DNA of 27,282 nt from a virus, in the IMG/VR virus record IMGVR_UViG_3300006341_000012, positions 1-27,282 of that record; one strand, given 5' to 3'. The notes below the pieces were generated by a model. That model was given only the letters and a program-made list of their open reading frames with translations. It was not told the DNA's origin and did not search any database. Positions 1 through 27,282 of this stretch are shown one piece after another. The translations under genes and the position numbers were made by a program. How positions within the stretch are numbered: position 1 is the stretch's first letter; every line of letters starts with the position of its first letter.

Positions 1-123
1 AAACAACTCTTTTATGTAATCTTTTGTTGATTGTGGACTAATTAATTCTTCATAAGCTTCATGGTCTAAAAGGTCTTCGTATATTGTGAAATATGTAATC
101 TTAGCTTTGTATAGCATTTTCAT
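1..123 (-). CDS. Hypothetical protein, N-terminal part (runs off left edge)
   Basis: The first 41 codons of a leftward gene are visible, from MKMLYKAK onward; the rest lies outside the window. The start is set by an AGGAG ribosome binding site 6 nt upstream, in a context (GGAGAACATTATGA) identical to that of the next gene upstream. It has its own consensus promoter and follows a strong terminator, so it heads a separate transcription unit. The visible residues are mixed charged and aromatic with no recognised motif. Confidence 0.75.
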   Translation of the reverse strand, partial: MKMLYKAKITYFTIYEDLLDHEAYEELISPQSTKDYIKELF

Positions 124-150
124 AATGTTCTCCTCTGTCTCAATAATCTT

Positions 151-178
151 ATATTACCACTTAAATCTTCCCTGTCAA
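151..178 (-). promoter_or_regulatory. Leftward sigma70-type promoter
   Basis: On the minus strand TTGACA (173-178), a 16-nt spacer and TAATAT (151-156) lie 28 nt upstream of the start codon at 123. It sits just after the terminator of the upstream gene. Confidence 0.8.
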
Positions 179-192
179 TGAATTTCTTCCAC

Positions 193-229
193 AAAAAAGC
201 CCCTGCAGCAAATTAATGCTACAAGGGCT
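193..229 (-). terminator. Rho-independent terminator after the DUF1353 gene
   Basis: On the minus strand a fully paired 12-bp stem (arms 218-229 and 198-209, two G-U pairs) closes an 8-nt loop and is followed by six U (193-198). It starts 5 nt after the stop codon of the 234-686 gene. Confidence 0.9.
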
Positions 230-233
230 AAAT

Positions 234-686
234 TTATTTCAATCCTTTCAGAAGTGCGTACATTCTCACACCAAAATAATAAAGGTAATTGTGAACGATA
301 TTGATCTTCAGATTAGGATGAGTCATTTCATTATGAAATATGACATCAATGTCTTTACGTGTGTAAAAGTTAATCCCGTGTTCTCTATTGTATATTTGAC
401 AAAGAATGTCATGCACCAAAGAAGGATAATACATTTGCTGCTTACCTTCATAAGTGATTTTCCCATCCCAAACACCAATGACATATTTATCAGCTACTTT
501 CCATTTAGGAGTACATCCATCCCAAGAGTATCCTTCGTACACAATGAGCTTTCCATCAGGAGTTATTTCTGCAAGAAGCTTGTGTTGTTTCTTACAATGT
601 ATTGTCTGAGACTTTCCATTATAAGCTGGGAGGTGGAATTCATGTGTTTCCTTGGTTGTCCATTTGTATTTAAGTGGTGTGATCAT
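234..686 (-). CDS. DUF1353 family protein
   Basis: The 150-residue protein resembles DUF1353 proteins, which are common in phages and have no established reaction. The recognisable parts are a beta-rich first half with YSWDGCTPKW (about residues 53-62), corresponding to the family's 'y..DGaT.P' segment, and SLVHDILCQIY (about 89-99), corresponding to the conserved 'aslVHDaLYq' segment with its His-Asp pair. An AGGAG site 6 nt upstream fixes the ATG at 686. The gene is alone in its transcription unit, with its own promoter at 716-743 and terminator at 193-229. Family assignment is by recognition of these segments; the function is unknown. Confidence 0.75.
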   Translation of the reverse strand: MITPLKYKWTTKETHEFHLPAYNGKSQTIHCKKQHKLLAEITPDGKLIVYEGYSWDGCTPKWKVADKYVIGVWDGKITYEGKQQMYYPSLVHDILCQIYNREHGINFYTRKDIDVIFHNEMTHPNLKINIVHNYLYYFGVRMYALLKGLK

Positions 687-715
687 AATGTTCTCCTATT
701 CAGTAGTTTGATTAT

Positions 716-743
716 ATTTTAAACCATACTCTAACGTTGTCAA
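716..743 (-). promoter_or_regulatory. Leftward sigma70-type promoter for the DUF1353 gene
   Basis: Minus-strand TTGACA (738-743), 16-nt spacer, TAAAAT (716-721). It lies 30 nt upstream of the start codon and immediately after the U-tract of the preceding terminator. Confidence 0.8.
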
Positions 744-752
744 CTTAAAAAC

Positions 753-791
753 AAAAAAAAAAAAGCCCGAACATTTCTGAACGGGCTTTTT
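753..791 (-). terminator. Rho-independent terminator, U-tracts on both sides
   Basis: A GC-rich stem AGCCCG/CGGGCT (764-769 and 782-787) is flanked by 12 A (753-764) and 5 T (787-791). It therefore gives a long U-tract to leftward transcripts and a shorter one to rightward transcripts. Leftward, it ends the unit containing the 954-1184 gene. Confidence 0.85.
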
Positions 792-869
792 GCGTAGCAC
801 TAATTCTAATGCCACAAGTTGCAAGGGATCATTTTTGGGATTAATGATATTGCAGAGAGGAGAAGGAAT

Positions 870-944
870 TTAAACACTCTGAGTAGAATGCTTGAGGAGA
901 GATTTTCCAACTCCATGTTGTCGCTTCCAAGCGATCAATTCCAT
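870..944 (-). CDS. Possible 24-residue ORF in frame behind the 954-1184 stop
   Basis: A short ORF (MELIAWKRQHGVGKSLLKHS and four more residues) begins 9 nt after the TAA of the preceding zinc-binding gene. It is in the same frame, so the only interruption is that one TAA. No ribosome binding site is visible. It may be a reading frame cut off by a stop mutation, a readthrough extension, or chance. A small palindrome (TCGCTT/AAGCGA, 921-934) lies inside it. Confidence 0.25.
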   Translation of the reverse strand: MELIAWKRQHGVGKSLLKHSTQSV

Positions 945-953
945 GATAATACG

Positions 954-1184
954 TTAATAGTTGTTATCTGAGTTTGGTAAAGACATTCCGATATCAAGAT
1001 CTCTATGAACATCCACTTGATCATAGTCATCATAATCAGTTCTGCTCTTATCAAGACAAGTAGAGCAAAGGTCTTCTTCAATATCTGTTGTGATGATATT
1101 TATTTTGCCAGTTTTTGGATCTTTTTCTTTGTATTTCTTATATGAAAAACTTTTGATCACTTTGTCACAGCACACACATCGCAT
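954..1184 (-). CDS. Small zinc-ribbon-like protein
   Basis: This 76-residue protein has two CxxC pairs, CVCC at residues 3-6 and CSTC at about 40-43, separated by a Lys-rich segment. This is the layout of a small treble-clef or zinc-ribbon fold common among phage accessory proteins. The C-terminal third is Asp-rich (YDDYDQVDVHRDLD). The start follows AAGGA at a 7-nt spacing. It is the last clear gene before the terminator at 753-791 and is presumably read from a promoter in the non-coding region to its right. Function is unknown; an adaptor or nucleic-acid-binding role is only inferred from the cysteines. Confidence 0.7.
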   Translation of the reverse strand: MRCVCCDKVIKSFSYKKYKEKDPKTGKINIITTDIEEDLCSTCLDKSRTDYDDYDQVDVHRDLDIGMSLPNSDNNY

Positions 1185-1190
1185 AAGCGT

Positions 1191-1736
1191 GATCCTTATT
1201 TATTTATTTAATTGTTAATTTGTAAAACGTTTTATTAAAACACCCTCTATAAAAGACACTCGTTAAAGCATCTTTGGTTAGGAGAATATTATGAAAATAT
1301 TATTAGAATAAAAGAATATTATGAAGGGAGAATATCTTTTATAGAAAGGTTTTAAGCAGTTTATACACTTACTCAGGTATCTCTTATAACAAACATCAGG
1401 TCACGACAACCCAAGAGGAACAAGAAATCACCTCAGAAAAGTCCCTAAACTTATCCAAGATGTCCATGACCTGACGGAATAGGGTGGTTGTTTAAAAAGC
1501 TAACTTGCTATAACCTACTAAATTCACAAGTGTACTCCTTGATTTGAGCATAACCTCTAGGGATTGAGGACATAGGCTTAAGGGCGTTTTATATTTGATT
1601 CACAGGTGGCTGGGTTAATACTTCCCCATTTACTGACACCGACAACTAATGTTCCCCATCGCACCGTCTTTGTTACAACGTCTCTTGATTGTCACACACT
1701 TACTATCACACGGGATCAACCTTAGAATCAAATTCT
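1191..1736 (-). other. 546-nt gene-free stretch with RNA-like helices
   Basis: No convincing ORF was found on either strand. On the minus strand a nested stem is formed by TCAGGTCA/TGACCTGA (1396-1403 and 1467-1474, 8 bp) and then GACA/TGTC (1405-1408 and 1461-1464). A second perfect 10-bp inverted repeat is ctataaaaga (1247-1256) with tcttttatag (1335-1344). A CCTC/GAGG hairpin lies near 1553-1569. Short motifs occur twice each: TTCCCCAT (about 1622 and 1652), CACAAGTG/CACAGGTG neighbourhoods (about 1525 and 1600), and AGAATATTATGAA (about 1282 and 1313). This may be a structured leader or non-coding RNA continuing from the promoters to its right. Its strand is inferred from those promoters. 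Confidence 0.45.
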
Positions 1737-1880
1737 TTACTCATTCCAAACTAGAACACCATTCTCAATCTCAGAATCATCTAATTCTTTAAACAATTCA
1801 TAGCTTTTCAAGAAACGTTGTTTCTGGTCTTCTGCTATTTCTTCTAGACGTTCTTTTGTGAAAATATTATCTTCTTGCAT
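1737..1880 (-). CDS. Small acidic hypothetical protein (47 aa)
   Basis: The ORF reads MQEDNIFTKERLEEIAEDQK through to GVLVWNE. AGAGG is placed 6 nt before the ATG, and its composition (Glu/Lys/Asp-rich, helical) is like that of the neighbouring small phage proteins. It is the only good coding candidate in the 1.19-2.37 kb region. It sits directly after an 18-bp inverted repeat that would form a large hairpin in its 5' leader, so its expression may depend on that structure. No family is recognised. Confidence 0.6.
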   Translation of the reverse strand: MQEDNIFTKERLEEIAEDQKQRFLKSYELFKELDDSEIENGVLVWNE

Positions 1881-1897
1881 TTGAACCTCTTTATGTA

Positions 1898-1978
1898 ATT
1901 ATATTTTAAGAAGACCACTAAGGGTCTTTATTACAAAAATATAAGGAGAAGGACTAAATAGTCTTCTTAAAATATAAT
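1898..1978 (-). repeat. 18-bp perfect inverted repeat, possible two-state leader
   Basis: Arms 1898-1915 and 1961-1978 are perfectly complementary over 18 bp around a 45-nt loop. Two local hairpins compete with it: AAGACC/GGTCTT (1911-1916 with 1923-1928) and GACTA/TAGTC (1952-1956 with 1959-1963). Both use bases from the long arms, so the long and local forms exclude each other. The element lies 18 nt upstream of the 47-residue ORF. There is no U-tract of terminator type after it in the leftward direction. Confidence 0.7.
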
Positions 1979-2363
1979 AGAGTGATTATTCATTCTACGA
2001 AGAGGGCACTCACCACCACGCAACATTTTGTTTTCCGAAATACCTATACTCCTAAGAGCTGTTCCTATCTTGTAGGACGATAACATCAAATTACACCCTA
2101 GAGTATAATTTGTCAATAGTTATCGGGTGACAGGGCATTTTTCAATTCGAGCGATCCTGTTCTTACTTTAGTTTACTGCTATCAATTGCCGTACTTATTT
2201 TAAGTCGCTACCCTCCGAAGAGTTGGCACAGTTTCTTGTATAACGACTATCGAGTGATTTTGTTATTACTTTATAAGGTGCATCCATTCTCGAAAAGACA
2301 GTGGTCGCAATGCCAAACGTGTCCAGCCGTAAGTCGTAGTTTTATTTTGAATGAAACACCTTA
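1979..2363 (-). ncRNA. Candidate structured non-coding RNA or long leader
   Basis: It starts at a consensus promoter whose predicted first base (about 2363) coincides with the 5' arm of a closing helix. That helix is ATAAGGTG/CACCTTAT (2357-2364 with 2273-2280), continued after an internal loop by CATTC/GAATG (2349-2353 with 2285-2289). Further 3' are a UUCG-capped hairpin (2213-2222), an ACTTA/TAAGT hairpin (2193-2205), an AGTCG/CGACT pairing that crosses TGCC/GGCA, and a TCCTA/TAGGA hairpin just after the second promoter. No ORF with a ribosome binding site covers it. Size, promoter and helix density recall large phage RNAs such as GOLLD or ROOL, but no sequence match is claimed. The 3' end is not defined. 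Confidence 0.5.
2088..2116 (-). promoter_or_regulatory. Leftward promoter inside the non-coding region
   Basis: Minus-strand TTGACA (2111-2116), 17-nt spacer, TAATTT (2088-2093), preceded by TG at -1/-2 of an extended -10. Expected start is about 2081. The promoter is overlaid by a 9-bp hairpin (2088-2096 with 2103-2111). Confidence 0.65.
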
Positions 2364-2369
2364 TATTTA

Positions 2370-2398
2370 ATTGTAGCAACTAATTTTTAATGTGTCAA
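2370..2398 (-). promoter_or_regulatory. Near-consensus leftward promoter
   Basis: Minus-strand TTGACA (2393-2398), 17-nt spacer, TACAAT (2370-2375). The TGA inside TTGACA is the stop codon of the 2395-2544 gene. It drives leftward transcription into a region with no gene for nearly 500 nt. Confidence 0.85.
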
Positions 2399-2544
2399 CT
2401 ACCTTCAATCAAAGGCCAATCTTCTTCATCACCAATAAAACTGTCTCTATCATGTTCATCAACCATTTCCAACTCCTTTAAAATTTTCTCACTAATCTCT
2501 GAGTCTTTTACAACAAATTTCTTATCAAAACTTGAGGTTGCCAT
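2395..2544 (-). CDS. Small acidic hypothetical protein (49 aa)
   Basis: The start is placed at the ATG at 2544 because a strong AGGAGGG lies 4 nt upstream; an in-frame ATG further up (2634) has no comparable site. The product begins MATSSFDKKFVVKD and ends with an acidic tail (DEEDWPLIEGS). It is preceded by, and nearly touches, a 22-residue ORF ending at 2546. No family is recognised. Its stop codon is part of the -35 box of the next promoter. Confidence 0.6.
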   Translation of the reverse strand: MATSSFDKKFVVKDSEISEKILKELEMVDEHDRDSFIGDEEDWPLIEGS

Positions 2545-2545
2545 T

Positions 2546-2614
2546 TTACCCTCCTGAGAAACCCTTGTCAATAAAACCTTCTGAACCGAATGCAGGTGGT
2601 TTAACATCTTCCAT
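2546..2614 (-). CDS. Micro-ORF of 22 residues
   Basis: MEDVKPPAFGSEGFIDKGFS plus GG, with GAGG 8 nt before the ATG. It ends one base before the ATG of the 49-residue gene, whose ribosome binding site lies in its last codons, an arrangement typical of translational coupling. It is the first ORF after the promoter at 2646-2674. Function unknown; it could be a real microprotein or a coupling leader. Confidence 0.5.
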   Translation of the reverse strand: MEDVKPPAFGSEGFIDKGFSGG

Positions 2615-2645
2615 ACTAATTTCCTCTTTTTCAACGTTATAATTT

Positions 2646-2674
2646 ATTATCTCAAGTTTATTTGATTGTGTCAA
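2646..2674 (-). promoter_or_regulatory. Leftward sigma70-type promoter
   Basis: Minus-strand TTGACA (2669-2674), 17-nt spacer, GATAAT (2646-2651). It begins on the base after the stop codon of the exonuclease gene. Confidence 0.85.
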
Positions 2675-3550
2675 CTATTTCATCAAACTTTGAACATATT
2701 CTTTAACATCTTCACTACGCCACTCAAGATTGTTTAAGCACCAAGTTACATACCCAGAATCACTTTTTACTAATTCTCTCCAACTATTTCCTTTATGCTT
2801 ACCAAAACCCACTACATCCATTTGTTCTTCTTTCAAATGAGAATATGTAGAAAGTAGTTCCACTAAATACCCTAATTCCTCTTCATCATCAAGTTTTGCT
2901 TGGTTGACAGTGTATTGAACGTAATCGTAATCTTTTTTGATCACATCTTCCCATTTCTCATTCTTATACTTCTTTCCACCTTTACAAGTTTTCACATCAT
3001 AAAGCATTTCCCAAGCTTCATCAAGTGTTAAACCTTTATCTTTAAGCATATATTCAAGAACAAGACCATTAACCAACGTGTCGCTCTGTGCCGAATGAAG
3101 GTGTATACTGTGATCATTAAGACGTTCATCCTTATATAGTCCCCATTGGTAATACAACACTCCTAGTTTATGACTTTCCACTTCACCAACTTCATATAAT
3201 ACACGAGCAAGTTTTAGTGTACAAATTTGTCTCACATTTTCTGGAAAGTATTGTTCTGGTAAAACTTCTTTCTCATAAGATAAGTTGTGAGCAAAAACAT
3301 ATTGTTTTCCTTCCAAAGAATGATCCTTCAGAACTCTTTCTATCTTGGGAGCACTTTTAACATCTTCTTCAGTTACTCCGTGAATAGCCATTGCTTCAAA
3401 AGATATAGGTTCTTCTGGGTTAATCATTGAACCTCTTGAATCGATTACCTTAAAATCTCCATCTTTTGTGACACGGAAAATAGTTTCCCCGAACTCACAA
3501 ACTTTTCCTTTCATGCTTGTAGTTTCTGTATCAATGCTTGCTATCAACAT
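2675..3550 (-). CDS. DnaQ/ExoX-like 3'-5' exonuclease
   Basis: This 291-residue DEDD-superfamily exonuclease is expected to remove nucleotides from DNA 3' ends in replication, repair or host DNA breakdown. Visible motifs are Exo I SIDTETT (acidic residues D7 and E9), the ExoX-like AIHGVTEEDV (55-64), Exo II region FAHNLSYEKEV (86-96) and Exo III HSAQSDT with H152 and D157, the DEDDh pattern. The Exo II segment has Tyr-Glu where Phe-Asp is usual. A C-terminal segment VGFGKHKG...YVTWCLNNLEW (about 247-275) resembles the small DUF3820-type domain often joined to such phage exonucleases. AGGAGG sits 5 nt before the ATG. It is the last gene of a long leftward run. Confidence 0.85.
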   Translation of the reverse strand: MLIASIDTETTSMKGKVCEFGETIFRVTKDGDFKVIDSRGSMINPEEPISFEAMAIHGVTEEDVKSAPKIERVLKDHSLEGKQYVFAHNLSYEKEVLPEQYFPENVRQICTLKLARVLYEVGEVESHKLGVLYYQWGLYKDERLNDHSIHLHSAQSDTLVNGLVLEYMLKDKGLTLDEAWEMLYDVKTCKGGKKYKNEKWEDVIKKDYDYVQYTVNQAKLDDEEELGYLVELLSTYSHLKEEQMDVVGFGKHKGNSWRELVKSDSGYVTWCLNNLEWRSEDVKEYVQSLMK

Positions 3551-3569
3551 AATTCCTCCTAAAATAATC

Positions 3570-3800
3570 TTAACCTAAGAACACCAATTCTACCGCACCC
3601 AACACCATTGTCAACAATAATATTCCCCAGAAGAATGTTCCCTTTTCCCACCATTCTCTTGTGTCAACACAAACATAATCTTTTATGGGAGGTAATCCTT
3701 CTGCTCTGCGACACAATTCTTCATAAGGAATGTCGTCAAAGTTTTCACCTTTTAGGGTAAGTGGAGAGTCGTAATCTGTATGTTCATCTAGTTGACACAT
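3570..3800 (-). CDS. Small membrane-anchored hypothetical protein
   Basis: The 76-residue protein has a soluble acidic N-terminal part and one C-terminal transmembrane segment (GTFFWGILLLTMVLGAVELV, about 54-73), so most of it should face the cytoplasm. It starts on the base after the stop of the gene before it, with AAAAGG as ribosome binding site, so the two are translationally linked. No family recognised. Confidence 0.65.
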   Translation of the reverse strand: MCQLDEHTDYDSPLTLKGENFDDIPYEELCRRAEGLPPIKDYVCVDTREWWEKGTFFWGILLLTMVLGAVELVFLG

Positions 3801-4304
3801 TTACCTTTTCTCCACTACGTATTTACCTTGCTCTTGACACCAAGTTTTCTTAGTATCCGTAAAGTAATTAAAGTCTACTAAAAGTTTTCCTCTCTTAGCC
3901 CACTTCCTTACAAACTTATATACGTCACCCTTTCTTTGAAAGAATATAGGAAAACTTCCACCATCATTTATCCTGTAATCTTCGTTACCGATACACCAAC
4001 CTTTACCTTTTTTAGTGTCCTCTATATTATCTTCCAACCATTGAATCACCTCTGGTTTAAGATTATACGCAGACATATAATAAGTTTGTTTAAGTTTATC
4101 GATATCTTTAAGTTTATCTTCTGGGTAATCTTTCCTAAGCATTTCTTCAACATACTTCCAGTGATCATCTAGTTTATTCGTCTTCTCATAAACTAATATA
4201 TCATCTCCATCCTCTTCATCAATTGATAAGATATATTGACAATCATAATGTTCACCGTCCCAGTTAGATTTACCACACCAACAATGGTTCTTTAACAATC
4301 TCAT
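3801..4304 (-). CDS. Hypothetical protein (167 aa)
   Basis: The N-terminus carries a CxC...C pattern (HCWCGKSNWDGEHYDCQYI, about 7-25) that could bind zinc. The rest is charged and aromatic, with Trp-rich segments such as WCIGNEDYRIN near the middle. It overlaps the upstream gene by ATGA. No family recognised; the position among small leftward genes suggests an early accessory role. Confidence 0.65.
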   Translation of the reverse strand: MRLLKNHCWCGKSNWDGEHYDCQYILSIDEEDGDDILVYEKTNKLDDHWKYVEEMLRKDYPEDKLKDIDKLKQTYYMSAYNLKPEVIQWLEDNIEDTKKGKGWCIGNEDYRINDGGSFPIFFQRKGDVYKFVRKWAKRGKLLVDFNYFTDTKKTWCQEQGKYVVEKR

Positions 4305-4741
4305 TTAACCACCTCAAGCCAAGGTTTGTTCTCGATATTATTGATCATGTCTTGTACAACTTTCTGATCAACTTCATGCACAACTTCTGTAACATTTTCA
4401 ATCAAAAAGAATCTTGGGTCAATGTTATGTTTCTTAGCCCAACCAGAAATAAGTTTACTTAATTCCTCTTTCTGTTCTTGTGTTACATCGTAAAGATAAT
4501 CATCTGCAAACTCATTCTCATCATAAGCTCTTTCGTGCATTTGTTCAAGAAAGTTATCCACACACATAAAATCTTCAAATGTTTGAGCTTTCTTCACACC
4601 TTTGTATAGTGTAATCGATTTAACAGTTTTAAGTTCTTCTAAAGTTAATTCTTCTAGAAAGTTTGCTGCTACTAAATCGATATCTTCATCAGCATGTGTC
4701 CAATCATCTTCACTCGTATTGTAATAAATTTCTTCACTCAT
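4301..4741 (-). CDS. Hypothetical acidic protein (146 aa)
   Basis: A strongly acidic, helix-rich protein (MSEEIYYNTSEDDWTHADED at the start) with no recognised domain. GAGGAG lies about 8 nt before the ATG, and its stop overlaps the start of the next gene by ATGA. Very acidic small proteins of early phage regions are often host-protein inhibitors or DNA mimics, but nothing here shows that directly. Confidence 0.65.
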   Translation of the reverse strand: MSEEIYYNTSEDDWTHADEDIDLVAANFLEELTLEELKTVKSITLYKGVKKAQTFEDFMCVDNFLEQMHERAYDENEFADDYLYDVTQEQKEELSKLISGWAKKHNIDPRFFLIENVTEVVHEVDQKVVQDMINNIENKPWLEVVK

Positions 4742-4759
4742 TTTAATCTCTCCTCTTGT

Positions 4760-5110
4760 CTATTCTATCACATGCCACTCATCATCTGAGTCCCATTCCT
4801 CGTAATTAACCCAAGTAATTTTAAAATAATGTTCACTATCCTCTGGTCGGCATCCCTTTTTATAAACAATACCTTCTATATCAGCATAACATCTTTTACC
4901 GTCACCTGTTACATTACCTTGACAATCTACCTGATGATCAAATTTTGTCAAGACCTCCTCTTGGTATTCATCATTTATTATTTTTACGCTAACTGTATCA
5001 AATTCTAGAATATCTCCTTCTGATAATTCCATATCTACCCAAGCAACGATGTCATATTTTTCTGACTCACCAACACCTAGATCATTCAATGCACCAATTA
5101 ACTCTTCCAT
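4760..5110 (-). CDS. Hypothetical protein (116 aa)
   Basis: An acidic protein starting MEELIGALNDLGVGESEKYD with a beta-rich middle (DILEFDTVSVKIIND) and a C-terminus ending DDEWHVIE. It overlaps the upstream 5098-5292 gene by 13 nt and uses GGAG as ribosome binding site. No family recognised. Confidence 0.65.
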   Translation of the reverse strand: MEELIGALNDLGVGESEKYDIVAWVDMELSEGDILEFDTVSVKIINDEYQEEVLTKFDHQVDCQGNVTGDGKRCYADIEGIVYKKGCRPEDSEHYFKITWVNYEEWDSDDEWHVIE

Positions 5111-5292
5111 TTTAGTCTCTCCTCATAATGTTTAATGTAATCAGTTATACCATTAATAAACTCTCTGTCTTCAATCCTATGAAGATTATCATGTATGTAT
5201 ATATCACAAACATCTCTCTTGTTTAGTTCATTTTCTTTTTTATATACTGATACTGCCCAAAGTAATCCTTTCATCCATTCAGATTGTTTCAT
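5098..5292 (-). CDS. Hypothetical protein (64 aa)
   Basis: A small, mixed-charge, probably helical protein (MKQSEWMKGLLWAVSVYKKE...). It overlaps both neighbours (4 nt upstream, 13 nt downstream), which supports it as a real gene in a tightly packed leftward unit. No family recognised. Confidence 0.6.
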   Translation of the reverse strand: MKQSEWMKGLLWAVSVYKKENELNKRDVCDIYIHDNLHRIEDREFINGITDYIKHYEERLKWKS

Positions 5293-5570
5293 ATATTAAA
5301 CCTCTTATTGAAATCTTCTTTAGCCTTCATCACAGCTTCTTTATAGTAAGGGTTTAACCTATCAGAATGAAAAGCTCTCCAATTAGTGTATTTACCTTTC
5401 CCAAGGTAAGTGTACTTGCTCCAAACCCTTGTTATATAATATTGTACATCTTCACCAAAAGGTTTACCTCCTTTGAATTGCAATCCCTTACAATCATAAG
5501 GTCTTCCGTCAGGTTTATACACCACTTGTCTAAGAACCTGAGTTTTCCACCAAAGTTTTATGCGGTTCAT
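5289..5570 (-). CDS. Hypothetical basic protein (93 aa)
   Basis: A basic, Tyr/Trp-rich protein (MNRIKLWWKTQVLRQVVYKP...), unlike its acidic neighbours. It overlaps both flanking genes by 4 nt. A nucleic-acid contact is possible from the charge but not shown. No family recognised. Confidence 0.6.
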   Translation of the reverse strand: MNRIKLWWKTQVLRQVVYKPDGRPYDCKGLQFKGGKPFGEDVQYYITRVWSKYTYLGKGKYTNWRAFHSDRLNPYYKEAVMKAKEDFNKRFNI

Positions 5571-5998
5571 AATATCACCATCCTCGAACTAAACTTACTT
5601 TCTGAACGTTTTCTTGAAAGCATATACATAATGAAAGTTTGCTCTCCTCCATTACCGAAAGTTACTTTATTAACAGGTATATACTTCTCTCCAGTATATT
5701 TACTAAAACAATCTTGGTGGATAAGTATTGTGGTGAATTGACACCCTGCATAATCATGTTGAGGATAATGACCATCTCCCTCTCTTTCAAGAGTATCAAT
5801 TAACAAAATACTTCCGTTATCAAAAGTAAATATATTTCTCTTACTGTTCCAATCTGCATCACATAAATTGTAAACAAACCTTACAACACTTTCTACATCA
5901 TCAGGATGAACAAATACAACCCCTGAATAATACTCACAATCAATGGCTTTTTCAAGCTCAATTTTTATTTCTTCATATAAACCTATTAAGTGTTTCAT
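5567..5998 (-). CDS. Hypothetical protein, faint ATPase-fold resemblance
   Basis: This 143-residue protein has the sequence FTFDNGSILLIDT (about 57-69) followed by DYAGCQFTTILIHQ (about 81-94). The spacing loosely recalls the 'F.NGS.i...g..f..i..DE' part of terminase ATPase domains, but there is no Walker A motif and no DE pair at the second site. I therefore leave it as unknown. It overlaps both neighbours by 4 nt. Confidence 0.6.
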   Translation of the reverse strand: MKHLIGLYEEIKIELEKAIDCEYYSGVVFVHPDDVESVVRFVYNLCDADWNSKRNIFTFDNGSILLIDTLEREGDGHYPQHDYAGCQFTTILIHQDCFSKYTGEKYIPVNKVTFGNGGEQTFIMYMLSRKRSESKFSSRMVIL

Positions 5999-6276
5999 TC
6001 TTCCTCCAATCTCACTAAAGCTTCAGTTAAATCTTGTAACAGTTGATGTACTTTCTTCTGATCTTTCATACTTTCAAAACGATATTCAAAGTGATCATCC
6101 ACCTTATTCACAAAGTTTCTATAAGCCCGAGTATACCTTTCATTCTTTTTGTTTTCTTCTAAAAGTTCTTCATATGCTAGGCAACGTTTCCTTTTATTAC
6201 AAGAACCTTTTCCACAATGAGAGGTATATCTTACAGGTTTCCCACATCCACAAGTTGATTCTAATTTATCGATCAT
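5995..6276 (-). CDS. Small zinc-binding-like protein
   Basis: The first 33 residues hold CGCGKPVRYTSHCGKGSC and a further C (five Cys and one His), a likely zinc site. A long charged helix follows (about 34-93, coiled-coil-like). It lies 1 nt after the upstream gene's stop and overlaps the downstream gene by 4 nt. Such a zinc knob plus helix often mediates protein or nucleic-acid binding; the actual partner is unknown. Confidence 0.6.
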   Translation of the reverse strand: MIDKLESTCGCGKPVRYTSHCGKGSCNKRKRCLAYEELLEENKKNERYTRAYRNFVNKVDDHFEYRFESMKDQKKVHQLLQDLTEALVRLEEE

Positions 6277-6277
6277 T

Positions 6278-6508
6278 TCATATATCCCAATCCATCATTG
6301 CACAATTGATCTCTTGGCAACACTTCTCCACAGTTGCGTCATCTTCACAATGATTATATGCCATTACAAATACTTCATGTTGCAAACCATGATTTTTCAC
6401 ATAAATTAATGTATTATGGAAAGCTGCGTATTCATCTGTACCTTTGAATTTATCTTCAAAGAATTGTAGTGCATCCTCTAGTGTACCGTCATAACCTTTT
6501 CTTAGCAT
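6278..6508 (-). CDS. Hypothetical protein (76 aa)
   Basis: A small acidic protein with four cysteines or cysteine pairs in its second half (HCEDDATVEKCCQEINC), possibly metal-binding. Its start overlaps the helicase stop by 7 nt (ATGCTAA), so it should be translated with the helicase. No family recognised. Confidence 0.6.
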   Translation of the reverse strand: MLRKGYDGTLEDALQFFEDKFKGTDEYAAFHNTLIYVKNHGLQHEVFVMAYNHCEDDATVEKCCQEINCAMMDWDI

Positions 6509-7923
6509 TTATCCTCTCCTCTTAAATATTCAATAGCTTTTCTATGAGCTTTAATGTGTGTCTTGCCTGTAAGTGTATTATGAATCAATGGATACTTCAA
6601 GATAATATTATCAGGATTCCTAAAACGTGATAATGCAACATACGCCATGTTTATTCCCCAATCATTATCTTCATCCATATCAAATCCGTAATACCCTAAA
6701 TCTACAACTGTTGGTACATCTATTGACCTTCCTTGTACACGGTGTACACTAAATGCAGCAGCAACCTTAACAGGACAGCACATGGCAGTACCTACAACCT
6801 TATTATTCAAGATATCCTTCACTGTACCATCTTCAAGAGTTTCCTTGTCTAAGAAGCTCTCACGTTGCTCAAATTCAAACATTGCCACAAAGTGTGTTTC
6901 ATTAGTGGCAGGGAAACTCACCATAACCCCGTCATCAAAGCACTCTTCTATATATCCAAAACTTCCATTACTATATTCACCATCTTCTTGATTAACAAGA
7001 GTTATAACAGGCAAACCTTTCTTAAGAGTCAAAACTTCTTCTACAGGACATTCTTTCATATTAAATTGTCCTTTAACTTTAGCTCTGTATACAAAAGCTG
7101 CATTAGTGTTTGCCTCAACCGCTTGTTTGTTAGCAGCATCTACTTTTGCATTAGTGGTTGTTATAAAAGGAAGTCCTTCTGGTAAATCCCAAGTTTGAAA
7201 CTGGTTTAACCATTTTAAGCAATTTTCATAACGATCTTCTTGTCCGTAACGTAATACATCAAGACACGCTTTCATTACTTTATCATCAGTTCTTAAAACT
7301 TTTGTAAACTCATGTTGCTTAAAGTTTAACTTTTTATAAGGACTACTTTCAAATAGTAAATGAGAACCATATTTTTGCTGTAAAAAACTTTTATCTTGGT
7401 TAGATAATACAGGTAATAATTGAATATAGTCTCCCATTAGGATCAACTTAATGTTACGAGCCTTTCTTTTACCTTTGATAGGTTTATTAAATCTCTGTAT
7501 TCGTAACCTTATTAGTTCTAATTGATCTGGATTCATCATACCAGCTTCCTCAACAAGAACATATTCCACTAAATCACTTCCTGCAAATAAACCTGTGCAA
7601 TACTTTTTAACTTTAGTGATGTCTGTTGACTTATGCATACCTAAAGGAAGTGAGAATACCCTGTGCATTGTACCATCACCACCTTTGTTATTAAATAAAA
7701 TAGCATTTGCAATACCTGTTGTAGCACAAATAACTAATTTATCTTTAAGATAATTTTTCAAAGCTTCTATAACAACGCTCTTACCAACACCCGCAGGAGA
7801 GAAGCAGCAAGTGTGTGTATCCCCGTCAACAGAATCTCTGATAAAGTCTTTTTGTTCACTAGTTAAAGCAAACTTTCCATCATGTCTATAATATTCTAAA
7901 AATTCTTCTAACAGTTCGTTCAC
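6502..7923 (-). CDS. SF1B DNA helicase, Dda/Pif1-like
   Basis: This 473-residue ATP-dependent DNA helicase is expected to unwind DNA 5'-3' during phage replication or recombination. Motifs in order: motif I CFSPAGVGKS (40-49), motif Ia CATTGIAN (66-73), motif II VLVEEAGMM (122-130), motif III LMGDYIQLLPV (162-172), motif V FSVHRVQGRSID (391-402) and motif VI YVALSRFR (428-435). Motif II reads EEAG where DEAS is typical, a conservative change of the first acidic residue. The start is a GTG at 7923 with GAGGAGG 5 nt upstream. The length fits the compact Dda-like group. Neighbours are small unknown genes in the same unit. Confidence 0.9.
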   Translation of the reverse strand: MNELLEEFLEYYRHDGKFALTSEQKDFIRDSVDGDTHTCCFSPAGVGKSVVIEALKNYLKDKLVICATTGIANAILFNNKGGDGTMHRVFSLPLGMHKSTDITKVKKYCTGLFAGSDLVEYVLVEEAGMMNPDQLELIRLRIQRFNKPIKGKRKARNIKLILMGDYIQLLPVLSNQDKSFLQQKYGSHLLFESSPYKKLNFKQHEFTKVLRTDDKVMKACLDVLRYGQEDRYENCLKWLNQFQTWDLPEGLPFITTTNAKVDAANKQAVEANTNAAFVYRAKVKGQFNMKECPVEEVLTLKKGLPVITLVNQEDGEYSNGSFGYIEECFDDGVMVSFPATNETHFVAMFEFEQRESFLDKETLEDGTVKDILNNKVVGTAMCCPVKVAAAFSVHRVQGRSIDVPTVVDLGYYGFDMDEDNDWGINMAYVALSRFRNPDNIILKYPLIHNTLTGKTHIKAHRKAIEYLRGEDKC

Positions 7924-8163
7924 CTATTCCTCCTCATAAACTTTAAATCCAAGCATACAACTATCAGGAACACTTTGACAGAAAGTAGTATACATTCCAC
8001 TTATATAACCATGACCGACTCCATAAGAATTAATTTGTAAAGTATTGTCAGAAGTGTCCTCTAATTTCATATCCTCTGCAATACTTTCAAAGTGCTCATA
8101 AATATCTTCATCAGAATTATCACAACTTGCGAACATTAAGTACTCTTGTTTAAGTTTATACAC
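7924..8163 (-). CDS. Hypothetical protein (79 aa)
   Basis: The start is set at GTG 8163 (then YKLKQEYLMFASC) because GAGGAG lies 7 nt upstream; the in-frame ATG at 8178 sits on top of that site. The product is acidic in its middle (CDNSDEDIYEHFES) and ends next to the helicase start. No family recognised. Confidence 0.55.
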   Translation of the reverse strand: MYKLKQEYLMFASCDNSDEDIYEHFESIAEDMKLEDTSDNTLQINSYGVGHGYISGMYTTFCQSVPDSCMLGFKVYEEE

Positions 8164-8725
8164 TCTTAATCTCCTCATTCCAAACTAATTTACCATCCAT
8201 AATAGCTTTCAATAAATTCTTCATTTCATAATTACGCCACCAACTTTCCACCCAAATATTTACATCTGGATTATCCAATCCACTACATCTCCTTTCTACA
8301 TATTCTTCTGCACTTTCACGAGTTAAAAACATATTATGTGTCACCCACTTGTAATTACCATGAATCATATAAACTTCTGGAGAAAGGTTTTCTTTATACC
8401 ACTCATCTACTATTTCATACTCAAGGAAATCCCTAAAATCTTTTATATCCATTTCCAATAGATCATCAGGGCTTTTCTCAGTTCCTTTACACATCGTTAC
8501 CAAGTCAGAAGGGTCGTATCCATACAAGAAGTCTTCCACAGTCTCATAGGTTTCACAATCATAACAAATTGCATGAACTTCAGCGTGTTCCTCTTCAAAA
8601 CCCCATTCAACTTGTTTTGTCTTCACTACAAACACAGGGTCTGCTGTGCAATCATTATCAATACATTTACGGTGATGTTTGATTAATTCATGCTTTAAAT
8701 GTAAGAAATCTTGTTTATTTTCCAT
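8156..8725 (-). CDS. Hypothetical protein with possible zinc site (189 aa)
   Basis: The N-terminal third carries CIDNDC (about 21-26) and CYDC (about 54-57), two pairs that could bind one zinc ion. The C-terminal half has a phage-type segment with YMIHGNYKWVTHNMFLTRES and an EEYV helix. It overlaps the upstream gene by 11 nt. Function unknown. Confidence 0.65.
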   Translation of the reverse strand: MENKQDFLHLKHELIKHHRKCIDNDCTADPVFVVKTKQVEWGFEEEHAEVHAICYDCETYETVEDFLYGYDPSDLVTMCKGTEKSPDDLLEMDIKDFRDFLEYEIVDEWYKENLSPEVYMIHGNYKWVTHNMFLTRESAEEYVERRCSGLDNPDVNIWVESWWRNYEMKNLLKAIMDGKLVWNEEIKSV

Positions 8726-9026
8726 AAATCTTTCCCTCCCATTTATAATTTAAACTATCATTCACCAATCTAACCTCTCCTACAACTTTATCATCAACTT
8801 GAAGATATTCCACTTTTTCATGTTCCCATGCACGAGAAAACCAAACAATATTATGGGTAACGCATTTTCCTTTTGTATCTATTACTTCTTCTACGTCATA
8901 ACCTAATTGTTCAAGGGTATTCTTGGTGATAACGTCCTTTGTTTGATTTAACCCTAATATGAGATAATTTGTGTGCTCACCGAGAAGTGTTCTGTCTAGA
9001 TCAAAAGTGTCTTCCCATTCACTCAT
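8715..9026 (-). CDS. Hypothetical protein (103 aa)
   Basis: A beta-rich acidic protein starting MSEWEDTFDLDRTLLGEHTN. It overlaps the upstream 57-residue gene by 8 nt (ATGAGTGA) and uses GGAG inside that gene as ribosome binding site. No family recognised. Confidence 0.65.
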   Translation of the reverse strand: MSEWEDTFDLDRTLLGEHTNYLILGLNQTKDVITKNTLEQLGYDVEEVIDTKGKCVTHNIVWFSRAWEHEKVEYLQVDDKVVGEVRLVNDSLNYKWEGKIYGK

Positions 9027-9192
9027 CCCAACCTTTCTCCTTAGCCCACTCTAGAGCTTGTCCGTATTCTTCAAAGTATTCATTGTGTATCATTTTCCTA
9101 CCCTCTATCGTAAGAACACATGTTACAACCCAGTGACCCTTTTTCATGAAAAGACTTCCACGTTCATAGTGTACTCCTACTGCCTTCAACAT
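9019..9192 (-). CDS. Small hypothetical protein (57 aa)
   Basis: The ORF begins MLKAVGVHYERGSLF and ends ALEWAKEKGWDE. AGGAGGG lies 5 nt before the ATG, the ORF begins just after the stop of the 9194-9727 gene, and its end overlaps the next gene. It fills exactly the gap that would otherwise be empty. The first half looks like a small beta hairpin domain and the end is a helix. No family recognised. Confidence 0.7.
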   Translation of the reverse strand: MLKAVGVHYERGSLFMKKGHWVVTCVLTIEGRKMIHNEYFEEYGQALEWAKEKGWDE

Positions 9193-9193
9193 A

Positions 9194-9727
9194 TCACCCT
9201 CCTAAAATCATTGTAGTTGTAACAAGACATCCTAATATAAAACAAATAACATGTCCAATAAAACTTTCTTTTGCCCAAGACTGTTGCTTTTCCTGAAAAG
9301 TTTCCCTTAAATTAAACATCTGTGTTCTTGCTTGTGTTACTTCAAAATCAGCTTGAGCTTCCCTGTTTAAAACTCTAGATTCTTTTTCCAAATATTCCTC
9401 TTTGATTTCCCTTGTCTTGTTTTCAAGCTCTATATCAAAATACTCTTGAAGCTTTGGATCAAACACAACATATTCATAATGTGTAACGTTTGCTGACAGG
9501 TGAGGTTCTATCACTCTTTCTGACCTTGCAAAACATCTTACAGGAAGACGGTGTGTTTTAAAACCATCACTTTTATCAGGTTCTATTAAAACCTCATCAC
9601 CCTTACTAACACATGGATAACTTTGATAACCTCGAAAATGTTCTTGTATTTCATAAATGTCTTTGAATTCTGGAACACTTTCATATTTCTCTTTAACTTC
9701 CAACACTCTCACTGTTTTATTTGACAT
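9194..9727 (-). CDS. Membrane-anchored coiled-coil protein (177 aa)
   Basis: The start is placed at ATG 9727, which overlaps the TAA of the phosphoesterase gene (TAATG) and has GGGAG 8 nt upstream; a GTG 9 nt further up is too close to that site. The protein has a beta-rich N-terminal domain (about 1-95), a long charged helix likely to form a coiled coil (about 100-150), and one C-terminal transmembrane segment (GHVICFILGCLVTTTMILGG). Such tail-anchored proteins would hang a cytoplasmic domain on the inner membrane. Function unknown. Confidence 0.65.
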   Translation of the reverse strand: MSNKTVRVLEVKEKYESVPEFKDIYEIQEHFRGYQSYPCVSKGDEVLIEPDKSDGFKTHRLPVRCFARSERVIEPHLSANVTHYEYVVFDPKLQEYFDIELENKTREIKEEYLEKESRVLNREAQADFEVTQARTQMFNLRETFQEKQQSWAKESFIGHVICFILGCLVTTTMILGG

Positions 9728-10299
9728 TATTCCCACTCCCTCAACTCTTTAATCTTCTTCAAACTAATTGGTTTGTAATCAATATTCTCACAACTCACGC
9801 AGAAATATCGATCATCTTCTTTAGTTCCTTCATATTCTCCCCAACGTCCGTATATATCCTCTTCAACCTTCTTGCTGTGAAGGTGTCCGTGAATGCAGTT
9901 TCCACGATAAAGTTCATAATCAGGAACAGGTACATGACTTAACCATAACCCAAACTTCTTCAGCACCCCGAATACATTAACATTATTGAATACTGGTAGT
10001 CCTCCTTTATCTACTCTGAAAATATACCTTGGTAAACCTGTGTGACAATGATTTCCTAACACCACATTAACTTGTTGATACTTTTTACGATACTCATCCA
10101 ATCTCCAGAATTCACGTTCTTTAAAGAAACTATCACCTAGAATCCACAATGTCTTATTTTTATCACCTTCTCCTAGAATATTGTTATGGATAAGATCATT
10201 GTGTTCTTTCTGTGACGAAAATTGTGTCCTAAACTTCTCATGGATACCATTGTGACCAAAATGTGTATCTGCAATAAATAAATGTCTTTCTGAACTCAT
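9727..10299 (-). CDS. Calcineurin-like metallophosphoesterase
   Basis: The 190-residue protein has the full metal-binding set of the family: DTHFGH (11-16), GDS (55-57), GNH (82-84), SHVP (121-124) and GHLH (138-141). These residues bind two metal ions and hydrolyse phosphoesters; phage members may act on nucleotides, RNA ends or DNA, and the substrate cannot be told from sequence. AGGAG lies 8 nt before the ATG. It is the first gene after the promoter at 10363-10391 and is coupled by TAATG to the next gene. Confidence 0.88.
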   Translation of the reverse strand: MSSERHLFIADTHFGHNGIHEKFRTQFSSQKEHNDLIHNNILGEGDKNKTLWILGDSFFKEREFWRLDEYRKKYQQVNVVLGNHCHTGLPRYIFRVDKGGLPVFNNVNVFGVLKKFGLWLSHVPVPDYELYRGNCIHGHLHSKKVEEDIYGRWGEYEGTKEDDRYFCVSCENIDYKPISLKKIKELREWE

Positions 10300-10342
10300 T
10301 ATTGTTTCTCCTGTTTAATAAGCGAAGCGTTTAATCACTCCC

Positions 10343-10383
10343 ATAAAATAAAAGCCTGTGAAAGAATACTCTCTCAACAGGCT
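10343..10383 (-). terminator. Rho-independent terminator overlapping the next promoter
   Basis: Minus strand: a 7-bp stem AGCCTGT/ACAGGCT, one bulged U, 6 more pairs and a 4-nt loop (10353-10383), then TTTTATTTTA. It ends the 10455-11450 unit and shares sequence with the promoter at 10363-10391. Confidence 0.85.
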
Positions 10384-10391
10384 CTTGTCAA
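10363..10391 (-). promoter_or_regulatory. Leftward promoter nested in a terminator
   Basis: Minus-strand TTGACA (10386-10391), 17-nt spacer, TATTCT (10363-10368). The spacer and -10 are the ascending arm and loop of the terminator; a transcript starting here would contain only the descending arm, so it would not be terminated. Confidence 0.65.
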
Positions 10392-10454
10392 TACTTTAAC
10401 TCATGATATTTTTGTTGTAACCAAAACAAGTTACATTAGAGGAAGTGAATGAAT

Positions 10455-10658
10455 TTAGTTACCACTATTTATAGTTACCACTTCCCACATTACCGTCAAT
10501 ATTGCAAAAAGACAACCTAATTTTGCAGCTAGAGTGAAACTTTCCACAACTCTTTTCTTCACACGAGGTACTTTTTTCATCACTTTTTTACTTGATAATA
10601 AAATTAATGCTACAGTCCAGCAAATCAGGGCATATAATATTATTGGAATGGCTGTCAT
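10455..10658 (-). CDS. Small membrane protein (67 aa)
   Basis: Two hydrophobic segments (PIILYALICWTVALILLSS, about 4-22, and LAAKLGCLFAILTVMWEVV, about 43-61) flank a basic stretch (KKVMKKVPRVKKR), so both ends should lie outside and the basic loop in the cytoplasm. Its start overlaps the stop of the lipoprotein gene by ATGA. The pairing with a lipoprotein recalls spanins, but the gene order and lack of a coiled coil do not fit. Superinfection exclusion is another option. Confidence 0.6.
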   Translation of the reverse strand: MTAIPIILYALICWTVALILLSSKKVMKKVPRVKKRVVESFTLAAKLGCLFAILTVMWEVVTINSGN

Positions 10659-10948
10659 TGTCTTCCTCCAATACTTTTAAAATATTTCACAGGTATGTTC
10701 TTAAAAGGTATGTGCATTCTCTCACTTCCTTTTTCTGTTATGCAAGTGAAATAATAATTTTTAACTTTAACCACGCCTCTACCTGATAATTCAAAGTATG
10801 TCTCCATTTTATTTGTTTTATCCGTAACAATACCCTTACAAACATCATTAGCCATTCTTTCTGCGGCCTCTACGTATGCTACAGGAGCTTTATTACACCC
10901 GCCTAACCCAACCATACTACTTAACAATAATAACGTCTTAAAATTCAT
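10655..10948 (-). CDS. Lipoprotein
   Basis: The N-terminus MNFKTLLLLSSMVGLGGC is a clear lipoprotein signal peptide with lipobox LGGC and lipidated Cys18, so the mature 80-residue protein is attached to an outer or inner membrane. The mature part is unlike any family I recognise; it contains two more cysteines. An AGGAG lies upstream with a 7-nt spacer. Small phage lipoproteins often block receptors against later phages; that role is an inference from type and early location only. Confidence 0.7.
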   Translation of the reverse strand: MNFKTLLLLSSMVGLGGCNKAPVAYVEAAERMANDVCKGIVTDKTNKMETYFELSGRGVVKVKNYYFTCITEKGSERMHIPFKNIPVKYFKSIGGRQ

Positions 10949-10958
10949 TACAGCGCTC

Positions 10959-11450
10959 CTATTTTAACTTTTTCTTAAGTTTTTCTATTTCTTCTAAAAC
11001 ACGAGCGTTATGTCTGTCACGATCCTGTTGTTCAAGTTCAGAGTACCTTTCCTTAATATAATCTTCGTGTTGTCTGACAATAGCGTAGCTTTCTAATTTC
11101 TCTTCATAATCTTTGATCTCCCACTCATTAGGCGCTCTGTCGTAATTGAAGCTTATATCCCATTGACTATCACTTAATTCAATATTTCTAATGTTAGGGA
11201 ATTCTTCTTGAAGACTTTCTAGTTTATCTCCAAATTTCCTATAGTCTTCTAATGTATCGAAACTAAAACCGTTATTAAGTCCCAACTCACTTGGAACATA
11301 GCATTTATAACCTGACACTGTTTCAGGGTACTCTGGCTTTTCTAAAGTCCCTTGAAGGAAATATATAATATCTGCATACCGAATTGAAGTTTCAGATTTT
11401 CTGATTTCTTTAAAAATATCATTAATAAAATCTTGATTGTATTCTTTCAT
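10959..11450 (-). CDS. Hypothetical protein (163 aa)
   Basis: The start is moved to ATG 11450 because GAGGAG lies 7 nt upstream; the longer ORF start at 11474 has none. The protein begins MKEYNQDFINDIFKEIRKSE and ends in a strongly charged helix, probably a coiled coil (about 115-163, EQQDRDRHNARVLEEIEKLK). No family recognised. It is followed by the lipoprotein gene with a 10-nt gap. Confidence 0.6.
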   Translation of the reverse strand: MKEYNQDFINDIFKEIRKSETSIRYADIIYFLQGTLEKPEYPETVSGYKCYVPSELGLNNGFSFDTLEDYRKFGDKLESLQEEFPNIRNIELSDSQWDISFNYDRAPNEWEIKDYEEKLESYAIVRQHEDYIKERYSELEQQDRDRHNARVLEEIEKLKKKLK

Positions 11451-11538
11451 AATTTTTCTCCTCAAAATTGTCAAATTTATTTGATTCCTGTAAAAACAAG
11501 AAAACTCTTTAACAAAGCTTTCTCTTTAAATGAGACTA

Positions 11539-11567
11539 ACCTTATCAAAGAGTGTCTGTGGTGTCAA
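11539..11567 (-). promoter_or_regulatory. Leftward sigma70-type promoter
   Basis: Minus-strand TTGACA (11562-11567), 17-nt spacer, TAAGGT (11539-11544); it lies 89 nt before the 11450 start. Confidence 0.7.
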
Positions 11568-11584
11568 GAGGTTTTATCAATTAG

Positions 11585-11800
11585 TTAAAAAGATTTTATT
11601 GAATCTTGCAAAGTGATCCAAATATCTTCTGCAAATTCATCATTATGTGGATCGGAAAGGAAATTATTAACAGAGTTCACCAGTTCGTCTTTCTGTCTCA
11701 CTAACTCTTCAATAGCAATACAAGCTTGCATAATATTTGTTCCGTCATACTCTCCACATTTCAATAAACAAACCAACTCCTCTAAATCATCTCTCTTCAT
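11585..11800 (-). CDS. Hypothetical acidic protein (71 aa)
   Basis: A small acidic helical protein (MKRDDLEELVCLLKCGEYDG...). It starts inside the stop codon of the gene before it (TAATG) with AAGGGG as ribosome binding site, which supports it as the second gene of a two-gene unit. No family recognised. Confidence 0.65.
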   Translation of the reverse strand: MKRDDLEELVCLLKCGEYDGTNIMQACIAIEELVRQKDELVNSVNNFLSDPHNDEFAEDIWITLQDSIKSF

Positions 11801-12399
11801 TATAATTCCCCTTTCATCTCAATATTAAACTTCTCTACTAACCCCATTGCTGTCACCTTGTTTCCAAGACCATTAGCATCTTCTAGGAAAGTAGTTACTT
11901 CTTCTAGGATAATGTCTTCTTTTGAGAGAGGTTTTAAATCTTCTTTTGCTACCCAGAAAGGCTTTTTATCACTGAATACAAGTGCAATGTCAGTACCACA
12001 ACTATTCTTATCAAAGTAAGCTACTGTTACTACTACATCTGTCGGATCAGTTAAAGCTTTCTCACCAATAACAGGTTTCCATTTTTCAACATTATCTTCT
12101 TCTTGTAGGTTATCTTTTGGTGGCATTGGTAGTTGGATTTCTTCTGTACTATTTTCATTATTCCAGAACCAAGTGATCTGAGTTCCACTGAAGAACAGGT
12201 ATTCTTTATCTGTTAAAGCGACATTTTTACCAGCGTTCCAACTATACCCAGCTTTAAAAGCTAACTTTTGAACAAATTCACTGTGTTCAGGTGATAGTAT
12301 CTTCACACACTTGTTTTCTAGGTATTCTTTTGTAATATCCTTAATGTGTAAATCTCCGTGATAATCATCTTGCCAAACACCATATGAATATTCTTTCAT
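11800..12399 (-). CDS. Hypothetical phage protein (199 aa)
   Basis: The N-terminal part has a phage-accessory pattern, FKAGYSWNAGKNVAL followed by YLFFSGTQITWFW (about 48-80). The C-terminal part has a beta segment with WVAKEDLKPL (about 149-158) and a helical tail. AGGAG lies 8 nt before the ATG. It is the first gene behind the promoter at 12439-12466. No function is known to me for this type. Confidence 0.65.
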   Translation of the reverse strand: MKEYSYGVWQDDYHGDLHIKDITKEYLENKCVKILSPEHSEFVQKLAFKAGYSWNAGKNVALTDKEYLFFSGTQITWFWNNENSTEEIQLPMPPKDNLQEEDNVEKWKPVIGEKALTDPTDVVVTVAYFDKNSCGTDIALVFSDKKPFWVAKEDLKPLSKEDIILEEVTTFLEDANGLGNKVTAMGLVEKFNIEMKGEL

Positions 12400-12433
12400 A
12401 ATTTATTCTCCTAAATAATAATTAATTTACAAA

Positions 12434-12448
12434 CATGTATTTTACATG
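12434..12448. promoter_or_regulatory. Palindrome over the -10 box, possible operator
   Basis: CATGTA-TTT-TACATG is a perfect palindrome that covers the -10 hexamer (12439-12444) of the leftward promoter. A protein bound here would block RNA polymerase. No regulator gene is identified. Confidence 0.4.
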
Positions 12449-12466
12449 AGAATCGTGGTGTGTCAA
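12439..12466 (-). promoter_or_regulatory. Leftward sigma70-type promoter
   Basis: Minus-strand TTGACA (12461-12466), 16-nt spacer, TAAAAT (12439-12444). It begins 7 nt after the stop of the 12474-13193 gene. Confidence 0.8.
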
Positions 12467-12473
12467 TAGGGAA

Positions 12474-13193
12474 TTAGTTTTCTTTTTCTAAGGAAGAGTC
12501 TAATATTTCTATAACTTCGTTTAATTTAGAATTAAGAAGTAACTCACTACTTCCATAATGTTCTTTTGGTCTGTAGTTTTTAAAAATACAAGAATCATTC
12601 ATACCTACCAACATTTGCTCTGTACTATACACAACAGAGTGTGTTCCTGAGTACAAACCTATTTGAGTAACCTTTGTATCTTCACCTAAAACCTTTTTTA
12701 TTCTGCTAGTGTTCTCTTTTAATCTCTTATCTGGATAAAATGTCCTTCCTACTTTGAAATAATCTGCACCTTCAATATCTAAAATATACATGTAATCTTT
12801 TTCACAAAGCTTATTAAGGTAAAGACCTCTTTTGTTTATATTACCACCACTATCAATATCATCTCTATAAAATACAAGATCGAACTCAGAATCTTCTGGC
12901 CTAAACACTAACTTATTTTTCTTTTGACCAACACCTTCTTCTAATTTTATAAAACCTATACCTTTTAATATTTCATCAGGCTTGTTTTTAGACTTACCTT
13001 TAAATAACTCTTTTGTTTTTCCTATTCCTGTGGCAATTTGATTCCAACTTTGGTGACATACTCCATTTTCTGAATTAATCCTCATGTACAGGTAAACTCT
13101 TAAAGCAGTATCGGTGAAGGTGTAAACTTCATTTGTTGTTTTATTTTCTATCTTAGCTACAGATATTAAAGTATTTACATCATCTTCTAACAT
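12474..13193 (-). CDS. Winged-helix / GIY-YIG (T5orf172-type) fusion protein
   Basis: The 239-residue protein has two parts. Residues 25-100 look like a winged helix of the replication-initiator or DnaD type (FTDTALRVYLYMRI, then CHQSWNQIATGIGKTKE as recognition region). Residues 134-220 match the T5orf172/Mug113 branch of the GIY-YIG nuclease superfamily: YMYILD, FKVGRT, R158, E192 within STEQMLVG, and ending in an SSELLLN helix. The catalytic pattern seems intact. Its ATG overlaps the TAA of the polymerase-like gene (TAATG), with AAGGAG inside that gene, so the two proteins are made together. A role in replication initiation, DNA nicking or target DNA cutting is inferred. Confidence 0.7.
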   Translation of the reverse strand: MLEDDVNTLISVAKIENKTTNEVYTFTDTALRVYLYMRINSENGVCHQSWNQIATGIGKTKELFKGKSKNKPDEILKGIGFIKLEEGVGQKKNKLVFRPEDSEFDLVFYRDDIDSGGNINKRGLYLNKLCEKDYMYILDIEGADYFKVGRTFYPDKRLKENTSRIKKVLGEDTKVTQIGLYSGTHSVVYSTEQMLVGMNDSCIFKNYRPKEHYGSSELLLNSKLNEVIEILDSSLEKEN

Positions 13194-14485
13194 TAACTCT
13201 CCTTTTCTATTTTACAATTATCGTTAAATCCTAACACATGTTCATAAGCTTTAAACATTGTAGATTTTAATTCTTCTTCATATTCCTCAATAACAGAAAA
13301 ATCATCATGCGTTTGTATTACAAGTTGATTATGGTTTTGCATCATGTAATCTAATACATAATCATTAACTGCAGATCCTACATTTTGAACCTGTAACCCT
13401 TTTGCACTAAAAAACAAGTTATTTATAATATAATGATTTTCTGTAACAACCTCGATAACCCAACTAACAGGTATTGTTTTATCAGGTATTTTACCTTTCT
13501 CGTATAATTCATTTATCTTTAAGTTATCAGATAAAGCTTTGTTTATAGCTAACTTAGCATCATTTTCACTATCTACATTCAAGCATATTATGATAGCAAG
13601 TTTGGCAATCTTCCTAGCTATGTCTGGATCATATCTCTCATTTATCAATTCTGGTATACGATAAGGATCATCCATTTCCATTATTTCTTGGTTCATGCTA
13701 TATGCTAGGCTTACCTCAAAACCTTTATAATCATAACAAACCACTTTCTTACCCTCAATTTCAACACTTGTTCTATCTTTTGAAGATAATCGTTGATATT
13801 CACAATTCATGTGTGACCTTCCTCCGTGATTGAAGTCTGTGTTGAATATCTTATAAATCTGAGTGTCTAGTTTATCACCTTTAAACCTTACGTCTTTTGT
13901 TCTTGAAAAACTGTTATATCTCTCTAAGAAGTCTAATATACCTTCTTGTTGGTGTGTCATGGAAAACTCCTCTGAATACTTACTCTTACTGTCTCTTAAA
14001 ATCAATACATCTTCTAGTTTATCAAATACCTGTTTTGGTTTTACATATCTAGTATACAAGTCTTTTAACCTTTTTTCAGGCTTGAAGTAACTGTTACTAA
14101 AACTAACAGGTGTCCACTTTCCCTTTATCATTTGGTAGTCTTCTATCTCTCCTCCAGTGGTTAATTCTCCATAAGAGTTTTGATGTAAGAAGTTGTAAAG
14201 AGACTTAGTGTATTGGTAACTAACTTTTCTTTTTGTGTTTTTACCATTCACAACTCTTGATTTACTGTAAGAGTTTTTAGATAAAGTTACTCCAAAAGCT
14301 TTTTTATTTGATAACATGTTTTTATTAAAGTTAAGAACAAAGCAACCAACAGCTCCTTTTGCAATGTTTATTTTATTATTAGTAATCTTATTGTAATTAA
14401 TAGATAACCAATCAAGATATTCTTTAAGGATCATGTCCCTAAATTTAGTTAAATATCTTGGAATTTTGTGGTCAATAATGTACAT
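13193..14485 (-). CDS. Divergent single-subunit polymerase-palm-like protein
   Basis: The 430-residue protein contains what look like the palm motifs of the family-A DNA polymerase / T7-like RNA polymerase fold. These are GGRSHMNCEYQRLSSKDR (221-238), VVCYDYKGFEVSLAYS (248-263, motif A with D252), ARKIAKLAIIICLNV (290-304, motif B-like Arg/Lys helix), and VIQTHDDFSV (389-398, motif C with HDD). Similar arrangements occur in poorly studied proteins of bacterial mobile elements. No 3'-5' exonuclease or primase motifs are seen. It begins a leftward unit with the winged-helix/GIY-YIG gene. The start at 14485 is uncertain, because the nearest GGAG precedes another, out-of-frame ATG. Polymerase activity is inferred. 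Confidence 0.6.
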   Translation of the reverse strand: MYIIDHKIPRYLTKFRDMILKEYLDWLSINYNKITNNKINIAKGAVGCFVLNFNKNMLSNKKAFGVTLSKNSYSKSRVVNGKNTKRKVSYQYTKSLYNFLHQNSYGELTTGGEIEDYQMIKGKWTPVSFSNSYFKPEKRLKDLYTRYVKPKQVFDKLEDVLILRDSKSKYSEEFSMTHQQEGILDFLERYNSFSRTKDVRFKGDKLDTQIYKIFNTDFNHGGRSHMNCEYQRLSSKDRTSVEIEGKKVVCYDYKGFEVSLAYSMNQEIMEMDDPYRIPELINERYDPDIARKIAKLAIIICLNVDSENDAKLAINKALSDNLKINELYEKGKIPDKTIPVSWVIEVVTENHYIINNLFFSAKGLQVQNVGSAVNDYVLDYMMQNHNQLVIQTHDDFSVIEEYEEELKSTMFKAYEHVLGFNDNCKIEKES

Positions 14486-14619
14486 ATTTTATCATAATTC
14501 TCCGAGTAAATTATTTGTTAACAGATAGTTAAAAAACATGCAAAATTGCAACGAACTTTTTCACTGTTAAGTGTATGATTTAATTAAAGTATTTCTCTAA
14601 AAAACGGCAAAAAACACCG
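14486..14619. other. AT-rich intergenic region, possible promoter or origin
   Basis: A gene-free stretch of homopolymer A/T runs lies directly upstream of the polymerase-like gene. No perfect TTGACA promoter is visible, although one is expected for that gene; the best leftward match (TTGCAA, 17 nt, CTATCT) is weak. Location and composition would suit a replication origin, but I see no clear iterons. Confidence 0.3.
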
Positions 14620-14648
14620 AAAAAGGTATCATAGTAGGGACTACTACC
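14620..14648 (-). terminator. Probable rho-independent terminator
   Basis: Minus strand: GGTA-GTAG-TCC-CTAC, a 5-nt bulge, then TACC (14625-14648), followed by five U. A further hairpin CCGC/GCGG precedes it (14648-14661). It lies 29 nt after the 14677-14865 gene and would end the leftward unit starting at 16.26 kb. Confidence 0.6.
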
Positions 14649-14676
14649 GCTATATTGCGGAATATAATCTCTTAAT

Positions 14677-14865
14677 TCACACACCCAACACACCAACATC
14701 CATCACCTCAACAACAGCATTATTCAAAGGTAATCTCTTATCATAAACACTCCTACTAACATGGTAAATAAATACAGTAAGAAGATTATCTTGGACAGAT
14801 ACAACTCTTCCTGCACAATCTTCATAATCACCTTTGAATATCTTAACGTAAGTGCCGATTTTCAT
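14677..14865 (-). CDS. Small KOW-like protein (62 aa)
   Basis: The first half, VKIFKGDYEDCAGRVVSVQD, fits the KOW pattern (basic/aromatic start, G-x-Y, then G-x-V), an SH3-like barrel found in RNA- or RNA-polymerase-binding proteins. Start at ATG 14865, which overlaps the TGA of the upstream gene (TGATG). A role in transcription or translation is possible by fold only. Confidence 0.6.
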   Translation of the reverse strand: MKIGTYVKIFKGDYEDCAGRVVSVQDNLLTVFIYHVSRSVYDKRLPLNNAVVEVMDVGVLGV

Positions 14866-15095
14866 CACCCCGCCTCACTATCAACTAAATCCCATCTCGG
14901 GTCATACTCACTCAACCATTCATCCAGACCTTCTTCGTCTTCTATCTTTGGAACTCTTTCTGACGGACTTTCTAAAGCTTCTTTCATCTGCTCAAGGTCA
15001 TAATCAAAAACAACCGACCCCACTCCAACAAAACTCTCTGAATTAGAATTATACAGAATGGAAGATTTATTTGGAAATGTTATTTTATTCACCAT
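14865..15095 (-). CDS. Hypothetical acidic protein (76 aa)
   Basis: Begins MVNKITFPNKSSILYN and ends in an acidic helix (EDEEGLDEWLSEYDPRWDLV). It overlaps the gene before it by 7 nt, with GGAGGTGA as ribosome binding site. No family recognised. Confidence 0.65.
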   Translation of the reverse strand: MVNKITFPNKSSILYNSNSESFVGVGSVVFDYDLEQMKEALESPSERVPKIEDEEGLDEWLSEYDPRWDLVDSEAG

Positions 15096-15322
15096 TCACC
15101 TCCAATTTTAAAGATAACACATATAAATGCAAACACTATAGTGACTATAGCGAATACCAATGTACAAAAGCTTGCTACCGAAAGTTTGTTATCTACAATT
15201 ATATAACTAACTGATTCTTCTATTTGTTCAATGCAATTGCGTTGCAATTCTTCATCTCCTTCTATAACAGCTTTGTTATAAAGGTTTATTACATTGCTAT
15301 CAATTTTATAATTACTCTCCAT
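15089..15322 (-). CDS. Small membrane protein (77 aa)
   Basis: A soluble acidic N-terminal part (1-46) is followed by one transmembrane segment (LSVASFCTLVFAIVTIVFAF, about 47-66). It overlaps the TM2-domain gene by 11 nt, and the two may act together at the inner membrane. No family recognised. Confidence 0.65.
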   Translation of the reverse strand: MESNYKIDSNVINLYNKAVIEGDEELQRNCIEQIEESVSYIIVDNKLSVASFCTLVFAIVTIVFAFICVIFKIGGEW

Positions 15323-15608
15323 ACTCTTTCTCCAAATTCATTTTAATCTCAAGGTTCTTTAACCTAACATCTCTACGAATAGTAAACAACCCATAGAACA
15401 AGCATACAAACCACACAGGAGTGAAAATTGGTGTTACTAAGGATAACACAAGGAAAATAATCATACACCAAGCATATCCACTCCCAGAGCCTTGTATGTA
15501 AAAGTGTTGCGCTCCAATTCCACCTAATAGCAACCACAGTAGGTAGCAAATCCAAGGTTTCTTGCGTTTGTATTCATATAGTGTATCAATTTGTAATTTA
15601 TTGTTCAT
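15312..15608 (-). CDS. TM2-domain membrane protein
   Basis: The 98-residue protein fits the TM2 domain: a first transmembrane segment WICYLLWLLLGGIGAQHFYI (about 19-38) with the typical 'GG.GaH.FY' turn, then a second hydrophobic span (WCMIIFLVLSLVTPIFTPVW, about 47-66). A charged helical tail follows. TM2 proteins occur in bacteria and phages, with no agreed molecular function. The start overlaps the preceding ORF by ATGA; AGGAG is upstream. Confidence 0.75.
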   Translation of the reverse strand: MNNKLQIDTLYEYKRKKPWICYLLWLLLGGIGAQHFYIQGSGSGYAWCMIIFLVLSLVTPIFTPVWFVCLFYGLFTIRRDVRLKNLEIKMNLEKEYGE

Positions 15609-15733
15609 TGTTTATCTCCTGTAATTCTATCTTCTCTAGTTTCAATTGGTGTATTCTCTCTGTAAAGCTCTGTAAGCGCCTGTTGAAGATGCCCTGTACG
15701 TTGAGACATCTTTAACAAGTAATCGTCGTACAT
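15605..15733 (-). CDS. Small hypothetical protein (42 aa)
   Basis: MYDDYLLKMSQRTGHLQQAL to ITGDKQ. Its stop overlaps the start of the TM2 gene by ATGA, and the gap would otherwise be unexplained. AAGGAG lies immediately before the ATG, closer than usual, so the start is not certain. A helical, charged product; no family. Confidence 0.5.
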   Translation of the reverse strand: MYDDYLLKMSQRTGHLQQALTELYRENTPIETREDRITGDKQ

Positions 15734-15750
15734 CTCCTTCTGGACACTCA

Positions 15751-15773
15751 GGATTCAATTAATAATTGAATCC
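15751..15773. repeat. 23-bp perfect palindrome
   Basis: GGATTCAATTA-A-TAATTGAATCC is an 11-bp inverted repeat around one base. ATTAATAATTG inside it is repeated directly at 15774-15784. It lies between two small genes, where it could be a protein-binding site or a processing hairpin. Confidence 0.6.
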
Positions 15774-15812
15774 ATTAATAATTGCACGTCTTGTTGGTAA
15801 ATTGGCTTCATT
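15756..15812 (-). CDS. Possible micro-ORF (18 aa)
   Basis: MKPIYQQDVQLLMDSIIN, with AGGAG 6 nt before the ATG, ending within the 23-bp palindrome. It follows the 102-residue gene directly. It might be a real micro-gene or the remains of a longer one cut short by the small duplication that made the direct repeat. Confidence 0.35.
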
Positions 15813-16120
15813 TATTCTCCTATTATGTTTTCAATGTCGTTAATTATACTTTCTTCCAGATCAAAGTCAACACTTTCATTAAAATTATTTATAATAAATT
15901 TATCTTCCATTTCTTCATCTGTTAAAGAGTGAACATCTGAACAACTCTCTTCTATTAATCCGTGTCTAGCCTTAACACTTATCTCTCTAACCATTCTTCT
16001 TATTTCTTGGTACTGTTCTTCTGGAAGCTTTTCAATACCACTTTTATGTAATCTTATGTAATGTAAATTGTTCCAGTATTCTAAATTAAGTTTTTCATCA
16101 GCAAGGGTTGGTACGGTCAT
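15812..16120 (-). CDS. Hypothetical acidic protein (102 aa)
   Basis: Starts MTVPTLADEKLNLEYWNNLH and ends in an acidic helical tail (DFDLEESIINDIENIIGE). GAGG lies 7 nt before the ATG, which overlaps the stop of the 39-residue membrane gene by ATGA. No family recognised. Confidence 0.65.
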   Translation of the reverse strand: MTVPTLADEKLNLEYWNNLHYIRLHKSGIEKLPEEQYQEIRRMVREISVKARHGLIEESCSDVHSLTDEEMEDKFIINNFNESVDFDLEESIINDIENIIGE

Positions 16121-16236
16121 AATATTTCCTCTAAAAATTTTCTTACAATAATTAAACTTAAACCAAACAGTGACAACATTAATACTATTTCAAACATCTT
16201 TGATAGAATAAATGCTTCTAATACTTCCAATGGCAT
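16117..16236 (-). CDS. Small membrane protein (39 aa)
   Basis: MPLEVLEAFILSKMFEIVLM followed by a hydrophobic stretch to RKFLEEIL forms one transmembrane helix with a basic C-terminal flank. AAGGAG lies 7 nt before the ATG. It is the first gene after the leftward promoter at 16268-16296 and is coupled by ATGA to the next gene. Function unknown. Confidence 0.65.
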   Translation of the reverse strand: MPLEVLEAFILSKMFEIVLMLSLFGLSLIIVRKFLEEIL

Positions 16237-16267
16237 TTTAAAACTCCTTCTAATTAATCTGGTAAAT

Positions 16268-16296
16268 ATATTAAACAGGGTTTGTTAAGGTGTCAA
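16268..16296 (-). promoter_or_regulatory. Leftward promoter of the divergent pair
   Basis: Minus-strand TTGACA (16291-16296), 17-nt spacer, TAATAT (16268-16273). It drives the leftward unit from the 39-residue gene to the terminator at 14620-14648. Confidence 0.85.
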
Positions 16297-16304
16297 GGGT
16301 AATT

Positions 16305-16313
16305 TGCTATAAT
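16305..16313 (+). promoter_or_regulatory. Rightward extended -10 promoter
   Basis: TGCTATAAT has a perfect -10 with the TGn extension and no convincing -35 at 17 nt. It lies back to back with the leftward promoter and starts the rightward arm. Confidence 0.65.
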
Positions 16314-16339
16314 TTACAAATTATTATATAATAATAAAA

Positions 16340-16358
16340 GTACACAGAGAAAGTGTAC
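16340..16358 (+). promoter_or_regulatory. Leader hairpin
   Basis: GTACAC-AGAGAAA-GTGTAC is a 6-bp perfect stem with a 7-nt loop in the 5' leader of the rightward transcript. It could be an operator or an RNA-stabilising hairpin. Confidence 0.45.
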
Positions 16359-16415
16359 AAGACAGAGGACTGTCAACATGGAGCACAAAGAAGTAACGAA
16401 ATAAAGGTAAGCGTT

Positions 16416-16796
16416 ATGACAGAAGCTCTTGCTGCCTTTTTAGGAAAGTGGATATTCTTACCAATTATTGGTCCTATCATTTTACATTTGTATGTTCATG
16501 TGCATAAGAAAGTAAGCAATAGTGTATCTAAAGAAGAATTCGATAGAAAGCTAACTGAAAATCAATCTGCACAAGACGTTAAAATAGAACACTTGAAAGA
16601 GACCTATCGTTTGGAGTTAAGAAATCTTCTTACCCAATTGGCGCAAAATCAAGAAAGACAAGAAAACTCAAATCAGATGCTACAACGGCAATTAGAAGAA
16701 ACCAACAGGAAGCTAGAGTCAATGATGACAAAACTAGAACCAATGGCGGAAGACTTAGCAGTTGTAAAATCTAAAACAAATCAAATCAATCATTAA
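16416..16796 (+). CDS. Membrane protein with coiled coil (126 aa)
   Basis: Start at ATG 16416 (MTEALAAFLGKW) with AAAGG 7 nt upstream; a longer frame from GTG 16353 has no ribosome binding site. One N-terminal transmembrane segment (WIFLPIIGPIILHLYVHVH, about 12-30) is followed by a long Gln/Glu-rich coiled coil (about 35-115). This is the shape of an inner-membrane spanin or a holin accessory protein. It is the first gene of a cluster of membrane proteins, so a lysis role is plausible but not shown. Confidence 0.6.
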   Translation: MTEALAAFLGKWIFLPIIGPIILHLYVHVHKKVSNSVSKEEFDRKLTENQSAQDVKIEHLKETYRLELRNLLTQLAQNQERQENSNQMLQRQLEETNRKLESMMTKLEPMAEDLAVVKSKTNQINH

Positions 16797-16817
16797 CACA
16801 ACAAAAAGGAAAGAAGT

Positions 16818-16895
16818 ATGCCTAACTTAAAAACTCCGCCTGATAAGAAAGATAAAGACAAAGACGACAAGGAAAAAGAAAAGAAAGTGGAGTGA
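16818..16895 (+). CDS. Highly charged microprotein (25 aa)
   Basis: MPNLKTPPDKKDKDKDDKEK then EKKVE consists almost only of Lys, Asp and Glu after a short start. It has the same ribosome-binding context as the next gene (GGAAAGAAGT before ATG here, GGAAAGTAGT there), a good sign that it is translated. Function unknown. Confidence 0.6.
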   Translation: MPNLKTPPDKKDKDKDDKEKEKKVE

Positions 16896-16921
16896 TGCCC
16901 CTATTTTAAAAGGAAAGTAGT

Positions 16922-17344
16922 ATGAGTGAATATTATACTTTATTATTCATACTGTTCGCCTTTATCCAAGATGAGGTGAAGGGTATATTCTCTAGCCTCA
17001 TTTGTTTTCTTATGATTTATTTCATAGATCCGTTTTACCTTTATTTTCAAACTCTAGGGTTTAGTTTTTATGAAATAATGATATTTTACGATATATTGTT
17101 TTTCACGGTAGCTTTATTCTTTATGGGAAGTAGGGTTGGCAACACTTTATTAATTGTTATGTCAGTGTCTATAATATTGAACATAGTGGGGCATTTAACA
17201 CCTAAAAGTGGTTTTTATGAAATGTTTAAAAATAATTACACGCTTTTAAACGTTATCTTGTTCGAAGTTTTGTTATACATGAGCTTTACATCTACAATAG
17301 TGTACCCTTGGTTGGTGGAAAAATTTAAAAAGGTTAAAGTATGA
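16922..17344 (+). CDS. Polytopic membrane protein (140 aa)
   Basis: Four or five hydrophobic segments cover most of the chain (about 4-37, 48-68, 73-90 and 105-131), with a basic C-terminal tail (EKFKKVKV) expected in the cytoplasm. GGAAAG is upstream, and the end overlaps the next gene by ATGA. No family is recognised. Together with its neighbours it could form a holin/antiholin set. Confidence 0.6.
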   Translation: MSEYYTLLFILFAFIQDEVKGIFSSLICFLMIYFIDPFYLYFQTLGFSFYEIMIFYDILFFTVALFFMGSRVGNTLLIVMSVSIILNIVGHLTPKSGFYEMFKNNYTLLNVILFEVLLYMSFTSTIVYPWLVEKFKKVKV

Positions 17345-17754
17345 GTTGGTTTACAAAAACATTATCACTAGTGGTTAGTCCAATCACAAAAGCCTATGAA
17401 ACAAACCAGCAAAGAAAACAAGCAAGAGAAAGTGCTGATGCAAAAATAAAGTTTGCAAAACAAGATAACGATTATAAACTAGATTTAAATGAACAAGAAT
17501 GGGAAGCTTTATCTAAGAAATCTGAGGACGGAACATGGAAAGATGAATATGTAACAATTATTATCACTTCTCCATTTGTATTGTTGTTTATAGCTAGTGT
17601 TGTGAGTGGATTCACAGGTGATATGAAGTACCTTGATAGTGTTAATCTAGGTATTGAAAATATTAAAAGTTTAGGAGTAGACCTTGGAGAACTCATGTAT
17701 GTAGTGGTGTTGGCTGCAGTGAGTATCAAAGGTGTAAACATTTTTAGAAGATAA
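17341..17754 (+). CDS. Putative holin-like protein (137 aa)
   Basis: A charged N-terminal region (about 15-65) leads into WKDEYVTIIITSPFVLLFIA (first span about 66-87) and a second span LMYVVVLAAVSIKGVNIF (117-134). The 'WKDE' segment before the membrane, the short periplasmic loop and the ending recall the phage/gene-transfer-agent holin group with C-terminal spans. A holin would make holes in the inner membrane to end infection. No endolysin gene is present in the window, so the lysis assignment rests on resemblance and clustering. Confidence 0.55.
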   Translation: MSWFTKTLSLVVSPITKAYETNQQRKQARESADAKIKFAKQDNDYKLDLNEQEWEALSKKSEDGTWKDEYVTIIITSPFVLLFIASVVSGFTGDMKYLDSVNLGIENIKSLGVDLGELMYVVVLAAVSIKGVNIFRR

Positions 17755-17775
17755 GATATATGAAACACGTATAGT

Positions 17776-17807
17776 GCCCTGATCAAGAGATTGGTTGGGG
17801 CTTTTTT
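17776..17807 (+). terminator. Strong rho-independent terminator
   Basis: An 11-bp stem (17776-17786 with 17791-17801, three G-U pairs) is capped by a GAGA tetraloop and followed by six T. It ends the membrane-protein unit. Confidence 0.92.
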
Positions 17808-17834
17808 GTGCGTGTAAGAAAATTTTGATATAAT
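17806..17834 (+). promoter_or_regulatory. Rightward promoter of the packaging genes
   Basis: TTGTGC (17806-17811), 17-nt spacer, TATAAT (17829-17834). The -35 starts in the T-tract of the terminator. Confidence 0.6.
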
Positions 17835-17893
17835 ATACTATGTATTATAAAAAGTAAACATTAAGATAATATTAAATTTAATAGGAGTAGAAA

Positions 17894-18487
17894 ATGGCAA
17901 AGAAACCTGAATTTGAACAGCCATTGGAAAGCGTTACAAAAGAAGAACGTAGGGATGCAACAAGTATTTTTCCACAAAAAATTAAGATTGTAAATGGTTG
18001 TCCCACGAAAGAAGTGAAAGCTGTTAATGACGTGGTTGACACTTTTGTAAAGATCAGTCGTAAGCAAAGCAAACGTGCTGAACAAGCAATGGAAGTGAAT
18101 GATTGGTTGTTCCAAGGTATTCATGATAGCTTAAATCCAAAAAACATTGGAGTAGTGGAGCAGTATTGGGTAGAGAATCCTGATTTTGATAAGAGTAAGC
18201 CTGAGAGTGATGAGAATCCTTTCTTAGTGGCTGACTATCGTCATAAGTATGATCCTCAACGTTATAAAGAGAATACAATCTCAGCAGCAGTTCAAACTAA
18301 TTTGAAAGGGTATGAGGACTTGTTGAAGAAGATTCAAACTGTAGAGAAAGAGTCTCGTATTCAGTTGGCTAAGGATAACAGGGAAATGATGGAGCAGAAG
18401 AGTAGTGAGGTTATCCCTGAGGAAGAAGAATACACATCACTAATAAGTTTAGATTTTGATGAATCGGATAATACCGTTATAAATTAA
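17894..18487 (+). CDS. Candidate small terminase subunit / packaging protein
   Basis: The 197-residue protein is charged and largely helical: a Pro/Lys-rich N-terminus, central helices (VNDVVDTFVKISRKQSKRAE, about 44-63), and a C-terminal Glu-rich coiled coil (about 135-180). No family is clearly recognised. The call rests on place: it is the only gene between the promoter and the large terminase, apart from the inserted endonuclease gene, where the DNA-recognition subunit of the terminase usually sits. AGGAG is 6 nt before the ATG. Confidence 0.45.
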   Translation: MAKKPEFEQPLESVTKEERRDATSIFPQKIKIVNGCPTKEVKAVNDVVDTFVKISRKQSKRAEQAMEVNDWLFQGIHDSLNPKNIGVVEQYWVENPDFDKSKPESDENPFLVADYRHKYDPQRYKENTISAAVQTNLKGYEDLLKKIQTVEKESRIQLAKDNREMMEQKSSEVIPEEEEYTSLISLDFDESDNTVIN

Positions 18488-18512
18488 CTTAACAGTTGTA
18501 CATAATTGGGCG

Positions 18513-18547
18513 ATCTTTATTGGAGTAGCTACCGTTTAAATAAAGAT
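18513..18547 (+). repeat. 9-bp stem-loop upstream of the endonuclease gene
   Basis: ATCTTTATT (18513-18521) pairs perfectly with AATAAAGAT (18539-18547). No U-tract follows. It may mark the left edge of the inserted endonuclease gene. Confidence 0.5.
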
Positions 18548-18557
18548 TGTAAAATAG

Positions 18558-18609
18558 GCTGCAGGAAACACCTCACTTGCAGCTTACCCACTCTTAATTA
18601 ATGAGGTGT
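18558..18609 (+). promoter_or_regulatory. Alternative RNA stems covering the endonuclease start
   Basis: GCTGCA/TGCAGC (18558-18563 with 18578-18583) competes with ACACCTCA/TGAGGTGT (18568-18575 with 18602-18609). The second stem would bury the ATG at 18601. A translational block of this kind is known for T4 homing-endonuclease genes. Confidence 0.45.
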
Positions 18610-19875
18610 GTAAAGTTTGAGGTGTTATTTTTGAGACGTAATATATACAGTTACGATTATTTGAAAAAGTTTGAAGTTAACCAAGATAGTTCTAGGAGAA
18701 AATTTAAAACAGGACACAGAAGTGGAACAGTGTTTCTTATGTTTCCAGTTGACATACCAGAATCTAAGACGGCTAACTTATGGGCAGCTAAGTGTATCTG
18801 TGGCAACTATTTTACTTGTAATGCATCTGCCGTTATGAGAGGTGGTACTAAGAGCTGCGGTTGCTTATCTACTCGAAGGAACTCTCTTAAGTACAAATTA
18901 GAGGCCATAAAAGGGGCTAGAATAAATAACTACGAGATAAGAAGTTTACCTACGGAGTATAAAAGCAGAGATATAAAGCTTACATGTAAGGTATGTAATA
19001 CTTCTACAGAAAAAGGTAATCTTACAGAGCACCTGATGGAAGGAAGAAAATTCTGCAAGTGTTCTCATGTCTATAAAAGAACTTTTGAGGAAGTTAAAGA
19101 AGATTGTCATAAATATCTCAGAGAAAATCCCTTATCCCCTTGGAGAATAGAAAGTTTCCCCGAAGAATTTACATATGTCCGTGATTATAGGATAAACCTT
19201 GAATGTAAATTATGCGGTCATAAAGTGGATATGTTGTTTGGAAACTTTGTAAGAGATAAGGGTTGTCAAGGATGTTTTGATATTAGAATGTCAGAACTTA
19301 AATCTAAAGACTTATCTTACTTTTTAGAAAAGAGTTTTGAAAAACACGGTGACAGGTATGATTATAGTAAGGCAGTTTACACAAAATGTAGAGAGCCTTT
19401 AGAAATTGTCTGCAGAGAGCATGGAAGTTTTTGGCAATCACCTGACAATCATTACAACAAAGGAAAAGGTTGCAAGAAATGTAACGGTAATAGGTATGTA
19501 AACTTTAAAAGGGTTTCTATAGACGATAATAAAGACCTGCTTAAGAGTAAACCTTCAGGAGTGTATATTCTCAAATCATCTGTAAACACTGAAATGTATA
19601 AAATAGGTATAAGTGTTAAACCAGAAGCTAGGTGTAGAGATGTTAGTAATGAAAGTGGATTAGGTTTTAGTGTCATAAAGTATGAAGAGTTTAATATGTA
19701 CGATGCTTATGTATTAGAAAATTTACTACATAACAGATTTGATGAATTTAACTGCAGGGAAAGCTTTCAAAACAAATTTGCTGGATACACAGAATGCTTT
19801 TTACTGAAAGAAGAACATTTAAATAAAATTGATGAAATAATAACTGATTTTAAAAGAGGTGAAATTAATGAGTAA
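18601..19875 (+). CDS. GIY-YIG (T5orf172-type) homing-endonuclease-like protein with zinc fingers
   Basis: The protein is 424 residues long if started at ATG 18601. Four zinc-ribbon-like modules come first: CIC...CGC (65-88), CKVC...CKC (129-154), CKLC...CQGC (202-225), and CREHGSFWQSP...CKKC (271-294). The last, preceded by KHGDRYDYSKAVY, is a repeat known from phage homing endonucleases. A C-terminal GIY-YIG domain of T5orf172/Mug113 type follows: VYILKS (321-326), YKIGIS (333-338), R344/R346, E373. It probably recognises DNA with the fingers and cuts with the GIY-YIG domain. TTG at 18631 with GAGGTG 6 nt upstream is an alternative start. Its end overlaps the terminase start (ATGAGTAA), so it is inserted between the terminase genes and carries the terminase ribosome binding site. 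Confidence 0.8.
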   Translation: MRCVKFEVLFLRRNIYSYDYLKKFEVNQDSSRRKFKTGHRSGTVFLMFPVDIPESKTANLWAAKCICGNYFTCNASAVMRGGTKSCGCLSTRRNSLKYKLEAIKGARINNYEIRSLPTEYKSRDIKLTCKVCNTSTEKGNLTEHLMEGRKFCKCSHVYKRTFEEVKEDCHKYLRENPLSPWRIESFPEEFTYVRDYRINLECKLCGHKVDMLFGNFVRDKGCQGCFDIRMSELKSKDLSYFLEKSFEKHGDRYDYSKAVYTKCREPLEIVCREHGSFWQSPDNHYNKGKGCKKCNGNRYVNFKRVSIDDNKDLLKSKPSGVYILKSSVNTEMYKIGISVKPEARCRDVSNESGLGFSVIKYEEFNMYDAYVLENLLHNRFDEFNCRESFQNKFAGYTECFLLKEEHLNKIDEIITDFKRGEINE

Positions 19876-21628
19876 CAAGAAAGAACCTTTTTTCAAACCA
19901 GCTAGTAAAAAACAAGCTCTTATGTTGAAAAGAGCTTCTGATACACAAATACTTGTTATCGGTGGGGCTTAAAAATCCAGTGGTCACACCTTAAAAAACC
20001 TTGCTAATTCGGGGAAGGCTAAGTCTTAGAGATAAGTTAATCCCGAGCCGAACGATTAAATTCGTGGGTGTAGAGACTAAAGTAAGTCCAAGTGGATTGA
20101 AAACGTAAGGGCACTAAAAGTGTAAGAGATAGTCCGACAACAAGGGAAACCTTGGAAGAGATTAACGACCTCAAAACTGTACCCAGATTTTAAGGCTGGT
20201 TCTGGGAAAAGCACGATTTTAAACCACCTGCCACTAATGCTCATAGATGATCCTAAAACCAATTGTATACTTTACCGTAGAACAAACCCACAATTAATGG
20301 GTGGTTTATGGCCTAATGCAAGAAGTATTTATGAGAATCTTCCAAAAAACATGACACCTAGAGCAATCAGAGATCATAAAATGGAAGTGGTGTTTAAGAA
20401 TGGTGCGAAGATTAAGTATCAACAAGCGGAAAATGTCTCTAAGTCTAAAAATGACGCGCAGGGACAGGAGTTCACTTTTATTGGGATAGACGAAGGAACG
20501 CAATTTGAATGGGAGCAAATAGAGTACTTCATGTCTCGTTTAAGATCCCCCTCTAAACACTTTTCACGTATGGTAATCTCTTGTAACCCATCTCCCGATC
20601 ACACCCTTAGGTCAATGATCGATTGGTACTTGGACGAATCGGGGTACGCTATACCAGAAAGAGACGGAGTAGTTAGATACTTTGTTCAAGAAGCTGGAGA
20701 GTATATATGGGGAGACTCTAAAAAAGAATTAGGGGAAAAGCTTGATATACCAAAGAATAGGTGGGAAGATAAAATACTTTCATTTTCATTTGTTTCTGGT
20801 ACTATCTACGATAACCCTGTTATGATGGAAATTAACCCCAGTTACCTTGCATTTTTAGAAGGTCTTAACGATGTAGATAAAGCTCAACTACTTTATGGGT
20901 GTTGGGATGCAAGAGCAAAGGGAGCTAATTATTGGCAACGAGAGTGGATAAAGGAGAAATTTAAGTCTGAGATAGACCCGTCCACTATGCAAATAGTTAG
21001 ATCTTATGACTTAGCAGCTACTGAACGAAGTCAGGTAAACAAGTATCCAGATCCAACTGCATGTTGTAAAGTCTATAAAGATAGGCAAGGATATTACTAT
21101 ATTGCTGGCGATTATCATGAAGATTTTTATGACGACTATTACGATATATATGGACAGTTCTGTAAAAGATCAGGGGATAGGGATAACCACATAATAAAAC
21201 AAGCGCATCATGACGGTACAGATTGTACTATACTTCTGCCAGTAGATGTGGGGGCATCTGGAAAGACAGCTTATGAAGCTATGGCTAGTAATTTTATGCA
21301 AGAAGGTTTTATGGTGAAACCTGATCCAACTCCTAACAATAAAACGAAGCTTGTAAAATTTCAACCATTTGCTACAGCATGTTTTAATGGATTGGTTTAT
21401 TTCTTAGTGGATACATTTGATAAAAAGACTCTAGAATTCATATATAAACAACTAGAGGCTTTTGATGGAGAGAGGTCTACAACAACACGTCATGATGAAT
21501 TTCCTGATCTGTTAGCTAGCGCTTATAATTATTTACAGAAGTCCAAAGTACACAAAGCATTTTCAATGCCAAGAGTTGCAAGCAGAAACACCCCTTACGC
21601 ACAATTCAAATCCTCTACAGGATCTTAG
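19868..21628 (+). CDS. Terminase large subunit, split by a group I intron (join 19868-19969, 20195-21628)
   Basis: Splicing gives a 511-residue ATPase/nuclease motor that packages DNA into the prohead through the portal. Exon 1 encodes 34 residues ending ILVIGGA; exon 2 begins AGSGKST, so Walker A (GGAAGSGKST, 32-41, K39) is complete only after splicing. The unspliced reading frame stops at once (TAA 19970-19972). Walker B is FIGIDEG (D133, E134). The RNaseH-like nuclease begins at VRSYDLAAT (D306), with VDVGASGKT and a final acidic motif DEFPDLLAS. Length is typical. Ribosome binding site GAGGTG lies 7 nt before the ATG, inside the endonuclease gene. Next downstream is the portal. Confidence 0.92.
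19970..20194 (+). ncRNA. Group I self-splicing intron, 225 nt, no ORF
   Basis: P1: the exon end GGUGGGGCU pairs with GGUCACACC (19982-19990), 8 of 9 positions, with the U-G wobble at the splice site. P10: CCAGU (19977-19981) pairs with the 3' exon start GCUGG (20195-20199). The intron ends in G (20194). The core shows AGAGACUAAA and AGAUAGUCC, giving P7 (GACUA/UAGUC), P8 GCACU-AAA-AGUGU (20111-20123), P9 CAAGG-GAAA-CCUUG (20141-20154), and UUCGGG/CCCGA-type pairs for P4. Boundaries are confirmed by restoring the terminase P-loop in frame. It has no coding capacity, so its mobility would need an enzyme supplied elsewhere. Confidence 0.93.
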
Positions 21629-21632
21629 AATC

Positions 21633-21661
21633 TTGTTTAAAATTCCTTAATATGTTACAAT
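21633..21661 (+). promoter_or_regulatory. Rightward promoter before the portal gene
   Basis: TTGTTT (21633-21638), 17-nt spacer, TACAAT (21656-21661), immediately after the terminase stop. Confidence 0.6.
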
Positions 21662-21716
21662 AACTTATTACAAGAATATTGTAATACCTTCCGACAGAGG
21701 CCCGAAAGGGCTTCTC
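21656..21716 (+). repeat. Leader stem-loops before the portal gene
   Basis: TTACAATA (21656-21663 region) pairs with TATTGTAA about 14 nt later, an 8-bp perfect stem. A short GCCC-GAAA-GGGC hairpin with a GNRA loop follows near 21699-21710. The latter lacks a proper U-tract, so it is a weak terminator or an RNA-stability element. Confidence 0.5.
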
Positions 21717-21802
21717 AACTCCTAATAATAATAACAATGTGTTGATATACCTGTCAAATAATAATGCTCTTTTAAAGAGATTCTTTTCGAAAGGAATTAG
21801 TA

Positions 21803-23392
21803 ATGCATCCTGCAAGACGAAACAAAAAGAAAAGGAATAACAAAAACAATAACAATAATAACGACATTAATAAAAGTCTAGATGTTATCCTTCCTAAAAA
21901 CAGGCGAATGAGGAAACGTCCTGCTGCCACAAACGCTATTTATGCATCAAGAAAGTGGACAGAAGGATTAAAACCTTATGAGTTACGTTTTCCAACAAAT
22001 ATAGAAGTATTTCATGAAATGTATTCTCGTGATGAAGCTGTTGGTGGTGTTCTTAACGCTACATATGCTTTAGTTGAAAATGCTTTTAAAAAATACCATA
22101 TTAAAAATAATAATAGCTCTAAAGATAGTATTGCTGCTGCAGCTATTGTAAGACACTCTCTTGATAATATGAGAGACATGACTGTAAGAAGCTTTGCTCG
22201 TAACGCTGCTACATTCAATCAATTTGGATTTAGTGTTATTGAGAAGAACTACAGAAAACCTCAAAGTGATAAAGAATATTTAGGACCACTTCCTGAAGGT
22301 GTTGCTCATGAAGATTTATGGTTTATCGATAAATTAAGCATGATACCTCAGAGATCTCTAGATATCTCCGAACCTTTTATTATTGGTAATGAAGGCAGAG
22401 ATATACTTGGATTACGTCAAAATGCCAGTTGGTTTCTAAACAGTACACACGCTTTAAGGAATTGGGAACCTCCTGCTAGAACAATAAACATAGCTCGTAA
22501 TAAGTTTATGTTAATGGGGATTAACTCTACGGATAGTAATCCAATGGGGACAAGCCCTCTTGAGCAAGTTTGGGAAAGCTGGAAACAAAAGCAGTTCTAT
22601 TCTAGATACCTCAGTGTTGGCATTAGTAAGGACATGGCTGGTATGCCTCTTTTAGAAATTCCAAAAGATATTCTTGATAGGGCAAACACAGATCCTACTA
22701 GCCCAGAAGCCATGCTTGTCACTCAAATGTGTGAAGATGTTGCTGCTATGCATGCTGGTGAACAAAACATGATGATCATGCCTAGTGATCCTTTTACAGA
22801 TAATGGTCAGGGTAAAGAGTATAATCTTAAGTTTGTAGGTATTGATGGTTCAGGTAAAAACTTTGATTTACAAAATGCAATCGACAAGTGTAGAGAGTCT
22901 ATTTACCAATCTTTTGGTGCGTTAAACCTTATTTCAAATGAAAGCAAGGGAGGATATAACCAGCTAGAAGGTCAGAATGCAATTCACTTGTACTTTGTTA
23001 ATCGTATTATCAATATTATTGAAGAGTGTGTGAATAAAGATCTTATTCCTCAACTTCTTAACCTTTGTGGCATACGTTTATCTCACAAAGACATGCCTAG
23101 ATTTAAAGCGGGTGATATAGAACCTGTTAGCCTTGAAGAAGTAAGTAAAATGGTACAACGTGTTAAGAGTGTTAATGCTTTCTTAGGTACTAAAGAAGTG
23201 TGGATAGAGACTTACGAGAAGCTTGGTTATGACACAGAACACTTACAAGAACTTTCTGAAGAAGAACTTCAAGAACTTTCTGAAATGGGAAGTAAAGGGC
23301 AATCGAGAGCAGGTGAATCTTTAGGGTCTAGCGGAACGGGAAATTCTCAAATCGCTTCTGGTGGTGATAATAACTTGGATAACTCAGCCTAA
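21803..23392 (+). CDS. Portal protein
   Basis: The 529-residue protein would form the dodecameric ring at the capsid vertex through which DNA passes. It resembles the Mu gp29/DUF935-like portal branch: EMYSRDEAVGGVLNATYALV (about 72-91), the helix-rich SFARNAATFNQFGFSVIEKN core (about 133-152), RNKFMLMGINSTDSNPMGTS (about 233-252), and a late YQSFGALNLISNES segment. The acidic C-terminus (LQELSEEELQELSEM) is typical. The N-terminus is unusual: RRNKKKRNNKNNNNNND, an Asn/Lys run coded by AAC/AAT repeats. AAGGAA lies before the ATG. It is followed by the protease, as in most phages. Confidence 0.85.
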   Translation: MHPARRNKKKRNNKNNNNNNDINKSLDVILPKNRRMRKRPAATNAIYASRKWTEGLKPYELRFPTNIEVFHEMYSRDEAVGGVLNATYALVENAFKKYHIKNNNSSKDSIAAAAIVRHSLDNMRDMTVRSFARNAATFNQFGFSVIEKNYRKPQSDKEYLGPLPEGVAHEDLWFIDKLSMIPQRSLDISEPFIIGNEGRDILGLRQNASWFLNSTHALRNWEPPARTINIARNKFMLMGINSTDSNPMGTSPLEQVWESWKQKQFYSRYLSVGISKDMAGMPLLEIPKDILDRANTDPTSPEAMLVTQMCEDVAAMHAGEQNMMIMPSDPFTDNGQGKEYNLKFVGIDGSGKNFDLQNAIDKCRESIYQSFGALNLISNESKGGYNQLEGQNAIHLYFVNRIINIIEECVNKDLIPQLLNLCGIRLSHKDMPRFKAGDIEPVSLEEVSKMVQRVKSVNAFLGTKEVWIETYEKLGYDTEHLQELSEEELQELSEMGSKGQSRAGESLGSSGTGNSQIASGGDNNLDNSA

Positions 23393-23395
23393 TTG

Positions 23396-23424
23396 TTGCA
23401 ATAGATTTTAATTGCTGATATAAT
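23396..23424 (+). promoter_or_regulatory. Rightward promoter before the protease gene
   Basis: TTGCAA (23396-23401), 17-nt spacer, TATAAT (23419-23424), between portal and protease. Confidence 0.7.
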
Positions 23425-23447
23425 TATATTATTAATAAGGAACAATC

Positions 23448-25127
23448 ATGCCTTACAACACTGTAGCAGAGGCAGAAAACAGTATCCCTGCTATAAAAGA
23501 TCTCTCTCTTGATCAAAAGAAAGAGTTCGTTAAAATATTCAATAGGTTGCTAAAAGAGAACATGAAAGAAGGGGAAGCTATTCCCATTGCTATCTCTGAA
23601 GCAAAGAAAATTAACAAAGACGAAAACGTTAGGATGTCTAGTTTCACATTAGCTAACAAAGCTAAAGGAGATGCTTCATCCACTCCCGCTAAACCTTCTG
23701 AGAGACGTTCTGGAAGCGATAAAAACCCTGCTGGTAGTGCCAAAGATGGTAAAGGTATTACGTTCAGTGAGAAGGTTACACAAGCTTTAAAGAACAAAGT
23801 TAAAGAGCATAACGCCAAGAAGAACGTTAAACGCAAGGTATCCTTAGCAGAACTTAAAGCTGTCTATCGTCGTGGAGCAGGTGCTTTCTCAACAAGTCAC
23901 CGTCCTAACATGACTCGTGGGCAATGGGCAATGGCTAGGGTTAATTCTTACCTAAGAGGCGGTCACAGTCAAGACAACGACCTTAAGAAAGCTGACCAAT
24001 ACTTCTTTGAGAAAGAAGAAGACATTCAAAACAAATTAGACGCTATTGAAAAGTGTTTGTTTGAAGATGTTGAAATAGAAAAAGGTAATGCTTCTCAAGT
24101 AACCAGAGATTCAAACGGTAATTTAGTTTACCGAGGAATAAAGTTTGCTGGTTATGGTAAGCCTAGAAAATCTGACAACCCTAAGAAAGACAGAATGGTG
24201 TTGGTTAGAGAAGGTGATAAAGTAGCTATTGTACGTTATGGTGATGCAAGTATGCGTCAAAACTATAGTGTAGAAGCTAATGACCGTTTCTATGATAGGT
24301 TTGGTAGTCGTCCAGAAGCTAAAGATAAGTTTAGTGCTACATACTGGGCATTAAGAGATTTATGGCCTAGGGGAAGCTTGAAAGGAAGAGGAGCAAAACC
24401 TCTAACACCTTTAAAGAAAAGCGAAGATATGAATAATATTGAAAAAGACTCTAAAATGCAAGGCCTTAGTGCAATGTTCTATGGATTATCTTGTATGTTC
24501 TCTTCTAAAAATAAAGAACAAGAGGAAGAAGATAAGTCGTTATATGGTGATTCCGATAAGTACGGAGACCCATACATAGATCATTACGTGTATAACGAAG
24601 AGATTGAAGACTACGACCTTGATGAACTAGAACATCAATTAGACGAAATCGAGATTGAAGAATCTTATGAAGATGTTTGGAAAACAGAAGATAACAATGT
24701 CTTAAATATTGTAAAACAGCTTGATGATGAAGAAATGGTTGCTATTGAACCTCTTTACATTAACGCTGGTGAAGCAGATTTACACGGAGATGGTATTTCT
24801 GATGTTGAATTGGATAAAATGATTGACAACTTCAATAAAAACATATACAATATAAAAGGTAACATACATCACGCATACATGACAGAAGGATTCAAACCTG
24901 TTAAAGCGTATCGTATGCCAATGGATGTATACATTGGAGATCCTTCTAAACCTTCTGAGATGACAATGATTAAAGAAGGTCAACCTGTCGTAAAAGTTCA
25001 ATTCGCAAAAACAGATATGGGCAAGTACCTATGGGAAAAACGCAAATCTGGTAAACTAATGGGTGTCTCTATTGGTGCAAAAGGTAAACGAGTCCCCAAC
25101 CCTAATTACAAAGGATATAAATCATGA
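23448..25127 (+). CDS. Composite prohead protease (XkdF-like serine protease domain)
   Basis: The 559-residue protein has several parts. Residues 1-55 resemble a ChaB-like domain (PYNTVAEAENSIPAIKDLSL...). Residues about 115-180 hold a small domain seen in phage head proteins (LAELKAVYRRGAGAFSTSHR, then QWAMARVNSYLRG). Residues about 205-320 hold a basic domain (GYGKPRKSDNPKKDRMVLVR, then DKFSATYWALRDLW). An acidic linker follows (about 365-430). Residues about 430-559 are an XkdF-like protease: candidate catalytic His474/475 in GNIHHAYM and Ser541 in KLMGVSIGAKG. It should cut scaffold and capsid proteins during maturation. It overlaps the scaffold gene by ATGA. The accessory domains make it much longer than a bare protease. 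Confidence 0.8.
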   Translation: MPYNTVAEAENSIPAIKDLSLDQKKEFVKIFNRLLKENMKEGEAIPIAISEAKKINKDENVRMSSFTLANKAKGDASSTPAKPSERRSGSDKNPAGSAKDGKGITFSEKVTQALKNKVKEHNAKKNVKRKVSLAELKAVYRRGAGAFSTSHRPNMTRGQWAMARVNSYLRGGHSQDNDLKKADQYFFEKEEDIQNKLDAIEKCLFEDVEIEKGNASQVTRDSNGNLVYRGIKFAGYGKPRKSDNPKKDRMVLVREGDKVAIVRYGDASMRQNYSVEANDRFYDRFGSRPEAKDKFSATYWALRDLWPRGSLKGRGAKPLTPLKKSEDMNNIEKDSKMQGLSAMFYGLSCMFSSKNKEQEEEDKSLYGDSDKYGDPYIDHYVYNEEIEDYDLDELEHQLDEIEIEESYEDVWKTEDNNVLNIVKQLDDEEMVAIEPLYINAGEADLHGDGISDVELDKMIDNFNKNIYNIKGNIHHAYMTEGFKPVKAYRMPMDVYIGDPSKPSEMTMIKEGQPVVKVQFAKTDMGKYLWEKRKSGKLMGVSIGAKGKRVPNPNYKGYKS

Positions 25128-26083
25128 TTGAAAAGATCAATGAGGAAGCAGAATATCTTCTAGAAGACTTAACTTTTGAACATGATGGTGCTCATTTAGC
25201 CTATACAACAGACACTGGTGCTGCAAGCGGTAACATGACTAATAACAAACCTTACCTCCTTAAAGCAGAAGATATAGAACTTGATCCTGAAAGTCAAGAG
25301 TTAATTGAAGAAATCATACATAAAGCAGAAGGTGACTTACCAAATAGTGCTTTTGCTTATGTTCCTGATAAAGATAAAACATCAACCAGAAAGCTTCGTA
25401 TTGACGATGCTAATCATGTTAGAAGTGCTGTAGCTGCTTTAGGCAAGGGTATGATGGGGAATAAAGTACAAATCCCTGAAAAAGATCTTCCTGCTGTTAA
25501 AGCTAAAGTAAGAGCAGCATATAAAAAGTTTTTCCCTGAAAATGAAGTTCCTAGTGTTCTTAAGAGTATGGGAGAAAAGGATTCTGATGCCGTGTCGGAA
25601 TCCAGCATTGAAAAAGCCGATCACGGCATCAACAAAGAGGAAAACACAGTGACAGATACAGTGTCAATCAATAAGGCTGAACATGAGGATATCCTTAAAA
25701 AGTTAGCAGCTTATGAAGAAAAAGAAAAACAAGAACTTCGTAAATCAAAAGAAGATGTTGTTAAATCAGCTACTTTCGTAGATAACCAAGAAGAAGTTGT
25801 TACAGCTATTCTAACAGATGAAACAGGTGTTGTTGAGTCAGTTATTGTTAAAGCTGTAGAAGCTATTGAAGCTCTTAAAGATGAACATAAAGTAAATCTT
25901 GAGAAAGCTTTAGAAGAATCAAAACAAGAAGTTACTAAAGCTAAAGAAGAAGCAGAAGCTACAAAAGAAGAATTTGCTAAGTCAGAAGCTATTGAAGGTG
26001 ACAATAGTAGCCTAAAAGATACTGAAGTGGATGTTAATAAATCAGAAGCTTTAGCTCAATTCATTACAGAAAACTATAAATAA
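25124..26083 (+). CDS. Prohead scaffold / core protein
   Basis: The 319-residue protein has N-terminal residues 1-40 (EDLTFEHDGAHLAYTTDTGA) that resemble the end of some XkdF-type proteases. Residues about 72-145 form a small domain common next to phage proteases (NSAFAYVPDKDKTSTRKLRI, then NHVRSAVAALG and AAYKKFFPEN). Residues about 160-319 are a long Glu/Lys coiled coil typical of scaffolds, which shape the prohead and are then degraded. The start overlaps the protease stop by ATGA, so the two are made together. Confidence 0.75.
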   Translation: MIEKINEEAEYLLEDLTFEHDGAHLAYTTDTGAASGNMTNNKPYLLKAEDIELDPESQELIEEIIHKAEGDLPNSAFAYVPDKDKTSTRKLRIDDANHVRSAVAALGKGMMGNKVQIPEKDLPAVKAKVRAAYKKFFPENEVPSVLKSMGEKDSDAVSESSIEKADHGINKEENTVTDTVSINKAEHEDILKKLAAYEEKEKQELRKSKEDVVKSATFVDNQEEVVTAILTDETGVVESVIVKAVEAIEALKDEHKVNLEKALEESKQEVTKAKEEAEATKEEFAKSEAIEGDNSSLKDTEVDVNKSEALAQFITENYK

Positions 26084-26098
26084 TTAAAGGATAAAATA

Positions 26099-26491
26099 AT
26101 GGCAACATTAGATACTTACAAGTCTGACGTAGTGCTTGGTAAAGTTCAATCAAGCGATCTTGGTTACGGTGTAGACGAAGTAACAGTTACAATTGAAGCT
26201 GGTATGAAAATGGGTGCAGCTCTAGAATCTACTTCTGTAGCTGGTAAATTCACTTGGGTAGTGGCTGGTACTGTAGACGACTGTGATGCAGTTTTAATCG
26301 ACCCTCAAGCAGAAGGTTATGATGGTGAACTACCTGCTGGTGATTACACTTTAGTGGTTGCTCGTCGCGGTCACACAATTGCAGAAGATAAGTTTGAGCT
26401 TAAGAGTGGTACTGCTGCAAATAAACTATCAGCAATCGCAGCTTTTGAGAAAGCAGGTATGAACAAAGTTACTGATAAAGTGCTTGGTTAA
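26099..26491 (+). CDS. Head decoration / stabilisation protein
   Basis: A 130-residue, Ala/Gly/Val-rich, beta-type protein between scaffold and capsid genes, the place of lambda gpD-like proteins that bind the capsid surface after expansion. Segments such as MGAALESTSVAGKFTWVVAG (about 40-59) followed by DCDAVLIDPQAEGYDGELPAGDYT-type turns fit that group. AAAGGA lies before the ATG. Confidence 0.7.
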   Translation: MATLDTYKSDVVLGKVQSSDLGYGVDEVTVTIEAGMKMGAALESTSVAGKFTWVVAGTVDDCDAVLIDPQAEGYDGELPAGDYTLVVARRGHTIAEDKFELKSGTAANKLSAIAAFEKAGMNKVTDKVLG

Positions 26492-26509
26492 TAAAAGGAT
26501 AATAAGAAA

Positions 26510-27282
26510 ATGGCAAACGCACGTAATACAAGTTTTACTCTAGTAGATTATACTGACGAAATTCAATTATTCCCTAAAGTGTGGTCTTTAGTATCAGGTA
26601 TGAACTTGTTCGATACCCACAATATCACAACTACTGTAGCTCAAATTGAATATGTACAAGAAAAGCTTGCGGACATCCAATCACGTAAGCGTGGCGGTGA
26701 TCGTAACTTTGTTACTTCAGAAGATGCTCGTACTAAAAACCTTAACACTGCTTTCTTCCCATTAGATCGTAGCATTACAGCAGCAGATATTCAAAACTTC
26801 CGTGAATATGGTACGGGTAATACCTCTAAGACAGTAACTTCAGAGGTTGCTCGTGTTATGGCACGTATCCGCAGTTCTCATGCTCTTTTACGTGAAAAAG
26901 CAATGGCTTTAGCTATTCAAGGTATTGGTCTTGAAGGTGCTGGTATCGGTCAAAACTACAACTACTACACTGAATTTGGTTTCACTAAAGTAAGTGCTGA
27001 AGTAGACTTCACAGCAGCGGCAGTTGACCCAAGTGCTACAGTTGAAAAAGAAGCTCGTAGAGAAATAATCCGTAAAGCGCAAGATCGCACAGACAGTCAT
27101 GCTTCGTATAATATTATTGCAATGTGTGGTGAAAACTGGTTCTCTGCTTTCATTGCTCACCCAGATATCCAAGAAGCTTATAAGTATTTTGAATCACAAC
27201 AAGATCCTCTACGTAAGCGTTTAGGTATGGAAAACGAAGGTGACTCTGTTCGTTTATTCAAGCACAAAGGTGTAACTTACAT
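26510..27282 (+). CDS. Major capsid protein, N-terminal part (runs off right edge)
   Basis: 257 codons are visible, from MANARNTSFTLVDYTDEIQL. The sequence matches the lambda gpE-like capsid family: an early VAQIEYVQEKLADIQSRKRG strand/loop, RSITAADIQNFREYGTG, a long helix with VMARIRSSHALLREKAMALA, and HASYNIIAMCGENWFSAFIA with YKYFESQQDPLRKRLG near the edge. It would form the icosahedral shell. AAAGGA lies upstream, and the gene follows the decoration protein by 18 nt. The C-terminal part is outside the window. Confidence 0.92.
   Translation, partial: MANARNTSFTLVDYTDEIQLFPKVWSLVSGMNLFDTHNITTTVAQIEYVQEKLADIQSRKRGGDRNFVTSEDARTKNLNTAFFPLDRSITAADIQNFREYGTGNTSKTVTSEVARVMARIRSSHALLREKAMALAIQGIGLEGAGIGQNYNYYTEFGFTKVSAEVDFTAAAVDPSATVEKEARREIIRKAQDRTDSHASYNIIAMCGENWFSAFIAHPDIQEAYKYFESQQDPLRKRLGMENEGDSVRLFKHKGVTY

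What the first reader, a model, noticed from the sequence alone, without database searches (positions are those of the whole stretch)
12474..14485. Operon of a divergent polymerase-like protein and a winged-helix/GIY-YIG fusion
The 430-residue protein has motif-A, -B and -C-like segments (D252, R291/K295, HDD 393-395) of the family-A/T7-RNAP palm but is much shorter than known phage polymerases. It is translationally coupled to a protein joining a replication-initiator-like winged helix to a possible nuclease domain. Together they could be an initiator-nickase plus primer-making or gap-filling polymerase, an undescribed replication or mobile module.
Basis: inference. Interest (0 to 1): 0.7.

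Follow-up and report, generated by a model that had tools for sequence, protein, structure and literature searches.

The report
Compact phage polymerase beside replication origin
A family of small polymerase-like proteins, filed so far as unknown, is shared by cholera phage ICP1 and its marine relatives, and in ICP1 its gene lies where genome copying was seen to start, so it may help start phage DNA replication.

Summary
In detail: two minus-strand genes overlap at TAATG. The 430-aa protein is phrog_4756, unknown function. Its predicted fold has a family-A/T7-RNAP-type palm and fingers (Z 15.0 to yeast mitochondrial RNAP, 14.8 to a Pol A enzyme). Catalytic positions D252, R291, K295 and D394 are invariant in 29 of 29 relatives. 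It has no visible thumb and carries a winged-helix-like N-terminus.

The proposed partnership fails. The downstream gene is not a conserved neighbour. [quoted passage not shown]).

All 82 ICP1 records carry exactly one of two forms of the polymerase, about 21.5% identical, swapped as one cassette at one locus. In ICP1_2006_E that gene spans 58,951-60,618, where published read depth puts the bidirectional origin ("near the 60 kb position"). A published review says ICP1 is not predicted to encode an RNA polymerase and that its replisome is not fully characterised.

Best reading: an origin-bound, primer-making or start-up polymerase (0.4). Rivals: a compact RNA polymerase or an accessory DNA polymerase. 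No activity has been shown.

The parts
13193..14485 (-). 430-aa winged-helix + palm polymerase-like protein (phrog_4756, clade I)
13970..14485 (-). residues 1-172: N-terminal part, winged-helix-like in the model
   Evidence: no Foldseek match at E<=0.001; Z 5-6.2, mostly winged-helix chains
13196..13891 (-). residues 199-430: palm/fingers part
13817..13825 (-). G221-G222-R223, GR motif upstream of motif A
   Evidence: R223 28 of 29
13730..13732 (-). D252, motif A aspartate
   Evidence: 29 of 29; strand 246-253 in the model
13601..13615 (-). R291-K295, O-helix motif B
   Evidence: both 29 of 29; helix 287-303 in the model
13301..13309 (-). H393-D394-D395, motif C turn of a beta hairpin
   Evidence: D394 29 of 29; strands 390-392 and 395-399
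14632..14660 (.). two adjacent dyads upstream of the gene (CCGC-GCGG and TAGTAG-GGA-CTACTA); the second recurs upstream of this gene in near relatives
   Evidence: role unknown
12474..13193 (-). 239-aa Odn-like nuclease gene, overlaps gene 1 at TAATG; probably a separate mobile or anti-satellite gene
12483..12821 (-). T5orf172/GIY-YIG-type nuclease part of gene 2 (residues 125-237)
   Evidence: phrog_681 8.1e-12

Best explanation
The 430-aa protein is a compact nucleotide polymerase: a winged-helix-like DNA-binding N-terminus joined to a stripped-down family-A/T7-RNAP-type palm and fingers, without a recognisable thumb or exonuclease. Most likely it acts at the start of phage DNA replication. 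The winged helix binds a site beside its own gene, and the palm makes a short primer (RNA, DNA or mixed) or a first stretch that opens the origin; the phage's own full-length Pol A and helicase then take over. Shown: the fold (predicted), the strictly kept catalytic residues, the separate full-length Pol A in most of these phages, the coincidence with the mapped ICP1 theta origin, and the cassette swap at that locus. Inferred: DNA binding, primer synthesis, the nature of the nucleotide, and dependence of the origin on this gene. Gene 2 next to it is an Odn-type origin- or site-directed nuclease that sits there independently.
For: Palm/fingers fold: AF2 model, mean pLDDT 78.8 and about 90 over residues 241-430. 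Foldseek found 44 PDB chains at E<=0.001; by their titles these are Pol A-family polymerases. VIA gives Z 15.0 (yeast mtRNAP), 14.8 (apicoplast Pol A) and 13.8 (T7 RNAP) over residues about 150-430. Catalytic columns are 29 of 29. N-terminus: best VIA rows are mostly winged-helix chains (CodY, MarR/PadR types, ribosomal eS10/eS19 types), weak at Z 5-6.2. A separate Pol A: 15 of 17 family-bearing records match PF00476 at E<=0.001, 13 of 17 over the cut-off (N4 and T7 in that search were controls). Position: in ICP1_2006_E, ORF100 lies at 58,951-60,618; read depth 8 min after infection peaks 'near the 60 kb position', taken as the theta origin (PMC7145576, passages; strain). Swap: 39 records with one form and 43 with the other make 82 of 82 ICP1 records. 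The two lists share no accession (compared by eye), and flanks are 98-99.8% identical around a 2.4/3.3-kb cassette. Swapping an initiator together with its own origin would look like this.
Against: No biochemical evidence. In 11 complete phage genomes the global GC-skew minimum does not lie at these genes beyond chance (p 0.38). No convincing iterons lie in the 20 intergenic stretches tried. 13 of 20 records carry two copies far apart, so not every copy can sit at one origin. The swapped ICP1 cassettes also hold a Mom-family gene and lie by a C5-methylase, as a defence hot spot would. The '60 kb' peak was read from text, in 1-kb bins, from an engineered strain whose reference coordinates I did not see. 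Profile comparison with Pol A or RNAP sequences is not significant.
Confidence: 0.4

Rival explanations
1. A compact single-chain RNA polymerase that transcribes phage genes, like a shortened N4 RNAP II or T7 RNAP.
For: Fold score tied with mitochondrial and T7 RNAP. Y275 (29 of 29) and M at K295+4 (13 of 29) match the 9 ssRNAPs aligned here (Y 9 of 9; M 8 of 9). None of 17 family-bearing records has a canonical ssRNAP over the cut-off. Two copies in 13 of 20 records could be early and late enzymes. A hairpin lies upstream of 10 of 12 clade-I genes against 138 of 576 background ORFs (related rows). The ICP1 review leaves expression control unexplained.
Against: Motif A has E, H or W where all 9 ssRNAPs have G, and Q or another residue where all 9 have H. 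No search for a gp15-like partner was made. A promoter-specific enzyme could hardly be replaced by a 21.5%-identical form in otherwise 98% identical genomes unless its promoters lie in the cassette. The short upstream dyad motif occurs once per genome in the genomes with it.
Confidence: 0.22
2. An accessory DNA polymerase for repair, gap filling or bypass, or part of a defence or counter-defence locus, unrelated to initiation.
For: Foldseek's best matches are Pol A-family DNA polymerases. E257 at D252+5 resembles the Pol A steric gate (recalled) in 9 of 29 rows. ICP1 neighbours include Mom-family and C5-methylase genes, and the locus is variable.
Against: Winged-helix-like N-terminus instead of exonuclease or thumb; position at the mapped ICP1 origin; every ICP1 record keeps one form (82 of 82), more than an optional gene would.
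Confidence: 0.23
3. A sequence-specific DNA-binding regulator or structural protein with a relict palm and no catalysis.
For: No activity known; motif C histidine lost in ICP1 form I (Y) and 1.161 (F).
Against: Both aspartates, R291, K295, R238 and Y275 are 29 of 29 across rows only about 20% identical.
Confidence: 0.07
4. The reader's module: gene 2 nicks as an initiator and gene 1 extends.
For: Overlapping genes.
Against: Gene 2 is not next to gene 1 in any other locus read; it is an Odn homologue; different nuclease-type genes occupy the same junction elsewhere.
Confidence: 0.03

Closest known systems
Family A DNA polymerases (PF00476; e.g. apicoplast Pol A, Bst/Taq Pol I)
   Same: Palm, O-helix R..K and HD hairpin; bulky residue at motif A D+5; Q before the last helix-hairpin unit
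   Different: No PF00476 match in 13 of 13 members; no thumb or exonuclease seen; no aromatic at K295+4; N rather than Y at R291+12 in 23 of 29
T7-like single-subunit RNA polymerases, incl. N4 RNAP II gp15/gp16
   Same: Same fold class (Z 15.0 and 13.8); D-x-Y after motif A; size like gp16 (404 aa)
   Different: No motif-A glycine; GR motif and motifs A-C in one 430-aa chain, while N4 splits them over two; winged-helix-like N-terminus
phrog_4756
   Same: The window protein and all 12 other members of A1 match it
   Different: PHROGs gives no function; one BFVD family member bears the name 'DNA polymerase'
Odn (ICP1 Gp88), origin-directed nuclease, for gene 2
   Same: Initiator-like DNA-binding part (DUF6945) plus T5orf172 nuclease, homologous over 193 aa
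   Different: Only 24% identical; sits behind gene 1, not in the gp88/CRISPR locus; target unknown

Membership tests
Family A DNA polymerase | Palm with motif A and C aspartates | tested here: met
   Predicted fold; D252 and D394 29 of 29
Family A DNA polymerase | O-helix R...K plus aromatic and YG (positions recalled) | tested here: not met
   R291 and K295 29 of 29, but K+4 is M/L/I/T/V and R+12 is N23 Y5 F1
Family A DNA polymerase | Matches Pfam PF00476 | tested here: not met
   No PF00476 match for any of 13 members at E<=10
Family A DNA polymerase | Thumb domain | tested here: inconclusive
   Only residues 150-430 are matched; the N-terminus resembles winged helices weakly
T7-like single-subunit RNA polymerase | Motif A D-x4-G (SG.Q) | tested here: not met
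   G in 9 of 9 ssRNAPs; H18 E9 W2 here
T7-like single-subunit RNA polymerase | D/TxxGR | tested here: inconclusive
   GR kept (R223 28 of 29); R-4 is D in 10 of 29, else N/K/E and others
T7-like single-subunit RNA polymerase | Motif C HD and motif B R...K...Y | tested here: inconclusive
   HD 27 of 29 and R/K 29 of 29, but Y at R+12 in only 5 of 29
T7-like single-subunit RNA polymerase | NTP-dependent RNA synthesis from a promoter | not testable with these tools
   Needs an assay
Odn-type origin-directed nuclease (gene 2) | RepA_N/DUF6945-type DNA-binding part plus T5orf172 | tested here: inconclusive
   Homologous over both parts; DUF6945 0.0097 is below the curated cut-off; nuclease by phrog_681 8.1e-12
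Odn-type origin-directed nuclease (gene 2) | Cuts a satellite's replication origin | not testable with these tools
   No satellite or target known for this phage

The most novel reading that the evidence does not exclude
phrog_4756 is a new class of replication starters: an origin-binding winged helix fused to a minimal family-A-type palm that makes its own primer at the theta origin of ICP1-like phages. It exists in two ancient, interchangeable clades that the phages swap as initiator-origin cassettes, perhaps to escape origin-directed nucleases such as Odn.
Probability: 0.25. Interest if true: 0.85.

Novelty: new variant of a known kind. Interest (0 to 1): 0.62.

Why it matters
ICP1 is the main studied phage of epidemic cholera. 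Its review says the full replisome is not characterised and that it is not predicted to encode an RNA polymerase. A conserved palm polymerase at its mapped origin, present in one of two forms in 82 of 82 records, gives a concrete gene to test for how replication starts. It would also be a very small family-A-like polymerase, with all motifs in about 230 residues.

Tried and rejected
Canonical ssRNAP or N4 gp16 orthologue: rejected as membership because of motif A; profile-profile scores were weak for both polymerase families (E 0.0025 to RNAPs at motif C, 0.024 to Pol A at motif A, for single comparisons). One search was a first run of that comparison with a wrong alignment option and is discarded.

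Origin by GC skew: tested on 11 complete genomes, negative. Iterons: nothing consistent (six of the 20 stretches had a direct repeat reached by at most 3% of 60 shuffles, with no shared sequence). Rfam near the gene: nothing above gathering score. Close relatives in bacterial genomes and plasmids: none found; these scans reach close relatives only.

Hairpin count: one search computed a chance value for 10 of 11 clade-I genes because I left out the first copy of 2L372X, which has none. The right count is 10 of 12 clade-I and 2 of 9 clade-II rows of the 21; the rows are related, so I quote no probability. My note says 14 of 20 records have two copies; the table gives 13 of 20, and several records there are near-duplicates.

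Not searched for: a gp15-like partner subunit. Absence from print: 'gp100' with ICP1 gave one unrelated paper, 'ORF100' gave 0 occurrences in the five papers listed of 34, and searches gave nothing on this protein in their listings; most subscription papers are not held.

Full report
OBSERVATION. The window is a 27,282-base virus record. Gene 1 (13193-14485, minus) and gene 2 (12474-13193, minus) exist as described and overlap at TAATG with an AAGGAG-type ribosome site. Gene 1 matches phrog_4756, function unknown, over its whole length at 6.5e-113, and nothing convincing in Pfam. tblastn finds relatives in 204 phage records: Rheinheimera 115, Vibrio 69, Aeromonas 14, Pseudoalteromonas 4, Pseudaeromonas 1, Shewanella 1. 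None was found in plasmids or, at close range, in bacterial genomes.

WHAT GENE 1 IS. In 29 aligned relatives (some near-identical), R238, D252, Y275, R291, K295 and D394 are invariant, R223 is 28 of 29 and H393 27 of 29. D252 ends a strand, R291/K295 lie on one long helix, and HDD sits in the turn of a beta hairpin followed by a helix. Foldseek's 44 PDB chains at E<=0.001 are Pol A-family polymerases by title. VIA ties a mitochondrial RNAP (Z 15.0, rmsd 3.7, 256 aligned) with an apicoplast Pol A (Z 14.8, rmsd 3.7, 234 aligned), and T7 RNAP gives 13.8; all cover about residues 150-430. In the viral library the 11 best are about 400-450 aa long and far ahead of the next, apparently family members (the named ones among them are Rheinheimera and Aeromonas phage proteins); one is named DNA polymerase. 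The N-terminal 172 residues, folded alone, give no Foldseek match at E<=0.001. Their best VIA rows (Z 5.0-6.2) are mostly winged-helix chains, which suggests but does not prove a winged helix.

DNA OR RNA POLYMERASE? Motif A carries H18, E9 or W2 at D+5, where all 9 aligned ssRNAPs carry G; the position of the ssRNAP histidine before motif C is mostly Q (24 of 29). On the other side, Y275 (29 of 29) matches the ssRNAP D-x-Y (9 of 9), and K295+4 is M in 13 of 29 (ssRNAPs 8 of 9). So it fails a defining feature of each family and is best called a divergent relative of both. Sequence profiles do not decide. 15 of 17 family-bearing records have a separate Pol A match at E<=0.001 (13 over cut-off), and none of 17 has a canonical ssRNAP over the cut-off.

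COPIES AND CLADES. 13 of 20 records hold two copies. The tree has two deep, well supported clades of 14 and 13 rows. Six of the two-copy genomes in the tree have one copy in each clade (2L372X, 5P1c, R16F, G001, G002, G003); J2-1 and 11895-B1 have both in clade II and G007 both in clade I. PH357's second copy is in clade I; its first was not a row, but it is 64% identical to the window protein.

ICP1. The ICP1 gene exists in two forms: a clade-I form (434 aa) and ORF100 (555 aa, clade II), 21.5% identical over 404 columns. 39 records have the first and 43 the second; 82 records have the nearby gp112 gene, so 82 of 82 carry exactly one. Between isolates the swap replaces one block (2.4 kb against 3.3 kb) inside flanks 98.2-99.8% identical. 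In ICP1_2006_E, ORF100 lies at 58,951-60,618. In the same isolate (engineered to lack CRISPR-Cas) reads 8 min after infection peak 'near the 60 kb position', interpreted by the authors as a theta origin (PMC7145576, passages read); the review places it between tail and capsid modules (PMC9040626, section 7 read). The passages I saw do not mention the gene. This coincidence was found after the fact and rests on one phage.

GENE 2. It aligns with ICP1 Gp88/Odn over 193 residues (24%, E 4e-9), covering both the DNA-binding part (DUF6945: 4.9e-35 in Odn, 0.0097 here) and the T5orf172 nuclease part. Odn binds and cuts satellite origins (PMC8263062, passages), and such chimeras arose repeatedly (PMC10448857, passages). 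The junction behind gene 1 holds other genes elsewhere: a GIY-YIG protein in R16F, AP2-type proteins in HM1 and J2-1 (both below the Pfam cut-off), a C5-methylase in one ICP1 form, and genes without a Pfam match in five others (10 tested). So gene 2 is most likely a mobile or anti-satellite nuclease that landed there.

UPSTREAM ELEMENT. Two adjacent dyads lie 147-175 bases upstream of gene 1 (14632-14660). The second (TAGTAG-N3-CTACTA type, with matched changes on both arms) lies upstream of this gene in the window, L002, L015, L016, PH357 and HM1. The pattern occurs once per record there, and once elsewhere, in eugene. A stem of at least 6 with a 3-4 base loop occurs within 250 bases upstream of 10 of 12 clade-I and 2 of 9 clade-II genes, against 138 of 576 background ORFs. 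The rows are related and a dimer's operator would show the same symmetry, so I draw no mechanism from it.

VERDICT. The palm is well supported; the partnership is not. A start-of-replication role is the best single explanation, at 0.4.

Noticed in passing
window 18601-19875 (+): Second T5orf172-type nuclease (Pfam 7.7e-10) with HNH-like and zinc-ribbon profile matches (phrog_559, DUF4379 weak); probably a free-standing homing endonuclease just before a gene that looks by eye like the terminase.
   Followed up: no
window 2675-3550 (-): DnaQ-type exonuclease with an ExoX-like C-terminal element (Pfam 2e-9 and 8.9e-9).
   Followed up: no
window 6502-7923 (-): Dda/PIF1-like helicase (phrog_325 6.8e-81).
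   Followed up: no
window 14632-14660: Tandem dyads upstream of gene 1, conserved with paired changes in near relatives; could be an operator, an origin element or a hairpin promoter.
   Followed up: partly
L176:13107-13688: ICP1 ORF102, inside the swapped cassette, matches the Mom DNA-modification family (1.6e-32).
   Followed up: no
L012:5170-6687 and W10:37002-38276: The eugene 12A10 homologue is annotated as 505 aa; the matched frame is 680 aa with one TAA inside the stretch.
   Followed up: no

What the first reader, a model, noticed from the sequence alone, without database searches (positions are those of the whole stretch)
19970..20194. ORF-less group I intron exactly inside the Walker A motif of the large terminase
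The insertion splits GGA|AGSGKST, the most conserved site of the gene. P1 (with U-G at the splice site), P7, P8, P9 and P10 can all be drawn by eye, and removing 225 nt restores the frame. Without splicing only a 34-residue stub is made, so DNA packaging depends wholly on the intron. Placement in codons that cannot vary is the known strategy of mobile introns; the P-loop of a terminase is a striking case.
Basis: partly seen in the sequence, partly recalled or inferred. Interest (0 to 1): 0.8.

Follow-up and report, generated by a model that had tools for sequence, protein, structure and literature searches.

The report
Group I intron inside terminase P-loop
A marine phage's DNA-packaging motor gene is split inside its ATP-binding loop by a small RNA that almost certainly cuts itself out of the messenger; the same intron is already known, and shown to splice, in the cholera phage ICP1, so this is a solid new example of a known kind rather than a new thing.

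Summary
A 225-nt, ORF-less insert (19970-20194) splits terL between Ala34 and Ala35 of the Walker A loop (GGA|AGSGKST). It matches the Rfam group I model at 52-55 bits (cut-off 50). All core helices, including P1 with U-G and P10, are supported by compensatory changes in 12 related introns. Intronless relatives read GGAAGSGK with no extra residues.

The intron is not unique. Clear relatives sit at the same codon in Pseudoalteromonas phage PH357, several Vibrio phages, an Aeromonas phage and IMG/VR contigs, across TerL types as little as 28-33% identical. Phage ICP1's copy was shown to splice by RNA-seq and RT-PCR (Barth 2023, PMC10448857). Intron and TerL trees conflict, so the intron or its surroundings have moved between phages.

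In relatives this slot holds at least five different nuclease types. Some intronless relatives also carry one, so the nuclease-intron link is plausible but unproven.

New member of a known kind.

The parts
19868..19969 (+). terL exon 1, 34 codons ending ...VIGGA; start overlaps the HEG stop (ATGAGTAA)
   Evidence: translation and tblastn to relatives; dN/dS well below 1 against relatives
19970..20194 (+). ORF-less group I intron, 225 nt, between Ala34 and Ala35 of the Walker A loop; exon ends U, intron ends G
   Evidence: RF00028 52.4 bits, 55.4 bits; covariation; intronless relatives
20195..21628 (+). terL exon 2 (AGSGKST... to stop), large terminase subunit
   Evidence: Pfam Terminase_6N/3/6C; phrog_979 E 1.3e-173
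18601..19875 (+). free-standing homing-endonuclease-like gene: cysteine-rich (zinc-ribbon-like) N-terminal part plus C-terminal GIY-YIG (T5orf172/MUG113); start codon assumed ATG 18601
   Evidence: Pfam PF10544 7.7e-10, PF13455 4.8e-08; phrog_681 endonuclease 1.2e-40
19855..19859 (+). AGAGG, Shine-Dalgarno-like, 8 nt before terL ATG
   Evidence: read by eye
19961..19990 (+). P1: 19961-19969 (exon) with 19982-19990 (internal guide), U-G at the splice site
   Evidence: U-G in 12/12; outer pairs covary
19977..19981 (+). P10 5' strand CCAGU, pairs with exon 2 20195-20199 GCUGG
   Evidence: A-U to U-A with exon 2 in two relatives
19999..20110 (+). P3: 19999-20004 with 20105-20110
   Evidence: 100% paired, 3 pairs with changes on both sides
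20008..20047 (+). P4: 20008-20013 with 20042-20047; P5: 20017-20020 with 20035-20038; P5a: 20023-20025 with 20031-20033
20048..20067 (+). P6: 20048-20049 with 20066-20067; P6a: 20052-20055 with 20062-20065
   Evidence: C-G to U-A in 6 of 12
20075..20134 (+). P7: 20075-20079 (GACUA) with 20130-20134 (UAGUC), guanosine-site helix
   Evidence: 100% paired, 2 pairs with changes on both sides
20085..20098 (+). P7.2-type hairpin 20085-20089 with 20094-20098 between P7 and P3'; the P7.1 hairpin seen in most relatives is missing here and in PH357
20111..20123 (+). P8: 20111-20115 with 20119-20123
20141..20172 (+). P9: 20141-20145 with 20150-20154 (GAAA loop); P9.1: 20158-20160 with 20170-20172

Best explanation
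A self-splicing, ORF-less group I intron interrupts the P-loop codons of the phage's large-terminase gene. Exogenous guanosine is bound at P7 and attacks the U-G splice site in P1; exon 1 then attacks after the terminal G (20194), guided by P10, restoring GGAAGSGKST. Shown here: the fold, exact boundaries, covariation, site conservation, and tree conflict implying transfer between phages. Inferred: splicing of this copy (shown in vivo for the ICP1 homologue). More weakly inferred (about 0.5): the adjacent T5orf172/GIY-YIG gene drives spread by cutting intronless terL alleles at the Walker A site, the intron protecting its own copy (collaborative homing). The confidence below is for the spliced-intron part only.
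For: RF00028 above cut-off. Covariation beyond shuffles and slides, including P1 and P10 covarying with the exons. Intronless relatives define the same junction. Exon 1 is under purifying selection (dN 0.03-0.16 vs dS 0.5-1.5). In-vivo splicing of ICP1 terL by RNA-seq and RT-PCR, with adjacent T5orf172 HEG; ICP1's intron matches the window's 5' half at 80% and groups with it in the intron tree. Tree conflict: the intron tree joins window with PH357 (98/100), while exon 2 joins PH357 with L004 (97% identical) and is nearest L002 for the window (90%); AU tests p 9e-5 and 8e-82.
Against: No RNA data for this phage. The intron is the shortest of the 18 compared and lacks the P7.1 hairpin of most relatives. 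Minimum-energy folding alone is only modestly unusual (z -1.6). On the homing part: intronless relatives RYC, eugene and L005 also carry an endonuclease-like gene in the slot; eugene's is 69% identical to that of intron-bearing 424E50-1. The window shares its HEG with L002 (63%) but its closest intron with PH357, whose HEG is only 27% identical.
Confidence: 0.95

Rival explanations
1. The intron splices but has no functional tie to the neighbouring nuclease: the region upstream of terL is simply a hot spot for free-standing endonuclease genes that target their own insertion neighbourhood, and the intron spreads passively by recombination.
For: Endonuclease genes in the slot next to intronless terL in RYC, eugene and L005; window intron and window HEG have different closest relatives; Barth 2023 offers HEG turnover as an alternative.
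Against: At least five nuclease types (T5orf172, classic GIY-YIG, NUMOD4-HNH, phrog_99 HNH, endonuclease VII-like) lie directly upstream of terL copies with related ORF-less introns; 93-95% identical HEGs in VnaP, R16F and qdvp001 sit beside two clearly different introns 3 nt apart, as expected if the Walker A site is the common target.
Confidence: 0.4
2. The intron is an expression switch: GTP or cell state controls splicing so that the packaging ATPase appears late.
For: Proposed as a general hypothesis for phage terL and polymerase introns (PMC11878797).
Against: No regulatory element found or tested here; close relatives thrive without the intron.
Confidence: 0.05
3. The insert is a decayed, non-splicing remnant and the terminase gene is broken or expressed as two pieces.
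For: Shortened intron without P7.1.
Against: All core helices intact and covarying; purifying selection on exon 1; ICP1 homologue splices; a P-loop split between two peptides would not be expected to work.
Confidence: 0.03
4. Intein, translational bypass or assembly artefact rather than an intron.
For: Inteins are common in TerL P-loops (PMC5050341).
Against: The insert has stops in every frame and no ORF; homologous inserts in many independent records; group I model match.
Confidence: 0.01

Closest known systems
Vibrio phage ICP1 terL intron (gp129-gp128) with adjacent T5orf172 gene tcgB (Barth, Dunham, Seed 2023, PMC10448857)
   Same: Same codon position, related ORF-less intron, HEG of the same broad family overlapping the terL start; spliced in vivo.
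   Different: TerL only about 33% identical, HEG 25% identical; window intron is 225 vs 262 nt and lacks the P7.1 hairpin; no RNA evidence for the window.
Pseudoalteromonas phage PH357 terL intron (KX822733)
   Same: Closest intron (83-87% identical), same site, same lack of P7.1.
   Different: TerL exon 2 only 60% identical and of another lineage; HEG 27% identical; the record annotates neither the intron nor exon 1.
Cyanophage S-PM2 psbA intron with free-standing F-CphI, and T3/T7-like cases (collaborative homing)
   Same: Intron-bearing gene next to a free-standing endonuclease gene.
   Different: Cleavage of the intron insertion site is shown there (PMC6083498) and not here; the nuclease family differs, although the P018-4 relative has an endonuclease VII-like neighbour as F-CphI is.
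Group I introns in terL of Bastillevirinae, Shewanella phages KASIA and 1/4
   Same: Group I introns in large-terminase genes.
   Different: Other TerL families or other sites; those in KASIA and Shewanella 1/4 enclose HNH genes.
TerL P-loop inteins of mycobacteriophages (TerL1-a, -b; PMC5050341)
   Same: Mobile self-splicing element in the TerL Walker A loop.
   Different: Protein splicing, not RNA; other phages; TerL1-a lies between Lys and Thr, not between the two alanines.

Membership tests
Group I intron (Rfam RF00028) | Covariance-model score above the curated cut-off | tested here: met
   52.4 bits, 55.4 bits, cut-off 50
Group I intron (Rfam RF00028) | Core helices P3-P8 with P3/P7 pseudoknot, supported by covariation | tested here: met
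Group I intron (Rfam RF00028) | P1 with U-G at the 5' splice site and terminal G at the 3' end | tested here: met
   U19969 with G19982, G20194
Group I intron (Rfam RF00028) | Intronless homologues show a precise empty site | tested here: met
Group I intron (Rfam RF00028) | Guanosine-dependent self-splicing | not testable with these tools
   in-vivo splicing shown for the ICP1 homologue only
Collaborative homing pair | ORF-less intron next to a free-standing homing-endonuclease gene | tested here: met
   T5orf172/MUG113 gene 18601-19875 overlaps terL start
Collaborative homing pair | Endonuclease cleaves the empty intron site but not the intron-bearing allele | not testable with these tools
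   needs purified protein
Collaborative homing pair | Intron and endonuclease gene inherited together | tested here: inconclusive
   window intron closest to PH357, window HEG closest to L002; intronless genomes with HEG exist
Mobile group I intron with its own HEG | HEG inside the intron | tested here: not met
   no ORF in the 225 nt
Intein | In-frame protein insert | tested here: not met
   stops in all three frames

The most novel reading that the evidence does not exclude
The TerL Walker A codon is a long-lived homing address: one ORF-less intron lineage keeps the site across deeply divergent terminases while unrelated free-standing nucleases (T5orf172, GIY-YIG, NUMOD4-HNH, HNH, endonuclease VII-like) are serially recruited next to it, the intron shielding the target of each, so that intron and nuclease are exchangeable partners rather than one element.
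Probability: 0.35. Interest if true: 0.6.

Novelty: new member of a known kind. Interest (0 to 1): 0.4.

Why it matters
It adds a new member to an intron family that interrupts the most conserved stretch of an essential phage motor. The relatives gathered here (related introns with different nucleases, similar nucleases with and without the intron, and nearly identical nucleases with two introns 3 nt apart) offer natural pairs on which the collaborative-homing hypothesis proposed for ICP1 can be tested. It also warns that terL annotations starting at or after the P-loop in these phages are missing exon 1, and that Rfam scans of long sequences can lose such short introns.

Tried and rejected
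Whole-window Rfam scan gave only a weak Plastid-ycf3 match, below its cut-off and on the other strand, treated as chance; the local scan found the intron. Minimum-energy folding of the single sequence does not draw the group I core and is weakly informative. Rfam at gathering threshold over 20 loci reports some Walker A introns but not those of ICP1, PH357, L002, L003, L004 or 1.161, so absence there is not evidence against. A search for relatives of the HEG by protein in IMG/VR gave only the L002 and L005 contigs. One of 12 pattern matches (L034) is a chance match outside terL. Papers on introns in a terminase P-loop: none found beyond intein papers and the ICP1 work. Inteins, bypass and artefact were considered and rejected. 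The P8 and P5 columns of the alignment are partly out of register because of length differences, so their pair counts are underestimates.

Full report
OBSERVATION. The window is a 27,282-base virus record. The large-terminase gene starts at 19868 with an ATG that overlaps the stop of the preceding gene (ATGAGTAA). Its first 34 codons end in ...VIGGA at 19969. The next codon is TAA. After 225 nt the frame resumes at 20195 with AGSGKST and runs to 21628. The insert has stops in all three frames. Joined, the exons give an intact 511-residue terminase whose Walker A loop is G33-A-A-G-S-G-K39-S; the insert lies between A34 and A35.

GROUP I IDENTITY. The local stretch matches RF00028 at 52.4 bits, E 1.1e-12, and the record search gives 55.4 bits, E 2.5e-15; the curated cut-off is 50. 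A scan of the whole window had missed it; since the local scan finds it, I attribute the miss to the search filters. All canonical helices can be drawn: P1 with U-G, P3, P4, P5, P6, P7, a P7.2-type hairpin, P8, P9, P9.1 and P10. On an alignment of 12 related introns with short exon flanks, 91.3% of cells form standard pairs, 33 of 61 pairs show changes on both sides, and no shuffle of 500 reaches the observed covariation score; sliding the partners drops pairing to 33-41%. P1 and P10 covary with the exon letters themselves (for example P10 CCAGU/GCUGG to CCUGU/GCAGG). Hairpins between P7 and P3' suggest an IA-type intron; this subgroup label is from general knowledge and was not tested. The window and PH357 introns lack the P7.1 hairpin that most relatives have, and the window's is the shortest of 18 introns compared (225 vs 238-262 nt).

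BOUNDARIES AND SITE. Terminases of Vibrio phage RYC, Shewanella phage 1/4, Vibrio phage eugene 12A10, Vibrio phage PS17B-2, Escherichia phage UPEC06 and contig L005 are uninterrupted here and read GGAAGSGK. Across 25 loci, GGAAGSGK is the most conserved 8-residue stretch of TerL. Exon 1 shows strong purifying selection between relatives, as expected if it is part of the working protein.

RELATIVES. Introns of the same family at the same codon were found in Pseudoalteromonas phage PH357, Vibrio phages ICP1, 1.161, F100, 424E50-1, P018-4, 10AMN, qdvp001, 1.187 and 1.193, Aeromonas phage PhAER-4, and several IMG/VR contigs. The F100 and 424E50-1 copies were read across the ends of their records, which are opened at terL. 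The 3' end of the qdvp001/1.187/1.193 copies is less certain: the in-frame junction would leave the intron ending in A rather than G. Of 12 IMG/VR stretches matching the 5' junction pattern, 11 lie at the TerL Walker A codon and one is a chance match; some of the 11 are the same or near-identical contigs. The host terminases include types only 28-33% identical to the window's. In VnaP, R16F and 11895-B1 a clearly different group I intron sits 3 nt further on (GGAA|GSGK).

MOVEMENT. The intron tree joins window and PH357 (98/100), whereas the exon 2 tree joins PH357 with contig L004 (97% identical over the part compared) and places the window nearest L002 (90%). Holding window, L002 and L003 together on the intron data is rejected (p-AU 9e-5), and holding window with PH357 on the exon 2 data is rejected (p 8e-82). 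The groups were chosen after seeing identities, so the p-values are indicative. In PH357, exon 1 near the junction resembles the window more than L004, and exon 2 resembles L004 more, so the exchanged tract seems to end near the 3' splice site. Whether this came from endonuclease-driven homing or ordinary recombination is not resolved.

THE NEIGHBOURING NUCLEASE. The gene at 18601-19875 carries a C-terminal T5orf172/MUG113 GIY-YIG domain and matches phrog_681 endonuclease. Its closest found relative is upstream of terL in L002 (63%). In other intron-bearing relatives the same slot holds T5orf172, classic GIY-YIG with HTH, NUMOD4-HNH, phrog_99 HNH or endonuclease VII-like genes. VnaP, R16F and qdvp001 have 93-95% identical HEGs but two different introns 3 nt apart, which fits a shared target protected by either intron. 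Against a strict link: intronless RYC, eugene and L005 also carry an endonuclease-like gene in the slot; eugene and 424E50-1 share 91% identical TerL (exon 2) and 69% identical HEGs yet only the latter has the intron; the L005 HEG has a C-terminal frameshift (decay or sequencing error not distinguished); and L004, L035/L038 and PhAER-4 have the intron with no such gene directly abutting.

WHAT IS KNOWN. Barth, Dunham and Seed (2023, PMC10448857) showed by RNA-seq and RT-PCR that ICP1 terL is spliced from two exons, with the T5orf172 gene next to exon 1, and discussed collaborative homing and HEG turnover. Collaborative homing itself was described for the psbA intron and F-CphI (PMC6083498). 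Group I introns in other terL genes are known (PMC11878797; PMC8541194). Inteins in the TerL P-loop are common in mycobacteriophages (PMC5050341). The finding is therefore a new member of a known kind; splicing of this copy is inferred, at high confidence.

VERDICT. Observation confirmed, interpretation supported with the nuclease partner added. Interest 0.4: ordinary as a group I intron, but the collection of relatives gives good natural pairs for testing how ORF-less introns spread.

Noticed in passing
window 12474-13193 (-), next to 13193-14485 (-): A second gene with a phrog_681 endonuclease-like C-terminal part (E 8e-12), overlapping by one base the end of a phrog_4756 protein of unknown function; possibly another free-standing homing endonuclease.
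   Followed up: partly
L008 (Vibrio phage R16F) 2209-4237; L007 (VnaP) 2144-4002: R16F terL carries four separate group I introns and VnaP terL three, annotated as separate terminase pieces.
   Followed up: partly
L007, L008, L020 terL: A clearly different group I intron inserted 3 nt downstream (GGAA|GSGK), in VnaP and R16F beside HEGs 93-95% identical to that of qdvp001, which has the other intron.
   Followed up: partly
L005 1-1712: Relative (41%) of the window's HEG upstream of an intronless terL, with a C-terminal frameshift; decay or sequencing error.
   Followed up: partly
L027 1791-2031 (R16F, between RNR alpha pieces); L018 2957-3170 (PWH3a-P1, upstream of RNR beta): Group I introns in or near ribonucleotide reductase genes that share sequence with the window's intron, hinting at exchange between sites.
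   Followed up: no
L010, L012, L023 intron 3' ends: The in-frame junction leaves the intron ending in A (...CTTACAA|GCTGGT) instead of the usual G; the true 3' splice site there is unclear.
   Followed up: no
window 19900-20260: Rfam scan of the full window at E<=1 lost this intron although the local scan gives 52 bits; ICP1's proven terL intron is also missed at gathering threshold.
   Followed up: yes
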